In this document: positions 1-64,000 of the stretch, piece after piece
How the letters are laid out: every line of letters begins with the position of its first letter
Position numbering within the stretch: the first letter of the stretch is position 1
Assembly: GCA_947073645.1 (NCBI GenBank)
Contig: CAMTMK010000007.1
Coordinates: 1 to 64,000 of the forward strand
Direction of reading: 5' to 3'
Source: an uncultured bacterium
GTDB taxonomy: Bacteria; Cyanobacteriota; Vampirovibrionia; Gastranaerophilales; Gastranaerophilaceae
Length of the DNA: 64,000 nucleotides
Position numbers and translations under genes: made by a program
The notes under the pieces: generated by a model
What the model was told of the DNA's origin: nothing
Database searches by the model: none
What the model saw: the letters and a program-made list of their open reading frames with translations, nothing else

Positions 1-852
1 AATAATATGTTCATCAGGAGCATGAAGTCTGCCAACAAGAATATTTCTAATAACATCAGGTTGTTCATGTATTTCTTTAAGCATAAAATGTTTGTATCCC
101 ATTTTGCTTAATGCAACAGGTTCCCAAGGAAGTACTTCAATTTTAGGTTCAACTTTGTCACCTTCTTCATTAATAATTTCCATACTGCCAGGAGTCAAAG
201 TTGCAATCTGATTATCATTCAAGTAAACAGCTTTTTTAGTATGTTTAATAATTGCCGGAACATCAGATGCTGCAAAGAATTCACCTTCTCCAACACCAAC
301 AAGAAGCGGAGCATTGCGTTTTGTAATAACAAGTTTATCTTTGCAATCATTATGCATAACACAAAGAGCATAAGCTCCTTCTATCTCTTGAGAAGCAAGA
401 CGAACAGCTTCTGTCAAATCTTTACACTGTGAATATTTTCTTGCAACCAAATGCGCTACGGCTTCTGTATCTGTTTGAGAACGGAATACGCATCCTTGAG
501 CAGACAGTTCTTCTCTTAATTCTTTATAGTTTTCAATAATCCCATTATGTACGATAACTAAATTACCGCAATTACAAGTATGCGGGTGAGCATTCAATGC
601 AGTAGGCGCACCATGTGTTGCCCATCTGATATGTCCGATACCCATTGTTGATGCAGTAAATTCAGCTTCATGCCCGCGAAGTTCTTCACGTAAATTCTGT
701 AATTTTCCGATAGCCTTGTAAACTTTAATATCACTGCTACACATAACAGCAACACCAGAAGAATCATACCCCCTGTATTCAAGCTGTTCCAAGCCATCCA
801 ATAATATATCAACAACAGATCTGTGACCTACATATCCGACTATTCCGCACAT
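1..852 (-). CDS. glmS: Glutamine--fructose-6-phosphate aminotransferase, N-terminal part (runs off the window)
   Basis: Makes glucosamine-6-phosphate from fructose-6-phosphate and glutamine, the first step to UDP-GlcNAc for peptidoglycan and lipid A. The minus strand opens with MCGIVGYVGHR, so the class II amidotransferase nucleophile Cys2 follows the initiator. EYRGYDSSG, GHIRWATHG and HNGIIENY follow, all hallmarks of the glutaminase domain. KEIHEQP, which introduces the isomerase half, appears near the left edge. About 284 codons are present; the isomerase domains lie outside. An AGAGAGG ribosome site precedes the ATG, and a TATAAT lies about 30 nt upstream. Identity is near certain. Confidence 0.97.
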   Translation of the reverse strand, partial: MCGIVGYVGHRSVVDILLDGLEQLEYRGYDSSGVAVMCSSDIKVYKAIGKLQNLREELRGHEAEFTASTMGIGHIRWATHGAPTALNAHPHTCNCGNLVIVHNGIIENYKELREELSAQGCVFRSQTDTEAVAHLVARKYSQCKDLTEAVRLASQEIEGAYALCVMHNDCKDKLVITKRNAPLLVGVGEGEFFAASDVPAIIKHTKKAVYLNDNQIATLTPGSMEIINEEGDKVEPKIEVLPWEPVALSKMGYKHFMLKEIHEQPDVIRNILVGRLHAPDEHII

Positions 853-921
853 AATTTCCTCTCTTTATCTCTATAACGCTATTATAGCATGAAATAAATT
901 ATCCTTATAAAAGTTTTATAT

Positions 922-1140
922 CTATTTTTCTTCAAGCAATGTTTCGACAGGCAAATTATAAAAATTACAAAACTTTAAGGCATTAACAAAAGAAAGATTA
1001 TGCTTACCGCTTTCAACATTAGAAACATAAACTGCACTGACATTAAGAGCTTCGGCAAGTGCTTCTTGAGACATCTTGCGTTTTAAACGTTCAATTTTTA
1101 AATTAAATCCAAATATTTCCAATAATCTTTTATCATTCAT
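922..1140 (-). CDS. Small XRE-family HTH transcriptional regulator
   Basis: A 72-residue protein that is essentially one lambda-repressor-like helix-turn-helix (HTH_3). Residues 12-64 read IERLKRKMSQEALAEALNVS, then VYVSNVESGKHN and a closing helix LPVETLLEEK. Its size means it has only the DNA-binding domain and presumably acts as a dimer. It is divergent from the prepilin-like gene at 1229, with a perfect palindrome between them (1184-1201), the obvious candidate operator. That it regulates itself and the neighbour is inference. I see no clear Shine-Dalgarno site. Confidence 0.85.
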   Translation of the reverse strand: MNDKRLLEIFGFNLKIERLKRKMSQEALAEALNVSAVYVSNVESGKHNLSFVNALKFCNFYNLPVETLLEEK

Positions 1141-1183
1141 AGTTTAAATTTATTATCTTGACTTTACCAATTCTATAATGTAC

Positions 1184-1201
1184 AGTTTATACATATAAAC
1201 T
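1184..1201. promoter_or_regulatory. Palindromic operator candidate between XRE regulator and prepilin-like gene
   Basis: AGTTTATA-CA-TATAAACT is a perfect 8-bp inverted repeat with a 2-bp centre. It lies between the divergent genes and just downstream of a TATAAT at 1174-1179. Short XRE proteins bind such two-fold symmetric sites as dimers. AT richness makes chance palindromes more likely, so this is moderate evidence. Confidence 0.5.
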
Positions 1202-1228
1202 ACAATTTATACAAAAGGATAAATTATA

Positions 1229-2779
1229 TTGGACAAATTTAAAAAAACAGCATACACATTGGCTGAAGTAATTATTGTTATGCTTATTATCACTGTTATT
1301 GTAAGTGTAAGTATTAAAATAACAAAAGCAAAGTTAGATAATATTACTTCCTACACTTACTATTCCGCATACAAAACAGTTAATTCGGTAACAAGAGAAA
1401 TGTTGAAAGATTTTAATGCAGTAAATGAAGAATATACAACTTCTTATATTTTCCCTGCAGCTTATGCAAGACAATGTTTTTATGAAACCGATACAGGTGC
1501 GGGTAAACTGTGTTGTGATTATATTGTAGTCCACGGAAGTTGTAATAATTACCTGAGCAAAGAAGAATGCAAAAAAACAGGTTTACCAACCTGTCCGTTT
1601 GAATATGATTATTATGCATATTTTGTTCAACAGGCAGGCGGTTATGACAAACTTGGAACAATAAGTCAATTGCCATTACCAGAAGCGTGGAATAAAAAAT
1701 CCGCAGAGTTAATATCACAGGGAATTACCGGCCTTATCGGAAAATTAATGTATGACAAAAGTAGATATTTCGGATGTTACGCTGGATATTCAGACTGTAC
1801 AGGCTTAAATCGCGGAGGAGACAGTCCTTTTACTTTCGGCAAAGCCTGTGATACAGTTGCAGTACTTACCTGCGATTATATTGAAGATGAACCGGAAGAC
1901 CCGCAGCCACCTGCCGGCTGTACACCAATTCCATGCAGCGGAGGTAACGAATTCGATGCAGCAACATGTTCTTGCATGTGTAAAAAGTTTGCTCCTGCAA
2001 TTGTCCCCTGCGGAAAAGAATGGAATCAAGAACAATGCACACTTACTGATATAACTCCTTGGCCTCCAAATTGCCCTGCCGGCCAAGAATTTAAAGATAA
2101 CAATAATACTTGCGGATGTGTTCCTATCACACAAACAATACCCAGAAAAGGTGCTAATTACTGCAAATTATTTGTCAACTATACTAATACCGCAATTCTG
2201 ACAGAAGATGAAGAATGCAGCGGAACTCAAATTAATCCAGAGGAAAATGATTTTAAAGACAAACTGCCGGATATTATTTTGCGTAACGGAATGATTTTAT
2301 ATAACGTAAGTCAAGACCCTCAAAAAATTGAGATTTTAAACGGAAATTCCAAAGGTGTTAAATTCACAAAAGATGACGGGACAGAAGTTGATATTGATGA
2401 ATGGGGATACACTGTTTATATAGATATTGATGGAGCTAAAGGAGGAGAAAGCAAGCTTTGGGAAGATGTATATCCTTTCTATGTTACTTTATCAGGAAAA
2501 GTTATACCCGCTTATGATATAGATAATCCAGAAACTGCAGGTGGTGACAGTAAAATTCATTTACAAACCAGTGTCTATGATGAATTCATTGAAAACAATA
2601 AACGCAATGTTCAATGGATTACAAAAAGCAAAAGTTTTAAATCCAGTGCATGTACTATGCAATATATTAAAAGTGAAACTAAATATTGTAACGGGATTAA
2701 TAAGAATTATGATTGCACTCTTAAAAACCACGACTGTAAATTAAAATCTATCATGCCGGTTAAGTTCACAGGGTATTAA
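1229..2779 (+). CDS. Large Cys-rich type IV prepilin-like protein
   Basis: A 516-residue protein with a class III (type IV pilin-like) N-terminus: short basic head MDKFKKTA, then YTLAEVIIVMLIITVIVSVS (residues 9-28), with the Glu expected at position 5 of the mature protein. The residue before the cut site is Ala rather than the usual Gly. The rest would be periplasmic or surface exposed. It has many cysteines (about residues 90-330), a Pro-rich linker near PEDPQPPAGC and no recognised domain. The start is TTG, chosen because AAAAGGA lies about 10 nt upstream and it gives the complete leader. At 516 aa it is far longer than a major pilin; a minor pilin, pseudopilin or tip adhesin is possible. 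Confidence 0.8.
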   Translation: MDKFKKTAYTLAEVIIVMLIITVIVSVSIKITKAKLDNITSYTYYSAYKTVNSVTREMLKDFNAVNEEYTTSYIFPAAYARQCFYETDTGAGKLCCDYIVVHGSCNNYLSKEECKKTGLPTCPFEYDYYAYFVQQAGGYDKLGTISQLPLPEAWNKKSAELISQGITGLIGKLMYDKSRYFGCYAGYSDCTGLNRGGDSPFTFGKACDTVAVLTCDYIEDEPEDPQPPAGCTPIPCSGGNEFDAATCSCMCKKFAPAIVPCGKEWNQEQCTLTDITPWPPNCPAGQEFKDNNNTCGCVPITQTIPRKGANYCKLFVNYTNTAILTEDEECSGTQINPEENDFKDKLPDIILRNGMILYNVSQDPQKIEILNGNSKGVKFTKDDGTEVDIDEWGYTVYIDIDGAKGGESKLWEDVYPFYVTLSGKVIPAYDIDNPETAGGDSKIHLQTSVYDEFIENNKRNVQWITKSKSFKSSACTMQYIKSETKYCNGINKNYDCTLKNHDCKLKSIMPVKFTGY

Positions 2780-2783
2780 ATAC

Positions 2784-2812
2784 TTGCCTCATAAAATAAA
2801 ATATTGTATGAT
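2784..2812 (+). promoter_or_regulatory. Promoter for the M48-like gene
   Basis: TTGCCT (2784-2789) and TATGAT (2807-2812) are separated by exactly 17 nt. The predicted transcript starts near 2819, just before the GAAAGGAA ribosome site of the gene at 2836. Confidence 0.6.
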
Positions 2813-2835
2813 AGTCCAAACAGAAAGGAACTATT

Positions 2836-3531
2836 ATGAAAAAGATTTTAATTTTACTATGTTTTTTACTAGCAGGCTCTTACTCTTTTGCTGAAGAAGT
2901 TATAGTTGTACGCGGAGTTAATATGGATAACTTCTGGCACAAAAAAGGGATTAATGAAGAAAAAGTTATCAAAGTCGGACAAAAAATCATGCTTGATAAC
3001 AAAATTCCAAAACGAGTTCCGATTTTTGTTGATACTAAAAAGAATGTTAATGCATTTTCAAATCTGTATGACAAAACAGTTACAATCCATGAAGGAATGT
3101 TTTTCTATATAGATAACGATGATGAACTGGCATATGTACTAGCGCATGAAATTGCTCATTCTGTTGAAGCATATGGCGGAATGATAAAATATATGGCTAT
3201 AAATTCAAACTCAAAAAAATATGAGCAAAAAGCTGACTTAAACGGTATTGATTATATGGTTAAATCAGGATACGACCCGATTGCTGCAATTACAATGGGA
3301 AATAAAATTTTTGGCGAACCTATTTGGGACTGGGGTTGTACATACTTGCATCCGAAAGGTTCAAAAAGATTAATTGAAATGTACAAATATATTTATGTTA
3401 AGTACCCAAGATTTTTGAACTCTCCACTAACTAAAACACCTTCATACAAAAACTTTGAATATGCAATGAGCAAAGAAATTAACGCATTTCAACAAAAGCA
3501 AAAAAGAAAAAATATGAAGGACGAATTATAA
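2836..3531 (+). CDS. Secreted M48-like zinc metallopeptidase
   Basis: A 231-residue protein with a Sec signal peptide (MKKILILLCFLLAGSYSFA, cut before EE). The zinc-binding HEIAH is at residues 104-108. A matching third ligand is Glu130 in EQKAD, the ExxAD pattern of M48 (BepA/YcaL-like) peptidases. M48 periplasmic members degrade or help assemble outer-membrane proteins; that role here is inferred. A promoter and a strong ribosome site precede it. It is translationally coupled to the next secreted gene through TAATG (1-nt overlap). It lacks the TPR domain of BepA and is short for the family. Confidence 0.82.
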   Translation: MKKILILLCFLLAGSYSFAEEVIVVRGVNMDNFWHKKGINEEKVIKVGQKIMLDNKIPKRVPIFVDTKKNVNAFSNLYDKTVTIHEGMFFYIDNDDELAYVLAHEIAHSVEAYGGMIKYMAINSNSKKYEQKADLNGIDYMVKSGYDPIAAITMGNKIFGEPIWDWGCTYLHPKGSKRLIEMYKYIYVKYPRFLNSPLTKTPSYKNFEYAMSKEINAFQQKQKRKNMKDEL

Positions 3532-4358
3532 TGATAAAAAAACTAATTCTTATTTGTTTATTAATGACAGGAATTTCCTCTATTGCCGAGGAAGTTACCG
3601 TTACTATAACTCCGGTACAAAAAATTTCTACAGCAGACAAACACCTTATGGAAGGTGACACATTAGAATTTAAAGATATCAATACAAACGAAATCATTAC
3701 GGGTATTGTAAAAGAAATTACTCCTAACGGCTTTGCCGGAGAACAGGCATCTTTACTTATTGATAATTTTAAATATAAAAATTCAGACAAAATCTTGAAC
3801 GGCAGCATTTATATAAAAGGCGGAGAACACAAAAAAGCTCAAGAATTTGCAAATGCCGTAACTACAACCGTATTTATCCGAGGCGGAGAGGTAATCCTAA
3901 AACCTGAAACAACAAAACTAGTTGTATTCCTTAGCGATTACATTAATTCTGAAGATACACCGATAAAAATTCAACCAGCACAAACAATTTCAACCTGCAA
4001 TGATGAAATTGAAGTCGGCAACAAACTTAAATTTATTTCGGAAAAAGATGTTTACAAAAACGAAAAACTTTACATAAAAAAAGATACACCTATATACGGA
4101 ATTGTTGATTATGTTAACGATAACGGCTGGAGTTATGACAATGCACAGATAGATATCAAATATTTCAAAACAAAAACTGTTGACGGCAGTATGCTTACGA
4201 TAGAAAGTCCAGTTTCAATTAACGGTTTTGATATATTGAAATACAAAGGCAACCGTCCTGCTCAATTCTTTAACTACTGCGGAGTAATGTTTCGCGGTAA
4301 AGAAGTTGAAATAAAACCGCAAAAAGATAATTTACAGTTTAATATATGGATAAAATAA
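3531..4358 (+). CDS. Secreted protein with two copies of an all-beta unit, unknown function
   Basis: A 275-residue protein with a signal peptide (MIKKLILICLLMTGISSIAEE). I do not recognise the family. It contains two aligned halves. The first runs from TITPVQKIST through EGDTLEF, GIV, NG and FIRGGEVILKP. The second runs from KIQPAQTIST through VGNKLKF, GIV, NGW and MFRGKEVEIKP. This is an internal duplication of about 130 residues, probably beta-rich. The start overlaps the stop of the M48-like gene, so the two form an operon and probably share a periplasmic or envelope role. It ends shortly before a bidirectional terminator. Confidence 0.75.
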   Translation: MIKKLILICLLMTGISSIAEEVTVTITPVQKISTADKHLMEGDTLEFKDINTNEIITGIVKEITPNGFAGEQASLLIDNFKYKNSDKILNGSIYIKGGEHKKAQEFANAVTTTVFIRGGEVILKPETTKLVVFLSDYINSEDTPIKIQPAQTISTCNDEIEVGNKLKFISEKDVYKNEKLYIKKDTPIYGIVDYVNDNGWSYDNAQIDIKYFKTKTVDGSMLTIESPVSINGFDILKYKGNRPAQFFNYCGVMFRGKEVEIKPQKDNLQFNIWIK

Positions 4359-4385
4359 ATAGAGATAAATTACAATACATAAAAT

Positions 4386-4417
4386 AAAGACCTCATTTGA
4401 GGTCTTTATTTTTTAAA
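4386..4417. terminator. Bidirectional Rho-independent terminator
   Basis: AAAGACCTCA and TGAGGTCTTT form a 10-bp inverted repeat, flanked by A-rich sequence on the left and a T-run on the right. It lies between the convergent secreted-protein operon and clpB. The clpB stop codon (4406-4408) is inside the right arm. Confidence 0.85.
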
Positions 4418-7000
4418 TACAATTTCGTCATTATCAACATCAATTATAACCTTATCACCGCGAAGGAATTTTTGTGACAAAATTTGTTTTGATAATGGAT
4501 TTTCTATTAATTGACGAATTACTCGTTTCAGCGGTCGTGCGCCATATACGGGGTTAAATCCGCGTGTTGCGAGAAATTCTTTAGCTTCAGGTGTAATTTC
4601 AAATTCAATTTCCTGATCTTTCAACAAGTGACGCAAATAATCCATTTGAATATCGACAATTTTTGTCAAATCTTGCATATTCAACGCTTTAAAGAAAATT
4701 GTTTCATCAATTCTGTTTAAAAATTCTGGTTTGAATCGACTTCTTAAAACTTCAAGAACTTTTTCCTTAGTATCCTCAAAGTTTGATTCCGAAACAAGTG
4801 AATTCAATGAATTTTCAAGAATTATATCCGAGCCGATATTTGATGTCATGATAATCAGCGTATTTTTAAAATCTACAGTTCTTCCCTTGCTGTCAGTTAA
4901 TCTTCCGTCATCAAAGATTTGAAGCATGATATTAAATACATCGGGATGAGCCTTTTCAATTTCATCAAAAAGTACAACAGAATAAGGTTTTCTGCGAACA
5001 GCTTCTGTTAATTGACCGCCTTCATCATATCCTACATATCCCGGAGGCGCTCCAACAAGTCTTGAAACATTATGTTTTTCCATATATTCAGACATGTCAA
5101 TTCTAATCAATGCATCTTCATCATTAAACATAAATTCTGCAAGTGCTTTTGCAAGTTCAGTCTTACCAACCCCTGTAGGCCCAAGGAATAAGAAAGTACC
5201 TATCGGACGTTTCGGGTCTTTCAAACCTGAGCGGGCACGACGAATTGCATCGGAAACAGTTTCTACAGCTTCTTCCTGGCCAATAAGACGTTTGTGCAAA
5301 ATATCTTCCATATTAATAAGTTTTTGTTTTTCGCTTTCGACAAGTTTGTTAACAGGAATTCCTGTCCATTTGCTTACAACATTTGCAATATCTTCGTCAT
5401 TAATTTCTTCTTTAAGAAGTTTATTTTCAGTATGTTCTTTGTTTTGAACAGCTTTTAATTGTTTTTCAAGCTCTAGAAGTTTACCGTATTTAAGTTCCGC
5501 GGCAGTCTGCAAATCAGTATTGCGCTCAGCTTCTTCAATTTTTGCTTTTACGTTTTCAATTTCTTCTTTTATACCTGCTTCGCCTGTAATTGAAGCTTTT
5601 TCCTGCTCCCATTGAGTTTTCATTTTAGAAATTTTACTTTCCAATTCTGAAATCTGAGCTGACAAATCTTCAACTTTTGCACGCGCATCGTCATCTGTTT
5701 CTTTTTTTAAAGCTTCACGTTCAATTTCAAGCTGAATTTTTTGACGCATCATTTTATCAATTTCTTCAGGCATGCTGTCAATTTCAATACGCAAAGAAGA
5801 TGCCGCTTCGTCTATCAAATCAATAGCTTTATCAGGCAAAAATCTGTCTGTAATATATCTATCGGAAAGTTTTGCAGCTTGAATTAAAGCACTATCCAAA
5901 ATTCTGATACCATGGTGAACTTCGTATTTTTCCTTAAGACCGCGTAAAATAGAAATTGTATCTTCTACAGACGGTTCTCCGACCAAAACTGGCTGAAAAC
6001 GTCTTTCTAACGCAGGGTCTTTTTCAATATATTTGCGGTATTCATTAATTGTCGTCGCACCTATTGTTCTCAAAACACCTCTTGCAAGCATGGGTTTTAA
6101 AAGGTTTCCTGCATCCATAGACCCCTCTGATGCTCCGGCACCAACAACTGTATGAAGTTCGTCAATAAACATGACAATTTCACCATTAGAGGTTTCAACT
6201 TCTTTTAAAACGGCTTTCAAACGTTCTTCAAATTCACCTCTGAATTTTGCACCTGCTACCAAAGCACCCATATCAAGAGAAACAAGTTTAACATTTTTAA
6301 GGCTTTCAGGAACATCTCCGCGCACAATTCTCTGTGCTAAGCCTTCGACAATAGCGGTTTTACCAACCCCCGGTTCGCCGATAAGTACAGGATTGTTTTT
6401 GGTACGGCGGTTCAAAACCTGAATAATACGTCTTACTTCTTCATCGCGACCTATTACCGGGTCTAATTTACCTTTTCTTGCAAGCGCCGTCAAATCAGTT
6501 GAATATTTCTCAAGCGCTTTCATATTTTCTTCTGCATTTTTATTATCCACTTTTTTATTACCTCTTATTTTTTTCATGGCATTCAAAACTTTATTTGCAT
6601 CAACACCCGCAGAACGCAATAAATTTTGAATATTACTGTTTTCTAACTTTGTCATGGCAAGAAGTACAGCTTCAATACCGATAAATTCATCTTTCAATTC
6701 TTCAGCCTGCTGTTGTGCCAAATCCAAAAGTTTATAAGTCTGTGTTGATAGAAAGACCTGCCCCGAAGGCGGAGTAGAAATCGTTGGAAACGCTTTAACA
6801 GACTGAACAATTTTGGATACAAATCCCTGATTTAAAAGTTTTAACTCCGTTAAATAATCTCTAATTATTCCATCATCTTTAATCATTGCAAGCATGACAT
6901 GCTCAGGTTGAAGCTCTGAATTTTTATATTCGTTCATGACAGCACCTGCTGAATTTAAAATTTCCTGCGAATAATTAGTAAATTTTTCAAAATTTGGCAT
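4406..7000 (-). CDS. clpB: Chaperone ClpB (Hsp100 disaggregase)
   Basis: An 864-residue protein, the full length for ClpB. It threads aggregated proteins through a hexameric ATPase together with DnaK. The order is: N-domain with two Clp_N repeats (1-145); first AAA+ domain with Walker A GEPGVGKT (208-215), Walker [10 protein letters not shown] and [13 protein letters not shown]; the middle coiled coil (about 405-530) that separates ClpB from ClpA/ClpC; second AAA+ domain with GPTGVGKT and [11 protein letters not shown]; and the C-terminal lid. An AAGGAG ribosome site precedes the ATG. No CIRCE or other known heat-shock operator is visible upstream. Confidence 0.97.
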
Positions 7001-7083
7001 ACATTTAACTCCTTACAGTACCATTTTAACGCTGAATTTCAAAAAGTCATTAAAATTAATTTTAAATTAATAATTAAAAAGTG

Positions 7084-7110
7084 TTGACAATAAATTTTTT
7101 TTTGTATAAT
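7084..7110 (+). promoter_or_regulatory. Promoter of tRNA-Glu
   Basis: Consensus TTGACA (7084-7089) and consensus TATAAT (7105-7110) are separated by 15 nt, shorter than the usual 17. The tRNA begins 18 nt downstream. Both hexamers are perfect, as expected for a strong stable-RNA promoter. Confidence 0.7.
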
Positions 7111-7128
7111 ATAGAAATTGTCGATTGA

Positions 7129-7204
7129 GCCCCCATCGTCTAGAGGCCTAGGACAACACCCTTTCACGGTGTAGACAGCGATTCGAATTCGCTTGGGGGT
7201 ACCA
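7129..7204 (+). tRNA. tRNA-Glu (anticodon TTC), CCA encoded
   Basis: The cloverleaf can be drawn. The acceptor GCCCCCA pairs with TGGGGGT (with a G-U at the end). The anticodon arm is ACACC/GGTGT around loop CTTTCAC, giving TTC. The T arm contains ATTCGAAT. Discriminator A and a genomically encoded CCA (7202-7204) follow. A terminator comes directly after. Confidence 0.95.
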
Positions 7205-7214
7205 TAATAAAAAC

Positions 7215-7238
7215 AACACCTTTAATAGGTGTTTTTTT
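7215..7238 (+). terminator. Terminator of tRNA-Glu
   Basis: AACACCT, a 5-nt loop, AGGTGTT, then a run of seven T. It begins 10 nt after the tRNA 3' end. Confidence 0.85.
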
Positions 7239-7240
7239 AT

Positions 7241-7386
7241 TATGTAATCACCCAACGAACAACTTTCGCTTGGCGCGAGTGAGCTGAGACTGGAGCACTT
7301 TTGCGGTTGGGATGCAATCACATTAGCAAAAGGCGGAATTGCCGTTAAATGCGAACGAGCAAGACTTTGTCACCATTTAAAAGAAT
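7241..7386 (+). other. GC-richer structured intergenic element A
   Basis: About 145 bases between the tRNA-Glu terminator and the terminator at 7387, with no ORF and clearly higher G+C than its surroundings. CCCAAC near 7250 can pair with GTTGGG near 7315. A small GGC/GCC hairpin near 7342 is followed by GTTAAATGCGAACG. A near-identical string (14 of 16) follows a hairpin in the intergenic element at 18731-18860. It could be a small RNA on the plus strand ending at 7409, or a copy of a dispersed intergenic repeat. No known RNA family is recognised. Confidence 0.35.
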
Positions 7387-7409
7387 AAGCGCCCAAGAGG
7401 CGCTTTTTT
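7387..7409. terminator. Rho-independent terminator, stronger on the plus strand
   Basis: AAGCGCC, loop CAAGA, GGCGCTT, then six T on the plus strand. On the minus strand it would serve the gene ending at 7416, with a poorer T-run. The plus-strand T-run suggests something is transcribed through 7241-7386. Confidence 0.75.
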
Positions 7410-7415
7410 AATGCT

Positions 7416-8489
7416 TTACGGCTGGCAAACATAATTATATATTTTCATATAATCCGTATTATTATCAGGAGATTTCATTTTCACATCATCTGCAAATACA
7501 TTTACCAATCGTGTAAATCCCAAAACATTATGTGACATATTATAAGCACCTGCATAAACTTTCTTGACGCCTATTTGGCGGTTTCGACAATCAATTCTAC
7601 TTTGAAGCAAATATGCAGTATATGAAAAATCATTTAATTTTAAAGCATGGATATATTTATAACCATCATGTTCTCGAATTAAATTCTTTTTAACAATCAA
7701 CAAATTTTTGTCCAAATTTTCATAATAAATTTCATCAACAGGTTTTGGCTGTGCTGGAGGAGCAGACTTCATAGAATATGTATTAAATACATTGTAATCA
7801 AATGTAAATTGTATATCTATACTTTTGCCTTTAAAACTTTCAGGGAGCGGCTTAAATGGAGCAGAATTTTTCAAAGCATCTAAAGCAGCTTTATCTGCCT
7901 CCTTATCACCTGATGACTTAAATACCGCACTACTCAATAAAGTACCGTTTTTCTCCAGCCTAAACAACAAAACGACACGCAGACTTTCCCTGCCTTTTGG
8001 CGGATTCCAATTCATTTTTATTCGTCTCTGCAGGTCTCTTATATATGGAACAAAATCATTTTCAGCATCCGCAACTTCTTTGGATGCAGTCTTATGAGAT
8101 GCAATAAAATAAAAATGAGCAACAATGCTTTCTTTTTTAAATGTTTCAGGAAGCGGTTTAAAGTGTTTTAATTCTTTTATTGTATTTAAAACTTCATCAT
8201 CAACTAAAGTACTACCACTTGAAAAAACTATTTTTGGTTCTGAAAATAAGCCGGCTTTATTTATTTTAAATTCTACCAATACTCTTTTCCGCAAATCATT
8301 TTTTACATTCTTTTTTTTCCAAGCGGTATCTACATACTCCTTTAATTGTTCAACATAAGTTTTTAAATCGCGATTATTCTCGGGACGAACCGTTAGTGAA
8401 ACAGATGGAGGAATTACCATAAAATCCTCTGCAAAAACAAAATTCACAAATAAAAATATAACTGCAAACAATAAACAAATCTTTTTCAT
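7416..8489 (-). CDS. Secreted protein with two TonB C-terminal-like domains
   Basis: A 357-residue protein from the chosen start, with a signal peptide (MKKICLLFAVIFLFVNFVFA). Two copies of the TonB_C fold follow. The first has RVLVEFKINKAGLFSEPKIV, SSG and FKPLPETFK; the second has RVVLLFRLEKNGTLLSSAVF, SSGD, AALDALKNSAPFKPLPESFK. The TonB hallmark of residues before and after a variable helix is kept in both. There is no proline-rich spanning region, and it is unclear whether it energises receptors or simply binds cell-wall or envelope partners. An in-frame ATG at 8513 exists, but the promoter places the transcript start on the ATG at 8489, so that start is preferred. Confidence 0.8.
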   Translation of the reverse strand: MKKICLLFAVIFLFVNFVFAEDFMVIPPSVSLTVRPENNRDLKTYVEQLKEYVDTAWKKKNVKNDLRKRVLVEFKINKAGLFSEPKIVFSSGSTLVDDEVLNTIKELKHFKPLPETFKKESIVAHFYFIASHKTASKEVADAENDFVPYIRDLQRRIKMNWNPPKGRESLRVVLLFRLEKNGTLLSSAVFKSSGDKEADKAALDALKNSAPFKPLPESFKGKSIDIQFTFDYNVFNTYSMKSAPPAQPKPVDEIYYENLDKNLLIVKKNLIREHDGYKYIHALKLNDFSYTAYLLQSRIDCRNRQIGVKKVYAGAYNMSHNVLGFTRLVNVFADDVKMKSPDNNTDYMKIYNYVCQP

Positions 8490-8495
8490 ATAGAA

Positions 8496-8524
8496 ATTAT
8501 ATAACATCTGCACACACTTTACAA
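8496..8524 (-). promoter_or_regulatory. Leaderless promoter of the TonB_C protein gene
   Basis: On the minus strand TTGTAA (8524-8519) and TATAAT (8501-8496) are spaced by 17 nt. The ATG at 8489 lies exactly 6 nt after the -10 hexamer, so transcription should begin on the start codon. Its -35 overlaps the -35 of the divergent plus-strand promoter. Confidence 0.65.
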
Positions 8525-8545
8525 GAAAAAAGTTTATTGTATAAT
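8518..8545 (+). promoter_or_regulatory. Divergent promoter for a short structured transcript
   Basis: TTTACA (8518-8523) and TATAAT (8540-8545) are spaced by 16 nt, with the predicted start at about 8552, an ATG. The -35 shares five bases with the -35 of the opposite promoter, so RNA polymerase should be able to occupy only one at a time. Confidence 0.55.
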
Positions 8546-8551
8546 GGAACT

Positions 8552-8605
8552 ATGACAAAATTAATCCGACGAAATGTAAGATATTTTTTGAAAGGCTTGT
8601 TATAA
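8552..8605 (+). CDS. Possible leaderless 17-residue cationic peptide
   Basis: ATG sits 6 nt after a TATAAT. The ORF encodes MTKLIRRNVRYFLKGLL, a basic, potentially amphipathic peptide (+5, with hydrophobic residues between). The coding DNA overlaps the left arm of a long inverted repeat: 8568-8581 pairs with 8619-8631, one bulge. A terminator follows at 8651. It could be a leader peptide, a small membrane-active toxin or accidental coding in a small RNA. The sequence cannot decide. Confidence 0.35.
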   Translation: MTKLIRRNVRYFLKGLL

Positions 8606-8650
8606 AAATAAGACGCTTACATTTGTCGTAAAAAAGATTTTTTATTACTT

Positions 8651-8679
8651 GACCTTTCCCCCCGAAAGGTCATTTTTTT
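8651..8679 (+). terminator. Rho-independent terminator
   Basis: GACCTTTC, a C5 loop, GAAAGGTC, then A and seven T. Confidence 0.88.
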
Positions 8680-8762
8680 ATGTAAAAAATCATTAATAAA
8701 AACATAAATTATGGCAATAAAAAATATTCAGTGTACTTAATAAATGAGTGAAAGGTAGTAAT

Positions 8763-8846
8763 ATGAGAAATAATCTTCGACGAAATTCAATAATCAAGGC
8801 GAATGCCCCAATCGTCAAATTAATGAACTTAATTTGGGGTCTGTAG
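8763..8846 (+). CDS. Possible 27-residue basic peptide upstream of a large unknown gene
   Basis: ATG with an AAAGG ribosome-site-like string about 10 nt upstream; 27 codons ending in TAG. The peptide begins MRNNLRRNSIIKANAP and ends in hydrophobic residues (NLIWGL). It shares RRN and the DNA string CGACGAAAT with the 17-codon ORF at 8552. It ends 46 nt before the start of the next gene and could be an upstream leader. The rest of 8680-8892 shows nothing else clear. Confidence 0.3.
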   Translation: MRNNLRRNSIIKANAPIVKLMNLIWGL

Positions 8847-8892
8847 TACTTAATTATTGAACGGCATAATATTGCCGTCGAAAGGACCAAAA

Positions 8893-10200
8893 ATGATTCC
8901 CGCATTAAATGCAAGTAAAATATATTCAACATTAGGAAATAATAATTCATTAGTACCCCTTGCCATCAAAGATGTCGCAAACAGCTTAGGGCTTACAGCA
9001 GGCTCGTATTTTACAGGCGACTCTCTTGAAGGCAAAGACAGATTTATAGATGAGTTTGGAACACAAGCTATCTGGCTTTTCGGAATTCCTGCTTATAAAA
9101 AACTTCTTGATTTAACTTTATATAAAGCTTTAAAAATTGACCCGAAATTCGATGTCAGAAACCTTTCACAAAAGAGAAGCAAACTGCTTGAGAAATCCAT
9201 AAAATACGCAGATTCTTCTATCAAAGAGAGCATGAATCAGGCTGTAAAAAATCCGAAATTCAGCAAAAACCTTGCAATGGGAAAATTCATTGTATCAACT
9301 ATACTTACTATTCTTTCATACGGCGGACTTACAAAATACAGACACCATCTGACTAAGAAAGCTGCTGAAAAAGAAATTATGGCAGAAATGCAAAAAGAAG
9401 ATAAAACTGATTTTTCTTACACAAAACCTGAAAAAAATTTCCTAAACAAACAACCGTCTTTCACAGGAGGAATTCAGGATTTTATGTACAATCCGGTAAA
9501 AAATCTTATGATTCTTGACGGCTCAATTACTACCGAAAGACTTGCAAACTCTAGAAATAAACAAGAATTTATAGGTTATACGATTAAAGAAGGTACAGTT
9601 TGGGCATTTATGTATTTTGCAAGCAAACCTATCCAAAAATTCTTTGAAAAATCTGTTGAAAATAACAAGAAAAAACCTGCCTCAATTGATTTGGATGCAA
9701 GAGTAATCGAAAGCAAAGAACTTGAAAAAGCTTTCAAAAACGGCGAACTAAAATCAAGTGTTCAAAAAGTTTTGAGCATTAACACACAAGAAGGATTTCT
9801 TGATTTTATCCACAACAACCCTGAAGATTTCACAGTAAAAATGGCAAAAATGTCAGATGTACTTCCAACATTAAAAAATGCAAAACAGGCTGACAATATA
9901 GACTACAGACAATTTATCGACCTTGATGAGTTTAAAGGTGTTGCTGAAAAATTAAATAAATTACATGACAAATTTGACGCATTCAAAGTTACTGATGCAA
10001 GCGACAAATCACTTGAAGCATTTTTGAAAAATGTTAAAAAATTCAAAAGATCGTCAATCTTGAAAAACATGGGAATTTGTATCGGCGCGTTGGGAATTCT
10101 TGCTCCTGCCGTCATGATTGCAGTAAGAAAACTTGGCAAAAATAATGATGCATTTCAGGTTAAAGAGGATTTGAGAAAGCAGATGGCAAACAAAAATTAA
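8893..10200 (+). CDS. Large protein of unknown function with hydrophobic segments
   Basis: A 435-residue protein, not recognised. It is Lys-rich and mostly helical, with hydrophobic stretches near residues 40-70 (AIWLFGIPAYKKLLDL), 135-155 (FIVSTILTILSYGG), 230-250 (VWAFMYFA) and 400-420 (MGICIGALGILAPAVMIAV). QPSFTGGIQDFMYNP lies mid-protein. The ATG at 8893 was chosen over an upstream in-frame TTG (8857) because AAAGGA sits 7 nt before it. Architecture (basic helical stretches broken by single hydrophobic segments) resembles the proteins at 27782, 32390 and 50853, perhaps a lineage-specific envelope family. It overlaps the convergent small gene by 4 nt. Confidence 0.7.
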   Translation: MIPALNASKIYSTLGNNNSLVPLAIKDVANSLGLTAGSYFTGDSLEGKDRFIDEFGTQAIWLFGIPAYKKLLDLTLYKALKIDPKFDVRNLSQKRSKLLEKSIKYADSSIKESMNQAVKNPKFSKNLAMGKFIVSTILTILSYGGLTKYRHHLTKKAAEKEIMAEMQKEDKTDFSYTKPEKNFLNKQPSFTGGIQDFMYNPVKNLMILDGSITTERLANSRNKQEFIGYTIKEGTVWAFMYFASKPIQKFFEKSVENNKKKPASIDLDARVIESKELEKAFKNGELKSSVQKVLSINTQEGFLDFIHNNPEDFTVKMAKMSDVLPTLKNAKQADNIDYRQFIDLDEFKGVAEKLNKLHDKFDAFKVTDASDKSLEAFLKNVKKFKRSSILKNMGICIGALGILAPAVMIAVRKLGKNNDAFQVKEDLRKQMANKN

Positions 10201-10409
10201 TCCAAACAAGCCATTTTGAGTTGAGCTCTTTCAAAATCAAGCCTATCGCATTCATTATGCAAAATATCGGTGAGGATATATAGATATTCAGCGGTATCTT
10301 TAACCACGCTTACGTCAGAAATAAGCTTAAGCAACTCAGTAACCTCAAGAATATATATAGTACGTTCTTCTATTTTATCGAATAATTCTTTTGCGCGTTC
10401 TCTTTCCAT
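10197..10409 (-). CDS. Small acidic helical protein, unknown function
   Basis: A 70-residue protein beginning MERERAKELFDKIEERTIYI, probably all-helical. No family is recognised. The ATG at 10409 was chosen because GGGAG lies 8 nt upstream; a longer in-frame extension to 10601 would be a hydrophobic stretch running through the opposite gene and is rejected. It is divergent from the XRE regulator at 10496, with overlapping promoters, so the pair resembles a regulator/partner (possibly toxin-antitoxin-like) module. That is inference only. Confidence 0.65.
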   Translation of the reverse strand: MERERAKELFDKIEERTIYILEVTELLKLISDVSVVKDTAEYLYILTDILHNECDRLDFERAQLKMACLD

Positions 10410-10449
10410 AATGTTCTCCCGTTTGTGTATAATTAGTAGTATTGTGTGC

Positions 10450-10478
10450 ATAATAACACATGGAATTTGTATTGTCAA
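10450..10478 (-). promoter_or_regulatory. Promoter of the 70-residue protein gene
   Basis: On the minus strand TTGACA (10478-10473) and TATTAT (10455-10450) are separated by 17 nt. TGTGT...ACACA arms overlap the -10 and could be a binding site for the divergent XRE protein. Confidence 0.65.
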
Positions 10479-10495
10479 TAGTATATTATGTATAA

Positions 10496-10720
10496 ATGAA
10501 TAAAAAAGATGATTTAACGATTTTAGGTGACGCAATAAGACTGGAAAGACTTCGTAGAAAATGGTCACAAGAATACCTTGCAAATGAAGCAGGATTATCA
10601 CAATCTCAACACATAAGCAGAATAGAAAGCGGGAAAGTCGACATGCAAACTACAACTCTATTTGCTATTCTTCGTGCTCTGGATTGCAAACTTGAAAATC
10701 TTATTGATTTGAAGCAATAA
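10496..10720 (+). CDS. XRE-family HTH regulator (single domain)
   Basis: A 74-residue helix-turn-helix protein: RLERLRRKWSQEYLANEAGL, QSQHISRIESGK, then FAILRALDCKLENLIDL. This is the classic HTH_3 helix set in residues 12-70. There is no Shine-Dalgarno site. TATTAT ends exactly 6 nt before the ATG, so a leaderless message is likely, although its -35 is poor. It lies divergently from the 70-residue gene. Its last 20 nt overlap the end of the convergent flavoprotein gene. Confidence 0.85.
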   Translation: MNKKDDLTILGDAIRLERLRRKWSQEYLANEAGLSQSQHISRIESGKVDMQTTTLFAILRALDCKLENLIDLKQ

Positions 10721-11768
10721 TCCCCTGCGCTGCTAAGTACCCTGTTGACCAGCAGTTTTGGAGGTTAAACCCGCCGCAAAATCCGTCAATATCCATAACT
10801 TCCCCGCAAAAATACACATACGGAACAAATTTTGACTGCATTGTTTTCGGATTAATCTCATTCAAATCCACACCCCCAGCTGTTACAACTTCGCCGTCGG
10901 GAACTGTTCCTATAGCTGTGACGGTAAAATTCTGTAATTTATCAAGAATTTTATCCCGTATTTTGCCGTCAATCCTGTGACATTTCTCATCGGGATTATC
11001 AAGAATAAATTCCGCAAATGATTTTGGAACATATTCAGACAAAAGATTTTTAATTGTTTTATGCGGGTTTTCATTCAGAGCTGTTTGCAAATCAATATCT
11101 CCGACAAAATTAAAGCTTAATGAATACGGAAATTGTTCCCGAGCTTTGAGTGAGGAAATTTTATAAACCGCAGGACCTGAAACACCTTTATGCGTAAATA
11201 AAACATCATTTATACTTACACCGCTTATTTTAGAAAAATCCTCTTTAGTCACAAGCCCTGTTAAAGCAGGTTTCGGTTCAACAATTCTGTGTCCAAGTGC
11301 TCTAATAATATTATATGAAGCATGCCCGCCCGTTGCGATTACAACAAAATCGGCATCGGGAATATCAAAAAGCTCTTTTTTCACAAATTTAACTTTATTC
11401 AAAGCTTTCAAAAACTTTTCTCTTAAATCTTTTGCGCTGTTTGATACGGGAAAAATACGCATATCATCTTGAATATAAGTTTCTACACCTATTTTTTCAA
11501 AAAACTCCAAGGTATCAGAGGTAGAAAATCTTGAAAAAACAGAATATAAGAACTTTTCACCGCGAGGATAATTTTTGGCAAGCTCCTTAAAATCATATTC
11601 TGCATGTGCAAGGTTACATCTTCCGCCGCCTGTGGGCAAAAGCGTTAAAAGCGGAGATTTTTTATCATAAACGGTTACATCAAACTTATCCTGCAAAAAA
11701 TATGCACAAATACACCCCGCAGGCCCGCCTCCGATAATTGCAACCTTAGATTTCAACCCTTGTTCCAT
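10701..11768 (-). CDS. HI0933/YhiN-family FAD-dependent oxidoreductase
   Basis: A 355-residue flavoprotein. The N-terminus has the dinucleotide-binding motif VAIIGGGPAGCICAYF (residues 9-24) and the family string TGGGRCNLAH (about 46-55). The C-terminus has GGVDLNEINPKTMQSK and GFCGGFNLQNCWSTG, typical of HI0933-like proteins (PF03486). Physiological substrates of this family are not well established. Somewhat shorter than the usual 390-420 residues, probably through loop loss. It overlaps folK by 23 nt, indicating co-transcription from the folK promoter. Confidence 0.9.
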   Translation of the reverse strand: MEQGLKSKVAIIGGGPAGCICAYFLQDKFDVTVYDKKSPLLTLLPTGGGRCNLAHAEYDFKELAKNYPRGEKFLYSVFSRFSTSDTLEFFEKIGVETYIQDDMRIFPVSNSAKDLREKFLKALNKVKFVKKELFDIPDADFVVIATGGHASYNIIRALGHRIVEPKPALTGLVTKEDFSKISGVSINDVLFTHKGVSGPAVYKISSLKAREQFPYSLSFNFVGDIDLQTALNENPHKTIKNLLSEYVPKSFAEFILDNPDEKCHRIDGKIRDKILDKLQNFTVTAIGTVPDGEVVTAGGVDLNEINPKTMQSKFVPYVYFCGEVMDIDGFCGGFNLQNCWSTGYLAAQGIIASNQ

Positions 11769-12249
11769 ACAAAAATACCATTTCAGGGTTTTCTAAGTCA
11801 TTATGCAGTTCAGATATAGTTTTATGCAAAACCGGATGTTCAAAATTCGGAATTAATTCCAAGAGCGGAACAAGTGTGAATGCTCGTAAATGAACAAATT
11901 TATGCGGAATAATCAAATTTTCCTCATTAATTATATCTTTATTATAAAAAAGGATATCAATATCAAGAGTTCTATCAATATAACCGTTTTCAGAGCGTTT
12001 ACGCCCAAGCTGATTTTCGATGCGCTGACATTCTTCCAAAAGTTTTTGCGGAGAAAGATTTGTTTTAATTTCCAAAACTGCATTAACAAACCAGTTTTCA
12101 GAATTCATTCCCCAAGGCTCTGTTTCATAAAAAGCTGACGTTCTAACAATAGAGATTCCCTCACATGCCCCGAGTAAACTCGCCGCCTGCTGCACGTAAC
12201 CGATACGATCGCCAAAATTTGAACCTAAACTCAAATAAACTATTGCCAT
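11746..12249 (-). CDS. folK: 2-amino-4-hydroxy-6-hydroxymethyldihydropteridine pyrophosphokinase
   Basis: HPPK transfers pyrophosphate from ATP to 6-hydroxymethyl-7,8-dihydropterin in folate synthesis. At 167 residues it is standard length. It has VYLSLGSNFGDR at the start, YETEPWG (pterin loop) and the signature GYIDRTLDIDILFYN with its metal-binding Asp pair, then IPHKFVHLRAFTLVPL. There is no ribosome site. TTGACA, 17 nt and TAAAAT precede the ATG by 6 nt, a textbook leaderless arrangement. Confidence 0.96.
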   Translation of the reverse strand: MAIVYLSLGSNFGDRIGYVQQAASLLGACEGISIVRTSAFYETEPWGMNSENWFVNAVLEIKTNLSPQKLLEECQRIENQLGRKRSENGYIDRTLDIDILFYNKDIINEENLIIPHKFVHLRAFTLVPLLELIPNFEHPVLHKTISELHNDLENPEMVFLYGTRVEI

Positions 12250-12255
12250 ATTAAT

Positions 12256-12284
12256 ATTTTAAAAGTTTTAACTTATCATGTCAA
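12256..12284 (-). promoter_or_regulatory. Leaderless promoter of folK
   Basis: On the minus strand TTGACA (12284-12279), 17 nt, TAAAAT (12261-12256), 6 nt, then ATG at 12249. The predicted +1 is the A of the start codon. Confidence 0.7.
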
Positions 12285-12342
12285 TAGTAATATTACTTTA
12301 CACAAATTAAAGTTTTTGAACATTTGTGACGTAACACTTGTT

Positions 12343-12633
12343 ATGACAAACGGTAATTTTTTAGCAAAACTATTTTCAACTCTAGGCACCACAGCATTTG
12401 GTGTCGGCTTTATAGGTATGGCTTCCAAGGGAAACTGCGGATGCCACAATAACTTTAATTCTATATTTGGCGGAGGTTTTGGACACCCTGCTAATTTCAA
12501 CACATTTAATTACGATATAACAAACCCTTATGCGTTTTTAAACGCTAATATCACTCCTACAAATTCTGTAACACGTACAGGCTCTGCTAGTAATGTAAGA
12601 AAAACTCAGAGTGCCCCCCCCCCGAAAAGATGA
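12343..12633 (+). CDS. N-terminal segment of a putative phase-variable metallopeptidase
   Basis: A 96-residue ORF (an upstream in-frame TTG at 12316 would give 105). It has a hydrophobic N-terminal stretch (FLAKLFSTLGTTAFGVGFIG), then a Gly/Asn-rich region and APPPKR encoded by a C10 tract. It ends in TGA overlapping the ATG of the next ORF. One extra C (C11) would fuse it in frame to that ORF, giving a protein of about 390 residues. I therefore read it as the first half of a switchable or frameshifted gene. No ribosome site is obvious at either start; function of this part is unknown. Confidence 0.55.
   Translation: MTNGNFLAKLFSTLGTTAFGVGFIGMASKGNCGCHNNFNSIFGGGFGHPANFNTFNYDITNPYAFLNANITPTNSVTRTGSASNVRKTQSAPPPKR
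12614..12623 (+). repeat. Poly-C tract (C10) at a gene junction
   Basis: Ten consecutive C in AT-rich surroundings, at the 3' end of the ORF at 12343. Gain of one C fuses this ORF with the next. Such tracts slip at high rate during replication and are classical contingency elements. Confidence 0.9.
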
Positions 12634-13508
12634 CTACATTAAAAACAAACGTAGGTAAGGCACAAGAGTTTTTGCAAGAGCACTTAGCTAATCTTTCTGA
12701 TGCAGATTTGGAAAAGCTAGGCATATCTTCTGCTAAACGCGATAGATTGCTAAAATATATCGCAAATATAAAATATGAAGATAATCCATACGGTGCAGCT
12801 CGTGCTGACGGTGATTCTATAATTATAAACTCTAGTTGTGCTAATACTGATAATCTTGCAGATATGGTTACACTGTTAATGCATGAGGCTAATCATTGTG
12901 ACTACAACCAACTACATACAAATGGTGAAACTAAAGTCAGAATAGATACCAAAGAAGAAGAAGCTAATTGTGAAAGATTAGGCTTACTTACTTCTGCACT
13001 TCTTATAAAAAACGGCGAAATAACAGGCTGTGACAATTTTGGTCGTTATCCGGGAATTCCAAATGTACCCAAAACTCCAGTAACAGAATATTTAGATAAC
13101 CCAGAATTACTGGAACAACATTTAAACAAATGGCTTGATGTTTCTTATAGAAATATGTCTGATAATTTAAATGGTAATATTACAATTCAACACGGAATAC
13201 AAGTAAATGACGACACTAAAGTTGAAATACAATCAGGTGATGTTATAAAAATTGGAAATGATGAATTTACTATCGGACAAAATGGTACGTTTTTAGAAGG
13301 AATACAGCGCACTCCAATAATGCAATTTGTAAACGCTACAACAAACCCACCATCAAATTTAATTCAAGGAAATATTATATTTGATGACATAGTTCCAACA
13401 ACCGAAGAAAAACTGCAAGTAAATAAATCTAACATCACCCCAACCGCCCAAACCGTACAAGTTATCCGCAACGGAAAAGTCGTTTATACGGGAAAAGTTT
13501 ACAAATAA
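12630..13508 (+). CDS. Putative zinc metallopeptidase domain (HEANH), possibly C-terminal part of a split gene
   Basis: A 292-residue protein with VTLLMHEANHCDYN, an HEXXH zinc motif at residues 85-89, followed by KEEEANCERLG whose Glu residues could give the third ligand. This suggests a gluzincin-like peptidase, but no family is recognised. The C-terminal half contains a beta-rich stretch (DDTKVEIQSGDVIKIGNDEFTI) and ends with VIRNGKVVYTGKVYK. The ATG overlaps the preceding stop (ATGA) and has only GAAAAG before it, so separate translation would be weak. Fusion through a C11 tract is plausible. It may be secreted or surface exposed if fused to the hydrophobic N-terminus. Confidence 0.6.
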   Translation: MTTLKTNVGKAQEFLQEHLANLSDADLEKLGISSAKRDRLLKYIANIKYEDNPYGAARADGDSIIINSSCANTDNLADMVTLLMHEANHCDYNQLHTNGETKVRIDTKEEEANCERLGLLTSALLIKNGEITGCDNFGRYPGIPNVPKTPVTEYLDNPELLEQHLNKWLDVSYRNMSDNLNGNITIQHGIQVNDDTKVEIQSGDVIKIGNDEFTIGQNGTFLEGIQRTPIMQFVNATTNPPSNLIQGNIIFDDIVPTTEEKLQVNKSNITPTAQTVQVIRNGKVVYTGKVYK

Positions 13509-13545
13509 TACCTTTGTGTTAATATACAAGTAAGGAAGTCTTTAT

Positions 13546-14550
13546 ATGTATATTAATAAAGAACAATTAACTTCATATATTAAAAAACTTACAGAACCTA
13601 AAGTTCTTGTTGTGGGCGATTTAGCCATTGATGAAATGATTTACGGCGATGCGGAAAGAATTTCCAGAGAAGCTCCCGTACTAATTCTTCGCCACTCAAA
13701 TACAAAATTAATTCTTGGTGCAGCGTCAAACGCAGCTCATAACGTTTCTGCATTAAACGATGGAAAAGTTAGTGTAATCGGTGTTTGCGGTGATGATTTT
13801 CAGGCAGGACAGTTACGTGAAACTTTCGAACAAGCAAACGTTAACTGTGGACGTCTAGTTGTTGACCCGTCAAGAAAAACCACCACAAAAACAAGGATTT
13901 CAGGTTCAATCACAACTTCCATTACACAACAAATTGTTAGAATTGACAGACAGACTGACGGATTTTTAAACCCTGAAATTGAACTGGAAGTTTTAAAACA
14001 AATTGAAAGAGCAATTCCGGAACATGATGCAATAATTTTATCAAACTATCATATCGGAACACTTACTCCTAACATTATTCAAGAAACAATAAGACTTGCA
14101 AATCAGCATAATAAAATTGTTGTTGTTGATGCTCAAAAAGAATTAGAAGTTTATAAAAACGTAACTTCAATGACACCAAATCTTCCTGATACTCAAAAAT
14201 CAGTAGGTTTCTTTATTGAAAACGAAGAAGACTTAAAACGGGCAGGCGACAAACTTTTAAAAGAAACAAACGCAAAATCAATATTGATTACTTGCGGTGC
14301 AGATGGTATGTTTGTGGCTCGTGCTCACGGAAATTATACAAAAATTCCTGTATTCAATAAATCAGAAGTTTTTGATGTTACAGGTGCCGGCGATACGGTT
14401 ACTGCAGTTTATACATTGGCTTTGGCAACAGGTGCAGATCCGGCTTATGCAGCAATTATAGGAAACATTGCAGCAAGCATCGTTGTAAGACAATTCGGCT
14501 GCGCTACAACCTCAATTGATGAAATTTTAAACGCTGTTGAAAACTTATAA
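13546..14550 (+). CDS. hldE: D-glycero-beta-D-manno-heptose-7-phosphate kinase (RfaE/HldE kinase domain)
   Basis: A 334-residue PfkB-family sugar kinase. VLVVGDLAIDEMIYGDAERISREAPV is the RfaE N-terminal pattern; GGAASN-like LGAASNAAHNV, TTKTRI and the C-terminal DVTGAGDTVTAVY (anion hole and catalytic Asp) are present. It phosphorylates heptose-7-phosphate at C1 on the route to ADP-heptose for the LPS inner core. Only the kinase domain is present, without the nucleotidyltransferase domain of fused HldE, so a separate adenylyltransferase (hldE2/rfaE2) would be needed elsewhere. AAGGAAG lies upstream. It heads a surface-sugar gene run. Confidence 0.85.
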   Translation: MYINKEQLTSYIKKLTEPKVLVVGDLAIDEMIYGDAERISREAPVLILRHSNTKLILGAASNAAHNVSALNDGKVSVIGVCGDDFQAGQLRETFEQANVNCGRLVVDPSRKTTTKTRISGSITTSITQQIVRIDRQTDGFLNPEIELEVLKQIERAIPEHDAIILSNYHIGTLTPNIIQETIRLANQHNKIVVVDAQKELEVYKNVTSMTPNLPDTQKSVGFFIENEEDLKRAGDKLLKETNAKSILITCGADGMFVARAHGNYTKIPVFNKSEVFDVTGAGDTVTAVYTLALATGADPAYAAIIGNIAASIVVRQFGCATTSIDEILNAVENL

Positions 14551-14573
14551 CAGCAAATTATGGAGAGAACTTT

Positions 14574-15140
14574 ATGGAAAAAATACTAGAGATTTTAAAG
14601 AAATTTAAAACCGTAGATTTAATTATTATAGTAGGTGTAATTATTGCACTGATTGTCGGATTTTTTACATTCAAAAACTTCCGTCAAACTGCATCAAACC
14701 AAATTGAAGCAACTTCAAAAATTTCATTTCAAGTATTTATCAGAGGTGTAACACTTACCGGCAACGCAATTCCATTACAAGCTAAAGATAAAACATTTAT
14801 CAGCATAAGAAACGTTCCTTACTCTGATTTGGATATTGTTGCAGTAAAAGCAGAACGCAAAAAAGTTGTATTGCCTGTATTAAACAGCAAAAAAGTTATG
14901 GTAGTCGAAGATGTTTCTCAAGCAAATATGTATGACATTACAGTAACCTTAACTGATACTGCAAAAATCACCAAAGACGGCGCAGTTGTCGGAGGAAACA
15001 AGATTAAAATGGGATTACCGATAACTCTTGAAGGTAAAGATTACAAATTTAACGGCACTGTTTCTGATTTAAAAGTTATGCCTGAAACTGATGATAATAA
15101 ATTTCACGATGCAATAAATACAAATAACGATGTTCAATAA
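14574..15140 (+). CDS. DUF4330 membrane-anchored protein
   Basis: A 188-residue protein with one N-terminal transmembrane helix (about 16-34, LIIIVGVIIALIVGFFTF) and a periplasmic beta-rich domain (VFIRGVTLTG, GLPITLEGKDYKFNGTVSDL). This matches the DUF4330 pattern as I recall it from Cyanobacteria and Firmicutes, where it often sits next to O-antigen ligase-like genes. Function is unknown. GGAGAG precedes the ATG; it overlaps the O-antigen ligase gene by 11 nt. Confidence 0.7.
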   Translation: MEKILEILKKFKTVDLIIIVGVIIALIVGFFTFKNFRQTASNQIEATSKISFQVFIRGVTLTGNAIPLQAKDKTFISIRNVPYSDLDIVAVKAERKKVVLPVLNSKKVMVVEDVSQANMYDITVTLTDTAKITKDGAVVGGNKIKMGLPITLEGKDYKFNGTVSDLKVMPETDDNKFHDAINTNNDVQ

Positions 15141-16440
15141 GATACTGGAATTTACACAAAACAAAACAAAATATTTATACGAAAACAGCTTGTTTTTACA
15201 ACATATAGACAAACTTATTTTAGCATCGATTGTTGCAGTCTTCTTGTCATCAACCGTAATGTCGTCGGATGTAATAGGTTTTATTGCCTTAATCACAATA
15301 TTTTTGACTTTTGTAAAATTACTGTTTAAACCTGACGAAAGGTTAGATTGCAAAACCTTTGAATTGTGGCTTTTAGCTTACTTTATGATTGTAATAATAA
15401 GCCTTGCAGGTTCTACCTTATTCAGCCTGAGCTTGAAAGGATTTTTCAAAACCTTTACATACCTTGCATTTTACGCATCAACCGTTCAATTTTTGAAAAA
15501 TAATAAAGACAAAACACCTTTACTTCTTGGAACAATCGGTGTCTGTGTTGGGTTTGAGGCAATTATAGGATTTTTGCAAAATTTTGCACATGTTTCAGAA
15601 ATCTCAACTTGGCAGGATGTTTCAAACCTAAACCCCGAACAGATTATGACCAGAGTTTACGGAACATTAAAACCTCTAAACCCGAATTTGCTCGGCGGAT
15701 ATTTTGTTGCGGGAATTCCTGCAGTTTACGGACTATCTGCGTATTTCTTAAACAATAAAAAAATAAAATTTGCATGCATAACCTTAGGTTTGGCATTACT
15801 TTCCACAATAACATTATTCTTAACAGGTTGCAGAGGCTCTTACATAGGAATGATGGTAATTATGGCTGGAATGTTCGCAGTCTCTGCAAAATTTTTATGG
15901 CAAAACTACAAACAAATATACCTGTCACTTGTCGGCGGAGTTATCACTCTTGGCACCCTCGCAGTACTTTTAAGCTCGTCACTGCGCGCAAGAGTTCTGT
16001 CAATATTTGCAATGCGTCAGGATTCTTCAAACTCTTTCAGATTTAACGTTTACCAATCATCTGTTGAAATGTTTAAAGACAACTGGCTTTTAGGCATAGG
16101 CATCGGCAATAAAAATTTCCGCGAAATCTACGGATTATATATGAAAACTGGCTTTGATGCGTTGAGCGCGTATAATATCTTTTTGGAAATTGCTGTTGAA
16201 AGCGGAATTTTTGCACTTATCGCATATTTAGGATTTTTAATTATATTAATTAAGGATGCTGTAAAATTTATTCTAAAATCAACCGATACAAATGCGGTAA
16301 TCTTTGTGGCAACAGCATTAATTTCAATATGCGCCGTAAGCATCCACGGACTTGTTGATACAGTATTTTTCCGTCCGCAAATCCAATTCGTTTTCTGGAC
16401 AATGACTGCAATCGCAAGAGCATTTATTAAGCTTATATAA
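15130..16440 (+). CDS. O-antigen ligase / Wzy-like membrane protein
   Basis: A 436-residue polytopic inner-membrane protein with roughly 10-12 hydrophobic segments. The Wzy_C (PF04932) core is visible around residues 225-370: LFLTGCRGSYIGM, a large periplasmic loop with RDSSNSFRFNVYQSSVEMFKDN split by membrane helices, and LLGIGIGN. Such proteins join O-antigen or other glycans to lipid A core, or polymerise them. Context (heptose kinase before, sugar aminotransferase after) supports an LPS role; ligase versus polymerase cannot be settled. It overlaps the DUF4330 gene, so translation is coupled. Confidence 0.82.
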   Translation: MFNKILEFTQNKTKYLYENSLFLQHIDKLILASIVAVFLSSTVMSSDVIGFIALITIFLTFVKLLFKPDERLDCKTFELWLLAYFMIVIISLAGSTLFSLSLKGFFKTFTYLAFYASTVQFLKNNKDKTPLLLGTIGVCVGFEAIIGFLQNFAHVSEISTWQDVSNLNPEQIMTRVYGTLKPLNPNLLGGYFVAGIPAVYGLSAYFLNNKKIKFACITLGLALLSTITLFLTGCRGSYIGMMVIMAGMFAVSAKFLWQNYKQIYLSLVGGVITLGTLAVLLSSSLRARVLSIFAMRQDSSNSFRFNVYQSSVEMFKDNWLLGIGIGNKNFREIYGLYMKTGFDALSAYNIFLEIAVESGIFALIAYLGFLIILIKDAVKFILKSTDTNAVIFVATALISICAVSIHGLVDTVFFRPQIQFVFWTMTAIARAFIKLI

Positions 16441-16555
16441 AGGCATGGAAATCCTGTGGTAAACTTGTATTATGGAACGGAGGCTTTAGCCTCTGTCGGG
16501 AATATGGTAAATCATACCAAAATATACAAAGAGGGCAGAAAAAAAGGAGAAATAT

Positions 16556-17680
16556 ATGATACCTATTTTAGATTCAAAACGTCAGTACGCAACTATCGGC
16601 GCGGAAGTTGAAAAAGCAGTTTGCGAAGTTTTACGTTCAGGTTCTTACATTTTAGGACCTAATACAAAAGCTTTTGAACAAGAAATGGCTGATTTCTATG
16701 GCTGTAAATATACTGTTGGTTTAAACTCAGGTACAGATGCGTTGCATTTGGCTTTACGTGCTTTAAACATCGGCGCAGGTGACGAAGTTATCACAGTTGC
16801 ATTCACATTCGTAGCAACAACAGAAGCTATCGGTATTGTTGGTGCAAAACCTGTTTTTGTTGATATAGACAAAGATACATTCAACCTTGACCCTTCAAAA
16901 TTAGAAGCAGTAATCACACCAAGAACAAAAGCAATCATCCCTGTTCACCTTTACGGTCAACCTTGTGATATGGATGCAATTATGTCAGTTGCTAAAAAAC
17001 ACAACTTACACGTAATTGAAGACTGCTGTCAAGCAGTTGGTGCTTTATACAAAGGCAAAATGGTAGGTACATTCGGTGATTTCGGATGCTTAAGCTTCTA
17101 TCCTACTAAAAACTTAGGGGGTATGGGAGATGGCGGTTTAATCATGTGTAATGATGAAGCGCTTAAAGACCGTGTAATTGCATTAAGAAACCACGGCGGT
17201 GCAATTCGTTACCACCACGACGAAATCGGTGTAAACAGCAGACTTGATGAAATTCAATCAGCAATTTTACGTGTAAAACTCCCTCACGTCAAAGAATGGA
17301 ACGAAATGAGACGTAAACACGCTTATTACTACAATGAATTATTCAAAGATTGTGCAGATATTCAAACACCTGTGGAATTGGATGATACATATTGTGTTTA
17401 CCACCAATACACAGTAAAAATCCCTAACCGAGATGAAGTTCACAAAATGCTTCAAGAACGTGGAATTGGCGCAATGCTATACTACCCGATCCCATTACAC
17501 TTACAAAAAGTTCATGAATACTTAGGTGTAGGCAGAGGTTCATTACCTGTATCAGAAGAAAATACAGATTTGGTAGTATCATTACCTATGTTCCCTGAAC
17601 TTACAGAAGAAGAACAAAGAACAGTTGCCTCAACATTAATTGATTGCATTGAAAAATCTAAATCAGTTGCAACTGTTTAA
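16556..17680 (+). CDS. DegT/DnrJ/EryC1/StrS-family sugar aminotransferase
   Basis: A 374-residue PLP enzyme that aminates nucleotide-linked keto-sugars for surface glycans. MIPILDSKRQYATIG opens it. LNSGTDALHLALRAL binds the cofactor phosphate, VIEDCCQAVGALYKG holds the pyridine-binding Asp, and SFYPTKNLGGMGDGG carries the Schiff-base Lys. NHGG and RLDEIQSAILRVKLPH follow. WbpE/ArnB-type specificity cannot be told. AAAAAGGAG precedes the ATG. The 115-nt leader contains two small hairpins (GAGGC-ttta-GCCTC and TGGTA-aatca-TACCA). Confidence 0.93.
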   Translation: MIPILDSKRQYATIGAEVEKAVCEVLRSGSYILGPNTKAFEQEMADFYGCKYTVGLNSGTDALHLALRALNIGAGDEVITVAFTFVATTEAIGIVGAKPVFVDIDKDTFNLDPSKLEAVITPRTKAIIPVHLYGQPCDMDAIMSVAKKHNLHVIEDCCQAVGALYKGKMVGTFGDFGCLSFYPTKNLGGMGDGGLIMCNDEALKDRVIALRNHGGAIRYHHDEIGVNSRLDEIQSAILRVKLPHVKEWNEMRRKHAYYYNELFKDCADIQTPVELDDTYCVYHQYTVKIPNRDEVHKMLQERGIGAMLYYPIPLHLQKVHEYLGVGRGSLPVSEENTDLVVSLPMFPELTEEEQRTVASTLIDCIEKSKSVATV

Positions 17681-17694
17681 TTAATTACTATAAT

Positions 17695-17731
17695 AAAAAC
17701 GACGATGCTCATAAGTGTCGTCGTTTTTTTA
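17695..17731. terminator. Bidirectional Rho-independent terminator
   Basis: AAAACGACGA and TCGTCGTTTT around a 12-nt loop, with A-run on the left and T-run on the right, between convergent genes. Confidence 0.88.
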
Positions 17732-18076
17732 TCCTAAAGTAAAGAAATTTAAACCTGCTCCCTTCTCTTGATATAACATCCTATTAAAATCATCATTTGA
17801 AAAAGGATTTGTACCATAGGTGTGTTGTTGCATCATATTTCTAGCAACTTCATATGCATATTCGTTGTTGTTATATGAATTTGTTACCCCCCAATTAGGA
17901 TTATTTGCTGCATATTCTGCACTACCATCAGTAGCAGTAATTTCAGGACGAGTTGCAGGGTCTACAGGCTGATATCCTTTTGTATCGGCAAATATATCAC
18001 CATTACCATCAGAAGCACAATCATCAGTTGATGGTATATGTAAACCTATGTTGTTTATTGCATCTAATGCTCCCAT
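17729..18076 (-). CDS. Small soluble protein of unknown function, second gene of a pair
   Basis: A 115-residue protein starting MGALDAINNIGLHIPSTDDC, rich in Asn, Asp, Ala and Tyr with no signal peptide or membrane helix. No family is recognised. Its low-charge, Asn/Gly/Asp-rich character fits an extracellular or appendage protein, but nothing proves it. AAGGAGAG lies at a good distance before the ATG. It follows the gene at 18331 after 9 nt, forming a two-gene operon. Confidence 0.65.
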   Translation of the reverse strand: MGALDAINNIGLHIPSTDDCASDGNGDIFADTKGYQPVDPATRPEITATDGSAEYAANNPNWGVTNSYNNNEYAYEVARNMMQQHTYGTNPFSNDDFNRMLYQEKGAGLNFFTLG

Positions 18077-18085
18077 TATCTCTCC

Positions 18086-18331
18086 TTATGCCCAGCAAAT
18101 TGTGTTTATCTCATGTGGGTTACCATCTCTGTCATAAGTTTGTGACGGATTTCCGTCTAACTGACCGGGGTCACTGTAATTCCAATTAAACAAACCCCAT
18201 TGCACTGCACCTTTGAATGGATTTTCATTACTTACAGCTCCGATATGTCTGTTTGTTGTTTCATACAATCGAACAGCATCAACTTTATATATCTGACGTC
18301 CGCCAGTTTTTTCAATTGGTGAAATTGCCAT
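18086..18331 (-). CDS. Small protein of unknown function, first gene of a pair
   Basis: An 81-residue protein beginning MAISPIEKTGGRQIYKVDAV. It contains a Trp/Asn/Asp-rich middle (VQWGLFNWNYSDPGQLDG) and a single Cys near the end (NTICWA). No signal peptide; family not recognised. AGGAAA precedes the ATG. The N-terminal MAISPIEKTGG is the kind of short opening seen in small appendage or phage-structural proteins, but that is only an impression. Confidence 0.62.
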   Translation of the reverse strand: MAISPIEKTGGRQIYKVDAVRLYETTNRHIGAVSNENPFKGAVQWGLFNWNYSDPGQLDGNPSQTYDRDGNPHEINTICWA

Positions 18332-18491
18332 AATACTTTCCTATTTTTATACTCTTGTATATATAAAGTATATATTTTTTAAATAATTGCTTTTTTGTTT
18401 ATTTTATAGTTTACAATTATTAACATATCCCCAAGTGCAATTACTTATACCCAAAATTTTAGACTTTTAAACAAATTATTAACTTTTGTAA

Positions 18492-18508
18492 AGTGTAAAT
18501 TGTACACT
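18492..18508. promoter_or_regulatory. Inverted repeat upstream of the small-gene pair
   Basis: AGTGTA-aattg-TACACT, a perfect 6-bp inverted repeat about 165 nt upstream of the gene starting at 18331. It could be an operator or a chance AT-rich palindrome. Confidence 0.25.
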
Positions 18509-18588
18509 ATTTGTGCATTTTCAGGTTTCTTAAAAATTTATTAATCCATTCTATTGACTTTTAAATTACCATGTGCAATAATAAGTGA

Positions 18589-18730
18589 GTAAGATTTAAG
18601 TGTAGTCGAAACACTAAATATAAATAGATTCATTAACCCCAAAAACATATAAACTCCTAAATAATAAACACTAAAAGAGACCATTAGGATGCAGAAAACG
18701 ACCCACTCAATTTATTGAGTGGTTTTTTTT
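18589..18730 (+). ncRNA. Candidate intergenic small RNA (~140 nt)
   Basis: TTGACT (18554-18559), 17 nt, AATAAT (18577-18582) predicts a start near 18589. AGTGT...ACACT forms a small hairpin near the 5' end, the middle is unstructured and contains AAACTCCTAAA (complementary in part to a ribosome site), and a strong terminator ends it at 18730. There is no ORF of note. No known family is recognised. Confidence 0.4.
18703..18730 (+). terminator. Strong Rho-independent terminator in an intergenic region
   Basis: CCACTCAA, loop TTTA, TTGAGTGG, then eight T. No annotated plus-strand gene lies within 1 kb upstream, which is the main argument for a small RNA here. Confidence 0.88.
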
Positions 18731-18860
18731 AGCCGCGAGCAGAGGTATGAGCGAAGCGAAAGTCAAACAACAAACAACGGAAACGTTGAGTTTTCGGTGT
18801 TGTTGTGAGCGGTACCGTTTAATGCGAGCGGCTGTGCTACGCACGTAGCCACACTAAAAC
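18731..18860. other. GC-richer structured intergenic element B
   Basis: No ORF. AGCCGC (about 18731) can pair with GCGGCT (about 18826). Inside, AACAACA pairs with TGTTGTT and encloses CAACG-GAAA-CGTTG, a GNRA-tetraloop hairpin. CGGTACCG is followed by TTTAATGCGAGCGG, nearly the same as in element A (7241-7386). A GCTAC-gcac-GTAGC hairpin ends it. Nested pairing and raised G+C suggest a folded RNA or a palindromic repeat; strand unknown. Confidence 0.4.
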
Positions 18861-18862
18861 AA

Positions 18863-19447
18863 TTAACGTTTTATCACAATCAAATTACGAGTATGATTTT
18901 CTTCTAACGGCAAATCATATTCAATCACATCAATAATCTCTGCTTTATATTTTTTCAATGTTTTTTCAGCCTCGGCAATTTCTTCTTGCGCTCTAAGAGA
19001 CTTGTAAGCCACGAAATAACCGTCTTTTTTCAACAAAGGTAGAGCATATCCGCAGATTTTATCAAGTGTTGCAACAGCTCGAGAAGTAATTATATCAAAT
19101 TTTTGTTTTACATTTTCAGCCCTGTCGCAAATTGTATGAAGGTTTTGTATATTCAATTCTGCTTTAATATTTTCTATAGCATTAATTTTTTTTCTTATAC
19201 TGTCGAGTGCATAAACCTCGATTTCAGGATACATAAGAGCTATCGGAACTGACGGGAAACCTCCGCCTGTGCCAATATCAAGCAGTGTTTTTCCTTTTGC
19301 ATATTTTTCAAAAAATTTTTCTATTGCCAAACTATCAAAAATATGTTTTTCCCACAAAAATTTTTCATCATTTTTCGAAATAAGATTTAACTTTGCATTT
19401 TGGTTTAAAAACGCCTGAATATATTCTTTAAAATTATCTTTATTCAT
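18863..19447 (-). CDS. rsmG: 16S rRNA (guanine527-N7)-methyltransferase RsmG
   Basis: A 194-residue SAM-dependent methyltransferase that modifies G527 of 16S rRNA. LNLISKNDEKFLWEKHIFDSL is the RsmG N-terminal signature, TLLDIGTGGGFPSVPIALMYP the SAM-binding glycine loop, and ITSRAVATLDK the later family motif. An upstream in-frame ATG at 19468 exists, but the ATG at 19447 has AAAGGT 7 nt before it and is preferred. It then overlaps the upstream ATPase-TPR gene by 8 nt, so translation is coupled. Confidence 0.95.
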   Translation of the reverse strand: MNKDNFKEYIQAFLNQNAKLNLISKNDEKFLWEKHIFDSLAIEKFFEKYAKGKTLLDIGTGGGFPSVPIALMYPEIEVYALDSIRKKINAIENIKAELNIQNLHTICDRAENVKQKFDIITSRAVATLDKICGYALPLLKKDGYFVAYKSLRAQEEIAEAEKTLKKYKAEIIDVIEYDLPLEENHTRNLIVIKR

Positions 19448-21731
19448 TATATACCTTTTTAATATCATTTATACGAACTTGAATTTTCTCTTTATTAAAA
19501 TCATTTTCTGCGTATTTTTCAGCTGTTTCATAATACACAAGAGCTTGCTTGTAATCTTTAATATTGCTGTAATAATCACCGAAAGCAATATTGACTGAAC
19601 TCAAATAAAATGGCTCGTTCAAATCCTGTGCACATTTTTTGGCACGCTGCAAATACTCTAAAGTTTTATCTTTACTGATTTCGGCAAGTTTCATTGCTGA
19701 AACATAAATACCATTATAATTTTTTGATAATTCATCAAGTCTTAAACTTTCATGCAGATATTTTATTGCAAGTTGAGTTTTACCATTTTCATCATAAATT
19801 GAAGCAAGGTTTGTCAAAGATGATGATAAATATGCATTCACTTTAACATCTTGTGATGTTTCAACACATTTTTTGTAATATCTGACAGCAGTTTCAATAT
19901 CACCTTCATCATCTTTATTTACTGCATACTTAAAGTAAAGTTCTGCAAGAACAGATTTTTCTATACCTTCAACAGATACAGGAAGTTTTAACTCCATGCC
20001 GGTTATTGATGCCAACAGCATTTGTGCTTTTGTTTGAAGATTAACCGATACATTTTCCGACAAAATCTCTTTAAGCAATCTTTCTGCTCTGTCGCTTTTG
20101 AATGTCACATAGAAAATATTTGCTATTTCATATTTATATTCATTAATTTTCTCTGTATCGCCTGTAGAAACATAAAATTCAACAGCAAGTTCAAAATATT
20201 TTTGAGCATTGAACCAATCTGACATATTCTTAAACGCTTCTGCAATCCTAGAATAAAGTGTAGGCAAAAACGTGTAATAATCATCATCATTATTAAGAGT
20301 AAGCGCTTTTTGATAAATCATTACAGCTTTCAGATACTCAAAGTTTTGTTCTTCTTTCTTCGCCAGATTAATTAAATCCACAAGAGCCAAATCTTTAACT
20401 TCATCCAAAGCCTGCGATTTTTTATCGGAAATATCAACAAATTTTGTAATAGAATTTGCGATTTTATTCATAATCGCCATCTCATCCGCTTCTGTCTCAA
20501 ATACAAAAGAAATATGTTTAATCTGCTCATCTTTTTCCTGAATTGTAGGCTGGACAGGTGCTTGTATGTATTCCGGCTGAATTACGGTTTTTGGTGCAAT
20601 AACAGGTTTTTTAGGAATATAAAGACTGTGATATTCAATTTCTTTACGCATTGTTTGTCTTGAAATAAGCAAATCTCTTTCAAGCGGTTTAAGCGGAAGC
20701 TGGGTATTATACAAATCCACACAGCTTTTATGAATTTTTATGGCTATGTTTTCAGTAATTGAATTTTCCGCAATTATTTTATAGTAATCTTGCAGATAAA
20801 TCATAGAACCTTCACGTGTTAAAACAAGATTATCTACAAAATAAGCAATTCTATCGGCATCATAAAGATGCAATGTCTGCAAAAGCTTGACATTAACAGG
20901 GTGTCGCATAATTGTCAAAAACCTGAATAAATGTCCGCTCACAGGGTCAACAAGTGACAATGCTTCACGCAAAATAAAATCATTAAAAGTTTGAAAACTT
21001 TGAGTATAGCCGGACATAAAATCAGCAAGAGAAAGTTTTCTAAACTGCATAATTTTTATTGATAAAGTTGTATAGAACCAATATCCGCGTGTATATTTAT
21101 ATAACTCATCAGAAAGAGGACCTATTTGTTTAAACCCTTCTTCCCGCAGGTATTTTTCAAATATACTTTTTTCAAGAGCATTTATAGAAACTCTATGGTA
21201 ATTTTGTTTAAAGTCATCATAATCAAATTTTCTTGAAATAATAAGAGTTTTAATTTTATAAGATTTTGATAAATGATAGAAAAAATCTAAAATATCCTGT
21301 TTATAATCTTTCAAAATTTGTTCAAAAGAGTTTATAACAATCAAAACAGGTTTATCTATACAATCAAAATAAGCATTAATTTTTTGAGTAAAGTTTTCTG
21401 ATTTCACTTTAGGCATAGGAATAACACCTTGTGCAGTAAGTTTTTTAAAACTATCAAAAAACTCAAGCAGAATATCATCAAGTATAGTTGTTTCAAAACA
21501 ATTATATTTAAGCGTAATCACATCTTCACTCAAAAAAGACAGTGCCTGATTTACAACCTGAACCTTACCCGTTCCCATAAATCCGTTAACAAGCAGCAAG
21601 GGCGACGGAGTATTAAAAAATTCCAGAATACTCTCAATCTTGCCGAGATTATTTTCAATTAAAACAGGATTAATACCAATATCCTGCTTTTGTATAATCT
21701 TTTTATCAACGACTTCTTTTATGAATTCCAT
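19440..21731 (-). CDS. STAND-like P-loop ATPase with C-terminal TPR array
   Basis: A 763-residue protein. Walker A is NGFMGTGK (residues 49-56). The Walker B-like strand is VLIVINSFEQIL (about 128-139), where Asn-Ser stands in for the usual Asp-Asp of STAND/NB-ARC ATPases; TLIISRKF follows as in the sensor strand. A helical winged region spans roughly 190-350. Residues about 450-750 form tetratricopeptide repeats (for example AVRYYKKCVETSQ, QLAIKYLHESLRLD, KQALVYYETAEKYAE). Such proteins are usually signal-responsive scaffolds. The partner is unknown; the only link is operonic coupling to rsmG. Confidence 0.78.
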   Translation of the reverse strand: MEFIKEVVDKKIIQKQDIGINPVLIENNLGKIESILEFFNTPSPLLLVNGFMGTGKVQVVNQALSFLSEDVITLKYNCFETTILDDILLEFFDSFKKLTAQGVIPMPKVKSENFTQKINAYFDCIDKPVLIVINSFEQILKDYKQDILDFFYHLSKSYKIKTLIISRKFDYDDFKQNYHRVSINALEKSIFEKYLREEGFKQIGPLSDELYKYTRGYWFYTTLSIKIMQFRKLSLADFMSGYTQSFQTFNDFILREALSLVDPVSGHLFRFLTIMRHPVNVKLLQTLHLYDADRIAYFVDNLVLTREGSMIYLQDYYKIIAENSITENIAIKIHKSCVDLYNTQLPLKPLERDLLISRQTMRKEIEYHSLYIPKKPVIAPKTVIQPEYIQAPVQPTIQEKDEQIKHISFVFETEADEMAIMNKIANSITKFVDISDKKSQALDEVKDLALVDLINLAKKEEQNFEYLKAVMIYQKALTLNNDDDYYTFLPTLYSRIAEAFKNMSDWFNAQKYFELAVEFYVSTGDTEKINEYKYEIANIFYVTFKSDRAERLLKEILSENVSVNLQTKAQMLLASITGMELKLPVSVEGIEKSVLAELYFKYAVNKDDEGDIETAVRYYKKCVETSQDVKVNAYLSSSLTNLASIYDENGKTQLAIKYLHESLRLDELSKNYNGIYVSAMKLAEISKDKTLEYLQRAKKCAQDLNEPFYLSSVNIAFGDYYSNIKDYKQALVYYETAEKYAENDFNKEKIQVRINDIKKVYNE

Positions 21732-21760
21732 AAAGCTATATTAATAGATTTCTTAAAATT

Positions 21761-21789
21761 TTGCAAATAGAATATTTTTATAGTACACT
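21761..21789 (+). promoter_or_regulatory. Promoter of the 34-residue protein / M23 peptidase operon
   Basis: TTGCAA (21761-21766), 17 nt, TACACT (21784-21789). The predicted start is near 21796, followed by the AAAGGGGAAAAGG ribosome site of the small gene at 21810. Confidence 0.55.
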
Positions 21790-21809
21790 GTAGTAAAAGG
21801 GGAAAAGGT

Positions 21810-21914
21810 ATGGAATTTTTTAGAAAACACCAAAAAGCTATAGTTGCATTAATCGCCATAACTTTTATTGCTTGGACTATAGGACTAATGTTACTGCCTC
21901 TTATGATAAAATAA
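21810..21914 (+). CDS. 34-residue single-pass membrane protein
   Basis: MEFFRKHQKAIVALIAITFI begins the peptide, then AWTIGLMLLPLMIK: a basic head followed by one hydrophobic helix. The ribosome site GGGGAAAAGG is excellent. The N-terminus resembles the RKHQK-plus-helix anchor of PpiD/SurA-like periplasmic chaperones, but with no further domain. It lies 8 nt before the M23 peptidase gene, in the same operon. It may be a regulator or accessory of that peptidase, or a vestigial anchor. Confidence 0.6.
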   Translation: MEFFRKHQKAIVALIAITFIAWTIGLMLLPLMIK

Positions 21915-21922
21915 GGTAAATT

Positions 21923-23041
21923 GTGAATAAATTTATTAAAAAATTGTTTATAGTTATACTTTGCATGCTTATAGGTAATATAAGCCAGTTTGCAAGCGCA
22001 GACCAGCTTAAGACTATTCAGCAGAAGCAAAAAGTTACCCAAGAGAAAATCAGACGTTTGAAAAATCTTGAAAACGCGGAAAAGAGCAAGCTTTCTAAAA
22101 ACCAACGCAAACTTGAACAAGCTTCAAGCAGTCTGCAAAATTCTCAAAAGCAATACTCCACACTGGAAGCGCAAATCGCTAGATTGGAAAAAGATTTAGC
22201 TTATTCTGTTGCAGAATTTAATAACGCAAACGCAGGTATGCGTACCAGAATCAGACAGGTTTACAAAAATCAACGCACAGGCATGTTTGAATTAATCTTT
22301 ACTGCTAAAGATTTGAATTCTCTCCTTGATGTAGTTTATTTTGAAAAAATAATTTTGAAAAAAGATTACGCAAACATGCTGGCAGTAAAAGCAAAATCTC
22401 AAAAAATCGCAATGATGAAACGCGATATGCAAAATAAAAAACTTGCACTTGCACAATCTATTCAAGATATAAATTCCCAACAAAAAAATATTAAATACGC
22501 AATTGCTCAAAACCAAAATTTAATTACCAAATACAAAACTGACAGAAGAACTTACGAACAAGCAGAAAGAGAACTTGCAAGACAATCCGCAAGTATTCAA
22601 AGTATGATTGCAAGAAATAAAGGTGACAACTCTATTAAAGTTTCGTCTGCAGGGTTTATGCGCCCAATAGGAGGACGTATTTCTTCACCTTTCGGCTGGA
22701 GAACCCACCCTATATTTAACAGCAAAACATTCCATTCAGGTGTCGATATTGCAGGACCAAACAAAGGTAGTATAAGAGCTTCTAACTCTGGAAAAGTAAT
22801 TTATTCAGGTTGGTACGGCGGATACGGAAAAGTTGTAATTCTTGACCATGGTAACGTTAGCGGAAAGCCAACAACCACACTATACGCTCATATGTCATCA
22901 ATTAAAGTAGGACAAGGACAATATGTAAACAAAGGCGATGTAATCGGTTTTGAAGGAACTACCGGATACAGCACAGGGCCACATGTACACTTTGAAGTCA
23001 GAATTAACGGAAAACCCAACAACCCGTTGAACTATATTTAA
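21923..23041 (+). CDS. EnvC-like M23 murein hydrolase/activator with coiled coil
   Basis: A 372-residue protein with a signal peptide (about 1-26, ending QFASA), a long coiled coil (30-220) and a LytM/M23 domain (about 255-372). FHSGVDIAG carries the H-x3-D metal pair and HVHFEVRING the H-x-H pair, so the zinc site is complete. This makes it an active endopeptidase rather than a degenerate activator such as E. coli EnvC. It would act on peptidoglycan during division or remodelling. The start is GTG with AAGG 6 nt before. Confidence 0.9.
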   Translation: MNKFIKKLFIVILCMLIGNISQFASADQLKTIQQKQKVTQEKIRRLKNLENAEKSKLSKNQRKLEQASSSLQNSQKQYSTLEAQIARLEKDLAYSVAEFNNANAGMRTRIRQVYKNQRTGMFELIFTAKDLNSLLDVVYFEKIILKKDYANMLAVKAKSQKIAMMKRDMQNKKLALAQSIQDINSQQKNIKYAIAQNQNLITKYKTDRRTYEQAERELARQSASIQSMIARNKGDNSIKVSSAGFMRPIGGRISSPFGWRTHPIFNSKTFHSGVDIAGPNKGSIRASNSGKVIYSGWYGGYGKVVILDHGNVSGKPTTTLYAHMSSIKVGQGQYVNKGDVIGFEGTTGYSTGPHVHFEVRINGKPNNPLNYI

Positions 23042-23053
23042 GAAGGCTAGATT

Positions 23054-25153
23054 TTGAAAAAACATTTAATAATAACAGCATTAATATTAGCAATATCAAA
23101 TTGCGCACAGGCAGGAGAACTTGTAAATTCACCTCAAGATTTGGAAAACCTTGAAACACAATTCTTCGAAGAACCTACATCTCCAATTCCAACCGTAACT
23201 GTTATTGAGGGCAGTACAACAAAGCCTATAAAAACAATGCCTCTCTTCAAAAAAACAAGGATTAAAGTTACAAATTATCTGAGAGAAAGAGAATATAATA
23301 AAGCTCAAAAACTTATCGAACAAGAACAAAAAATCCAAAACAAATTTGAAGAAACTGTTGAACCAGAAGTTTCAAATGTGCAAGAACTGCAAGGCGGAGT
23401 AACACAACAAGTAACTACAAACAGTGTTCAACTTGATGCTGATAACATTGATTATAATGAAAAAACAATGGATTTAATCGCAACAGGTTCCCCACTATTA
23501 ACTTTTCCGGCACAAAAAGTTACAATTAAAGCTGACAAAATCATTTATAATACAGCTTCCAACACCTTAATCGTACCAGATAAAGTCGAAATTATCAAAG
23601 ACGGACACAGCATTTTTGGTGAAAATCTCAACGTTAATCTTAATGAAGAAAATGCAATTCTTGATAATGTTGAAACAAAAGCTTCATTTATGACAGTTAC
23701 TGCAAGAAAGTCTGAAATGGATGAGGACTTAATTACATTATATAACGGTCAAATGGTATCTAAAGATACTTATATCATGAATTTCCATACAAAAATGGTT
23801 GGCGGTGACCGTTTCGGCAGAATGTTTGTTGATGAAGATGACAGAACATATTTACGTGACGAAGTTGGCGAAACTCCAATAACAATCAAAGCAAAAGAAA
23901 TTATTATTGATGCAAAGAAAAATACTGATACAATTACATTGAAAAAAGCCAAAATTCATTTTGGTGATTTCAAATTGTTCACTTTACCTACAATCAAAAT
24001 GCACACTAACAAACAGCAAGAATATTTTGAAGGCAATTATCCGGAACTTGGTTCGCGCGGGAAATTCGGTATGTTCTTAGGACCGGGATACACAATAGAT
24101 ACTCCGTTACAAAACGGTTCGACATTAAAACTTATGCCGATTATTAACAAAAAAAGTGATTTTGGTATCGGCGGATTTTTAAAATATCGAAGTGCAACAA
24201 ACTTTACTGATTTCGGCTACGGTTCCGGCTCTGATATGTTTTTCTTAAGAGGTAAACAATATTTAGACGACAAACTTCATATTCAATATGGTATGAATTC
24301 ATATATGGATGAATGGTTCTTAGGTCGAAGAATGGCTAAATATGATGCAGAACTGGTTTATGAAGACAGAGGTGTAATCCCTTCAACCATAGGTGATAAA
24401 TTAAATTTAAACTTTAGACATCGTTTAGGTTTCGGTTATATGCATAACAGTGACTTTAACAGATATGGAGAATCCCTTGACCCGTCTAATATCGGAACAA
24501 CAAGAACAAGATATATGGCAGAAGCTGCACAAACATTATATCAATATACCGACAAAGAAAACCTAAAATCACTTAACTTATCTTTAGTAATGCAAGGCAG
24601 TGCTGCTTTATACGGTACAGGTGATACTCAATTTATAGGCCGAATAGGTCCAAGACTTCATACTCAATATAAATACTGGATGCAAGATATCGGATATTTT
24701 GCTTCAGCTTATGAAGACGGTACTCCGTTAAAAGTATATGACACATACAGATACGGTCATGGCTGTATTAATATCCGAGAAGCATTACGCTTGTCAAAAT
24801 ACCTATCTATTGCATGGTCAGGAACTATTAACGTAACAGGAGATTCTCCAAACGGAAAACCTTTCCAGGAATGTACATTTATTATATCTCTCGGTCCGGA
24901 TGATTTAAAATTAAACCTTGGATATGACTGGGTCAGACAACATACATATTTTGCTATTGCTGTCGCGATGGATACAAAAGGATCTGGAATAGAATATGAA
25001 AAAATGGTCATCAAACACCCTGACAGATTGGCAAAACGTAATGATGAACCAGTCGAACTAAAAGTATTCGGAGAACCACAAACAACAACAGCTAAAAAAA
25101 TGATGTATGCTGAAGTTATTGATATAGAAGATCCTAATAGGGAAGAATTATAA
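23054..25153 (+). CDS. LptD/OstA-like outer-membrane LPS assembly protein
   Basis: A 699-residue secreted protein (signal about 1-21, ending AQAGE). Residues about 125-225 read as an OstA/LptA-type beta-taco: VQLDADNIDYNEKTMDLIAT, ADKIIYNTASNTLIV and HSIFGENLNVNL. The rest has alternating aromatic beta strands as in a barrel (FGYGSGSDMFFLRGKQY, LNFRHRLGFGYMH). The arrangement is that of LptD, which inserts LPS into the outer leaflet, and resembles the divergent cyanobacterial DUF3769/LptD proteins. The start is TTG with AAGAAGG upstream. It precedes an aldolase gene and the lipid A genes lpxI-lpxB. Confidence 0.78.
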   Translation: MKKHLIITALILAISNCAQAGELVNSPQDLENLETQFFEEPTSPIPTVTVIEGSTTKPIKTMPLFKKTRIKVTNYLREREYNKAQKLIEQEQKIQNKFEETVEPEVSNVQELQGGVTQQVTTNSVQLDADNIDYNEKTMDLIATGSPLLTFPAQKVTIKADKIIYNTASNTLIVPDKVEIIKDGHSIFGENLNVNLNEENAILDNVETKASFMTVTARKSEMDEDLITLYNGQMVSKDTYIMNFHTKMVGGDRFGRMFVDEDDRTYLRDEVGETPITIKAKEIIIDAKKNTDTITLKKAKIHFGDFKLFTLPTIKMHTNKQQEYFEGNYPELGSRGKFGMFLGPGYTIDTPLQNGSTLKLMPIINKKSDFGIGGFLKYRSATNFTDFGYGSGSDMFFLRGKQYLDDKLHIQYGMNSYMDEWFLGRRMAKYDAELVYEDRGVIPSTIGDKLNLNFRHRLGFGYMHNSDFNRYGESLDPSNIGTTRTRYMAEAAQTLYQYTDKENLKSLNLSLVMQGSAALYGTGDTQFIGRIGPRLHTQYKYWMQDIGYFASAYEDGTPLKVYDTYRYGHGCINIREALRLSKYLSIAWSGTINVTGDSPNGKPFQECTFIISLGPDDLKLNLGYDWVRQHTYFAIAVAMDTKGSGIEYEKMVIKHPDRLAKRNDEPVELKVFGEPQTTTAKKMMYAEVIDIEDPNREEL

Positions 25154-25779
25154 TGTTACATAAATTAAAACAAGAATTAATTGAATATGGCAGACTGGCA
25201 GGAGTTAAAAACTTTACCCCGGGGTATTCAGGCAACTTTTCAGCAAGATACGGGGACAAAATTTTAATAACTTCCTCAGGCTCTGCTAACGGATATTTAT
25301 CAGAAGAAGAACTTGTTTTAATGGATTTTGACGGCAATTTGATTGAAGGAGCTAAAAAACCTTCCTCAGAAAAAATGCTTCACGCCGAATTTTATAAACA
25401 ACGACCCGATGTGAATTATATAATTCATGTTCACTCACCTTATTTAAGCTCATTTGCCTGCTGTCATATCCCGTTGGATGAACCGGTAATGGCAGAAAAT
25501 GTCTTCTATTTCGGACAAATTCCACTGGCTGAATATGGTCTGCCGTCTTCTATGGATTTGGTTGAAAAAACTGCAAAATACTTTAAAGAATATGATGCAG
25601 TTTTAATGGCAAACCATGGATTTATAGTTGGTGACAAAACGATAAAAGATGCATTTTTAAAGCTGGAACTTGCTGAAAGCTATGCTCAGGTTGTACTTAA
25701 TACAAAATTAATGGGCGGTGCTGTTTTGTTTAACCAAAATCAAGTTGATGAAATTAATTCATTAAAGAAAAAATTGTGA
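25153..25779 (+). CDS. Class II aldolase/adducin-family protein
   Basis: A 208-residue protein. GYSGNFSARYGDKILITSSG at residues 25-44 is the phosphate-binding start. HVHSPYLSSFAC (about 94-105) gives two zinc His and NHGFIVG (about 156) the third. This is the fold of fuculose-1-phosphate aldolase, ribulose-phosphate 4-epimerase and methylthioribulose dehydratase; the substrate cannot be told. The ATG overlaps the LptD-like stop by one base (TAATG), an odd operon partner for an envelope protein, perhaps linking sugar-phosphate supply to LPS. Confidence 0.88.
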   Translation: MLHKLKQELIEYGRLAGVKNFTPGYSGNFSARYGDKILITSSGSANGYLSEEELVLMDFDGNLIEGAKKPSSEKMLHAEFYKQRPDVNYIIHVHSPYLSSFACCHIPLDEPVMAENVFYFGQIPLAEYGLPSSMDLVEKTAKYFKEYDAVLMANHGFIVGDKTIKDAFLKLELAESYAQVVLNTKLMGGAVLFNQNQVDEINSLKKKL

Positions 25780-25805
25780 TATAATTACGGTAAAAGAGGA
25801 AAAGT

Positions 25806-26621
25806 ATGTCTTTAATGTTGGAAAATAAACAAGGATTGATAGCTGGTGACGGGATTTTACCCGTAGAAATGGCTCGTCATGCAAAAGAAAACGGATTTGA
25901 AGTTATTTGCGTATCCCTTGCTAATGATAATTTAAAAGAATTAAAAAAATATTGTTCAAAAGTTTATTCCTGCCACCCCGGCGAAATGACTAAAATTGAA
26001 AATATTTTTGCTGAAAATGAAATCAAACAAGTTACTTTTTTAGGAAAAGTGCATAAACGAGTATTATTACAGCTTCATAAATTTGATAAACGTGCTATTG
26101 AAATTTTGAAATCTGTAAAAAGACTTAATGACGATGAAGTTATGCTTTTGATAGTTAATGAGTTTGAAAAACGTAATATCAAAGTACTTGACCAAACAAT
26201 TTTTATCAAAAACTTAATGATACCTTCAGGAGTTTTGGGCAGGCTGAAGCCGACTGAAAGTCAAATGGAAGATGTTAATTACGGATTTTGGCTTGCAAAA
26301 GAAATGGGTAAAGTTGATGTCGGTCAATCTGTTGTAATTAAAGATAAAATGGCAATGGCAGTTGAAGCAATTGAAGGTACAGACATGTGTATTAAACGCG
26401 GATGTAAAAATGCTAAAAAAGGCGCTGTTGTTGTAAAAGTTGCAAAACCGTCGCAAGATAAAAGATTTGATATTCCTGCAATCGGATTAAGAACTCTAAA
26501 AACAATGAGAAAATATAAAGCTTCATTAATAGCAGTTGAAGCTAATGAAACAATTATTGTTAATCAAGAAAAAGTAATCAGATATGCAGATAATCACAAT
26601 ATCGTAATAATGGCTGTTTAA
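25806..26621 (+). CDS. lpxI: UDP-2,3-diacylglucosamine pyrophosphatase LpxI
   Basis: A 271-residue LpxI (DUF1009) protein that cleaves UDP-2,3-diacylglucosamine to lipid X, replacing LpxH. LIAGDGILPVEMARHAKENG begins it. The C-terminal signature is strong: PSGVLGRLKPTESQMEDVNYG, AVEAIEGTDMCIKRGC and DIPAIGLRTLKTM. A TATAAT at 25778-25783 and AAAGAGGAAA before the ATG suggest it can also start its own transcript. It is coupled to lpxB by TAATG. Confidence 0.93.
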   Translation: MSLMLENKQGLIAGDGILPVEMARHAKENGFEVICVSLANDNLKELKKYCSKVYSCHPGEMTKIENIFAENEIKQVTFLGKVHKRVLLQLHKFDKRAIEILKSVKRLNDDEVMLLIVNEFEKRNIKVLDQTIFIKNLMIPSGVLGRLKPTESQMEDVNYGFWLAKEMGKVDVGQSVVIKDKMAMAVEAIEGTDMCIKRGCKNAKKGAVVVKVAKPSQDKRFDIPAIGLRTLKTMRKYKASLIAVEANETIIVNQEKVIRYADNHNIVIMAV

Positions 26622-27754
26622 TGAAGAAATTATTTATCGTAACAGGAGAATATTCCGGAGACATTCACGCATCACATGTAGTGAAAGCTTTGCGCGGACT
26701 TAATAATGATATAGAAATTGAAGGTATCGGCGGAGAAAATATGGCTCAAAGCGGAGTCAAACTTTTTGAAAACCATTCAAAAATGTCGTCTGTCGGACTT
26801 TCCCCGCAAATTATTTTTAACCATATTATGCTCGGGAAAAAACTTGTTGATTATTTAATTAAAGATTTTAAACCAGATGCCGTTCTTTTAATTGATTACG
26901 GCGGATTTAATATTAGAATTGCAGGATTCTTAAAAAAAGCAGGGATAAAAGTTTTATACTATATTCCTCCACAGGTTTGGGCTAGCAGAAAAGGAAGAAT
27001 TCACAAAATCAAAAAAAATGTTGATGAAGTTCTTTGTATTTTTCCGTTTGAAAAACCATTATATGAAAGTTATGGAATAAAAACACATTACTGCGGACAC
27101 CCTCTTGTTTCACAGTTACCGGCAAGAGCTGATAAAAATGAGTTTTTTGAAAAACACGGGTTGGATAAAAACAAAAAATTGGTTTCAATTTTTCCTGGTT
27201 CAAGGGTGTTTGAACTGAAATATCTTATGAATACTTTTATTAAAACAGCTCAAGAACTTCAAAAAAAACATCCTGATTTACAATTTTGCGTATCTCATGC
27301 GCCAAATTTATCAGATGAAGTTTATAATAAATTTTTGAAAAAGACAGATTTTAAAGTAATTAAAGGCGAAAATCAAGCATTATTAAGTGTTTCTGATGCT
27401 TTAATTTTAGCTTCAGGCACCGTAGCATTGGAAGCTTGTTTATATCAAACCCCAATGATTATTGCATACAAAGGGCCTTGGTTATTTTATCTTATTTATC
27501 TGCTTGTCAGATGTATTAAACGAGTATCTCTACCAAATATTATTGCAGATAAATCTATTGTACCTGAAATTATCCAAGGTAATGTGAAAGTTTCTAAAAT
27601 TTCCTATGAAATTGAACGGTTACTTTATGATATTTCATATAGACAAAACAATATTTCTCAATTAGGCGAAGTAAAAGAACTTTTATCAGAAAAAGTGTCT
27701 TCTAAAGAAGTTGCAGAAGCTGTTTACAAAATTTTACAAAACAGTCAAAAATAA
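26621..27754 (+). CDS. lpxB: Lipid-A-disaccharide synthase LpxB
   Basis: A 377-residue GT19 glycosyltransferase. It joins lipid X to UDP-diacylglucosamine directly after the LpxI step, which fits the coupled gene order. FIVTGEYSGDIHASHVVKAL opens it. IEGIGGENMAQSGVKL, YYIPPQVWASRKGR, CIFPFEKPLYESYGI, FPGSRVFELKYL and ASGTVALEACLYQTPMI are all family motifs. Length is standard. Confidence 0.96.
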   Translation: MKKLFIVTGEYSGDIHASHVVKALRGLNNDIEIEGIGGENMAQSGVKLFENHSKMSSVGLSPQIIFNHIMLGKKLVDYLIKDFKPDAVLLIDYGGFNIRIAGFLKKAGIKVLYYIPPQVWASRKGRIHKIKKNVDEVLCIFPFEKPLYESYGIKTHYCGHPLVSQLPARADKNEFFEKHGLDKNKKLVSIFPGSRVFELKYLMNTFIKTAQELQKKHPDLQFCVSHAPNLSDEVYNKFLKKTDFKVIKGENQALLSVSDALILASGTVALEACLYQTPMIIAYKGPWLFYLIYLLVRCIKRVSLPNIIADKSIVPEIIQGNVKVSKISYEIERLLYDISYRQNNISQLGEVKELLSEKVSSKEVAEAVYKILQNSQK

Positions 27755-27781
27755 CCTCTCTTTTGTGTTTATATATATATA

Positions 27782-29392
27782 ATGATTAATCAGGTAGGCA
27801 ATAGTAATTCAATGCGAACTTTTCGCGATTTTAAACAACCGCAAAACGGTTACTTTATGATGCCTGCCGTACAAGAAGAAATTGAGCAAAAAAAACAGGG
27901 AGTTTCAGGGAAAAAGATTGCATTATACGCAATGGGCGCAGGTTTTGGTGTTCTTGCTTTAATGAAAGGGGTAATGTCAAAATCTTTTGCAAAAGTGCTG
28001 GATAAGTGGAAAATTTCACTGGAAAAGAAATTGTCTAAAGACAGCAAATTGAAGAATTTCTATCGATTTGCACTAAGCAAAGTTGACATTTTCCGCAACA
28101 GATTTGAAAGTATTAACAACATTACAACACTAAAAGATATTGCTGTTCAACGATTAATGTACGGCAAAAAAGGTCAACGAACCTTTACACGCAGAATACA
28201 TGAAGGTATAACAGGATTTTTTGATAAAATCAGCCGACGTACAGTAAATTCATCATATGCCAAAACACATAAACGATTTGCCACCTTAAACGAGCAAATG
28301 GAAGTGATAAATGAAAGATTATTACATAATGACCCTAATAATCAACAAATTAAAGAAACAATTAATGCAATAAGAAACCGAATGCTCACTGTTAATACAG
28401 GACTTGAAAAAGGTTTTGGCATTAATGCAAGAACTGCAAGGCTTCGTCAGATGAATAATGCTTCAGAAGGCTTGTTCGACTATTTCTGGAATGCAAGTTT
28501 AAGTGATGTACGAAACTTCAAATCAAAAAATATGTGGAGTTCCTACATTGCAGAAGATTACCTGCTTCCGCATAAAATGAAAATGGCGAACGAAACTGGT
28601 ATTTTACGACAAGCAATAACACATGATATCAATGACAGCTACAAAGCATCAATCAAAGCCTTTGACAATATTCAAAAATTTATTAATCCAAAAGATACAA
28701 AAACAAATGCTGTGCTAAATGAATTACGCAACAAACTTGCGAGATATAAAAAATTATCAGGCGAAGATGAAATTTTAAAACGCCAAGAACTTAATCAGGA
28801 AATAATTGCAAATCTAAAACGCCTATCCTCAACATTCAATTCCGGAGGATATGAACCTCAAGCAATGAGCGCTATTTCAAATTATGTAAAAGAAGTTGAA
28901 ACTATTATCTCAAAAGGTTCAAAAGGCGAATTACAGGAAATTTTAACACTTTACAAAAAAGTTTTGCCTAGATCAGAATACCTTAAACTCAAAAAACAAG
29001 TTCAAAACGCAGTAAAATCACTCGACCACTCAATTGATACAGAAACCAATAAGTATTTTGATAAAGCAAGAGACTTAAAACTTGGTGCAGCCCCGACTGA
29101 TGTAATATCAATCCTCGGAACTGTAGGCGCAGTCGGCTGGTTCTTAGGCAAATCTAAAGACAAAGACGAAAAAATATCTGCTTCATTAAAATACGGAATC
29201 CCTGCAGTCGGTGCAATTGCAACTTCTTTATACTGCACAGCAAGACTTATTTCTGGCGGAAAAGCATTATTATTTGGTTTACTTTCCGGCTGGGCAATAA
29301 ATAAAGTCGGAGTTTTTACAGATCAAGTCCGCAAGCAATATGCTCTGAATGTTTCTTTCCAAAACAAAAAAGCTCAACCGGATAAAGTATAA
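27782..29392 (+). CDS. Large helical protein of unknown function with hydrophobic segments
   Basis: A 536-residue, Lys/Asn-rich protein, not recognised. A hydrophobic segment lies at about 45-65 (IALYAMGAGFGVLALMKGVM). A long helical or coiled part spans 80-440, and two or three hydrophobic segments lie at about 440-510 (VISILGTVGAVGWFLG, YGIPAVGAIATSLYC, LFGLLSGWAINKV). There is no signal peptide or enzymatic motif. No ribosome site is seen; TATATA lies 6 nt before the ATG. Style matches the proteins at 8893, 32390 and 50853. Membrane-associated or envelope structural role is a guess. Confidence 0.68.
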   Translation: MINQVGNSNSMRTFRDFKQPQNGYFMMPAVQEEIEQKKQGVSGKKIALYAMGAGFGVLALMKGVMSKSFAKVLDKWKISLEKKLSKDSKLKNFYRFALSKVDIFRNRFESINNITTLKDIAVQRLMYGKKGQRTFTRRIHEGITGFFDKISRRTVNSSYAKTHKRFATLNEQMEVINERLLHNDPNNQQIKETINAIRNRMLTVNTGLEKGFGINARTARLRQMNNASEGLFDYFWNASLSDVRNFKSKNMWSSYIAEDYLLPHKMKMANETGILRQAITHDINDSYKASIKAFDNIQKFINPKDTKTNAVLNELRNKLARYKKLSGEDEILKRQELNQEIIANLKRLSSTFNSGGYEPQAMSAISNYVKEVETIISKGSKGELQEILTLYKKVLPRSEYLKLKKQVQNAVKSLDHSIDTETNKYFDKARDLKLGAAPTDVISILGTVGAVGWFLGKSKDKDEKISASLKYGIPAVGAIATSLYCTARLISGGKALLFGLLSGWAINKVGVFTDQVRKQYALNVSFQNKKAQPDKV

Positions 29393-29424
29393 CAATTTAT
29401 TTATTTTCTGCTAAAATCGTTGTC

Positions 29425-30438
29425 ATGAATATTAAAGAGAAATTAGAACAACGCGAAATCGATAATTTATCAGAATTTGCAACAAAAAGCAGATTTACAA
29501 AAGGCAGAAAAAAAGAATCTGCACCCTGCGATATGAGAACAGAATTTCAACGCGACAGGGACAAAATTTTACATTCAAAAGCATTCAGACGTTTAAAACA
29601 CAAAACTCAAGTGTTTTTATCACCGTTTGACGACCATTTCAGAACACGTTTAACACATACTCTTGAAGTTTCGCAAATCGCAAGAACTATAGCTCGAGCT
29701 TTAGATATGAATGAAGATTTAGCCGAAGCTATAGCATTAGGGCACGATTTGGGACATACACCATTCGGGCACTGCGGAGAAGGTGTTTTAAATGAACTTG
29801 TAAAAGGCGGATTTCATCACAATATCCAAAGCGTAAGAGTGGTTGAAGTATTGGAAGATTTGAACCTTTGCGCTGAAACAATCGACGGGATTTTAACTCA
29901 CACCTGGGGCTTTACTCCCAAAACTCCCGAAGCGCAAATAGTTCAACTTGCAGATAAAATCGCATATATTAACCACGATATAGAAGACAGTATCCGTGCT
30001 GGAATTATATCTGAAAGCGACTTGCCAAAAGATTGTATTGATTATTTTTCATCAGTTCAAACAAAACGTTTAAACATAATGATTAATGAAATTATAAAAA
30101 ACTCAATAGGTAAGCCAAATGTATCAATGAGCGAAGAAGCATGGCATTACACAACAAAACTCAGAGAATGGATGTTCGAAAATGTCTATATTGATTCTCC
30201 CGCAAAATTAGAGGAAAAAAAGGCTAAAAACGTAATAAAAGAATTATTTTACCTATATTGCGATATGCTTAAACCCGTTTGCGAAGAAAGAAAGATAGAA
30301 CGTATCGTAACTGACTATATTTCAGGAATGACAGACAGATATGCTGTTGAAAAGTTTAAAGAAAACTTTATCCCAAAAGGTTTGCAGACAGGTGCAAGAG
30401 AAGATTATCTTTTCAAACTTGCAAATTTAGTTGATTAA
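29425..30438 (+). CDS. dgt: dGTPase-like HD-domain triphosphohydrolase
   Basis: A 337-residue protein that would hydrolyse dGTP or other dNTPs to the nucleoside and triphosphate. RDRDKILHSKAFRRLKHKTQVF is the Dgt N-terminal signature. RTRLTHTLEVSQIAR and ALGHDLGHTPFGHCGE supply the HD-superfamily metal ligands, with ADKIAYINHDIED later. It belongs to the shorter dGTPase-like (type 2) group. No ribosome site; a TAAAAT lies 7 nt before the ATG but without a clear -35. Confidence 0.93.
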   Translation: MNIKEKLEQREIDNLSEFATKSRFTKGRKKESAPCDMRTEFQRDRDKILHSKAFRRLKHKTQVFLSPFDDHFRTRLTHTLEVSQIARTIARALDMNEDLAEAIALGHDLGHTPFGHCGEGVLNELVKGGFHHNIQSVRVVEVLEDLNLCAETIDGILTHTWGFTPKTPEAQIVQLADKIAYINHDIEDSIRAGIISESDLPKDCIDYFSSVQTKRLNIMINEIIKNSIGKPNVSMSEEAWHYTTKLREWMFENVYIDSPAKLEEKKAKNVIKELFYLYCDMLKPVCEERKIERIVTDYISGMTDRYAVEKFKENFIPKGLQTGAREDYLFKLANLVD

Positions 30439-30447
30439 AATTATAAT
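30419..30447 (+). promoter_or_regulatory. Leaderless promoter of the WecG/TagA-like gene
   Basis: TTGCAA (30419-30424), 17 nt, consensus TATAAT (30442-30447), 6 nt, ATG at 30454. The -35 is inside the end of the dGTPase gene. Confidence 0.7.
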
Positions 30448-30453
30448 AAACAT

Positions 30454-31143
30454 ATGAGAGCAGAATTATTAGGCTTTAAAATAGATACATATAATTTTGA
30501 AAGCGCAGTAGAATACGCAAAAACAATATCTGGTCAGGTAGTTACAATTAATCCTGAAATGATGTCTAATCCCGATATGAAAGAAATTGTCAACTCGGCA
30601 GAACTTGTTATTCCTGACGGTATCGGTGTTGAAATAGGTTTACGTATTTCAGGTTACAATGTCAGAAGAATTCCCGGTATTCAATTTGCACACAGAATGC
30701 TTCAAGAATGTGATTCTGTTGCATTGGTCGGTGCAAAACCTGAAGTTATTGAACTGGCTTGCAAAAATCTTAAAGAAGAAATTAACAATTTGAATATTGT
30801 TTACACGCAAGACGGCTATTTTAAAGATGACGAAAGAGTTTTAGATGAATTAAAACAGGCTAATCCGCGCCTTGTATTATGCGCACTAGGCTCACCAAAA
30901 CAAGAATTATTTATAATCAAAGCAAAAAAATTATTACCGAACGCATTGTTTATAGGTGTTGGAGGAAGCTTTGACGTTTGGTCAGGAATGGTTGAAAGAG
31001 CTCCTGAAATTTATCAAAAATTAGGGCTGGAATGGTTATACAGAACAGTTAAAGAACCGCAGAGGTTTAAAAGGATTTTCCCAACGTTACCGTTATTTAT
31101 GTTAAGAGTTTTGCGCGACAGAATTATTCCAAAAGGAGTTTAA
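30454..31143 (+). CDS. WecG/TagA/CpsF-family glycosyltransferase
   Basis: A 229-residue GT26 enzyme. The family pattern is seen as VVTINPEMMSNPDM, VIPDGIGVEIGLRI, VALVGAKPEVIELA, VLCALGSPKQELFI and FIGVGGSFDVWSGMVERAPE, then LEWLYRTVKEPQR. Members transfer N-acetylmannosamine-type sugars to a lipid carrier during surface-glycan synthesis. The WecG, TagA or other specificity is not determined. It has its own leaderless promoter and is followed without gap by the transketolase-half gene. Confidence 0.92.
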   Translation: MRAELLGFKIDTYNFESAVEYAKTISGQVVTINPEMMSNPDMKEIVNSAELVIPDGIGVEIGLRISGYNVRRIPGIQFAHRMLQECDSVALVGAKPEVIELACKNLKEEINNLNIVYTQDGYFKDDERVLDELKQANPRLVLCALGSPKQELFIIKAKKLLPNALFIGVGGSFDVWSGMVERAPEIYQKLGLEWLYRTVKEPQRFKRIFPTLPLFMLRVLRDRIIPKGV

Positions 31144-31965
31144 ATGTTAACAGATATTGAAGTAAAAAAATTAGAAGAATTATGCAGAGAAAGCAGACAA
31201 AACATCCTTAAAATGGTTTATAATGCACAATCTGGACACATTGGCGGAGCTTTATCTTCAACTGAAATAATGACAGTACTTTATCACAAATGTATGAAAA
31301 CCTGCCCGAAATGGACTAAGGATAAAGAATTCCAAAACCGCGACAGATTTGTACTTTCAAAAGGTCATGCATCTTCAATTCTTTATTCTGTTTTAGCACA
31401 ACTTGGCTTCTTTCCTAAAGAAGAACTTATGACATTTAGACTTTTCGGTTCAAGACTTCAAGGTCACCCTGTGCCAATCTGCCCCGGGATTGATGTTGCA
31501 ACAGGTTCGCTCGGACAAGGCTTATCTATAGCCTGCGGAATTGCAATGGCTTTGAGACTGGATAAAAATCCGGCTCACGTGTTTTGTTTAATGGGGGACG
31601 GAGAACTTCAAGAAGGCAGTGTATGGGAAGCGTTTATGCACGGTGCACACGAAAATCTGGATAACATCGTAGCAATTATCGATAGAAACAGACTGCAAAT
31701 CGACGGCTGCACTGAAAACGTAAAATCATTGGACAACCTGACTGAAAAAATTAAGTCATTCAACTGGGACGTAATTGAAGTTGACGGCCATGACATTCGC
31801 GCAATCTACGATGCAATAGAAAAAGCCAAACAACACAATAAACCAATTGCAATAATTGCTAATACAGTTAAAGGCAAAGGCGTTTCATTTATGGAAAACA
31901 ATGCCGGATGGCATGGTAAAGCACCTAATAAAGAAGATTTTGAAAGAGCATACGCAGAATTATGA
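31144..31965 (+). CDS. Transketolase N-terminal subunit
   Basis: A 273-residue protein covering only the thiamine-pyrophosphate-binding half. GHIGGALSSTEIMTVLYH, RDRFVLSKGHASSILY, TGSLGQGLSIACGIAMALR and MGDGELQEGSVWEAFMHGAHENLDN (GDG...N metal and TPP motif) are complete. In split transketolases a second gene supplies the pyrimidine-binding and C-terminal domains. None follows here: the next gene is a YhcH-family protein. The partner must lie elsewhere. AAGGAG precedes the ATG. Confidence 0.92.
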   Translation: MLTDIEVKKLEELCRESRQNILKMVYNAQSGHIGGALSSTEIMTVLYHKCMKTCPKWTKDKEFQNRDRFVLSKGHASSILYSVLAQLGFFPKEELMTFRLFGSRLQGHPVPICPGIDVATGSLGQGLSIACGIAMALRLDKNPAHVFCLMGDGELQEGSVWEAFMHGAHENLDNIVAIIDRNRLQIDGCTENVKSLDNLTEKIKSFNWDVIEVDGHDIRAIYDAIEKAKQHNKPIAIIANTVKGKGVSFMENNAGWHGKAPNKEDFERAYAEL

Positions 31966-32393
31966 TTACAGACAATATCAAAAACCTAAAAAATTACAAT
32001 ATTGTATCACCCAAAGTTGCAGATTTTTTATTAAACCTGCCAGCTGATGCCGGTCATTATGAAATTGATGACACCGCTTATGCAAATATTGATATTTATA
32101 ATACAAAATCCATAGAAAACTGCAAATTCGAAGCTCATAAAAAATATATCGACATCCAAATGCTTCTTGAAGGCACAGAAGAACTTGATTACATAAGCAC
32201 TGATGGCTTAAGTATTAGTGAAGAATATAATGCTGACAGAGATGTAATGTTTTTTCACAACCCAGAAAAAACTCCCGATACATTACAACTGGAACCATTT
32301 AAATTTGCATTAATTTATCCGCATGAAGCTCACAGACCTCAAATGGGCAATGGACAACAAGTTAAAAAAGTGGTTGTAAAAATAGCAGTCTAA
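31962..32393 (+). CDS. YhcH/YjgK/YiaL-family cupin-like protein
   Basis: A 143-residue DUF386 protein. KFEAHKKYIDIQMLLEGTEEL carries the family His and Glu metal residues, and PHEAHRPQM the later His. Members bind metal and have been linked to sugar (for example sialic acid or galactoside) handling, but activity is uncertain. ATGA overlap with the transketolase half (31962-31965) shows coupling. Its end overlaps the convergent gene by 4 nt. Confidence 0.88.
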   Translation: MITDNIKNLKNYNIVSPKVADFLLNLPADAGHYEIDDTAYANIDIYNTKSIENCKFEAHKKYIDIQMLLEGTEELDYISTDGLSISEEYNADRDVMFFHNPEKTPDTLQLEPFKFALIYPHEAHRPQMGNGQQVKKVVVKIAV

Positions 32394-33385
32394 GCTTTTT
32401 TCTCATCTTTATTGAAAACATTACTCAAATTAGGTTCAACAACTTTTTTGATTACAACCTTTTCAACAAAATGGTCAATAGGCTTAATTGCAATACCCAA
32501 TGCAACAAAACCTCCTAATGTTTTTAACATTTTAGACTTAGTCATTTTACTTTTTTGGAATTTTTTGATGATATCTTCAGAAGCATCTCTTAAGAAAGTT
32601 GCTTTATAATCAGGGTCTTTAGCATATTTTTCTTTAAGTTTACCGAATTTTCTCCACATTTTGTCCGAAAATTCTTTAGGTCTTCTTCCATTCATCAAAT
32701 CGTCATACATTCTGAACATAGAATCAATATTTTCATCTGCAAATTTTAAAACTTTATCCTTATGCGACATTGCAATTGCTTCAGGATGACGAGAAGTAAA
32801 GATTGCATCTGTTATAAATTTAATTGGATTTTTAATCTTGTGTTCTCGGATTAATTTTTCACGTTTAGTAGTGAAAGATTCAACAAAATGATCTTTAAAT
32901 TCTTGTCTTTTATTTGTAAACTTACCAAAATGTCTTCTGCTGTTAAACTCATCAATAAAGTTAATAACTTCTTCCTGAGTTTGAAGCGTAAGTCCTGTTT
33001 TTCCCATAGAACCCATTACAGAAGCTGTTTTTTGACCTGCAATAACAGCGGCTGTCGGCAGAACTACACTTGCAAGAAGCTGAAATATTGCCTGTTCTGT
33101 ACCTCTTTGAGCATTAGGATCATATGATGTTTTCTCATTTTTATATTTGTCATAAATATCAGCCCCAAAATACAACATGGCAGGAAACCATAGTAATACA
33201 CCTGCTTTTGGAGCAATCTCACTCAAAGCTGCTCCAAGCTCATTTGTATACGCAAGACCTCGTACAGGCCAATTCATTAACGGGTCTGCATACTTTTTGT
33301 CTTTCTTATTTTGCTCGCCTGTAAATTTTGGTGCAGACGCGCCGATATTATAGGGGGCTAGTTTCAACAATTTAATTTTCTCCAA
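32390..33385 (-). CDS. Protein of unknown function with two hydrophobic segments
   Basis: A 331-residue basic protein, not recognised. APYNIGASAPKFTG near the start; hydrophobic stretches at about 55-75 (AGVLLWFPAMLYFGADIY) and 100-120 (IFQLLASVVLPTAAVIAG). A long Lys/Phe-rich helical region follows, and a final hydrophobic stretch (TLGGFVALGIAIK). The start is TTG with no clear ribosome site; a TATAAT 11 nt before it overlaps the stop region of the upstream gene. Similar in style to the genes at 8893, 27782 and 50853. Confidence 0.65.
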   Translation of the reverse strand: MEKIKLLKLAPYNIGASAPKFTGEQNKKDKKYADPLMNWPVRGLAYTNELGAALSEIAPKAGVLLWFPAMLYFGADIYDKYKNEKTSYDPNAQRGTEQAIFQLLASVVLPTAAVIAGQKTASVMGSMGKTGLTLQTQEEVINFIDEFNSRRHFGKFTNKRQEFKDHFVESFTTKREKLIREHKIKNPIKFITDAIFTSRHPEAIAMSHKDKVLKFADENIDSMFRMYDDLMNGRRPKEFSDKMWRKFGKLKEKYAKDPDYKATFLRDASEDIIKKFQKSKMTKSKMLKTLGGFVALGIAIKPIDHFVEKVVIKKVVEPNLSNVFNKDEKKA

Positions 33386-33390
33386 GTCTG

Positions 33391-34266
33391 TTACTTATTA
33401 TAATATATTTCTTCAACCAGGGCAAGTATTCGGCTGATAAATCTTCTGTAAGCGGCTCTGTCAGCTTCACCGGATAAAATTATATCAGCCTTCATCGCTG
33501 TCGGATGAATATGCGTAATCGCTTTATCTGAGGCATTTTTATAGACTTCATCAGCAGAATCTCCCAAGCCTCTTTCTTCTGCTCTTTTATAAAATCTTTC
33601 TTTTTGAGCGTGAGTCGAAACATCTACATAAATCTTAAAATCAAATGCATCAACAACTTTTTCGGTTAATGTAAACAAACCTTCAGAAATAATTATCTTA
33701 GAAGGTTTTGCAAGTTTAACATTATCAGTCCTTATTGCTGTTCCAGACATATCATATTCCGGCAGATAAACAGCTTCGCCATATACAAGAGTTTTGATAT
33801 GCTTTTTCATCAGTTCCAATTCTAAAGCTTCTGGAACATCCAAATCATAGTGTTTAGCAAACTCTGCAAAACTGCCTGCTTTTTTAACCATATCTGAACG
33901 ATCATAATAATAATCGTCTGTATTAATTCTTGTAATTGCATCATTTATAGAATACTCATTTGCAAATTTTTGAATTGTATCTATAACATCATATGCAATT
34001 GTTGATTTACCGCTTGCTGTTTCACCTGCAATACCAATCGAACATGACCTTGTAATAGCACCTGACAAAAACAAAGCCATTTTGTGTATAGCAGCCGGTT
34101 TAACTTTACGGAATATCGAATTAGGTGAATTTAATTCTTCAGAAAATATTTGTTTTAACCTTTTTTCAATATAAAAACAAAGGTTTGTTTCGGACTGTAG
34201 AAAACTTTTTGTATTCTGAATTTCGTTACGAGTTAAAGTATTTTGCAATTTGTAAATCCTTTTCAA
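33391..34266 (-). CDS. Uridine kinase/phosphoribulokinase-like P-loop kinase
   Basis: A 291-residue protein. IGIAGETASGKSTIAYDV (about residues 79-96) is the P-loop of the uridine kinase group, NTDDYYYDRSDM the following Asp-containing nucleoside-site motif, YDLDVPEAL matches the family's substrate loop, and IIISEGLFTL is the Walker B-like strand. It has an N-terminal extension of about 75 residues not in Udk. It likely phosphorylates a nucleoside or related sugar, substrate unknown. The start is TTG without a clear ribosome site, so the exact start is uncertain. Confidence 0.82.
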   Translation of the reverse strand: MKRIYKLQNTLTRNEIQNTKSFLQSETNLCFYIEKRLKQIFSEELNSPNSIFRKVKPAAIHKMALFLSGAITRSCSIGIAGETASGKSTIAYDVIDTIQKFANEYSINDAITRINTDDYYYDRSDMVKKAGSFAEFAKHYDLDVPEALELELMKKHIKTLVYGEAVYLPEYDMSGTAIRTDNVKLAKPSKIIISEGLFTLTEKVVDAFDFKIYVDVSTHAQKERFYKRAEERGLGDSADEVYKNASDKAITHIHPTAMKADIILSGEADRAAYRRFISRILALVEEIYYNK

Positions 34267-34360
34267 CTATATAAAAAATAAACAAAAAATTTTTTGTCAT
34301 TTCTTTAATATGTTACCAAAAAAATTTACAAAAACTACAAAGTATGTATAAATGTAAATC

Positions 34361-34389
34361 TTGCATATTAAATAAAAATGTTTTATAAT
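34361..34389 (+). promoter_or_regulatory. Leaderless promoter inside the apparent 5' end of a small secreted-protein gene
   Basis: TTGCAT (34361-34366), 17 nt, TATAAT (34384-34389), 6 nt, ATG at 34396. The -10 lies downstream of an in-frame ATG at 34378, so that ATG cannot be the start from this promoter. Confidence 0.68.
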
Positions 34390-34395
34390 ATAAAT

Positions 34396-34854
34396 ATGGA
34401 TTATAAAAAACTTTGTTTTATTTTAATTGGTGTTTTGGTTTTATTACTCGCAGGTTATGGGATTTACAGCTACAAAGTAACCCAAACAAAAATCGCAGAA
34501 CAAAATATTTGTGCAGATGATGAATTAATTGCAAGATTAATTGTTCAAAATTCTAACCCGTTCAGTAAGTTTAAATTTATCAAAAAACGTAATAGTGACT
34601 GTGAGGTACTTCTGGTTACAAACAAACCGGAGGCACAAGAAAATAAAAATGAAGAATTTTGTCCTGTTCTTGATGCTTCAACAAATTCTGTAAGCATGCT
34701 TATATACACATATGTAAATGATATGTATGACAGAGAATCTGCTTCAAAAGAATTAAAGAAAATAGTTCCATTGATGACTCCATACGACTATTGTCCTCAA
34801 TATTTTAACAATATGATTACGCTTGTCAAAATAAAAAAACGTTTAGGCTTATAG
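34396..34854 (+). CDS. Membrane-anchored small protein of unknown function
   Basis: A 152-residue protein with an N-terminal hydrophobic helix (MDYKKLCFILIGVLVLLLAG) and a periplasmic part with six Cys or so, including SDCEVLLV and EEFCPVLD. No family recognised. The ATG at 34396 was chosen because the promoter puts the transcript start there. Confidence 0.7.
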   Translation: MDYKKLCFILIGVLVLLLAGYGIYSYKVTQTKIAEQNICADDELIARLIVQNSNPFSKFKFIKKRNSDCEVLLVTNKPEAQENKNEEFCPVLDASTNSVSMLIYTYVNDMYDRESASKELKKIVPLMTPYDYCPQYFNNMITLVKIKKRLGL

Positions 34855-34905
34855 TCTATTGCCAAAACAAGGGAACTGATGTACAATGCTTCTTGAGGTA
34901 AATTT

Positions 34906-35613
34906 ATGTCAAGAAGTTCCGAAGGTTTAAAAGAAAAAGAACTGTTTTTTGCAACGCTTGCACATGATTTAAAAAATCCTGTTCAGGCTCAGCTTTTGAG
35001 CTTAAAAATGCTGGCTAACGGCGATTTTGGAAAACTAAATTCCAAACAAAAAGATATGATTAATATCATTTTAGAATCTTCAAACTATATGCATATCATG
35101 CTTCAATCAATTCTCAACTCATACAAATTCGATAACGGAATTATATTTCTGGATAAAAAAGAATTTTCTGTAAATGAATTAATACAAAATTGTATAAATG
35201 AAGTAAAAAGTTTTGCAGAAAGCAAAAATATTAAAATAACACATAAATCCAGTGAAATAAAACTTTTTGCTGACGCTATACACTTACGCAGAGTAATTTC
35301 CAACTTATTAAACAACTCAATCATTTACTCATTTAAAGACAGTGATTTAATTATATCCGTTACAAGCACCAATACAGATATTATATTCTGCATTGAAAAT
35401 AATAGTCCGGAAATTCCGGAAGAAATTAAAGAGCATATTTTTGAAAAATATGTATCAGGCGCCCCAACAGGTATCGGGCTGGGCCTATATTTTTCTAAAC
35501 GGGTTGTTGAAGCTCACAACGGCAAAATATACCTCGAAGGCAATGGTACTTCCAATAAATTTTCATTTGAAATACCCATAAAAAATCTAGACCAAGCATC
35601 AATTGACTGGTAA
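34906..35613 (+). CDS. Cytoplasmic histidine kinase without sensor domain
   Basis: A 235-residue kinase. The H-box is FATLAHDLKNPVQAQL (His about residue 21), followed by a dimerisation helix. The ATP domain has the N-box RRVISNLLNNSIIYS, GIGLGLYFSK (G-box) and a FEKYVSG F-box. There is no sensor, transmembrane or PAS domain, so the signal must come from a partner protein or the kinase works on a cytoplasmic cue. GAGG precedes the ATG. No response regulator is adjacent; the nearest is at 49377. Confidence 0.88.
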   Translation: MSRSSEGLKEKELFFATLAHDLKNPVQAQLLSLKMLANGDFGKLNSKQKDMINIILESSNYMHIMLQSILNSYKFDNGIIFLDKKEFSVNELIQNCINEVKSFAESKNIKITHKSSEIKLFADAIHLRRVISNLLNNSIIYSFKDSDLIISVTSTNTDIIFCIENNSPEIPEEIKEHIFEKYVSGAPTGIGLGLYFSKRVVEAHNGKIYLEGNGTSNKFSFEIPIKNLDQASIDW

Positions 35614-35615
35614 AA

Positions 35616-35690
35616 TTAATCTATTATTTCAAACAAATCATTTAATGTGCAATCCAAAGCTCTGCACAAATTTTCCAATATTACATAAGT
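35616..35690 (-). pseudogene. C-terminal remnant of an XRE-family regulator
   Basis: Read on the minus strand, the last codons give VILENLCRALDCTLNDLFEI and then a stop, the closing helices of an HTH_3 protein (compare FAILRALDCKLENLIDL at 10496). The upstream part is missing: the sequence before it is the terminator of tRNA-Leu. This looks like a truncated gene or insertion scar next to a tRNA. Confidence 0.6.
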
Positions 35691-35696
35691 GTAGAT

Positions 35697-35728
35697 AAAA
35701 AGAGGTACTTATCTAGTACCTCTTTTTA
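35697..35728. terminator. Terminator of tRNA-Leu (symmetrical)
   Basis: AGAGGTACT, a 5-nt loop, AGTACCTCT with A-runs and T-runs on both sides, so it can stop transcription from either direction. Confidence 0.85.
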
Positions 35729-35729
35729 T

Positions 35730-35815
35730 TTGCCGAAGGCCGGACTCGAACCGGCACGTGGTTGCCCACACAAGATTTTGAGTCTAGCACGTCTACCAAT
35801 TTCATCACTTCGGCA
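35730..35815 (-). tRNA. tRNA-Leu (anticodon CAA)
   Basis: On the minus strand the acceptor TGCCGAA pairs with TTCGGCA, discriminator A follows, and no CCA is encoded. The anticodon loop CTCAAAA gives CAA; the arm CTAGA/TCTTG holds one T-T mismatch. A long variable arm (type II) is present and the T arm contains GGTTCGAGTCC. At 86 nt it is a normal tRNA-Leu. Confidence 0.93.
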
Positions 35816-35835
35816 TATTTAATTGTTACTACTTT

Positions 35836-35863
35836 ATAATAACAGAAACATTTTAAATTTCAA
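35836..35863 (-). promoter_or_regulatory. Promoter of tRNA-Leu
   Basis: On the minus strand TTGAAA (35863-35858), 16 nt, TATTAT (35841-35836), about 20 nt before the mature 5' end. Confidence 0.5.
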
Positions 35864-35965
35864 ATATTATTTTAAAATTTTTTTTATTAATCTTTTTTGC
35901 CACACTACGATTGATTAAATCCACATTATTGCATTTTAAAATTTTTTCATTAAGAGGATTTATAT

Positions 35966-36733
35966 ATGAGAATTTTATTTATCATGCTTTTATTTTTAAC
36001 ACTTCCTGTTCAAGCACAAGTCATGGAAGGCGGAGTTTCAAAAATCGGGGACGTAAGCAGAATTGTCGACACTGATACAAATATGCCTGTATCAGGTGCA
36101 AAAGTAAGCCTTCCAAAACAGAATTATACAACATATACTGACAATAATGGAATATTCAACCTTAAAGCTGATGTAAAAGACAGCTCTGTTTTATCTGTAG
36201 AAAAAAAGGGCTACAGACCATTTTCACTCACTATAAATGAAAAACTCGCAAGCCAGCCTCTAGTTTTGGGGATTGAAAAAAGTAACGTTCAAGATATCGT
36301 AATTTCCACAGAAATGTTTCACCTGGGGGATGATAATTTTTCAGAAGCTTCTGCAAATTCAGCAGAGTTTAAAGGCAAATCAATAGGACCGTTCTATTCA
36401 AAAACCTTTATGATGGCAGCAAATGCACTTTCCAAAAGCAATTATCTTGTAATAGGCTCTATAATAGGGGTTGATACGCTTATGGCACGTTCTATGAGGC
36501 AGAATTCAATAGTTAATTCTTTTGCAAGTCCGCCTGAAGTTTATTTTAACGGCAAAAAAATCGCAGAAATTCAGCTTAATGGCGACGGACAACGTATCAA
36601 ACTTCCCAACAATCTTTTACGTGCAGGTCAAATGAATGAAATTACAATTAAAACAGGGCACAATCTCAAACAAACTGCATATATTGATTACGATGACATT
36701 GAATTTATGAATTTGTCAGTACAGTCTGAATAA
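35966..36733 (+). CDS. Secreted protein with carboxypeptidase-regulatory-like domain
   Basis: A 255-residue protein with a signal peptide (MRILFIMLLFLTLPVQAQ). Residues about 30-95 form a CarboxypepD_reg-like beta-sandwich: RIVDTDTNMPVSGAKVSLP, TYTDNNGIFNLKA, LSVEKKGYRPFSL. The C-terminal part has a beta-jelly-roll flavour (PPEVYFNGKKIAEIQLNG, LRAGQMNEITIKTG, YIDYDDIEFMNLSV) like carbohydrate-binding or galactose-binding folds. It is probably a surface or periplasmic protein, function unknown. GAGG precedes the ATG. Confidence 0.75.
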   Translation: MRILFIMLLFLTLPVQAQVMEGGVSKIGDVSRIVDTDTNMPVSGAKVSLPKQNYTTYTDNNGIFNLKADVKDSSVLSVEKKGYRPFSLTINEKLASQPLVLGIEKSNVQDIVISTEMFHLGDDNFSEASANSAEFKGKSIGPFYSKTFMMAANALSKSNYLVIGSIIGVDTLMARSMRQNSIVNSFASPPEVYFNGKKIAEIQLNGDGQRIKLPNNLLRAGQMNEITIKTGHNLKQTAYIDYDDIEFMNLSVQSE

Positions 36734-36760
36734 TAAAAAACGACTTTGGGTAAAAGTCGT
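36733..36760 (-). terminator. Terminator of the coiled-coil protein gene
   Basis: On the minus strand ACGACTTT, 5-nt loop, AAAGTCGT, then six T. No T-run follows on the plus strand. Confidence 0.7.
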
Positions 36761-36833
36761 AGGGAAAAAAGGAAACAAAAATATATATTGAAGCGTAAGG
36801 CTTCGTAAAATCTTATTAAAATGTCTGCGTTCA

Positions 36834-37928
36834 TTAACCAAATGTTTTGAATGTAGATTCTGTGTTCTTTTCAATAACTTTTTGAACTGCATCCATTTCT
36901 GTTTGAATTGCTGCTTGTTCTGTATCTAACTGTTTCAAGCGTAATTCAAGGTTTTTATCTTCTGATTGAATAATTTCGATTTTAGAGTTAATTTCTTGAA
37001 TAGATTGATCGTATTGATATTTATCATATTCATACTGATTCATCGCATCGTCATATTTAGCCTGATCTGTAAGAGTATTTGTTGTTACAGCGTATGTAAC
37101 TTCATCAGCTTCACCCGGTTTTAAGGTTACACTGACTAAACGTCCTGTAGCATCTTGTTCAAATCTTGCTTGAATACCTTTTATTTCTTCAGTTTCCTGA
37201 GCTGAACCAACAGTATAATTTTTAATGTAATTTAAAGAAGTACCTGTTTCATTGTATTCTGCTTTATCAAGAACATCTCTTTTTACAAAAGTCGGTTTCC
37301 ATGTTTTAGCGGAAGTGTTGTACGTATATCTTACTTCCCAGCCTTTTTCAGGTGTTCCGTATTTTGTATTGAGCATAGTTACATATTCATCTTCTTCTTT
37401 TTCTAATTGATCTAATTGATCTTTTGACAAAGTGCTTAAATATTCGTCTCTATAAATTATATCATTGCCTTCTTTATCTTGACCGATAACTTCGCCTGCA
37501 TATCTGCCTTCAGCATCTCTTGGAATAGCTTCTCCAAGTTTTCTCAATTTTTTAGCACCAACATAATAAAGATTATCATCAACTGTTGCGCCTTCTGTTT
37601 TTGTATAAAGTGTAGGGGTAGCGTCAACTACGGCAAAATCATTTGTCCAGGTTGATGTATAACTGATTTCATATAAACCGTCCTGTTTTGCAATCATAGT
37701 TGAAATTGAATTGCTCAAAGCGCCATCTTTGAATGTATAAACTGTTTTAGTAAAATCTGCAACTGACGGAGGAACTGGTACTGACATACCAAGAAGCTGG
37801 TTGTAGTAGTTAGCAGATTGGTTAGACAAAGTCGTTCTTTGCTGGTTGATCTGCTGACCTTCATATTCGGTATTTGTTTTTCTTGCAGTCAAGCCCAAAA
37901 AGCGTGCCTGCGAAGCTGCCATACCCAT
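36834..37928 (-). CDS. Coiled-coil protein with MGMAASQARFLGLTARK N-terminus, unknown function
   Basis: A 364-residue protein. The N-terminal 45 residues are helical (MGMAASQARFLGLTARKT, then EYEGQQINQQRTTLSNQSAN), the middle is beta-rich and acidic, and the C-terminal 70 residues are coiled coil ending STFKTFG. I recall similar openings in uncharacterised proteins of gut Gastranaerophilales. The helical ends around a variable middle resemble flagellin- or hook-like self-assembling proteins, but no flagellar gene is nearby and this is only an analogy. AAGGA is 11 nt before the ATG, and the gene has its own terminator. Confidence 0.7.
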   Translation of the reverse strand: MGMAASQARFLGLTARKTNTEYEGQQINQQRTTLSNQSANYYNQLLGMSVPVPPSVADFTKTVYTFKDGALSNSISTMIAKQDGLYEISYTSTWTNDFAVVDATPTLYTKTEGATVDDNLYYVGAKKLRKLGEAIPRDAEGRYAGEVIGQDKEGNDIIYRDEYLSTLSKDQLDQLEKEEDEYVTMLNTKYGTPEKGWEVRYTYNTSAKTWKPTFVKRDVLDKAEYNETGTSLNYIKNYTVGSAQETEEIKGIQARFEQDATGRLVSVTLKPGEADEVTYAVTTNTLTDQAKYDDAMNQYEYDKYQYDQSIQEINSKIEIIQSEDKNLELRLKQLDTEQAAIQTEMDAVQKVIEKNTESTFKTFG

Positions 37929-38071
37929 GACCTGCGTTCCTTTCGTTTTTGTTTCCTTATGTTTTTTATTACGGCAACATTACAGGAAATCTTTAATTAT
38001 TGTACCAGAAAAGTTAACATTTCGTTACAAAAGTCATACGTATGGAGGAGGTAAAATCGTCAAAATCAATT

Positions 38072-39292
38072 CTATAGAGTAGCTTTCAGGCGATTAATAA
38101 CAAATTCCAAAGCCCCCTGCTGTTGTTCAAAAATTGTTTTACAATCATCACATGCTTTTGCGTAAAATTCTTTATCCGATAGAAGTTTGCGCATGTAATC
38201 CGTTAATTCTTGAGGAGTTTTAACCACTCTGCCAGCATCTGATTGAGTTAAAAGCCAATAAATATCTTTAAAGTTGTGAATTGACGGACCTGAAATCGCA
38301 GGTTTTTCATAAACAACAGCTTCCAACGGATTATGACCGCCAGTTTTGTTAAAACTTCCGCCGATAAAAGCAAAGTCGCAGATTTGATATATTTTGCTGA
38401 GTTCGCCCAATGTATTTAAAATCACTATGTCATTTTTATCAAATCTATCATTATTTGAGCGCAAGCCATAAGGCAAACCTGTTTTTTCGACAAGTGATTT
38501 AACCTCTGCTTCTCTTGTCAAATGACGTGGAGCAAGAAGCAATTTTATATCAGGAAAATCTTTTTTAAGTTTGCAAAAAGTATTAAGAACAATTTCGTCT
38601 TCCCCTTTATGAGTACTTCCTGCAATAATAATCCTGCCTTCACCCAAATCAAAATCTGCCTGCACCTTTTTAACATCAAATTTAAGATTTCTCATCACTT
38701 GAGTTTTATCTGACGGTGCACCTATCTTTATAAATTTTTCATTATCCTGTTCGCTTTGTGTAAAAATACCCGCATAATTTTTAAATAAACCTTTAAAGAA
38801 AGGTGTTAATAAGCGGTATGAGCGGTATGTACTGTCTGAAATTCTTCCGTTAATTACAAAAAGCGGAATATTTTTCTTTTTGCAATAATGAGCAAATGTC
38901 GGCCAGAGTTCTGTTTCTGCAATCAAGACAACATCAGGGTTAATTTTATTTAAAAATGATTTAACACAAAAAGTTATATCAAGCGGGAAATATGTAATAA
39001 AATCTGCAACCCCTTCAAATTTTTTCATTGCAATTTCCTGCCCTGTTTTTGTACCTGTCGTAACTACAAGTTTGCAATCAGGAAAAATCTCCTTCGTCTT
39101 CTTGATTAAATTTTCAAGCGCAATAACTTCACCAACAGAAACGCCATGATACATAATAACTTTTCCATCTAAATTCGGCGTATCAAATTTACCAAATTTC
39201 TCCAATGGCAAAGCCTTACCTTTAACAGCTCTAATCAATGCATACACAGGCAAAATTGCCAAAAATATTATGGTCGAAAAAATTCTATACAT
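38072..39292 (-). CDS. waaA: 3-deoxy-D-manno-octulosonic acid transferase WaaA (KdtA)
   Basis: A 406-residue GT30 enzyme that adds Kdo to lipid IVA. The N-terminal membrane anchor (MYRIFSTIIFLAILPVYALI), the acceptor-side motif YHGVSVGEVIALENLI with the catalytic Glu, TTGTKTGQEIA, FPLDITFCVKSFL, ETELWPTFAHYC and INGRISDSTYRSYR are all WaaA motifs. FIGGSFNKTGGHNPLEAV is the sugar-nucleotide site. It overlaps the phosphoesterase stop by one base (TAATG). It completes lipid A-Kdo synthesis with lpxI and lpxB. Confidence 0.95.
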   Translation of the reverse strand: MYRIFSTIIFLAILPVYALIRAVKGKALPLEKFGKFDTPNLDGKVIMYHGVSVGEVIALENLIKKTKEIFPDCKLVVTTGTKTGQEIAMKKFEGVADFITYFPLDITFCVKSFLNKINPDVVLIAETELWPTFAHYCKKKNIPLFVINGRISDSTYRSYRLLTPFFKGLFKNYAGIFTQSEQDNEKFIKIGAPSDKTQVMRNLKFDVKKVQADFDLGEGRIIIAGSTHKGEDEIVLNTFCKLKKDFPDIKLLLAPRHLTREAEVKSLVEKTGLPYGLRSNNDRFDKNDIVILNTLGELSKIYQICDFAFIGGSFNKTGGHNPLEAVVYEKPAISGPSIHNFKDIYWLLTQSDAGRVVKTPQELTDYMRKLLSDKEFYAKACDDCKTIFEQQQGALEFVINRLKATL

Positions 39293-40026
39293 TAAACATG
39301 CCTCCGTGTTGGTTTTAAAATCATTTGAGCAAGAGCTTCACAACCGTCAAAACCGCGTGCTTTCATAAATTCAGAAGCTGTTTCTCTGTCATAATCTACA
39401 AATCTGTGTTCCACAGAAAATCCGCCATTATTAAAATCTGCAACAACATAACAGCTTTGCGGATTTTCAGTCATCGGACGTCCGACACTACCGACATTTA
39501 CAAGGGTTTTTCTGCTATCGGTTTGATAACCGCAAGGAACATGCGTATGACCGCAAAAAATCAAATCAGCATCAACACCTTGCAAAATTTCTTCAATCTG
39601 CGCTAAAGGGACATCAGGCAGAATATCTTCATTGTTTCTGCGAGGCGAACCATGAACCAAAAGAACTTTAATATCTTCAATTTCCAGTTCTTTTTGAGCA
39701 GGAAGATTTTTCAAATATTCTTTTTTATCTTCTTCCAAAATATTCACATCATCCATAAGCGCGTTAGCCATAACCGGAAAAGCACTTTTCAACTTATCAA
39801 CCGTTTCTTGTGAGTAATCACCAATAAGCTTATCTGTATTACCCTGAATTACAGTCCAATTATCCTGACACCTTACAAAATCAATAACTTCTTTCGGCTG
39901 AGGACCTGCCATCGCAAGGTCGCCCAAACATAAAACTCTTTGACAACCCTGTTTTTTCATATCTTCCAAGACAGCTTCAAGTGCCTGCCAGTTTGCATGA
40001 ATATCAGAAACAATTGCAACTCTCAT
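39292..40026 (-). CDS. YfcE/MJ0936-type metallophosphoesterase
   Basis: A 244-residue calcineurin-like phosphoesterase. MRVAIVSDIHANWQALEAVL has the DxH metal pair, VLCLGDLAMAGP the GD, IQGNTDK the GN(H)-like segment and FCGHTHVPCGYQ the GHTH. VNVGSVGRP follows. Substrate is unknown; members act on phosphodiesters or protein phosphates. The ATG at 40026 follows AAGGAG at a good distance; an upstream in-frame start at 40119 would place hydrophobic residues over the divergent ispG start and is rejected. Confidence 0.92.
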   Translation of the reverse strand: MRVAIVSDIHANWQALEAVLEDMKKQGCQRVLCLGDLAMAGPQPKEVIDFVRCQDNWTVIQGNTDKLIGDYSQETVDKLKSAFPVMANALMDDVNILEEDKKEYLKNLPAQKELEIEDIKVLLVHGSPRRNNEDILPDVPLAQIEEILQGVDADLIFCGHTHVPCGYQTDSRKTLVNVGSVGRPMTENPQSCYVVADFNNGGFSVEHRFVDYDRETASEFMKARGFDGCEALAQMILKPTRRHV

Positions 40027-40055
40027 GATTTTCTCCTTTGTGTTATCATAATCAT

Positions 40056-41111
40056 ATGATAAAAAGAAGAAAATCAAAAGAACTTTTAATAGGAAATGTA
40101 AAAATCGGCAACGGAGCACAAATAAGTGTTCAATCTATGTGTAATACCGATACCAGAGATGTAAATGCTACATTAAACCAGATTAATGAACTTTCAGACA
40201 AAGGTTGTGAGCTTGTCAGACTTGCAGTTTTAAATCAGGATGCAGGAGAAGCGATTAAAGAAATCGTAAAAAAATCACCAGTCCCCTTAATTGCAGATAT
40301 TCATTTTGACTATAAACTTGCAATTCAATGCATCAACAACGGTATTAACGCACTTAGATTAAACCCCGGAAACATCGGAAAACGCGAGAATGTCGAAAAA
40401 GTCGTAACGCTTGCAAAGCAACAACAAATCCCTATCAGAATAGGCGTTAATGCAGGTTCTTTAGAAAAAGACCTTCAGGACAAAGACATCCCGTTGTCAG
40501 AAAAAATGGTTTTGAGTGCTTTAGGACACATCAAAATCCTTGAAGACTTAGATTTTGATTTAATCAAAGTTTCATTGAAATCTTCCGATGTTTTAACAAC
40601 AATCGAAGCATACCGCTCAATTGCGGACAAAATCCCGTATCCTTTACATCTCGGTGTAACTGAGGCAGGGACTTTACGAGGCGGTTTGATTAAATCTTCC
40701 GTAGGTTTAGGAACACTTCTTGCAGAAGGAATTGGCGATACAATAAGAGTTTCTTTGACAGAAAATCCGACAGAAGAAGTTACGGCTGGGTTTGATATCT
40801 TAAAAAGCTTGGGACTTCGTGAAGGCGGTGTAAATTTTATATCCTGCCCTACTTGCGGAAGAACTCAAATTGATTTAATCGGATTAGCAAAAAAAGTTGA
40901 AGAAAAATTTAAAAACCTTGATAAACCAATTACAATTGCAACAATGGGATGTGCCGTTAACGGCCCAGGTGAAGCGCGTCATGCTGATTTCGGCATCGCA
41001 GGCGGTGTCGGAGAAGGTATTGTATTCAAAAAAGGCGAAATTATTGCAAAAGTTCCCGAAGACCAACTTCTTGAAAAATTAGAAGAAATTATAATAAAAT
41101 CATACGAATAA
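40056..41111 (+). CDS. ispG: 4-hydroxy-3-methylbut-2-enyl diphosphate synthase IspG
   Basis: A 351-residue iron-sulfur enzyme of the non-mevalonate (MEP) isoprenoid route. RRKSKELLIGNVKIGNGAQI and VQSMCNTDTRD start it; PLIADIHFDYKLAI and NALRLNPGNIG form the TIM-barrel. The [4Fe-4S] cysteines are in CPTCGRTQIDL and GCAVNGPGEA. An in-frame ATG at 40038 also exists; the ATG at 40056 is preferred because TATCAT lies exactly 6 nt before it and no ribosome site is seen, although the -35 is poor. Its control region overlaps the ribosome site of the divergent phosphoesterase gene. Confidence 0.95.
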   Translation: MIKRRKSKELLIGNVKIGNGAQISVQSMCNTDTRDVNATLNQINELSDKGCELVRLAVLNQDAGEAIKEIVKKSPVPLIADIHFDYKLAIQCINNGINALRLNPGNIGKRENVEKVVTLAKQQQIPIRIGVNAGSLEKDLQDKDIPLSEKMVLSALGHIKILEDLDFDLIKVSLKSSDVLTTIEAYRSIADKIPYPLHLGVTEAGTLRGGLIKSSVGLGTLLAEGIGDTIRVSLTENPTEEVTAGFDILKSLGLREGGVNFISCPTCGRTQIDLIGLAKKVEEKFKNLDKPITIATMGCAVNGPGEARHADFGIAGGVGEGIVFKKGEIIAKVPEDQLLEKLEEIIIKSYE

Positions 41112-41148
41112 CATATGGCAGAAATTTTGTAAAGAATTTATAATATTT

Positions 41149-41176
41149 TTGTAACTGCTAAAAAATGTATTATAAT
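41149..41176 (+). promoter_or_regulatory. Promoter of the secreted-protein/GHL10/comEC operon
   Basis: TTGTAA (41149-41154), 16 nt, TATAAT (41171-41176). The predicted start is near 41183, just before the GAGGTGG ribosome site. Confidence 0.6.
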
Positions 41177-41191
41177 TACACTGAGGTGGAA

Positions 41192-41512
41192 ATGAAAAAA
41201 AGATTTTTAATTACAAGTTTACTAATATTATTTGCATTACCGTCATTTGCAGAATTAACTGTAGAAGATGCTGTAAGTCGTGAATATCTGAAAAATAACG
41301 GTTATTCTACCGCAACAATTAATGCTGCTCAAAAACTTACGGCTCAAGCTAACGGAGAACCTTTAACCGAACCTTTAGAACATAAATATTATGGAAAAGG
41401 TTTTTTCAAAGCTGTAAGACGTGTATTTATGTATATTGACCCTTCATTGGATGACCACTCATTCATGAATGACCATGAAATACATACATCACCGAGATTT
41501 GATGATTTATAG
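41192..41512 (+). CDS. Small secreted protein of unknown function
   Basis: A 106-residue protein with a signal peptide (MKKRFLITSLLILFALPSFAE). The mature part is short and helical, with VEDAVSREYLKNNGYS at its start and FMNDHEIHTSPRFDDL at its end. No family is recognised. The ATG at 41192 (GAGGTGG upstream) is used instead of the upstream in-frame ATG at 41165. It overlaps the next gene by 11 nt. Confidence 0.75.
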   Translation: MKKRFLITSLLILFALPSFAELTVEDAVSREYLKNNGYSTATINAAQKLTAQANGEPLTEPLEHKYYGKGFFKAVRRVFMYIDPSLDDHSFMNDHEIHTSPRFDDL

Positions 41513-42134
41513 AAATTTACTGGTATTCACAGCATTATTTTTTACAATAAACACCTCATTTGCAATTCAATCAGGAAAGATTGAATATAATTCGGTGCTG
41601 TTTGATTACAAAAAACTAAACTTCACTCAAATTCAAAAAGAAGCAGATAATTATTTTGCCCGATATAAAAAAAGCACAACACCCGAAAGTAAAGAAAATT
41701 TTTTAAACTACGCTTCCGGCAAATACTATATTCTTACCAAAGTTGATAACACAAGAATTGAACCTTATGTTCAACTGGGAAGAATTTATGATGAAAAAAA
41801 TAAACCAAGACTTGCTAAAGAAAATTTCTGTAAGGCTATTAATATAAATTATAAAGACCCTTCAGCTAACTTTTACTATGGAGAATTTTTCTTTAGACGC
41901 AATGAGTATAAAAAAGCATTATACCATTATAACATTGCTTATAACAACGGTTTCAAAAATAAATATACATTAAATTTAAGACTTGCAACAATTTATGAAA
42001 AATTTGCCGATTTAAGTAACGCAAAAAAGTTTTATGATGTATCATATTCTATGAAGCCATCAACAGAACTTCAAAAAAAAATTCGTTCTATTGATGACGA
42101 AGAATACCGAAAATCCGGATATTACAGGGAGTAA
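41502..42134 (+). CDS. Secreted TPR-repeat protein
   Basis: A 210-residue protein with a signal peptide (MIYRNLLVFTALFFTINTSFA). Tetratricopeptide repeats follow: VQLGRIYDEKNKPRLAKENF, FYYGEFFFRRNEYKKALYHY, LNLRLATIYEKFADLSNAKK. A periplasmic scaffold role is likely, partner unknown. The start at 41502 gives a clean signal peptide; an earlier in-frame ATG (41469) would spoil it. It lies 3 nt before the GHL10 gene. Confidence 0.75.
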   Translation: MIYRNLLVFTALFFTINTSFAIQSGKIEYNSVLFDYKKLNFTQIQKEADNYFARYKKSTTPESKENFLNYASGKYYILTKVDNTRIEPYVQLGRIYDEKNKPRLAKENFCKAININYKDPSANFYYGEFFFRRNEYKKALYHYNIAYNNGFKNKYTLNLRLATIYEKFADLSNAKKFYDVSYSMKPSTELQKKIRSIDDEEYRKSGYYRE

Positions 42135-42137
42135 GAG

Positions 42138-44063
42138 ATGAAAAAAATAATAACTGTTTTAGCAGTTATGTTGATTGCAAATTTGGCATGCTCGGCAGAT
42201 GAGCTTACAACAATACTTACTGCAAAACGTGAAATAAAAAATAAACCACTTGTAACAACTACACAAACAGAAGAAAATGACATTCAAGAAATCAGTTTTC
42301 CTGAAGAAATACTGCCTACAGTATTTAAACCGTATGAACCTTCAAAAAATGAAGTTGTTTTCAGTTATACCAAAAATTTAATTAACGCAATAGACCCGAC
42401 AGCCCTGACAAACAGAACTGGAAGCTACCTTCCCGGAGCTCGCGGAATTAATCAACTTGTAATTTACACTCCAAACTACGGTACCAGGACAAATACAAAT
42501 GAATTCGGGGCAGAAGCAGTGGTTGAAGGAAATACTGTAACCGAACTTTCGGGCGCAGACTCATTCATACCCCAAGACGGACTTGTAATAAGCGGTCATG
42601 GCAGAGCAAAAACCTGGATGAATTCTGTAATCAAAGTCGGCACAAAAATCTACATTGATAAATCATCAAATTTAATATATACATATACAACTTCCGAAAG
42701 CTATATTTTTGAATCAGAAAAGAAAATAGCCGAAGCAGAACAAATGCTTCAATATTATCGTTCAACAAGCCCTGATTACAATTGGAAATTACCATACAGC
42801 TATATAAATGATGCAAAAAATTATCTAAAAAAAGCAAGAAAAAATCCTGAAGATGTACAAAAATACTCTCAGCTTGCAATAGAAGCATCAAATGATGCAT
42901 TAAAAAGTGTTCTGCCATACAAAAACGGAGAACTTAAAGGTATTTGGCTAAGACCCACAGAAAAAACGGAAGAGGACATTAAAACATCATTAGACAGACT
43001 AAAATCAGCAGGCATTGATAATATTTTCTTAGAAACTTATTACCACGGAAAAACTATTTTCCCAAGTACCACAATGGAGGCATATGGTTTTACCCCTCAA
43101 TACGAACAATTTGCTGGGATAGACCCTCTTGATATCTGGATAAAAGAAGCTCATAAACGCGGAATGAAAGTTCATACCTGGTTTGAAACCTTCTATGCAG
43201 GAAACCAAAATCCAGATGCAAACCCGAAAAGTATACTTGCAAAAAATCCGTCTTGGGGAAATAAAACAAAAAAAGACTCTGACTTGACAACCCCGTCACG
43301 CAATCCTTCCGAACATAACGGCTACTTTTTAGACCCTGCAAACCCTTATGTGCAAGACTTTTTAGTCAAGCTTTTGGAAGAAATTGCAGTCCGTTACAAA
43401 CCTGACGGCATAAACCTTGACTACATCCGCTATCCAAATTGTATAAGCTCAAGCGAAAACGCAAACTGGGGATATACAGAATTTGCCAGAAACGATTTCT
43501 TTATGATATACGGCGCAGACCCGATTGTCTTGAAAAAAACTGACCCGTTATGGCAGGATTGGAACAATTATCGCAGAGAACAAATCACTAATATGGTTAA
43601 AAAAGCAGGTCAATTAGGCAAAAGAACAAACACCTACATTAGTGCTGTAATTTTTCCTGACAGACAATCTGCACTAACATCTAAGCATCAAGACTGGAAA
43701 ACTTGGTCAACAAGAGGATATTTAAACGGTTTAACACCGCTATTTTTAACCTGTGATTCTAAAACAGCAAACAAAATGATGTCAGATGTTATCAATGCAA
43801 AATCAGGCAGTACAGATTTTTACGCCGGCTTGTTCGTAACATTCATGGGCGGTTCTGATGAAGATTTAATCAGACAAATTCATGAAGCAAGAAAAGTAAA
43901 CGCTAACGGTGTAATTTTATTTGACTATGCACACCTCAATAACAAATACATAAATACCCTCTCAAAAAGCGTATTCGCATCACATTCACCAATAAAACAA
44001 CATAACACAACTGAACAACAATGCGAAAAACGCAAAGGCTGGTGGGTATTTGGCAAAGATTAG
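42138..44063 (+). CDS. Secreted family-10-like glycosyl hydrolase (GHL10/DUF187)
   Basis: A 641-residue protein with a signal peptide (MKKIITVLAVMLIANLACSA). Residues about 265-560 hold the GHL10 (PF02638) barrel: LKGIWLRPTEKT, LKSAGIDNIFLETYYHGKT, AHKRGMKVHTWFETFYAG, DPANPYVQDFLVKLLEEIA and PDGINLDYIRYP, where the Asp-Tyr-Ile-Arg-Tyr-Pro motif carries the presumed acid residues. Such proteins (YngK-like) act on cell-wall or other glycans in the envelope. The N-terminal part (80-190) contains PDGL-like beta structure resembling DUF4985/phosphodiester glycosidase-type modules. It overlaps comEC by 14 nt. Confidence 0.85.
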   Translation: MKKIITVLAVMLIANLACSADELTTILTAKREIKNKPLVTTTQTEENDIQEISFPEEILPTVFKPYEPSKNEVVFSYTKNLINAIDPTALTNRTGSYLPGARGINQLVIYTPNYGTRTNTNEFGAEAVVEGNTVTELSGADSFIPQDGLVISGHGRAKTWMNSVIKVGTKIYIDKSSNLIYTYTTSESYIFESEKKIAEAEQMLQYYRSTSPDYNWKLPYSYINDAKNYLKKARKNPEDVQKYSQLAIEASNDALKSVLPYKNGELKGIWLRPTEKTEEDIKTSLDRLKSAGIDNIFLETYYHGKTIFPSTTMEAYGFTPQYEQFAGIDPLDIWIKEAHKRGMKVHTWFETFYAGNQNPDANPKSILAKNPSWGNKTKKDSDLTTPSRNPSEHNGYFLDPANPYVQDFLVKLLEEIAVRYKPDGINLDYIRYPNCISSSENANWGYTEFARNDFFMIYGADPIVLKKTDPLWQDWNNYRREQITNMVKKAGQLGKRTNTYISAVIFPDRQSALTSKHQDWKTWSTRGYLNGLTPLFLTCDSKTANKMMSDVINAKSGSTDFYAGLFVTFMGGSDEDLIRQIHEARKVNANGVILFDYAHLNNKYINTLSKSVFASHSPIKQHNTTEQQCEKRKGWWVFGKD

Positions 44064-46422
44064 AGATACAGTAAATAAACTTTTACAAAATAAAAACACA
44101 GTGATGTTTATTACATCACTTGTTTTTATGACCGGAATATTAAGTTTTTTCAATGATAACGGCATCTTATGCGCCGGGATTTTAACATTTCTCGGGCTTT
44201 TTGCTATTATAAAAAACTACGTTTCTATAAAATACATAATCTTTTGGATTTTCATATTTTATTTCGGATTTTTTAATGCCTACTTTAGAATACATTCAAC
44301 CGACGAGCTTGCAAGCTACGCAGGACGACAAAAAATAAGCATAAAAGGACAAATTGTATCTATTCCAAATTCTAATGATAACCTCAAAACAAAATTCTTT
44401 TTCAAAACAGATAAAGGTAAAACCCTTGTCACTGTAGCATCTGATGACAAAGATTTTTCAGAATTTCAAATCGGTGATTTTTATGAAATGCAAGGCAGCT
44501 TACGCACTCCTTTTAAAGCAGGAAACCCATCTCAATTTGACTATGGAAAATATCTTAGAAACTTTGATACATACACCGTTTTTTATGCGGACAAAGAAAA
44601 CTGCAAACCGCTTGATAAAAAACTGTCTTTTAAATGGCGCTTTCTTCAAAACTTAAATATACTAAGAGATAAAATTATCAAAGTTCATGCTAAATATCTA
44701 AAGTCACCAAACCTTGAAATTTTAGGCGGAATTGTTTTCGGTGATGACGCTGTAGCTCCTCCCGACTATATTAAAGCATCATTTGTAAACTCCGGATTAC
44801 TCCATATACTTGCCGCATCAGGTATGAACGTTGCTTTTATTTACGGGTTCTGGGTGTTTTTTATGAGGCGGCTAAAAGCACCGTTTAAGCTCACTGTTAG
44901 CACAGGCATGGGACTTGTTATAATATATACGTTTATGACAGGCTTGGGGGCATCTGTAATTCGTGCTTCCTTAATGCTTCTGCTTGTTCTTGCAGGTAAA
45001 CTCATAGACAGAGATGCTCACAGCGTTTCACTTCTTGCATTTGTTGCGATGCTTATGTTGATATATAATCCCGCATTTATCAATGATGTTGGCTTCCAGC
45101 TTTCATTTATTGTAACTTTTGGAATACTTACGACTGCTAATATTATTTTTGAAAGATTTAAGGACAGTAAAGTTCCCAACTGGCTTACAGGAGCATTACT
45201 TATTCCAATTGTTGCTCAAATTTGGGTTGCCCCGATTCAAATGTTTTATTTTAATACTTTCAGTACTTACTCGGTACTTGCAAATGTATGCAGTATGCCG
45301 TTTTTAAGTATTGTAAGTTTTGGCGGTTTTATAAGCTCAATTCTTGCTATATTTACACCGTTTACAGACAAAATATGTATGGCACTTGATTTTGTGCTGA
45401 ACTATGTTTTGCACTGTATTGTATTTATTTCAAATTTCTTCTCAAATTTATCACATTCACTCTTAACCACAACTCATCCGAATATCTTCCAAATATGCAT
45501 ATATTACTTAATTATCTTGTTAATTACTCTTTCAATAAAAACAACTTTCAGCAAAAAGATTACGATGATTTGCCTGTCTTCACTTATTTTGTTAGCTTTT
45601 ACTCTAATAAATATTCCTGCAAAAGACTTGCAAATTATAACTTTTGATGTTCAAAATGCAGACTGCTTTCTTATAAAAACACCTAATAACAAATATTTTA
45701 TAATTGACACAGGCAGAGCAGGCTATAGAGGAAGTAAAGCACAGGCAAATTCTATTATTATCAAATACCTGAAAGACAGAGGGATTAAAAATATTGAAGG
45801 AATGATTATCACGCACTTTGATAATGACCACTCAGGCGGTGCTGTTGATATTATGACTAACCTAAAGGTAAAACAGGTTTATGTAAACTCGTTTAAAGAC
45901 AAATCAATGACATCTGTTGAAATTTACAAAACACTTCGTAAAAAAGAAATTCCTGCCCGAATTCCAAAAGGTATTATATATGAAGAACCGAATTTAATAA
46001 TGAACACATTTATTGCAAATTCAAACGAAGATAATGAAAAATCAATAATAACACTTTTAAGCTATAAAAATTTTGATATGTTATTCACAGGAGATGCTGG
46101 AACGGGAGCTTTTAAACAGTTAAAAACTCAACTTCCCGCCAGTATTGAAGTACTGAAGGTCGGACATCATGGCGGTAACAACGTTGTGAATTCAGAAATG
46201 CTTGAAGCTATGAATATACAAACTTCCATTATCTCAACAGGTCCGAATGCTTTTGGTCATCCAACGGCTGGAACTCTTGATGTTTTAAGAAATACAAACA
46301 TATATAGAACTGACAGACACAATTCTATAAAAATCAATTCTGACGGAAATTCTTACAAAATCTATACTTACAACCAGTCAAAACATAAATATATGTTATC
46401 CAAGAGTTTTTCTGTCCTCTAG
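44050..46422 (+). CDS. comEC: DNA internalization competence protein ComEC/Rec2
   Basis: A 790-residue polytopic protein, the channel for transforming DNA. The order is: N-terminal membrane helices and OB-like domain (about 1-200, KISIKGQIVSI), Competence domain with many membrane helices (about 225-500, HILAASGMNVAFIYG, FMTGLGASVIRASLM) and a C-terminal metallo-beta-lactamase-like domain (about 530-780: TFDVQNADCFLI, ITHFDNDHSGGAVDI, GHHGGNN). The start is TTG inside the end of the GHL10 gene. Together with prepilin genes this implies natural transformation capacity. Its 3' end overlaps convergent pyrF by 27 nt. Confidence 0.94.
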   Translation: MAKIRDTVNKLLQNKNTVMFITSLVFMTGILSFFNDNGILCAGILTFLGLFAIIKNYVSIKYIIFWIFIFYFGFFNAYFRIHSTDELASYAGRQKISIKGQIVSIPNSNDNLKTKFFFKTDKGKTLVTVASDDKDFSEFQIGDFYEMQGSLRTPFKAGNPSQFDYGKYLRNFDTYTVFYADKENCKPLDKKLSFKWRFLQNLNILRDKIIKVHAKYLKSPNLEILGGIVFGDDAVAPPDYIKASFVNSGLLHILAASGMNVAFIYGFWVFFMRRLKAPFKLTVSTGMGLVIIYTFMTGLGASVIRASLMLLLVLAGKLIDRDAHSVSLLAFVAMLMLIYNPAFINDVGFQLSFIVTFGILTTANIIFERFKDSKVPNWLTGALLIPIVAQIWVAPIQMFYFNTFSTYSVLANVCSMPFLSIVSFGGFISSILAIFTPFTDKICMALDFVLNYVLHCIVFISNFFSNLSHSLLTTTHPNIFQICIYYLIILLITLSIKTTFSKKITMICLSSLILLAFTLINIPAKDLQIITFDVQNADCFLIKTPNNKYFIIDTGRAGYRGSKAQANSIIIKYLKDRGIKNIEGMIITHFDNDHSGGAVDIMTNLKVKQVYVNSFKDKSMTSVEIYKTLRKKEIPARIPKGIIYEEPNLIMNTFIANSNEDNEKSIITLLSYKNFDMLFTGDAGTGAFKQLKTQLPASIEVLKVGHHGGNNVVNSEMLEAMNIQTSIISTGPNAFGHPTAGTLDVLRNTNIYRTDRHNSIKINSDGNSYKIYTYNQSKHKYMLSKSFSVL

Positions 46423-47154
46423 TGCTGTTTCAATTTCATCAATAATAAGTTTCGCTGCTGAAACTCTATCTTCAGCAGTAGTAATAGGTCTTCCGACAAC
46501 CATAAAATCAACCCCTGCCAAAATAGCATCTCTCGGAGTATCAACTCTTACCTGATCATTAACAGACGACCAGGTAGGACGGGTTGCGGGACAGAGAATA
46601 ATAAAATCATCACCTATTTCTTTTCTAATCCTTTTAGCTTCCTCTGCACTTGCAATAACCCCGTCGAGTCCAGTTTCTTTAGCAACTTTTGCAAGCTGTA
46701 TAACAAAATCTTCAATATTTTTATCAACACAAAGTTCTGTAGTCAAAGTTTTCTGCCCAAAACTTGATAAAAGTGTAACCCCCAAAATAGTAGGAGCTTC
46801 AATACCGTATGCTTTTGCTGTCGCACGAGAAGCCTTCACTACAGCAGAAGTCATTTTTGAACCGCCTTGAATATGAACATTAAAGAAATTCACATTATTT
46901 TTCACAAGATTAATACAAGCCTTTTGGACACTATGCGGAATATCATGAAACTTACAGTCATAATAACATTTTGCCCCATGCTCCTGCAAAAGTCTGAACG
47001 CCTCAAAACCATAATTAACAATCAACGGCAAACCAACTTTAAAATATCCCACATAATCTTTTAATTCTTTAACGAGGTCTTCTGCCTCTTTCAGATTATC
47101 CACATCCAACGCAAGGATAATTCTGTCTTTAGCGTATAAAGGTTTTTCAATCAT
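46396..47154 (-). CDS. pyrF: Orotidine 5'-phosphate decarboxylase
   Basis: A 252-residue TIM-barrel enzyme of the last UMP synthesis step. IILALDVDNLKEAEDLVKEL, YFKVGLPLIVNYG, CYYDCKFHDIPHSVQKA (the Lys-Asp catalytic set D-x-K-x-x-D-I is intact) and VVGRPITTAEDRVSA are present. This is the shorter bacterial type. TTGATT, 17 nt, TAAGAT and 6 nt precede the ATG, so the message is likely leaderless. Its 3' end overlaps comEC. Confidence 0.96.
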   Translation of the reverse strand: MIEKPLYAKDRIILALDVDNLKEAEDLVKELKDYVGYFKVGLPLIVNYGFEAFRLLQEHGAKCYYDCKFHDIPHSVQKACINLVKNNVNFFNVHIQGGSKMTSAVVKASRATAKAYGIEAPTILGVTLLSSFGQKTLTTELCVDKNIEDFVIQLAKVAKETGLDGVIASAEEAKRIRKEIGDDFIILCPATRPTWSSVNDQVRVDTPRDAILAGVDFMVVGRPITTAEDRVSAAKLIIDEIETALEDRKTLG

Positions 47155-47160
47155 GGGAAA

Positions 47161-47189
47161 ATCTTAGCACTTTGACAGAATAAAATCAA
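47161..47189 (-). promoter_or_regulatory. Leaderless promoter of pyrF
   Basis: On the minus strand TTGATT (47189-47184), 17 nt, TAAGAT (47166-47161), 6 nt, ATG at 47154. Confidence 0.6.
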
Positions 47190-47192
47190 GCC

Positions 47193-47221
47193 TTGACAAA
47201 ATATTAAAAATCTTACATAAT
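47193..47221 (+). promoter_or_regulatory. Promoter of the poly-C prepilin gene
   Basis: Consensus TTGACA (47193-47198), 17 nt, CATAAT (47216-47221). It is followed by a GAGG ribosome site and ATG at 47241, so the interrupted gene still has full expression signals. Confidence 0.72.
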
Positions 47222-47240
47222 AAATTTTGAGGTATTTATT

Positions 47241-48054
47241 ATGAAAAAGCTTAAAATCCCCCCCCCCCAACGGTATCCGTTTAACCCAACATATCGGGTT
47301 TTGTAAAAATTTTAACGGTGGATTTACTTTAGCTGAGGTTTTAATCACATTAGGAATTATAGGTGTAGTTGCTTCGATAACTTTACCGTCATTAATTAAT
47401 AACTTTAAAAATCAACAATATGTAAATCAATTAAAAAAATCATATTCAGAGATTGGTAATATTTTCAAATTTATGATGGCAAAAGATGAAGTTGAAAGTT
47501 TAGATGAAACTGAATTTTTCAGCAGTTTTCCGGGAGAAACTCAAAATTCATCAGGAGTTCCTGAATACTTAGACACTGCACTGGGAAAATATTTTAACGT
47601 TTTAAAAACATGTCATAGAAACGATACAACTTGTAATTCGATTAAATATAAAAGCTTACACAATAACCCGCTAGAAAACGACATTAATGATTATAATTTC
47701 TACACAGCAGGCGGACAAATTATTTACATGGGTGAATTCAAGCGTTCCAGACTGCCTGAAGAATATAATAAAGATGCTCAATTAGCCGGCTGTCCTGCAA
47801 TAATAGGAGTTATTAGAATTGACGTAAACGGCGAAAAAGGCCCCAATAAATATGGCAGAGATTTATTTACATATCGATTATGCGTTAACGGAAAGCTCTT
47901 TGCTGAAGGCAGTAAAGAACTCTCAATGACAGCAGGAGAGAATTACACCAGCTACTGGTGGAAGACAAGCTATTCCTGCAGTGGTAATAATAAAGGTATA
48001 GGCCACGGCTGTGCCGGACGTGTTATGGAAAACGGTTGGAAAATGGATTATTAA
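47241..48054 (+). CDS. Type IV prepilin-like protein, frame-shifted by a poly-C tract (apparently phase-OFF)
   Basis: The gene starts at ATG 47241 (GAGG 8 nt upstream). A run of eleven C after codon 5 throws it out of frame, so only 21 codons are translated. With C10 it would read MKKLKIPPPNG, then NFNGGFTLAEVLITLGIIGVV and continue without a stop through the open frame ending at 48054. This gives a class III prepilin of about 270 residues, ending CAGRVMENGWKMDY. The mature part has Cys pairs and a Gly-Asn-rich C-terminus like the disrupted gene at 58867. The ATG at 47473 is not a credible start. Phase variation is the favoured reading; a sequencing or assembly error in the homopolymer is the alternative. 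Confidence 0.75.
47258..47268 (+). repeat. Poly-C tract (C11) inside a prepilin gene
   Basis: Eleven consecutive C directly after codon 5. C10 restores the full prepilin frame; C11 gives a stop after 21 codons. A homopolymer of this length in AT-rich DNA and at this position is the classical form of an on/off contingency switch. Confidence 0.92.
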
Positions 48055-49118
48055 TCATTTTCTTCAACCTGAGGCAGCTCTTTTGTATAAGTACAGCCCA
48101 ATTTTTCTAATTTCGTAATCTGATTGATAATATTGCCTGTGCCGTTTAATTTTTTTAATGAGGTATCAAGATTATCGCGAATTTTTAAAAGCTCAGATAA
48201 TAATGATGCAAATTTGTCGTGAACACTTGTACAAAGTCTTGCCATTTCCAATACATTTTTATTTTGACGGTCAACAACGTGAAAAGAATTGATAATCTTT
48301 AATGAAGCAAGCAATGTCGAAGGCGATACCGGCATTACTTTATTTTTCCACGCAAAATCCCATAGTGCGCATTCATCACAAAACATCATAGAATAACAAC
48401 TCTCAATAGGAATAAACATCAAAACATAATCCGGAGAAGCTTCCTCTACAGAATAATCACGCTTTGCAAGCCCTGTAATATGAGCTTTTGTAGAATCAAT
48501 AAACTGCTTATAATGGATTTGTTTTTCCATTTCATCTTCTGCATTTACAAACCCGTCCCAGGCTGAAAAAGAAGTTTTACTGTCAATAAATATACATTTT
48601 CCCTCTGGTAAAAATACAGTAGCATCAGGTCTGCCCTCAGCAGTTCCCATTTGAATTTTATATTCTTCATCCTTACGAAGCCCCGATGCTTCCAAAACTC
48701 TTTCTAGAACAATTTCACCCCAGCGTCCCGATGTTCTGTTATCGGATTTCATAACATTTACAAGCGAATTTGCATCGTGAGAAATTTTATTCCCTGTTTC
48801 AAGGAAATTTTTAATATTCATATCAAATTTTGTAAAATGCTCTGTTTCTGCCTTGAAATTTTCCTCAGCACGCTTTTCAAAATCTTCAATACGTTCTCTG
48901 AAACGCTTGAAAAACTCCTCCAGCTTTTCTTTATTATGTTCAGATAATTCTGATGAGCTTTCTTTAAATATTCTGTTTGCAGTGTTTTCAAAATACAGCT
49001 TCATTTGCTCGAGCATCATATCCTGCGATGCTTTATTATTTTTATTAATAACTTTGAACGGAATAAATACGCACAAAGCTCCAATTAAAAAACCAACCAA
49101 AAATATTAAAATCTGCAT
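48051..49118 (-). CDS. rmuC: DNA recombination protein RmuC
   Basis: A 355-residue membrane-anchored protein. The N-terminal helix (QILIFLVGFLIGALCVFIPF) is followed by a coiled coil (40-110) and the RmuC domain with a restriction-nuclease-like fold: GRWGEIVLERVLEASGLR, EGRPDATVFLPEGKCIFIDSKTSFSAWDGF and DYVLMFIPIESCYSM. It limits inversion at short repeats in E. coli. An ATG at 49124 is only 3 nt after the GGGAG site, so the ATG at 49118 is preferred. Confidence 0.93.
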   Translation of the reverse strand: MQILIFLVGFLIGALCVFIPFKVINKNNKASQDMMLEQMKLYFENTANRIFKESSSELSEHNKEKLEEFFKRFRERIEDFEKRAEENFKAETEHFTKFDMNIKNFLETGNKISHDANSLVNVMKSDNRTSGRWGEIVLERVLEASGLRKDEEYKIQMGTAEGRPDATVFLPEGKCIFIDSKTSFSAWDGFVNAEDEMEKQIHYKQFIDSTKAHITGLAKRDYSVEEASPDYVLMFIPIESCYSMMFCDECALWDFAWKNKVMPVSPSTLLASLKIINSFHVVDRQNKNVLEMARLCTSVHDKFASLLSELLKIRDNLDTSLKKLNGTGNIINQITKLEKLGCTYTKELPQVEEND

Positions 49119-49188
49119 ACACATTTTCTCCCTATATAAAAATTATACCACAAGAAGATTAGTTCAAATAGATTAGAAAATTTGAAAA

Positions 49189-49354
49189 TCAACCATGCGG
49201 ACACAAATCCTAAAAGCATGGTGTAGAGCATGGTTGAGGCTATTTATCAATCCAAAGATGTAAGACAAATTCTCAAACCGTTATTCAGCCAATATCAATC
49301 AGGGCATGGATGAAAAGAACCCTCTAAAAGTTGTAGTATCTATAGTGTAGAGGG
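49189..49354 (+). promoter_or_regulatory. Structured 5' leader of the response regulator with competing hairpins
   Basis: TCAACCATGC (49189-49198) pairs perfectly over 10 bp with GCATGGTTGA (49228-49237). It can instead pair over 7 bp with a second copy GCATGGT (49216-49222). Closer to the gene CCCTCTA (49320-49326) pairs with TAGAGGG (49348-49354), just upstream of the CAGGGAG ribosome site. Alternative pairing suggests a regulated leader; no known riboswitch class is recognised. Confidence 0.45.
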
Positions 49355-49376
49355 AACAAAAACAGGGAGATATAAA

Positions 49377-50069
49377 ATGAGAGAGTTTAAAAGAAAATCA
49401 AGAATACTTTTAATTGACGACAATGCTGATCATTTAAGAGGAGTTAAAGAACTTATTACACTTGAAAGCAGTTACGATGTAGTAGGCGCAACAACAAGTG
49501 CTAATATGGGCACAAACCTTGCAAAAAAATATCGTCCCGATATCATTCTAATGGATATTAATATGCCTGAAAAAGACGGCTTGCAAACTATCCAGGAGCT
49601 TGAAAAATTAGACTTAGGCGTAAAAGTAATCGCATTAAGCGGTTATGACGATGCTGATTTAATCTTCAGAGCAATGAAATTAGGTGCTAAAGGCTACGTT
49701 CTAAAAACTATGGCATCTGCTCAATTAATCTATGCAATCGATGAAGTTGCATCAGGAAAAATCTACCTTCCTACAGCTCTTACCTCAAGATTTTTCGAAT
49801 ACTTCCAACGTTCCTTCAAAGAAGAAGCTCAAACTTCAACAGAAGAAAATCTTCTTACCTATTTGACAGCAAGAGAAGAAGAGGTTTTGGAATTATTAAC
49901 ACAAGGTAATAACTACAAAGGTATTGCAGGAAAATTATTTATCTCGGAAACTACAGTTAAAACACACGTAAACAATATTTTCCAAAAACTACAGGTAAAT
50001 GACAGAACTCAAGCAGTACTTTATGCACTAAACAACGGTTTTGCTAACAGAAAAGCAATTCGCGCATAA
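49377..50069 (+). CDS. NarL/FixJ-family response regulator
   Basis: A 230-residue two-component regulator. The receiver domain (8-125) has acidic pocket LLIDDNAD, phospho-acceptor Asp60 in IILMDINMP, VIALSGYDD and the conserved Lys in GYVLKTM. The LuxR-type HTH (about 160-222) reads LTAREEEVLELLTQGNNYKG, IAGKLFISETTVKTHVNNIF. GGGAG precedes the ATG after a long structured leader. A hairpin separates it from the histidine kinase at 50138, which is the likely partner. Confidence 0.95.
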   Translation: MREFKRKSRILLIDDNADHLRGVKELITLESSYDVVGATTSANMGTNLAKKYRPDIILMDINMPEKDGLQTIQELEKLDLGVKVIALSGYDDADLIFRAMKLGAKGYVLKTMASAQLIYAIDEVASGKIYLPTALTSRFFEYFQRSFKEEAQTSTEENLLTYLTAREEEVLELLTQGNNYKGIAGKLFISETTVKTHVNNIFQKLQVNDRTQAVLYALNNGFANRKAIRA

Positions 50070-50091
50070 GAAATTATTATAAAAATTTGTA

Positions 50092-50122
50092 AGGGTTCGG
50101 TTTTACGACCGAACCCTCTTTG
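50092..50122 (+). terminator. Hairpin terminator or attenuator between regulator and kinase genes
   Basis: AGGGTTCGGT, 6-nt loop, ACCGAACCCT, followed by CTTTGTTT. The T-run is imperfect, so partial read-through into the kinase gene is likely and would lower kinase relative to regulator. Confidence 0.7.
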
Positions 50123-50137
50123 TTTAAATGAGGTAAA

Positions 50138-50788
50138 ATGAACGAATTATTATCACAGCAATCAAGATGTATAGCACACGAAATCCGAAACCATATTTCA
50201 ATTTGCGAACTTTATACACGAATAATCAAAAAAAATCTTGAAAATGAAGGCTTCAGAAACGACTCAATTGATAATGCAATAAAATGTATCACCAAATCAC
50301 TAAAAATTATGAACAATTCTCTTTTAGATTTAAAATCCCTAAATAATTTTTCACCCGAGATTTGTGATATTCAGGCTGTTTTACAAGAAGGAATAAACCT
50401 TTCAACCATTTACACAGAAGATAAAGATATTAAAATAAATTTTGAAGCAAAAGACACAGCTCCCGTATATATTGACGAAAACAAATTTCTTGCCTGTATA
50501 GTAAACATAATAAAAAATGCAATAGAAGCAATTAATAATAAAGGTGCAATAAACATAATTCTGTATATAACCGAACAAGTTTCAATAAAAATTTCCAATA
50601 ACGGTGAACCGATTAAAAACCCTCAAGAAATATTTAATGCAGGATTTACCACCAAACCTTCAGGAAGCGGGCTAGGACTTCATATTTGCGCCAATAATTT
50701 ACTTGCACAAAATGCTCAATTAAAATTAACTAAATCTACTCCTGAAATTACAGAATTTGAAATCACTTTACCTATTTACAAAAATTAA
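50138..50788 (+). CDS. Cytoplasmic histidine kinase without sensor domain
   Basis: A 216-residue kinase. The H-box is RCIAHEIRNHISIC (His about residue 14), the N-box FLACIVNIIKNAIEAINN, then GFTTKPSGSGLGLHIC (F and G boxes) and a final beta strand. No sensor, PAS or membrane segment; the input is unknown. GAGG precedes the ATG. It lies directly after the NarL-type regulator and is probably its phosphodonor. Confidence 0.9.
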   Translation: MNELLSQQSRCIAHEIRNHISICELYTRIIKKNLENEGFRNDSIDNAIKCITKSLKIMNNSLLDLKSLNNFSPEICDIQAVLQEGINLSTIYTEDKDIKINFEAKDTAPVYIDENKFLACIVNIIKNAIEAINNKGAINIILYITEQVSIKISNNGEPIKNPQEIFNAGFTTKPSGSGLGLHICANNLLAQNAQLKLTKSTPEITEFEITLPIYKN

Positions 50789-50852
50789 TTAAAAAGGCAA
50801 AAATCAATATTTCCCTGGTTTTATATTTATATAGGGAAAACAAGGGAAAATT

Positions 50853-53800
50853 ATGGACTTTTTCAATTCACTATCTCAAGTTGCCAAAAATAAAGACAAT
50901 TTTAAAAAATGGGAAGAAAATCAAAAAGACGAACAAGCCCGACGCGAGGAACTATACAAACGTCGTCAATATTCCGATGCAGAACTTGCAAAAGCTAAAG
51001 CATTAGGTGAAAACATTATTGACGTAGTTGATATAATGGATAATCACTCAGAAAGTGTTGCAGAAAACGTTGAAACTGCAACAGAGCCAATCGTTGCATT
51101 TGCTCCGTTTGCATCAATACTCGGCTCCAGCTATTTAATGGCTAAATTTGTCCACCAGCCCAATTCAAAGAAAATACATGCAATTCGAGAACAAATAGAA
51201 AATGATGAAACTGCAAAAGATTTATGCAGACGAATAAGCGAATTTAACCAGAAAAATGGCAAAAATATTTATTTTTCAGAATGGGAATTAACTCATAAAG
51301 ACAGTATTAAAAGAATTAAAAATTCTGAATTAAGAGCAGAAGCTATGAAATTTTATAATAAATTTCAAAAAGACACAGCAAAATTCAGAAAAGCACAAAA
51401 ATTCGGTTGGATAGGGGCTGCCGGACTCACTTTAGCTTCATTTATCGGTGCAAATATCTACGCTGCAAAGTTACAGGTTGACAGTTCAAAAATTGCCCGC
51501 TATCAAGCAAGAGAATCCTTAGAAGACCCGAAAGCATTTGTAAACTATACACCCGAACAAATTGCAAAAGCTAAAGAAGAAATTGCAAAACATCCTGAAT
51601 TATTAAAAGAAAAGAAAAAAGAAAAACTTAAAACAGGAATGTTTAAAAGTATTATAAACATTCTGAAAGATAGAAAAGCATATAAAGAATCCATTAAAAA
51701 TGATACAGACGAATCCAAAATCGTCACAAGAGAACTATCTCCCGAAGAATTAAAACGCGCAAAACAAGATCAGGAAGTAATTCAAAGAACAGTAAGACTA
51801 ATCAACAACGAAGCCGAAAAATACTCTCAAAATATGGAAGTAGCAGCAGAAGTTCTCGTTAACGGCACACCATTCTGGTGTGCTGCGGTTGGCGGAGCTT
51901 TAGGGTGGATTTTAAACAAAACCGGTGCAATTACAAAATTTGTAGATAAAAATATTGCTAAAAACGGTTCTGAAAAAACAAAAGAACTTTATGCAGATCT
52001 TAAAAAAGGGCAGGAAAGCGGTGCTACTTACCACCATAAATGGAACAAATTCAGAGAATCATTCCTGAATGATTTGCGTGGTATTGAAGAAAACGCTTCA
52101 CAAGATACCATAAGAGCCACAAAACGTAAACCAACAGACATTATAAAAAACACAAAAAGATGGTTTACATCAGTTCTTGCCCATCAAAAAGGCAGAAACT
52201 GGCTTGTAGCGGGCATTGGTTTTATAACAACAGGTATTGCAGGTATGATGATTGGTTTGAAACTTACCAAATCTGCATCAAGAGCCGGCAGATATACAGC
52301 AAAACGTGAACTTGAAAAAGACCCGAGAAACTTTATCGGATATACAGAAGAAGATTACAACGAAGTTTCTGATGTTAAAAACAAGAAAAAAGGTGTTTCA
52401 AAACTAAAAGAAACGGTGATGCTCCTTCCGACAGTTATGAAACAATACTTTGCTTACGAAAAATACAAAAAAACAGAATACAAAGAAAAACAAGTATTAA
52501 ACGAACTGCTCCACAAACAGGAAGTAACAGATGAACAGCTTAGAGAAGCTAAAAACTTACAACGCAAACTGTTTAATACATTCGAAAAAGTAGACGATAA
52601 TTCACAAACTTACTCAGAATCAATGGAAGCTGCGATTGATATCGCACAACCGTTTGTAGTCTATGGCGGGATCTTAACGGCAGCATCACCGTTTATCTGG
52701 GCAGGAGTTCAGATGAAACGCGGCAAACTTTCTGCTGCAAAAGTTTTGAATAAGGTTACAACATTCTTCAGTAAATCAAGTGAAAGATTAAAATCAAAAT
52801 GGTTTAAAAACTATCTTAAAAATGTAGCAAGCAACGTAGCACCTACAGTTCAAAAAACAAATGTTGAAAGCAAACCTGTTGCAAGAATTCTTCAAGGCGT
52901 TGATTTACAAAAAGACAGCATCCACACAATTTTTTCAAAAACTATTGCCAACTTAAAATCTACAACAGGCGACTTGAGAAACATGTCCGAACGCGAACAG
53001 CGAGAGGCAATATGGAAATTACGTGAAAGCATAGTTAGCACTGTAAGAACAAAAGATAAAGAATTAGCCGTAAAAATAGGTAAATTGTTTGACGGTCTTT
53101 TAGGCTGGACAGATAATCCTAATGTCAGAGCTGATGCTTTAGATATTATCCTAAATCCATCATCAATCAAAACAATGGGCAAAGAAAGATATGACGAAGC
53201 ATATCACTTCTTAAAACAAGCAATCAAAAACGGATTTGAACATCAAAAAGTAGAAAACTTCTACACTGGTATCCAAAATATGTTCCAAAAAGCCGATCCG
53301 CAAAAAATAAGAGGTTTATATGCTGAATTACGCACCATAAGCCCCGAAGCTGAAAAGGTACTGAAACCTGAAACAGTTGAAGATTTAATCAAAGGTTTGG
53401 AAAATATAAAAGGTGAAAAAACTAAAGATTTTATTGAATATGCTATTGATGAAACTTTATCTCACGAAAACGTTGTCAATATATTAGAAGCTATTAGTGC
53501 TGCAAAAACTAAACTAAAATCTATTCCAAACCTTGTTAATGAAAATCCGAAAGCAAAAGAAATGCTTGATGTATTAAATTCAATGGTTGAAATACCTCTA
53601 TCTCCAAAACAAATATCATCATTGAACAAGCTTGGAATTGCCCCCCCCCCGAATAACACTCTTAACCCAGAAACAATTCTTACACTATTTAAACAACAAA
53701 CAGCAAAAGCTAAAGGGTTGAAAATTAAAGAAGCATTTGAAATACTTCCTGAAAAAATGCGTGACCCGAAACAGGCACTAAGCTCATTCAAAGCCAAAAT

Positions 53801-54272
53801 AGAAAAAATGACTGATGATGATTTTGCTCAATTTGCGGAAGATTTACACTTCAGCAGTATGGACAGAAAAACTGTATTAGAAATTATTCCAAAACTTGAA
53901 AAGATGCTTAATAACATTCCAAAAGAAGAAATGACAGCAATCTGGAACAAAGTTGTACAAGAATTTAACGCTCATCCTGATGAATTTATTAAACTTGTAA
54001 AATCAGGTAAAGCCGGTCAAATCTTTATGACACCGGGCTTAAAAAAAGCGTTAAAAATCGCAGGTATATCATTTACGACATTTACACTTGCAATGACTTA
54101 TGCTATCGAATCATGGCTTGCAGATATCAAACTTAAAGCAGGCAGACTTGGCGTAATGAAAGCAATGGAAGGTCTGGAAGATGTCAGATATTACGCAGAC
54201 ATTGAACCTGCACAGCAGTACTCTTCGAACCTTATGACAAAAATCACTCCAAAAACTCCTGAATTGAAATAG
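50853..54272 (+). CDS. Giant membrane-associated protein with three diverged repeat units
   Basis: A 1139-residue protein, family not recognised. Each unit has a helical motif then a hydrophobic segment: ELAKAKALGENIIDVVD...NHSESV (about 44-95), ELKRAKQDQEVIQRTVR...EKYSQN (295-350), QLREAKNLQRKLFNTFE...SQTYSE (558-615). A second hydrophobic segment ends in a basic string: ARYQARESLEDPKAFVNYT (about 215), GRYTAKRELEKDPRNFIGYT (about 480), GRLGVMKAMEGLEDVRYY (about 1100). Unit three carries a 450-residue helical insertion (about 615-1060) that includes an in-frame C10 tract (APPPN, about residue 932). No signal peptide. AGGGAA precedes the ATG. Envelope or scaffold role is a guess. It overlaps convergent mgtC by 29 nt. 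Confidence 0.72.
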   Translation: MDFFNSLSQVAKNKDNFKKWEENQKDEQARREELYKRRQYSDAELAKAKALGENIIDVVDIMDNHSESVAENVETATEPIVAFAPFASILGSSYLMAKFVHQPNSKKIHAIREQIENDETAKDLCRRISEFNQKNGKNIYFSEWELTHKDSIKRIKNSELRAEAMKFYNKFQKDTAKFRKAQKFGWIGAAGLTLASFIGANIYAAKLQVDSSKIARYQARESLEDPKAFVNYTPEQIAKAKEEIAKHPELLKEKKKEKLKTGMFKSIINILKDRKAYKESIKNDTDESKIVTRELSPEELKRAKQDQEVIQRTVRLINNEAEKYSQNMEVAAEVLVNGTPFWCAAVGGALGWILNKTGAITKFVDKNIAKNGSEKTKELYADLKKGQESGATYHHKWNKFRESFLNDLRGIEENASQDTIRATKRKPTDIIKNTKRWFTSVLAHQKGRNWLVAGIGFITTGIAGMMIGLKLTKSASRAGRYTAKRELEKDPRNFIGYTEEDYNEVSDVKNKKKGVSKLKETVMLLPTVMKQYFAYEKYKKTEYKEKQVLNELLHKQEVTDEQLREAKNLQRKLFNTFEKVDDNSQTYSESMEAAIDIAQPFVVYGGILTAASPFIWAGVQMKRGKLSAAKVLNKVTTFFSKSSERLKSKWFKNYLKNVASNVAPTVQKTNVESKPVARILQGVDLQKDSIHTIFSKTIANLKSTTGDLRNMSEREQREAIWKLRESIVSTVRTKDKELAVKIGKLFDGLLGWTDNPNVRADALDIILNPSSIKTMGKERYDEAYHFLKQAIKNGFEHQKVENFYTGIQNMFQKADPQKIRGLYAELRTISPEAEKVLKPETVEDLIKGLENIKGEKTKDFIEYAIDETLSHENVVNILEAISAAKTKLKSIPNLVNENPKAKEMLDVLNSMVEIPLSPKQISSLNKLGIAPPPNNTLNPETILTLFKQQTAKAKGLKIKEAFEILPEKMRDPKQALSSFKAKIEKMTDDDFAQFAEDLHFSSMDRKTVLEIIPKLEKMLNNIPKEEMTAIWNKVVQEFNAHPDEFIKLVKSGKAGQIFMTPGLKKALKIAGISFTTFTLAMTYAIESWLADIKLKAGRLGVMKAMEGLEDVRYYADIEPAQQYSSNLMTKITPKTPELK
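53641..53650 (+). repeat. Poly-C tract (C10) within the 1139-residue repeat protein
   Basis: Ten C encoding APPP in frame. Loss or gain of one C would truncate the protein after about residue 932 and remove the last hydrophobic segment. Confidence 0.92.
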
Positions 54273-54951
54273 ATTCAATACCATCAATTTTTTGGAAAGT
54301 CTTATACATTGTCTGGATAGGTTTTTTACCTACAACATCAAGAATTACATTAATCTTTGTAAGGTTTTCATCCTGCTTATTAAGCTTTTTAGAAATTTCA
54401 CGTAGATGCGTATAATGTTCTATCAAATAATTATAAATATCATCCGATTTTTCACTCACACAAGAAATATTAACTTTTAAACGTTTAGTATTTTTGGTAC
54501 TTGTAATAAGAACATTTTTTTCAAAAACTCTGACAGAAACAAGCGTGATTATTGAGAAAATTGTACCTATAATTGCAACTAAATACATTCCCGCACCACA
54601 AGCCATACCGATACTTGCCGCAATCCATAAAGTTGCCGCAGTTGTAAGCCCGAAAACTGTTGCCCCGTGGCGAAGTACAGTTCCACCGCCAATAAAACCG
54701 ATACCTGTAACAACTTGAGCCGCAATACGAGCAGTATCTCTTACCCCTGTAGCCTGAGAAACAATGACATTATCCCCATCGGCAAATGTCGGGAAACCAT
54801 AAATAGAAATTATCGTAAATATACACGCACCAAGACATACAAGAATATTCGTCCTAAGCCCTGCATATTTATTAGTCATTTCGCGTTCCAAACCAATTGC
54901 AAAACCTAACAATAATGCGGATAAAACTCTAATTAAAATATCAAAAAACAT
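54244..54951 (-). CDS. MgtC/SapB-family membrane protein
   Basis: A 235-residue protein. LLGFAIGLEREMTNKYAGLRTNILVCLGAC and VVTGIGFIGGGTVLR, GLTTAATLWIAASIGMACGAGMY are the MgtC/SapB motifs; about five membrane helices lie in the first 145 residues. The C-terminal cytoplasmic domain (VNISCVSEKSDDIYNYL) is ACT-like. Members affect Mg2+ homeostasis or F1Fo ATPase activity. The ATG follows the stop of the OppC-like gene without a gap, so it is the last gene of the transporter operon. Confidence 0.92.
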   Translation of the reverse strand: MFFDILIRVLSALLLGFAIGLEREMTNKYAGLRTNILVCLGACIFTIISIYGFPTFADGDNVIVSQATGVRDTARIAAQVVTGIGFIGGGTVLRHGATVFGLTTAATLWIAASIGMACGAGMYLVAIIGTIFSIITLVSVRVFEKNVLITSTKNTKRLKVNISCVSEKSDDIYNYLIEHYTHLREISKKLNKQDENLTKINVILDVVGKKPIQTMYKTFQKIDGIESISIQEFLE

Positions 54952-56007
54952 CTACCGTACCTTTGATTTTGGGTCTAACACATCTCTTATAGTATCACCT
55001 ATTAAGTTAAATGCCAAGACCGCAACAAAAATTAAAAATCCGGGTGTCAAAAGCCAAGGACGATAAATAATATTTGTGTATTCCTGCGCCTCTTTAAGCA
55101 TATTCCCCCAGCTTGCATCAGGCTGTTGAATCCCCAGACCCAAAAAGCTCAATCCTGATTCAGAGAGAATATAAGAAGGCACAGACAATGTCATTGCAAC
55201 AATCACAAAACTTGTAGTCTGCGGTAGAATATGTTTCACAATAATTCTAAGGCGCGAAGCGCCGATTGATTTTGCAGCCTGAACATATTCCTGATTTTTA
55301 ACAGATAAAACCATACCCCTTACAACACGCGCAAAACCTGCCCAGCCGATAAGCGCCAGGATTACAACAATAAGCATAAACCTTTGAACACTAGTCATTC
55401 CCGACGGCAGAATTGATGCAAGGATTATCAAAAGATAAAAACTCGGAATAGACATAACAGCCTCTGCAAACCTCATCATAATCATATCGGTTTTACCGCC
55501 GAAATATCCCGCAATCCCGCCATACAAAAGTCCTATAGGGAATAAAACAAACAAGGCAAGAAATCCGATTGTCATAGAAATTCTTCCGCCAAACAACAGT
55601 CTTGAAAAAACATCACGCCCGTTAATATCAGTTCCGAGCAAGAATAAACGTCCGTCATTGTCAGTCGTCATTAGATGTCTTTCCATAGGGATTAAACCCA
55701 AAAACTTATAAGGCTGACCTTTCGCAAAGAATTTAATATAATGTTTTTGACTTCTGTCAAGCGTGTAGATAATTTTCAAATCCGCATCGTCAAATTCTCT
55801 TTTATAATTATAAGTGTACGGTTTGGAAAATTTGCCGTTTTCATCAATCGTAAAAATCTTAGAAGGCGGAACATAAGCCATTGTTCTATCCGAAAAATCT
55901 TTTGTATAAGGGGCTATAAAATCCGCAAAAAACAACGCAAGATAAATTGTCCCCAAAACAATGAGAGCAATACGTGCAAACTTATCTTTCCACAATTGTT
56001 TTAACAT
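54952..56007 (-). CDS. Peptide ABC transporter permease, OppC/DppC type
   Basis: A 351-residue inner-membrane subunit. KFARIALIVLGTIYLALFFADFIAP is the OppC N-terminal helix. GTDINGRDVFSRLLFGGRIS, LFPIGLLYGGIAGYFGGKTD and the cytoplasmic EAA loop EYVQAAKSIGASRLRIIVKHILPQ are typical. LGIQQPDASWGNMLKEA follows. It has a longer periplasmic N-terminal insertion (about 60-115) than usual. It overlaps the OppB gene by 7 nt. Confidence 0.94.
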   Translation of the reverse strand: MLKQLWKDKFARIALIVLGTIYLALFFADFIAPYTKDFSDRTMAYVPPSKIFTIDENGKFSKPYTYNYKREFDDADLKIIYTLDRSQKHYIKFFAKGQPYKFLGLIPMERHLMTTDNDGRLFLLGTDINGRDVFSRLLFGGRISMTIGFLALFVLFPIGLLYGGIAGYFGGKTDMIMMRFAEAVMSIPSFYLLIILASILPSGMTSVQRFMLIVVILALIGWAGFARVVRGMVLSVKNQEYVQAAKSIGASRLRIIVKHILPQTTSFVIVAMTLSVPSYILSESGLSFLGLGIQQPDASWGNMLKEAQEYTNIIYRPWLLTPGFLIFVAVLAFNLIGDTIRDVLDPKSKVR

Positions 56008-56978
56008 GCCTGACCTCCTCTGATTCTCGGGTCAGTCATAATTAAAAGAATATCAGCGATTAAATTGCCTAAAATAAGCATTACAGCCCCCATCATCAAT
56101 GATGCCATAACAAGGTTTATATCCGATTTTAAAACAGCTTCCAAAATCAGTCTGCCCAAACCGGGGTACTGAAAAACGTATTCTGTCAAAGCAGCTCCGC
56201 TTAATAGCCCTGCAAATTCAAACCCTAAAAGGGTTATAAGAGGATTAACCGCATTTCTCAAAGCATGCTTAAAAATAACCTTAAACTCACTCAATCCCTT
56301 TGCTCTGGCAAACTTAACATAATCACTGTCCAAAACATCCAATAAATTTCCCCTCATCTGTCTTTGCAATCCAGCAAGAGAAAGCGTAAATAAAACTGTT
56401 ACGGGCAAAACTAGGTGACGCGCAATATCGCCGAACTTTTGCCAGAAATTCATCTCTAAAAAATTAGAACTTGTCAAACCACCAACAGGAAACCACCCTG
56501 TTTTAACAGCAAAAATCAACAATAATACCGCAAAGAAAAACGACGGTATTGCCATACCGATACTTGTTAAAACTGTTAAAGCTCTATCAAAAGGAGTTTT
56601 CCAATATACTGCGGATAAAATACCGAGAGGAACTCCGACAATCCATGCGAGAAAGATTACAATTGTAGTCAAAAGCAGTGTGTTTGGAATACGCTCTTTT
56701 AACTTTGTGCTAACCTTTTCGCCGTTGGAAGTCACACCCAAATCGCCTTTGAGAAATGATTTAGCCCACTTACCGTACTGAACGATTATAGGTTTGTCCA
56801 ATCCTAAACGCTGTGTTTCTGCCTGCAAAGTTTCTTTAGAAACCGACGGATTTAACCTTAATTCAGCCAAAGGGTCAACCGGCGACAAGCGGATTATAAA
56901 GAAGCTTATCAGTGAAACAATAATAAGCAAAGGTATTGTCTGTAATATTCTTTTTAATATATATATTAAAATCTGCAT
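56001..56978 (-). CDS. Peptide ABC transporter permease, OppB/DppB type
   Basis: A 325-residue inner-membrane subunit. ILKRILQTIPLLIIVSLISF starts it. RLGLDKPIIVQYGKWAKSFLKGDLG, the EAA loop DYVKFARAKGLSEFKVIFKHALRN and ALTEYVFQYPGLGRLILEAV are classic DppB motifs. It is coupled to the binding-protein gene by a 1-nt overlap. Confidence 0.95.
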   Translation of the reverse strand: MQILIYILKRILQTIPLLIIVSLISFFIIRLSPVDPLAELRLNPSVSKETLQAETQRLGLDKPIIVQYGKWAKSFLKGDLGVTSNGEKVSTKLKERIPNTLLLTTIVIFLAWIVGVPLGILSAVYWKTPFDRALTVLTSIGMAIPSFFFAVLLLIFAVKTGWFPVGGLTSSNFLEMNFWQKFGDIARHLVLPVTVLFTLSLAGLQRQMRGNLLDVLDSDYVKFARAKGLSEFKVIFKHALRNAVNPLITLLGFEFAGLLSGAALTEYVFQYPGLGRLILEAVLKSDINLVMASLMMGAVMLILGNLIADILLIMTDPRIRGGQAC

Positions 56979-58807
56979 TATTCTACGTACATCTCCTCAA
57001 TATTATGAGTAACTCCGCCCAAAACTGTCGGATATATATTTTTAAATTTGTTTCTTATTGCAACAATCCTAATTGGCGAATATATATAAATAAAAGGTTT
57101 TTCATCATACACTATCGCCTGATATTCATCATAAAATTTCTTTCTGTCCTCAAATTTCGTTGCAAGCGCGCCCTGTGTATAAAGATAATCTATACGATTT
57201 TCAAATGGGTAACGGCGGCTTTTCTCATCTCCCTCTAAACGCTGGTTGAATATATGCAAAGTTCCGTCAGAAAGCCATACGTTTTTGCCTCCGTTAGGCT
57301 CAAGAGGCGAACCAGTAAATCCCATTATAACCATATCCCAGTCAAGCGTTGACATCAACTTATTCACAAGCGAATTAAATTCAATAGGTTTGAAATTAAC
57401 TTTCATTCCCAAATCTTCAAGGTCTTGTTTTACCATAACCCCAATAGCTTCGCGCTCTGTGTTTCCTGCATTTGTATAAAGGTCAAATTCAACATGATTT
57501 CCGAAACGGTCTAACAAATGCCCCGCTTTATCCCAATAAAACCCTGATTGCTTCAATAATTCACGAGACTTATTTATATCCTTATCGTAAGGTTTTAAGT
57601 CCTTATTCAAAAAAATAGAATTTAATGTTTCAGGCGTAAACAAAGGATACGCAAGACCGTTTGCAATATTAAACACCATATTTTTTCTATCAATTGCGTA
57701 ATCTACAGCCTGTCTGAAGTTTTTATCCTGAAACCAAACCTGTTTTTTCTGGTCTACATAATATTTTCCCTTATCATTTTTACGGTTATTCATATTCATA
57801 CCAATATACATTGTTCCCGTATCAGGCCCGATATTGTAAACCGTGAAATCAGAGTGTTTTTCCATTTCTTTGAAACGGGCAACATTAGCTCCCTGCAAAC
57901 TTATTTCATCAATCTCTCCGCCTTCAAATTTTAAAACCTGATTGTTTATGTCACCGACAATTAAGTAAACAAGTTTTTCAAGATATGGAAGTTTTTGCCC
58001 GTCTTTATTAATAACGTAATAATTAGGATTTTTTTCAAACACAACACGCTGTGCTGGAACATACTCTTTCAGCTTAAATGCACCCGAAGTTACAAATTCA
58101 TCCGGTCTTGTATTTGTTGATAAAAACCCGTCAAAATATGCTTTCCCGCGATTTACTGCAGGTTCAAAAATATGTTTTGGTGCAATTGGCGAAGATAACA
58201 TTCTCAAAAACGGTGCAAACGGTTTAGGTGTAACAAATTTTACCGTATAATCATCAATCTTTGTGACAACAGGTAATTTACTGTCAATAATTATTGAATC
58301 ACGTGTTGAAGTATTTCCAAATCCGCCTAAAATTATTTTATTCCACGTAAACACAACATCATCTGCCGTAATTAGTTTTCCGTCTGACCATTTAATACCG
58401 TGACGAAGATTTACAATATACTCACACCCCTGAACTGTGAAGGATTTTGCAAGTTTCGGAATAGTTTCGCCCGTAACAGGATTTGTCGTTACAAGTCCGT
58501 CATACATAATCTCAGACATTGTGGATGAAATATTGTCCTTTGAATTAAACGGATTAAAAGTTTTCGGGCCCTCGCCAATTGTGGATGAAACAAACTGACC
58601 GCCAAATTTACCAACAGGTGCTTGTGATTCAAGATAATCAGCACCATTAATTGTAACATTTCTTTCAATCGGATAATCTGCAAAAACAAGTTCCTCCTTC
58701 GGACGCAATTGAGGAGTATTTTCCGATGCAATATCCTGCCGTATACAAGCTCTGCAAAGCCCAAAAACAATGACTAAAACTAAAATAACATACATAACCC
58801 GTTTCAT
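56978..58807 (-). CDS. Peptide ABC transporter substrate-binding protein (SBP_bac_5)
   Basis: A 609-residue extracytoplasmic receptor. The N-terminal hydrophobic stretch (MKRVMYVILVLVIVFGLCRAC) is a signal or weak lipobox. LAKSFTVQGCEYIVNLRHGIKWSDGKL, TADDVVFTWNKI and FRQAVDYAIDRKNMV are the SBP_bac_5 signatures. It first binds oligopeptides or similar solutes for the OppB/OppC pair. No ATPase genes (OppD/OppF) follow, so these must be supplied from elsewhere. No ribosome site; TATGCT lies 6 nt before the ATG, though the -35 is not convincing. Confidence 0.93.
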   Translation of the reverse strand: MKRVMYVILVLVIVFGLCRACIRQDIASENTPQLRPKEELVFADYPIERNVTINGADYLESQAPVGKFGGQFVSSTIGEGPKTFNPFNSKDNISSTMSEIMYDGLVTTNPVTGETIPKLAKSFTVQGCEYIVNLRHGIKWSDGKLITADDVVFTWNKIILGGFGNTSTRDSIIIDSKLPVVTKIDDYTVKFVTPKPFAPFLRMLSSPIAPKHIFEPAVNRGKAYFDGFLSTNTRPDEFVTSGAFKLKEYVPAQRVVFEKNPNYYVINKDGQKLPYLEKLVYLIVGDINNQVLKFEGGEIDEISLQGANVARFKEMEKHSDFTVYNIGPDTGTMYIGMNMNNRKNDKGKYYVDQKKQVWFQDKNFRQAVDYAIDRKNMVFNIANGLAYPLFTPETLNSIFLNKDLKPYDKDINKSRELLKQSGFYWDKAGHLLDRFGNHVEFDLYTNAGNTEREAIGVMVKQDLEDLGMKVNFKPIEFNSLVNKLMSTLDWDMVIMGFTGSPLEPNGGKNVWLSDGTLHIFNQRLEGDEKSRRYPFENRIDYLYTQGALATKFEDRKKFYDEYQAIVYDEKPFIYIYSPIRIVAIRNKFKNIYPTVLGGVTHNIEEMYVE

Positions 58808-58866
58808 AGTTTTAGCATAACATAAATAAAATATTTAAGGACTAGCCAGGTGAATAAATATAGTTT

Positions 58867-59591
58867 TTAATAATCCATTTCCCAGCCGTTATCTTGCAAC
58901 ACCTTGAAACATGCTGCTGCATCTGCTCCCCACAAAGAACTTGCAGCCTGACATCTTACTAAATCTGCTTTTGATTCTGCCTCAGCTTTGTCCTTCTCGC
59001 ATGCTTCATCATCTTTTCCGCAAGTAATATCAGTATAAGCTTTTAATGAACCATCATTAAATAAACCTAATACGAACACATCTCTGCCTAAAATATTAGG
59101 GCCAGATTTACCATTTGTATCAAATGCAACATAAGTTAAAAAATTACCAGTCTTATCAAATGCAACAGAATAATAACAAATACCAGCGCCACTTGTTGTA
59201 ACATGACAAGTTATACCTGTACTGTAGTTAGCTGAATTACCTGAAAGGTTTTTTGTTTGAGACCCGCCAACACAGCTATCCATAGCTCCACCACCACCAG
59301 GATTACAAGTCTTAATAATTTTCATATGATTTTTTAACAGCCTATCTAAATCTTGGTAACCAGAAACACCTGCCTCACGTAAATTTATAGCATTTCGTTC
59401 TGCAATAGCAGATTCAGTTACTTGTTGAAACTCATTATAAACTTTATGTAATTGAGTTACATAAACTTTGCGCTGATGATTTTTTGTCAAGTAGGCAGCG
59501 TCATTGCTGAAACGACTCCAATAATACCAAGAGTAACTAAAACTTCCGCTAATGTAAATGCAAATCTTCCTAAACTATTTTTTATTTTCAT
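58867..59591 (-). pseudogene. Type IV prepilin-like gene with a single-base frameshift
   Basis: On the minus strand ATG (59591) follows a good GGAG site and reads MKIKNSLGRFAFTLAEVLVT, then LGIIGVVSAMTLPT, then TGA. A continuation LTKNHQRKVYVTQLHKVYNE exists in another frame and runs to 58867, giving a prepilin of about 240 residues. One extra T in CCTACTTGACA would join the two exactly where family members continue. The internal TTG overlapping the TGA is not a credible independent start. The mature part has Gly-rich and Cys-rich loops and ends QDNGWEMDY, like the prepilin at 47241 (ENGWKMDY). Assembly error or a real null allele are both possible. Confidence 0.75.
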
Positions 59592-59659
59592 ATATAAACT
59601 CCTTTATATAGTATTATAACAGATTTAATAAATTAAGCAAGCAAAAGATTAATTTTTCC

Positions 59660-59672
59660 TTAAGGAACTTAA
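59660..59672. promoter_or_regulatory. Small palindrome upstream of groESL
   Basis: TTAAG-GAA-CTTAA, 57 nt before the groES start. It might be an operator. No CIRCE (TTAGCACTC-N9-GAGTGCTAA) is found. Confidence 0.25.
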
Positions 59673-59728
59673 TTTTTTATCAAATTTGTTATATAAATAT
59701 ATTATCAGTAAAAGAAGGGAGAAATATT

Positions 59729-61668
<1,940 letters not shown>

Positions 61669-61689
61669 TAATCATTTCTATAGAATATA

Positions 61690-61722
61690 AAAAAAGGCGG
61701 GAATTAATTCCCGCCTTTTTTT
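61690..61722. terminator. Bidirectional Rho-independent terminator
   Basis: GGCGGGAA, loop TTAA, TTCCCGCC with A-run on the left and T-run on the right, between groEL and the convergent gene. Confidence 0.9.
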
Positions 61723-62902
61723 ATTCATCAATTCTTTTCCCACCAGGCATACCATCAGGAGCGGGTAAAAACACCCCCTGATCTGTTTTCCAAGCACGAC
61801 GTCCATCTTCCAGAGTAATTCGTTCAAGATTAGTATATCTTGTATAATTTCTTTGAAAAAACGAATTTTCTCCACAAGGACCATCTGTCCAATCCTGCAT
61901 GACTGTTTTATATTTATCAAGCATTTTGTTTAAAAATGAATAACTCAATCCTAAATCTGTATATTCTTGTTCTTCTGGTTTATCTAATATATTAAATGTT
62001 GCGTGCCACGCATCAGTTCCAAATTCAGGAGCATCTTTAAAGTTATCTCTAACGCGAGGCATACCATACCGTGTTTCAATTTCTGTCATTCTATCATCCA
62101 TACTTGTTAACTGTGCATCATATCCTTGATAAGTAGTATCATTTGCCAGAAATTCCTCAAGCTGCTCGTCTGTAAGTGGACCTTGTACCGGTGCTACCGA
62201 TTCAGGCATACCTCTTGCAACAATAGCATCATATTCCGGATTTTCACCTCTTGGCGGACCTGTAACAAGAGGTGTTTCAGGTTCATTTGCAACTACCACT
62301 GTCGCAGGCTCTTTCAAAGAATCCGGGCTAATCGGCTGTCCATCTTTTTTGAATGCCGGAACAATTGTTCCGTTTGACATAACAAACGAGACTTCAACTC
62401 CTTCTGGTAATGGCTTACCTAATGCTTGTTGTACAAGGACATCAGCCTGTGCTTTAGTTATTCCTGCACCGCCAGTAACAGCAACAGTATCCTCTTCAAC
62501 TTCAGATATTTCATCAGAGACAACATCAGTAGTATCAACGTCAACGTCAGTATCACCTTCTGAAACAGCAACTTCAGCCTGTACAGTTTGTTCTTCCACT
62601 GGTGCTGACGCAGTACCAGTAAGCAATTGAACTATTTTATTCCAAACATCTTGAGCAAGTTCAATAACTTGATTTGCCATCACTTTAAAATCAGTTTTCC
62701 AGTTTGCACTGTCATTAAGTTTCTCAATATCATCGCCATCGGTATAAATCTGCGAACCACTTTCTTGTGCAGTTTTTACCTCAGTCATAACTTGCTGCCA
62801 TACTGACAAAGTATTATTGGAAATTGTTCCGCCATCTGCTTGAACTTTTGCCTTTATTGCCTGTGTAATACCTTGACCGTTAGAAACATTAATTTGAACC
62901 AT
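61721..62902 (-). CDS. Acidic multi-part protein of unknown function
   Basis: A 393-residue protein starting MVQINVSNGQGITQAIKAKV, not recognised. Residues about 1-95 are helical with Trp (WQQVMTEVKTA, DVWNKIVQLLTG). Residues about 100-150 form a very acidic linker (EGDTDVDVDTTDVVSDE). GITKAQADVLVQQALGKPLP and VSFVMSNGTIVPAF follow. The C-terminal part (about 265-393) is Tyr/Asp-rich and ends GMPGGKRIDE. No signal peptide or membrane helix. GGAGAG precedes the ATG at 62902; an upstream in-frame start (62956) lacks support. Its low-complexity, soluble style resembles the small proteins at 17729-18331. Confidence 0.7.
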   Translation of the reverse strand: MVQINVSNGQGITQAIKAKVQADGGTISNNTLSVWQQVMTEVKTAQESGSQIYTDGDDIEKLNDSANWKTDFKVMANQVIELAQDVWNKIVQLLTGTASAPVEEQTVQAEVAVSEGDTDVDVDTTDVVSDEISEVEEDTVAVTGGAGITKAQADVLVQQALGKPLPEGVEVSFVMSNGTIVPAFKKDGQPISPDSLKEPATVVVANEPETPLVTGPPRGENPEYDAIVARGMPESVAPVQGPLTDEQLEEFLANDTTYQGYDAQLTSMDDRMTEIETRYGMPRVRDNFKDAPEFGTDAWHATFNILDKPEEQEYTDLGLSYSFLNKMLDKYKTVMQDWTDGPCGENSFFQRNYTRYTNLERITLEDGRRAWKTDQGVFLPAPDGMPGGKRIDE

Positions 62903-62984
62903 AAGCTCTCCGTTTTTATACTCTCTTTTATTTATAAAAACATAGAACCGTAACAAATTTCAGTTCAAGGCATACGGGTACAGG

Positions 62985-63008
62985 TATGCTATGCTATGCT
63001 ATGCTATG
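62985..63008. repeat. Pentanucleotide tandem repeat (TATGC)4-TATG
   Basis: Four full copies of TATGC plus four bases, about 80-105 nt upstream of the acidic protein gene (start 62902), between it and cysK. Short tandem repeats in this position can change promoter spacing, but the promoter here is not identified. Confidence 0.85.
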
Positions 63009-63055
63009 AGCGATTTTAGATCCAATTAAGAAATAAGTAAAATATTTACAAAAGT

Positions 63056-63958
63056 TTACAAAACACTTAAATATCTTTCACCCGTATCAGGCAATATTGC
63101 AACAATAACTTTTCCCGCATTCTGTTTAGAATACTCAATTGCTGTATATAATGAAGCACCTGATGAAATACCGCACAATATACCTTCTTGTACAGCACAG
63201 CGTCTTGCTGTTTCTAAAGCATCTTCATTTGAAACAGTAAAAATTTCATCAACCACACTTCTATCAAAATTATCCGGAACAAAATTTGCACCGATACCTT
63301 GAATTTTATGAGGTCCGGCCTGACCGTTTGACAGCAATGGAGATGATAGAGGTTCTACCGCTACTGCTTTAATATCAGGATTCTTTGCCTTTAATGCTCT
63401 TGCAATACCCGAAATTGTACCACCTGTGCCAACACCTGCGATAATAACATCAACTTTGCCGTCTGTATCTCTCCAAATTTCTTCTGCAGTAGTAAGCATA
63501 TGAATTTCAGGATTAGCAGGATTTGCAAACTGTTGAGGAATAAACGAATTTTTTATTTCCTTATGAAGTTCGTTAGCTTTATCAACAGCGCCTTGCATAC
63601 CTTTTGCGCCTTCCGTTAAAACTAGTTCCGCGCCATAAGCTTTTAACAATTTTCGACGTTCTTCACTCATCGTTTCAGGCATAGTCAAAATCATATGATA
63701 ACCTTTGACTGCACAGACCATAGCAAGTCCTATACCTGTATTCCCGCTTGTTGGTTCAATTATAACAGTATCCTTATTTATAACCCCTTTTTTCTCGGCA
63801 TCTTCAATCATATTAAGAGCAGGACGGTCTTTCACCGAGCCTGCGGGATTAAAACTTTCAACCTTTGCAAGAACTGTTGATTTTCCCGTATTCAATTTGT
63901 TTATTTTCACTAACGGAGTATTTCCGATTAAATCTAATATATTTTCTGCAACTTTCAT
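63056..63958 (-). CDS. cysK: Cysteine synthase A (O-acetylserine sulfhydrylase)
   Basis: A 300-residue PLP enzyme making cysteine from O-acetylserine and sulfide. [17 protein letters not shown] begins it. [18 protein letters not shown] carries the Schiff-base Lys, [14 protein letters not shown] the substrate loop and [15 protein letters not shown] the phosphate loop. [13 protein letters not shown] and CGISSGAS follow. Length is standard. The promoter TTGATT, 17 nt, TAATAT and 6 nt precedes the ATG, so the message is probably leaderless. Confidence 0.97.
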
Positions 63959-63964
63959 ACTCTA

Positions 63965-63993
63965 ATATTAAAAAAGGGCTGATAAAAAATCAA
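63965..63993 (-). promoter_or_regulatory. Leaderless promoter of cysK
   Basis: On the minus strand TTGATT (63993-63988), 17 nt, TAATAT (63970-63965), 6 nt, ATG at 63958. It overlaps a terminator hairpin for the upstream gene. Confidence 0.55.
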
Positions 63994-63999
63994 CCCTTT
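63971..63999 (-). terminator. Terminator of a gene beyond the right edge
   Basis: On the minus strand AAGGGTTGAT, loop, ATCAGCCC then six T. It ends an unseen minus-strand gene lying to the right and overlaps the cysK promoter. Confidence 0.65.
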
Positions 64000-64000
64000 A

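What the first reader, a model, noticed from the sequence alone, without database searches (positions are those of the whole stretch)
12343..13508. Poly-C tract splits or fuses a HEXXH metallopeptidase
ORF 12343-12633 ends in TGA overlapping the ATG of 12630-13508, and a C10 tract lies 10 nt before. One extra C would give one protein of about 390 residues joining a hydrophobic N-terminus to the HEANH domain. The second ORF has almost no ribosome site of its own. The tract may therefore toggle between a membrane-linked or exported peptidase and a short N-terminal peptide.
Basis: partly seen in the sequence, partly recalled or inferred. Interest (0 to 1): 0.75.

Follow-up and report, generated by a model that had tools for sequence, protein, structure and literature searches.

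The report
Genome-wide C10 switches in gut pilins
A run of ten Cs that breaks a predicted metallopeptidase gene is one of about 67 near-identical runs in this small gut-bacterium genome, most of which sit in the throw-away leader of pilin genes where they probably switch surface proteins on and off, and nearly all of which point the same way relative to DNA replication whichever way the gene runs.

Summary
A C10 tract (12614-12623) separates an N-terminal ORF (12343-12633) from a HEXXH zincin-fold domain (12630-13508), and C11 or C8 would fuse them. More distant homologues are single uninterrupted genes. The nearest one (G012) is also broken, by a G10 at a different position with the same phase. 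So this is one gene, interrupted twice independently, and still conserved.

It is not isolated. The 1.71-Mb genome carries 67 C-runs of 8 or more (42 are exactly C10). About 53 lie between the start codon and the GFTLAEVLI cleavage site of type IV prepilin-like genes; 43 of those are out of frame as assembled. Sister species show the same pattern, with 0 to 179 tracts per genome.

Two features are unlike textbook poly-G phase variation. Tract orientation follows the replichore (poly-C on the lagging-sense strand), not the gene. The flanks share a DNA motif (about GCTYAGARTTG-C10-GAA) in either coding orientation and in unrelated genes.

Best reading: translational phase variation by tract slippage, default OFF at C10. 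Switching was not observed (no read data). I found no earlier report. It is a new variant of a known kind; the replication polarity and the way the tracts spread are the novel parts.

The parts
12343..12633 (+). N-terminal half of the interrupted gene (96 aa as assembled), with a hydrophobic stretch FLAKLFSTLGTTAFGVGFI
   Evidence: homologous to the N-terminus of the G012 gene
12614..12623 (+). C10 tract with flanks ACTCAGAGTG / GAAAAG; gene in frame at C11 or C8, predicted OFF as assembled
12630..13508 (+). Downstream half: zincin-fold domain (HEANH about 12882-12896, then KEEEANCE) plus a beta-rich C-terminal domain
   Evidence: HEANHCD invariant in 7 homologues
47241..48054 (+). Second tract gene in the window: prepilin-like gene (GFTLAEVLITLGIIGVVAS mature start at about 47320), leader interrupted, predicted OFF at C11
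47258..47268 (+). C11 tract in the prepilin leader; the orthologue in G010 has C10
50853..54272 (+). Third tract gene: 1139-aa ORF, in frame at C10 (predicted ON)
53641..53650 (+). C10 tract; the G010 orthologue (89% DNA identity) has AGACCTCCTGAA where this has G-C10-GAATAAC, and keeps the 5' flank AAGCTTGGAATT

Best explanation
The tract is a translational phase-variation switch, one of about 65 in the genome. Slippage of the C/G run changes its length. At the prevailing length of 10 the peptidase gene, and about four fifths of the tract-bearing prepilins, are out of frame. Gain of one base (C11) or loss of two (C8) joins the start codon to the functional domain. In the prepilins the run lies in the leader, which the prepilin peptidase should remove, so the Pro3 or Gly3 it encodes need not appear in the mature protein. 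Cells would therefore express changing subsets of a large pilin and surface-protein repertoire. The tracts are held in one orientation relative to replication, which suggests that their birth, spread or slippage is coupled to lagging-strand synthesis. Shown by sequence: positions, phases, orientation, flank motif, intact and conserved downstream frames, length differences between orthologues. Inferred: slippage within populations, switching, prepilin processing, surface role, and coupling to replication as a cause.
For: 67 C-runs of 8 or more in 1.71 Mb, 53 of them in prepilin leaders, nearly always after an SD-preceded ATG and before the mature start. Pooled over four species, 104 prepilins with a good SD: 87 need length 2 mod 3, 14 need 1 and 3 need 0; 88 are OFF as assembled. 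Downstream frames are open for about 200-300 aa, and OFF prepilins are under purifying selection between G000 and G010 (dN/dS 0.11-0.30). Orthologous tracts differ by one base in 4 of 13 pairs (9/10, 11/10, 11/10, 10/11). Non-prepilin tract genes are of types that vary in other bacteria (by sequence resemblance: glycosyltransferase-like, TupA-like ATP-grasp, acyltransferase), and at C10 about half are in frame. The peptidase gene has acquired a tract twice at different positions with the same phase. Uninterrupted leaders in G022 (MTKQFGFTLAEV) show the state without a tract. Polarity: 44 of 45 neighbouring tract pairs on G000 contigs lie on the same strand; tract strand flips together with GC skew in G026 and G007.
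Against: No read-level or population data, so length change is inferred only between species. Lengths are unusually uniform (25 of 30 in G026/G007 and 29 of 36 in G010 are exactly C10), tighter than the 52% G9 / 30% G10 reported for Campylobacter (PMC6321876). MutS and MutL are present, so one-base slips should partly be repaired. All genomes are draft assemblies, probably MAGs. G022 and G029 have 100 or more prepilins but few tracts, so the prepilin expansion does not depend on them.
Confidence: 0.8

Rival explanations
1. Programmed slippage: C10/G10 is a fixed frameshift or transcriptional-slippage site. Ribosomes shifting -1, or RNA polymerase adding one base, make a constant small amount of full-length protein without any DNA change.
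For: Length is tightly held at 10, and the required shift is the same (+1 nt, equivalent to -1 frameshifting) in 87 of 104 prepilins, in the peptidase gene and in its G012 homologue.
Against: Lengths of 8 to 13 occur; 4 of 13 orthologous pairs differ by one base. About half of the non-prepilin genes are in frame at C10, where slippage would only do harm. Poly-C and poly-G coding strands behave alike. Conserved leader families by descent can explain the common phase.
Confidence: 0.12
2. Assembly or sequencing error: the true tract is C11 and all these genes are intact.
For: Homopolymers are error-prone and these are draft assemblies.
Against: In the same assembly C10 is in frame in several non-prepilin genes, so a systematic loss of one base is unlikely. 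The C10 class recurs in several independent assemblies with almost no C7-C9.
Confidence: 0.04
3. Two separate genes: a short peptide and a translationally coupled cytosolic peptidase (ATGA overlap), with no functional switch.
For: ATGA overlap at 12630-12633; ORF2 begins with a plausible ATG.
Against: Distant homologues are single ORFs with the N-terminal extension in frame. The G012 homologue is broken elsewhere. No Shine-Dalgarno for ORF2. The tract is one of 67.
Confidence: 0.04

Closest known systems
Poly-G/C contingency loci of Campylobacter (phasome; PMC6321876)
   Same: Homopolymeric G/C runs of about 8-12 in reading frames, translational ON/OFF by length modulo 3, tens per small AT-rich genome, surface and glycan genes.
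   Different: [quoted passage not shown] jejuni carries a median of 20 tracts. Here 22 of 53 prepilin tracts are poly-C coding, counts reach 179, orientation follows the replichore, flanks share a motif, and MutS and MutL are present (their absence from Campylobacter is from general knowledge).
Neisseria phase variation and pilin variation
   Same: Slippage in mononucleotide runs and variation focused on type IV pili, in bacteria that have mismatch repair (general knowledge).
   Different: Neisseria varies one main pilin by gene conversion and switches accessory genes by tracts (general knowledge). Here about 50 separate prepilin genes each carry their own tract in the leader.
5' homopolymeric tracts as a general inactivation device (Orsi et al. 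2010, PMC2831843)
   Same: Runs placed near gene 5' ends giving reversible frameshifts.
   Different: That survey concerns poly(A)/poly(T). Here A/T runs of 8 or more are depleted and only C10/G10 is over-represented.

Membership tests
Translational phase variation by a simple sequence repeat | Repeat lies inside the reading frame, so that length modulo 3 decides full-length translation | tested here: met
   start and mature frame join only at particular tract lengths
Translational phase variation by a simple sequence repeat | Tract far longer than chance in that genome | tested here: met
   29 C10/G10 runs seen, 0.05 expected; shuffles of the window
Translational phase variation by a simple sequence repeat | Reversible length change at high frequency within a population | not testable with these tools
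   No reads available; only between-species length differences (4 of 13 orthologous pairs)
Translational phase variation by a simple sequence repeat | Gene stays functional although OFF in the sampled state | tested here: met
   open downstream frames, dN/dS 0.11-0.30 for OFF prepilins
Type IV prepilin-like proteins (N_methyl, PF07963) | N-terminal methylation motif with Glu at +5 and a hydrophobic helix, after a leader | tested here: met
   about 73 loci match in G000; FTLAE pattern with invariant F, L and E
Type IV prepilin-like proteins (N_methyl, PF07963) | Leader cleaved by prepilin peptidase | not tested
   Inferred from the motif; leaders are long, with Ala or Gly at -1
HEXXH zinc metallopeptidase (zincin superfamily) for the ORF at 12630-13508 | HEXXH on a helix plus a downstream third ligand candidate | tested here: met
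   HEANHCD, with E110, E111 and E115 (KEEEANCE), invariant in homologues, on helices H76-97 and H108-127 of the model
HEXXH zinc metallopeptidase (zincin superfamily) for the ORF at 12630-13508 | Zincin fold | tested here: inconclusive
   Foldseek best E 0.031 (selecase); VIA-align best Z 7.6, rmsd 4.7 over 138 residues, with several HEXXH enzymes at Z 5-7; Z under 8
Programmed ribosomal frameshifting or transcriptional slippage | Full-length product made from an invariant DNA template | not testable with these tools
   No expression data; see rival explanation

The most novel reading that the evidence does not exclude
The C10 runs with their roughly 25-nt motif are a copyable switch cassette. 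They spread between genes by short-homology template switching of lagging-strand nascent DNA, which preserves their orientation relative to replication whichever way the target gene runs, and so install a default-OFF frame switch in pilin and surface genes. The one clean comparison (window 53641 against G010) shows a pre-existing 12-nt 5' flank resembling the motif and replacement of the short stretch that follows it.
Probability: 0.22. Interest if true: 0.9.

Novelty: new variant of a known kind. Interest (0 to 1): 0.74.

Why it matters
Gastranaerophilales are common but largely uncultured non-photosynthetic relatives of cyanobacteria in animal guts, and little is known of how they meet host immunity or phages. 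A repertoire of dozens of pilins, each with its own leader-embedded C10 switch, would be among the largest homopolymer phase-variation sets known to me, and can be tested directly with existing deep metagenomes. The strict replication polarity independent of gene direction is a natural experiment on how G/C runs arise, slip and spread at the fork, which is normally studied only with engineered constructs.

Tried and rejected
Two-separate-genes reading: rejected by homologues. Systematic undercalling of the tract by one base: rejected because C10 is in frame in several genes of the same assembly. Whole-motif insertion: the L062/G010 comparison shows that the 5' flank is ancestral, so a plain 25-bp insertion is not supported there. 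Loss of mismatch repair as the cause: MutS_I and the MutL domain are present in nearly all genomes. Viral carriers of the motif: no match in viral contigs. Pfam gives no family above cut-off for the peptidase (best relevant hit DUF6782, E 0.2), and the PDB sequence search finds no peptidase. Foldseek and VIA-align list many HEXXH proteins at middling scores only. Reverse search for G010 tracts missing in G000 gave no clean case. Papers linking this clade with phase variation: none found; the library holds open-licence papers only. The sister genus G033 has long G-runs in pilin leaders, but poly-G coding and without replichore polarity, so polarity is not a general property of the family.

Full report
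Observation. The frames join when the tract is 2 mod 3 long, so one extra C (or two fewer) gives one protein of about 388 residues. Runs of eight C are not expected by chance in this AT-rich sequence (0.07 expected).

One gene, not two. Homologues of the peptidase domain in the record-titled Gastranaerophilales/Melainabacteria contigs L095-L098 are read in one frame through an N-terminal extension with no stop and no tract; their genome copies G032 and G006 have open frames of 466 and 458 aa. The nearest relative, G012 (58% identical, same downstream neighbour), shares the window's N-terminal sequence (NGNFAK...GAFGVGLTGM against NGNFLAK...TAFGVGFIGM). It is itself broken by a G10, about 40 residues into the protein rather than about 90, and again needs one more base. 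A tract has thus appeared twice in the same gene, once as poly-C and once as poly-G. The interrupted domain remains intact (277 aligned codons, dN 0.33, dS saturated at 1.7). Only 4 of 33 species of the genus carry the gene.

What the encoded protein is. Seven homologues share invariant HEANHCD and a downstream KEEEANCE-like segment. An AlphaFold2 model (mean pLDDT 87) puts both on neighbouring helices, followed by a beta-rich domain. Structural matches are a spread of HEXXH enzymes at modest scores, so a zincin-type metallopeptidase is likely but the family is unassigned. The hydrophobic N-terminal segment (mean hydropathy 1.42) is shared with G012 but not with the uninterrupted homologue tested, so export or anchoring is only a suggestion.

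The tract is one of a set. The window's genome (1.71 Mb, 37 contigs) has 67 C-runs of eight or more, of which 42 are exactly ten. In 1.1 Mb of the close relative G010, runs of C/G fall off up to length 6, are almost absent at 7-9, and then peak at 10 (29 seen, 0.05 expected); A/T runs of eight or more are depleted. The 33 genomes of the genus hold 0 to 179 tracts each, other families of the order 0 to 15.

Most tracts are in pilin leaders. In G000, 53 of 67 lie between a start codon, nearly always with a good Shine-Dalgarno, and a mature start of the type GFTLAEVLITLGIIGVVAA. The genome has about 73 prepilin-like loci by profile, so about seven in ten carry a tract. Prepilins are numerous across the genus (9 to more than 110 per genome). 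Prepilin genes without a tract, for example in G022, can start simply as MKKGFTLAEV or MTKQFGFTLAEV. Pooled over G000, G026, G007 and G010, 87 of 104 prepilins need length 2 mod 3, and 88 are OFF as assembled. OFF prepilins keep long open frames and dN/dS of 0.11-0.30, which is not expected of dead genes. Orthologous tracts in G000 and G010 are 10/10 in nine cases and differ by one in four. The remaining tract genes look like glycan or surface genes (by sequence resemblance: glycosyltransferase-like, TupA-like ATP-grasp, sugar acyltransferase) and lineage-specific proteins, and about half of these are in frame at C10.

Replication polarity. Among tracts in prepilin leaders, 22 have poly-C and 31 poly-G on the coding strand, yet along contigs the poly-C strand is almost invariant: 44 of 45 neighbouring pairs agree in G000, although prepilin genes lie on both strands of several of the same contigs. 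In G026 and G007 the strand flips at few places. Where I sampled across two flips, third-position GC skew changes sign in the same interval (G026:C2 at about 240 kb, G007:C1 at about 310 kb). Poly-C lies on the C-rich, lagging-sense strand, so the G-run is on the leading strand. The sister genus G033 has long tracts in prepilin leaders too, but poly-G coding and without this polarity.

Shared flanks. In the poly-C orientation the flanks read about GCTYAGARTTG-C10-GAA/GAC. A matrix trained on poly-G-coding prepilins recognises poly-C-coding ones (P 2e-11) and non-prepilin genes (P 1e-4) against flanks of short C-runs, leaving out the bases that touch the tract. Because the same DNA then encodes different peptides, this is a DNA-level property. 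In the one clean with/without comparison (window 53641 against G010, 89% identical) the 5' flank AAGCTTGGAATT is ancestral or at least shared, and AGACCTCCTGAA stands in place of G-C10-GAATAAC. This favours creation or copying of tracts at sites that already resemble the motif over insertion of a whole element.

How it probably works. Known poly-G/C phase variation (Campylobacter, Neisseria) explains the anatomy: slippage, ON/OFF by frame, and in the pilins a tract placed where processing should remove its product. Differences from Campylobacter are quantitative and qualitative: there, 5% of ORF tracts are poly-C coding, C. jejuni has a median of 20 tracts, and lengths are 52% G9 and 30% G10 (PMC6321876). 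Mismatch-repair genes are present here, which fits a tight length distribution. The main rival is programmed frameshifting at an invariant C10; only read-level or reporter data can separate the two.

Limits. No reads, expression data or culture. Assemblies are drafts. The taxon is inferred from homologous records. Phase counts are not independent, because prepilin leaders are related by descent. Leader cleavage, surface role and switching are inferred.

Noticed in passing
window 59389-59561 (- strand): A degenerate prepilin N-terminus with three stops and a frame change and no poly-C tract of 8 or more nearby: a probable pilin pseudogene.
   Followed up: no
L184-L192 (G022, G029) and prepilin leaders in G000: Prepilin leaders contain in-frame insertions of repeated palindrome-like modules (for example HAELDSASQDKILKQVQNDVKDGK, SPQRGEGAFVGGAVQMRVRGS, KRSRLTRHIGFWKNF) between start and mature protein, so the leader seems to be a general landing place for repeats.
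   Followed up: partly
L154-L183 (G033, sister genus): Prepilin leaders there carry G8-G14 runs with two conserved flank families (AGCGGAGAGCTTAG[C]TGGAGAAT and CTTAGATGTAGATA[C]GGTATTCC), poly-G coding and not replichore-polarised.
   Followed up: partly
G022 and G029 genomes: 100 or more prepilins but only 4 and 7 C-runs of eight or more, some of them at contig ends, so large pilin families exist without the tract system.
   Followed up: partly
L194 (G010:C9:2900-4100) and L092 (G000:C27): The prepilin leader ATGAAAAAGCTTAGAATTG-C10-GAAGGCTTCACT is shared letter for letter between G010 and G000 while the mature pilins differ more (68% aa identity), as if leader and tract are more conserved than the pilin.
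   Followed up: no

Follow-up and report, generated by a model that had tools for sequence, protein, structure and literature searches.

Homopolymeric tracts switch pilus-related genes in Neisseria and Bordetella, where one or a few genes are affected (e.g., pilC and the fim promoters). The contingency loci of Campylobacter are mostly surface genes, as in the gene set described here, and short repeats such as the Rickettsia palindromic elements and similar in-frame repeats accumulate in tolerant parts of proteins. The poly-G/C phasome of Campylobacter comprises 18–39 tracts in C. jejuni, which are approximately 8–12 long and lie inside reading frames; C is on the coding strand in only 5% of the in-ORF tracts, and the length range C8–C12 generates phase variation (PMC6321876). 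AIMS are octamers with a partial bias, present in at least 96 copies by the cited criteria (PMC5993296). Our literature searches on Gastranaerophilales and phase variation found no paper, and those on poly-C and prepilins returned nothing relevant, in agreement with the initial annotation, which knew of no description of phase-variable prepilins in this lineage.

In this study, we analyzed a poly-C prepilin locus in a window of 64,000 nucleotides (positions 1 to 64,000 of contig CAMTMK010000007.1). The genome of the window (G000) belongs to Gastranaerophilales and comprises 1.71 Mb in 37 contigs, with 99.8% completeness. The closest genome, G010, is from another species and carries an ortholog of the gene between the same neighbours. 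The features of the window are as follows.

12614..12623, plus strand: third C10 motif tract; the host gene is not a prepilin, and only C11 gives it a frame open through the tract, over 426 aa.
47193..47221, plus strand: sigma-70-like promoter, TTGACA-17-CATAAT, 11/12 matches.
47229..47233, plus strand: ribosome-binding-site-like GAGGT, read from the sequence.
47241..47257, plus strand: start codon and first codons with the motif left flank AAGCTTAAAAT, read from the sequence; the motif is common to tracts genome-wide.
47258..47268, plus strand: C11 tract, off as assembled and on at C10 or C13 according to translation by length.
47269..47322, plus strand: leader 3' of the tract, on-frame NGIRLTQHIGFCKNFNGG; ortholog comparison gives a different open leader in G010.
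47323..48054, plus strand: mature prepilin coding region, FTLAEVLITLGIIGVV... to the stop; TIGR02532 and PF07963 above cut-off, dN/dS 0.13.
53641..53650, plus strand: second C10 motif tract, in frame in the 1139-aa ORF 50853-54272; none at the orthologous G010 site.

The ATG at 47241 is followed by AAA AAG CTT AAA AT (ATGAAAAAGCTTAAAAT) and directly thereafter by exactly 11 C at 47258-47268, with AACGG next. As assembled, the C11 run allows a product of 21 aa only. Translation with 8 to 13 C gave a 270-aa prepilin at C10, reading through NGGFTLAEVLITLGIIGVV to the end at 48054, and a 271-aa product at C13; C8, C9, C11, and C12 gave products of 13-21 aa. Full-length translation of this gene is decided by homopolymer length inside the reading frame. 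The start codon, ribosome site, C11 tract, and 21-codon product that the initial annotation had reported are all exact in the sequence, and its proposals of a consensus promoter and of a frame restored at C10 and ending at 48054 were borne out.

The gene body contains a prepilin N-terminal domain (TIGR02532, E 2e-5; PF07963, E 1.5e-4; both above cut-off), including the GFxxxE prepilin peptidase site and a hydrophobic helix. The predicted fold has a helix at 4-53 followed by strands, with a mean pLDDT of only 42 in a single-sequence prediction that is too poor for a fold search. Because the window holds 13 overlapping C7 matches (3 tracts) versus 0.58 expected by dinucleotide shuffling, its C tracts are not due to chance. 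The 1139-aa protein of 50853-54272 has no Pfam match, and its orthologs in the genus diverge fast around the in-frame C10 tract. On the minus strand at 59561, a prepilin start (AFTLAEVLVTLGIIGVVSAMTLPT) with an immediate stop and without a C tract has the appearance of a prepilin remnant.

A comparison with the G010 ortholog, which is between species only, showed a tract of C11 in G000 and C10 in G010, both out of frame; the latter needs C11 for read-through into the prepilin. The G010 leader is wholly different from that of G000 and equally open. For the region starting at the cleavage site, dN is 0.053 and dS is 0.407 (dN/dS 0.13), showing that the gene body is under purifying selection though off as assembled. 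Since the gene is off in both assemblies yet under such selection, it must be expressed some of the time, and decay is unlikely.

G000 contains 67 runs of C8 or more (42 C10, 10 C11, 9 C9, 4 C8, and 2 C12). The assemblies are consensus and mostly metagenomic, and these lengths could be biased. A common context surrounds 65 of these runs, and 53 of these motif tracts are in prepilin genes, after the start codon and ahead of the GFTLAEVL site, the other 12 being in other genes. Of the 53 prepilin genes, 22 have the C run on the coding strand, giving PPP leaders, and 31 have it on the opposite strand, giving GGG leaders. All 53 retain an open correct frame, and the bodies are at least 210 aa long in 50. 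No stop occurs in the 669 on-frame codons of the post-tract leaders, and 98 of the 106 other frames are closed. As assembled, 10 prepilins are clearly and 2 doubtfully in frame, a count that depends on the ATG chosen, and approximately 40 siblings with intact bodies are off by one or two bases. The share of "on" genes is approximately that expected from the length distribution, most genes needing C11 (or C8). In congeners, 36 of 38 prepilins bearing the exact C10 motif are off, in a sample picked by C10. The selection on the gene body, the different out-of-frame length in the ortholog, and these 53 similarly built genes with open on-frame and mostly closed off-frame leaders give good support to the view in the initial annotation that the gene is probably switchable rather than decayed. 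The locus reported there is real, but it is not single: it belongs to a family of approximately 65 tracts, restricted to the genus, with a shared motif and strict replication-strand polarity, and this changes what needs explaining.

The tracts in non-prepilin genes are exactly C10 in 11 of 12 cases, and those in prepilin genes are more variable in length. The non-prepilin carriers include a GT2/TupA glycosyltransferase, and several carriers are in frame at C10. Visual inspection of the sequence also suggests a hexapeptide acetyltransferase and a tail-fibre-like gene among them. At L052 (G000:C5:61664), a C12 tract divides a tail-fibre-like gene into two frames, possibly representing a phase-variable prophage gene. 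G000 encodes a prepilin peptidase (PF01478), and dnaA lies approximately 1.4 kb from the peptidase gene (G000:C3:42516 and 44408). Loss of mismatch repair was rejected as a cause because MutS1 and MutS2 are both present in G000 and their domains were found throughout the genus.

The flank common to sense, antisense, and non-prepilin tracts is approximately GCTYAGARTG-C10-GA. When tracts were scored with a weight matrix of one class, the median member of another class outscored all but 0.6 to 1.9% of nearby controls. C7, C8, and C9 runs were absent from approximately 0.8 Mb of examined stretches in which C10 runs occur, indicating that the C10 motif tracts form a class of their own rather than the extreme of one length distribution; neither relic C7 tracts nor motif tracts in the wrong orientation were seen there. 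A search of the genus found 3 to 83 copies of TG-C8..12-GA per genome in 29 of 33 genomes and none in G013, G024, G028, and G029. Outside the genus, 25 genomes of the same family, order, and class contained at most one copy each, and the reversed pattern was near zero both in the genus and in these outside genomes. A scan of 85,000 species with AGARTKG-C10-GAAR returned 45 stretches, of which one is a Verrucomicrobia MAG with unrelated context and the other 44 are titled Gastranaerophilales, Melainabacteria, uncultured bacterium, or "Fusobacterium sp. CAG:439". Judging from the motif, the stretches with the last two titles probably belong to this genus. The motif is common in most species of the genus and nearly absent elsewhere. 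Phage carriage was rejected, as matches in viral contigs had unrelated context and 43-60% GC.

The number of prepilin genes ranges from 9 to approximately 146 per genome among species of this one genus, with genomes of 1.6-2.2 Mb, and is not tied to the tracts: G029 has 96 prepilins and 0 motif tracts. The leaders seen in G029, G022, and G002 are mostly short. A prepilin leader of more than 100 codons in G022 (L310, G022:C73:15800-16600) is read in frame through an apparent dispersed repeat (CHCEECKARRRN...CHSEALAEESH). At L045, L067, L056, L083, and L166, the leaders from the tract to the cleavage site are made of longer repeats (e.g., GCAAGCGTAGCCGCTTGACC... and GACGAACAAGCATAAGCGG...). These repeats follow the orientation of the gene, which the C10 motif does not, and have been exchanged between orthologs.

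The motif tracts of one contig are all on one strand, apart from single switches. In six genomes, with counts for G004 and G032 that cover part of their tracts, there were 7 strand switches among 200 neighbouring pairs (P ~1e-48 for random orientation). The plus-to-minus switch in G010 (contig C1, 259,564 to 297,873) is at the cumulative GC skew minimum, and the minus-to-plus switch in G019 (contig C11, 758 to 823 kb) spans the cumulative GC skew maximum. Each of the 7 switches is compatible with an origin or terminus as positioned by GC skew. The use of dnaA as an origin marker was rejected because in G019 it lies inside a replichore (C11:508290), away from the skew switch; GC skew was used instead. 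In the examined stretches, skew places the C run on the C-rich strand and hence the G run on the strand presumed to be leading. With respect to an increase in abundance toward the terminus, a property of AIMS and KOPS, tracts near the presumed origin are sparse in G026 and dense across it in G010. The polarity cannot stem from mRNA or protein because gene orientation is mixed (22 sense and 31 antisense). It may reflect either stability of only one run orientation at forks or strand-specific copying-in of tracts.

Ten tract-bearing prepilin genes of G000 are missing as single units from collinear G010 DNA (1.2 Mb compared). The missing units are approximately 745-914 bp in nine of the ten cases, and target-site duplications were not evident in the 10 clean cases. 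At L041 and at the locus studied here, the promoter side is retained between G000 and G010, and the whole prepilin or the leader is replaced beyond the tract. The non-prepilin gene at 53641 differs by the tract only, with AAGCTTGGAATTAGACCTCCTGAAACTC in G010 versus AAGCTTGGAATTGC10GAATAACACTC in G000. This tract is also missing in more distant relatives, and a gain in G000 is therefore probable; the receiving site already carried a match to the left flank. At L081, G010 has CCCCACTACC where G000 has C10, with the flanks retained; either the tract may have arisen in G000, or the G010 sequence may be a tract that froze and decayed. We also considered retro-insertion and an IS200/IS605 or REP origin. 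No reverse transcriptase (PF00078) was found in G000, G026, G007, G032, and G025, and no Y1 transposase (PF01797) was found in G000, G026, and most tract-rich genomes; both are excluded as general causes.

We propose that the gene is a translational phase-variation (contingency) locus, one of approximately 53 prepilin genes of like build in G000, with a probability of roughly 0.8. Among the readings considered, slipped-strand phase variation of a large prepilin repertoire accounts best for the data. A homopolymeric C tract (G in the antisense-class genes) sits after the start codon and before the prepilin cleavage site, inside the leader that prepilin peptidase removes; because the leader is cleaved off, inserted sequence would be tolerated if the frame is right. 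Slipped-strand mispairing would alter the tract length, and one length in three would connect the start codon to the prepilin. With a mode of C10 and most genes needing C11 (or C8), most prepilins would be off at any moment and approximately 1/5 would be on, and a stochastic mix of pilins would result across the population. The benefit of switching may be surface diversity. At the level of sequence, the anatomy, frames, purifying selection, length differences between species, and recurrence throughout the genus support this reading. The presence of MutS1 and MutS2 counts against switching, since slippage rates would be lower, and the 36 of 38 exact-C10 congener prepilins that are off mean that a rare on-state must be assumed. 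The common flank and the replication polarity are left unexplained by slippage alone. We tentatively suggest that a replication-coupled process, as yet undescribed, may copy the ~22-bp GCTYAGARTG-C10-GA onto one replication strand, whatever the gene direction, and seed switchable tracts in prepilin leaders and some surface-polysaccharide genes. Examples of such a process would be template switching on the lagging strand at short matches, or the action of a protein specific to one strand.

The same two properties might instead mean that the C10 motif acts primarily at the DNA level, as a replication-strand-polar chromosome-polarity signal or as a product of strand-specific copying at the fork; its abundance in prepilin leaders would then reflect tolerance to insertion, and frame switching would be a side effect. 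This is a serious alternative, although we do not regard it as probable. The strict polarity whatever the gene orientation, the same flank in all three tract classes, the tract probably gained at 53641 in a non-prepilin gene at a site resembling the left flank, and the uniform C10 length in 11 of 12 non-prepilin tracts all speak for it. Most copies, however, lie directly 3' of the start codon of a prepilin gene and control its frame, and the prepilin tracts are more length-variable than the others. Known polar signals are short and much more numerous, and a candidate enzyme was not found, reverse transcriptase and Y1 transposase being absent.

Slippage of RNA polymerase or the ribosome on the C or G run could yield an in-frame product from a gene fixed at C10 or C11, without a switch at the DNA level. 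Most genes have the same modal length (C10), at which the majority are out of frame; this fits such slippage, and tract lengths do not separate an RNA-level effect from a DNA-level one. We consider it improbable because tract length varies between genes and between orthologs, the required shift varies among genes, and the mRNA run is C in 22 genes and G in 31, which one signal would not serve equally. Slightly less probable still is decay of this gene or a sequencing or assembly error giving C11 for C10. The frame is broken as assembled and homopolymers are error-prone, but the dN/dS of 0.13 and the intact bodies of the approximately 40 siblings that are off by one or two bases argue otherwise. 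Moreover, one common miscall cannot fix all frames, because genes differ in the length that puts them on, and several non-prepilin genes already read in frame with C10.

If slipped-strand switching of the prepilins is correct, an uncultured, Cyanobacteria-related gut lineage has one of the larger known switchable gene sets, consisting nearly entirely of prepilins. The cell surface would vary from cell to cell in a manner unreadable from a consensus genome, and gene callers would truncate or miss approximately 4/5 of the tract-bearing prepilin genes. The coupling of tract strand to replication and not to gene direction poses a separate, testable question on the origin and persistence of homopolymers in bacteria.

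The tracts of G000 resemble those of Campylobacter in being poly-G/C runs of approximately 8-12 in reading frames, numbering tens per genome, with frame-dependent on/off states. They differ in that 22 of 53 prepilins have C on the coding strand, with the strand set by replication direction, and in that they share a common flank and target mainly dozens of prepilins. As in Neisseria and Bordetella, a homopolymeric tract occurs in pilus-related genes, but here approximately 53 prepilin genes of a Cyanobacteria-related gut lineage are involved. The repeats are in a tolerant protein part, like Rickettsia palindromic elements, and the G022 leader at L310 has that look; unlike those elements, the C10 motif shows no visible palindrome, has strand polarity, and is able to shift the frame. 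The motif is similar to AIMS and KOPS (PMC5993296, PMC2680272) in being strand-biased and G-rich on the presumed leading strand, with polarity that flips at the origin and terminus. Unlike AIMS, it is approximately 22 bp long, has 65 tracts in G000 with no polarity exception seen, is concentrated in one gene family, and is restricted to one genus.
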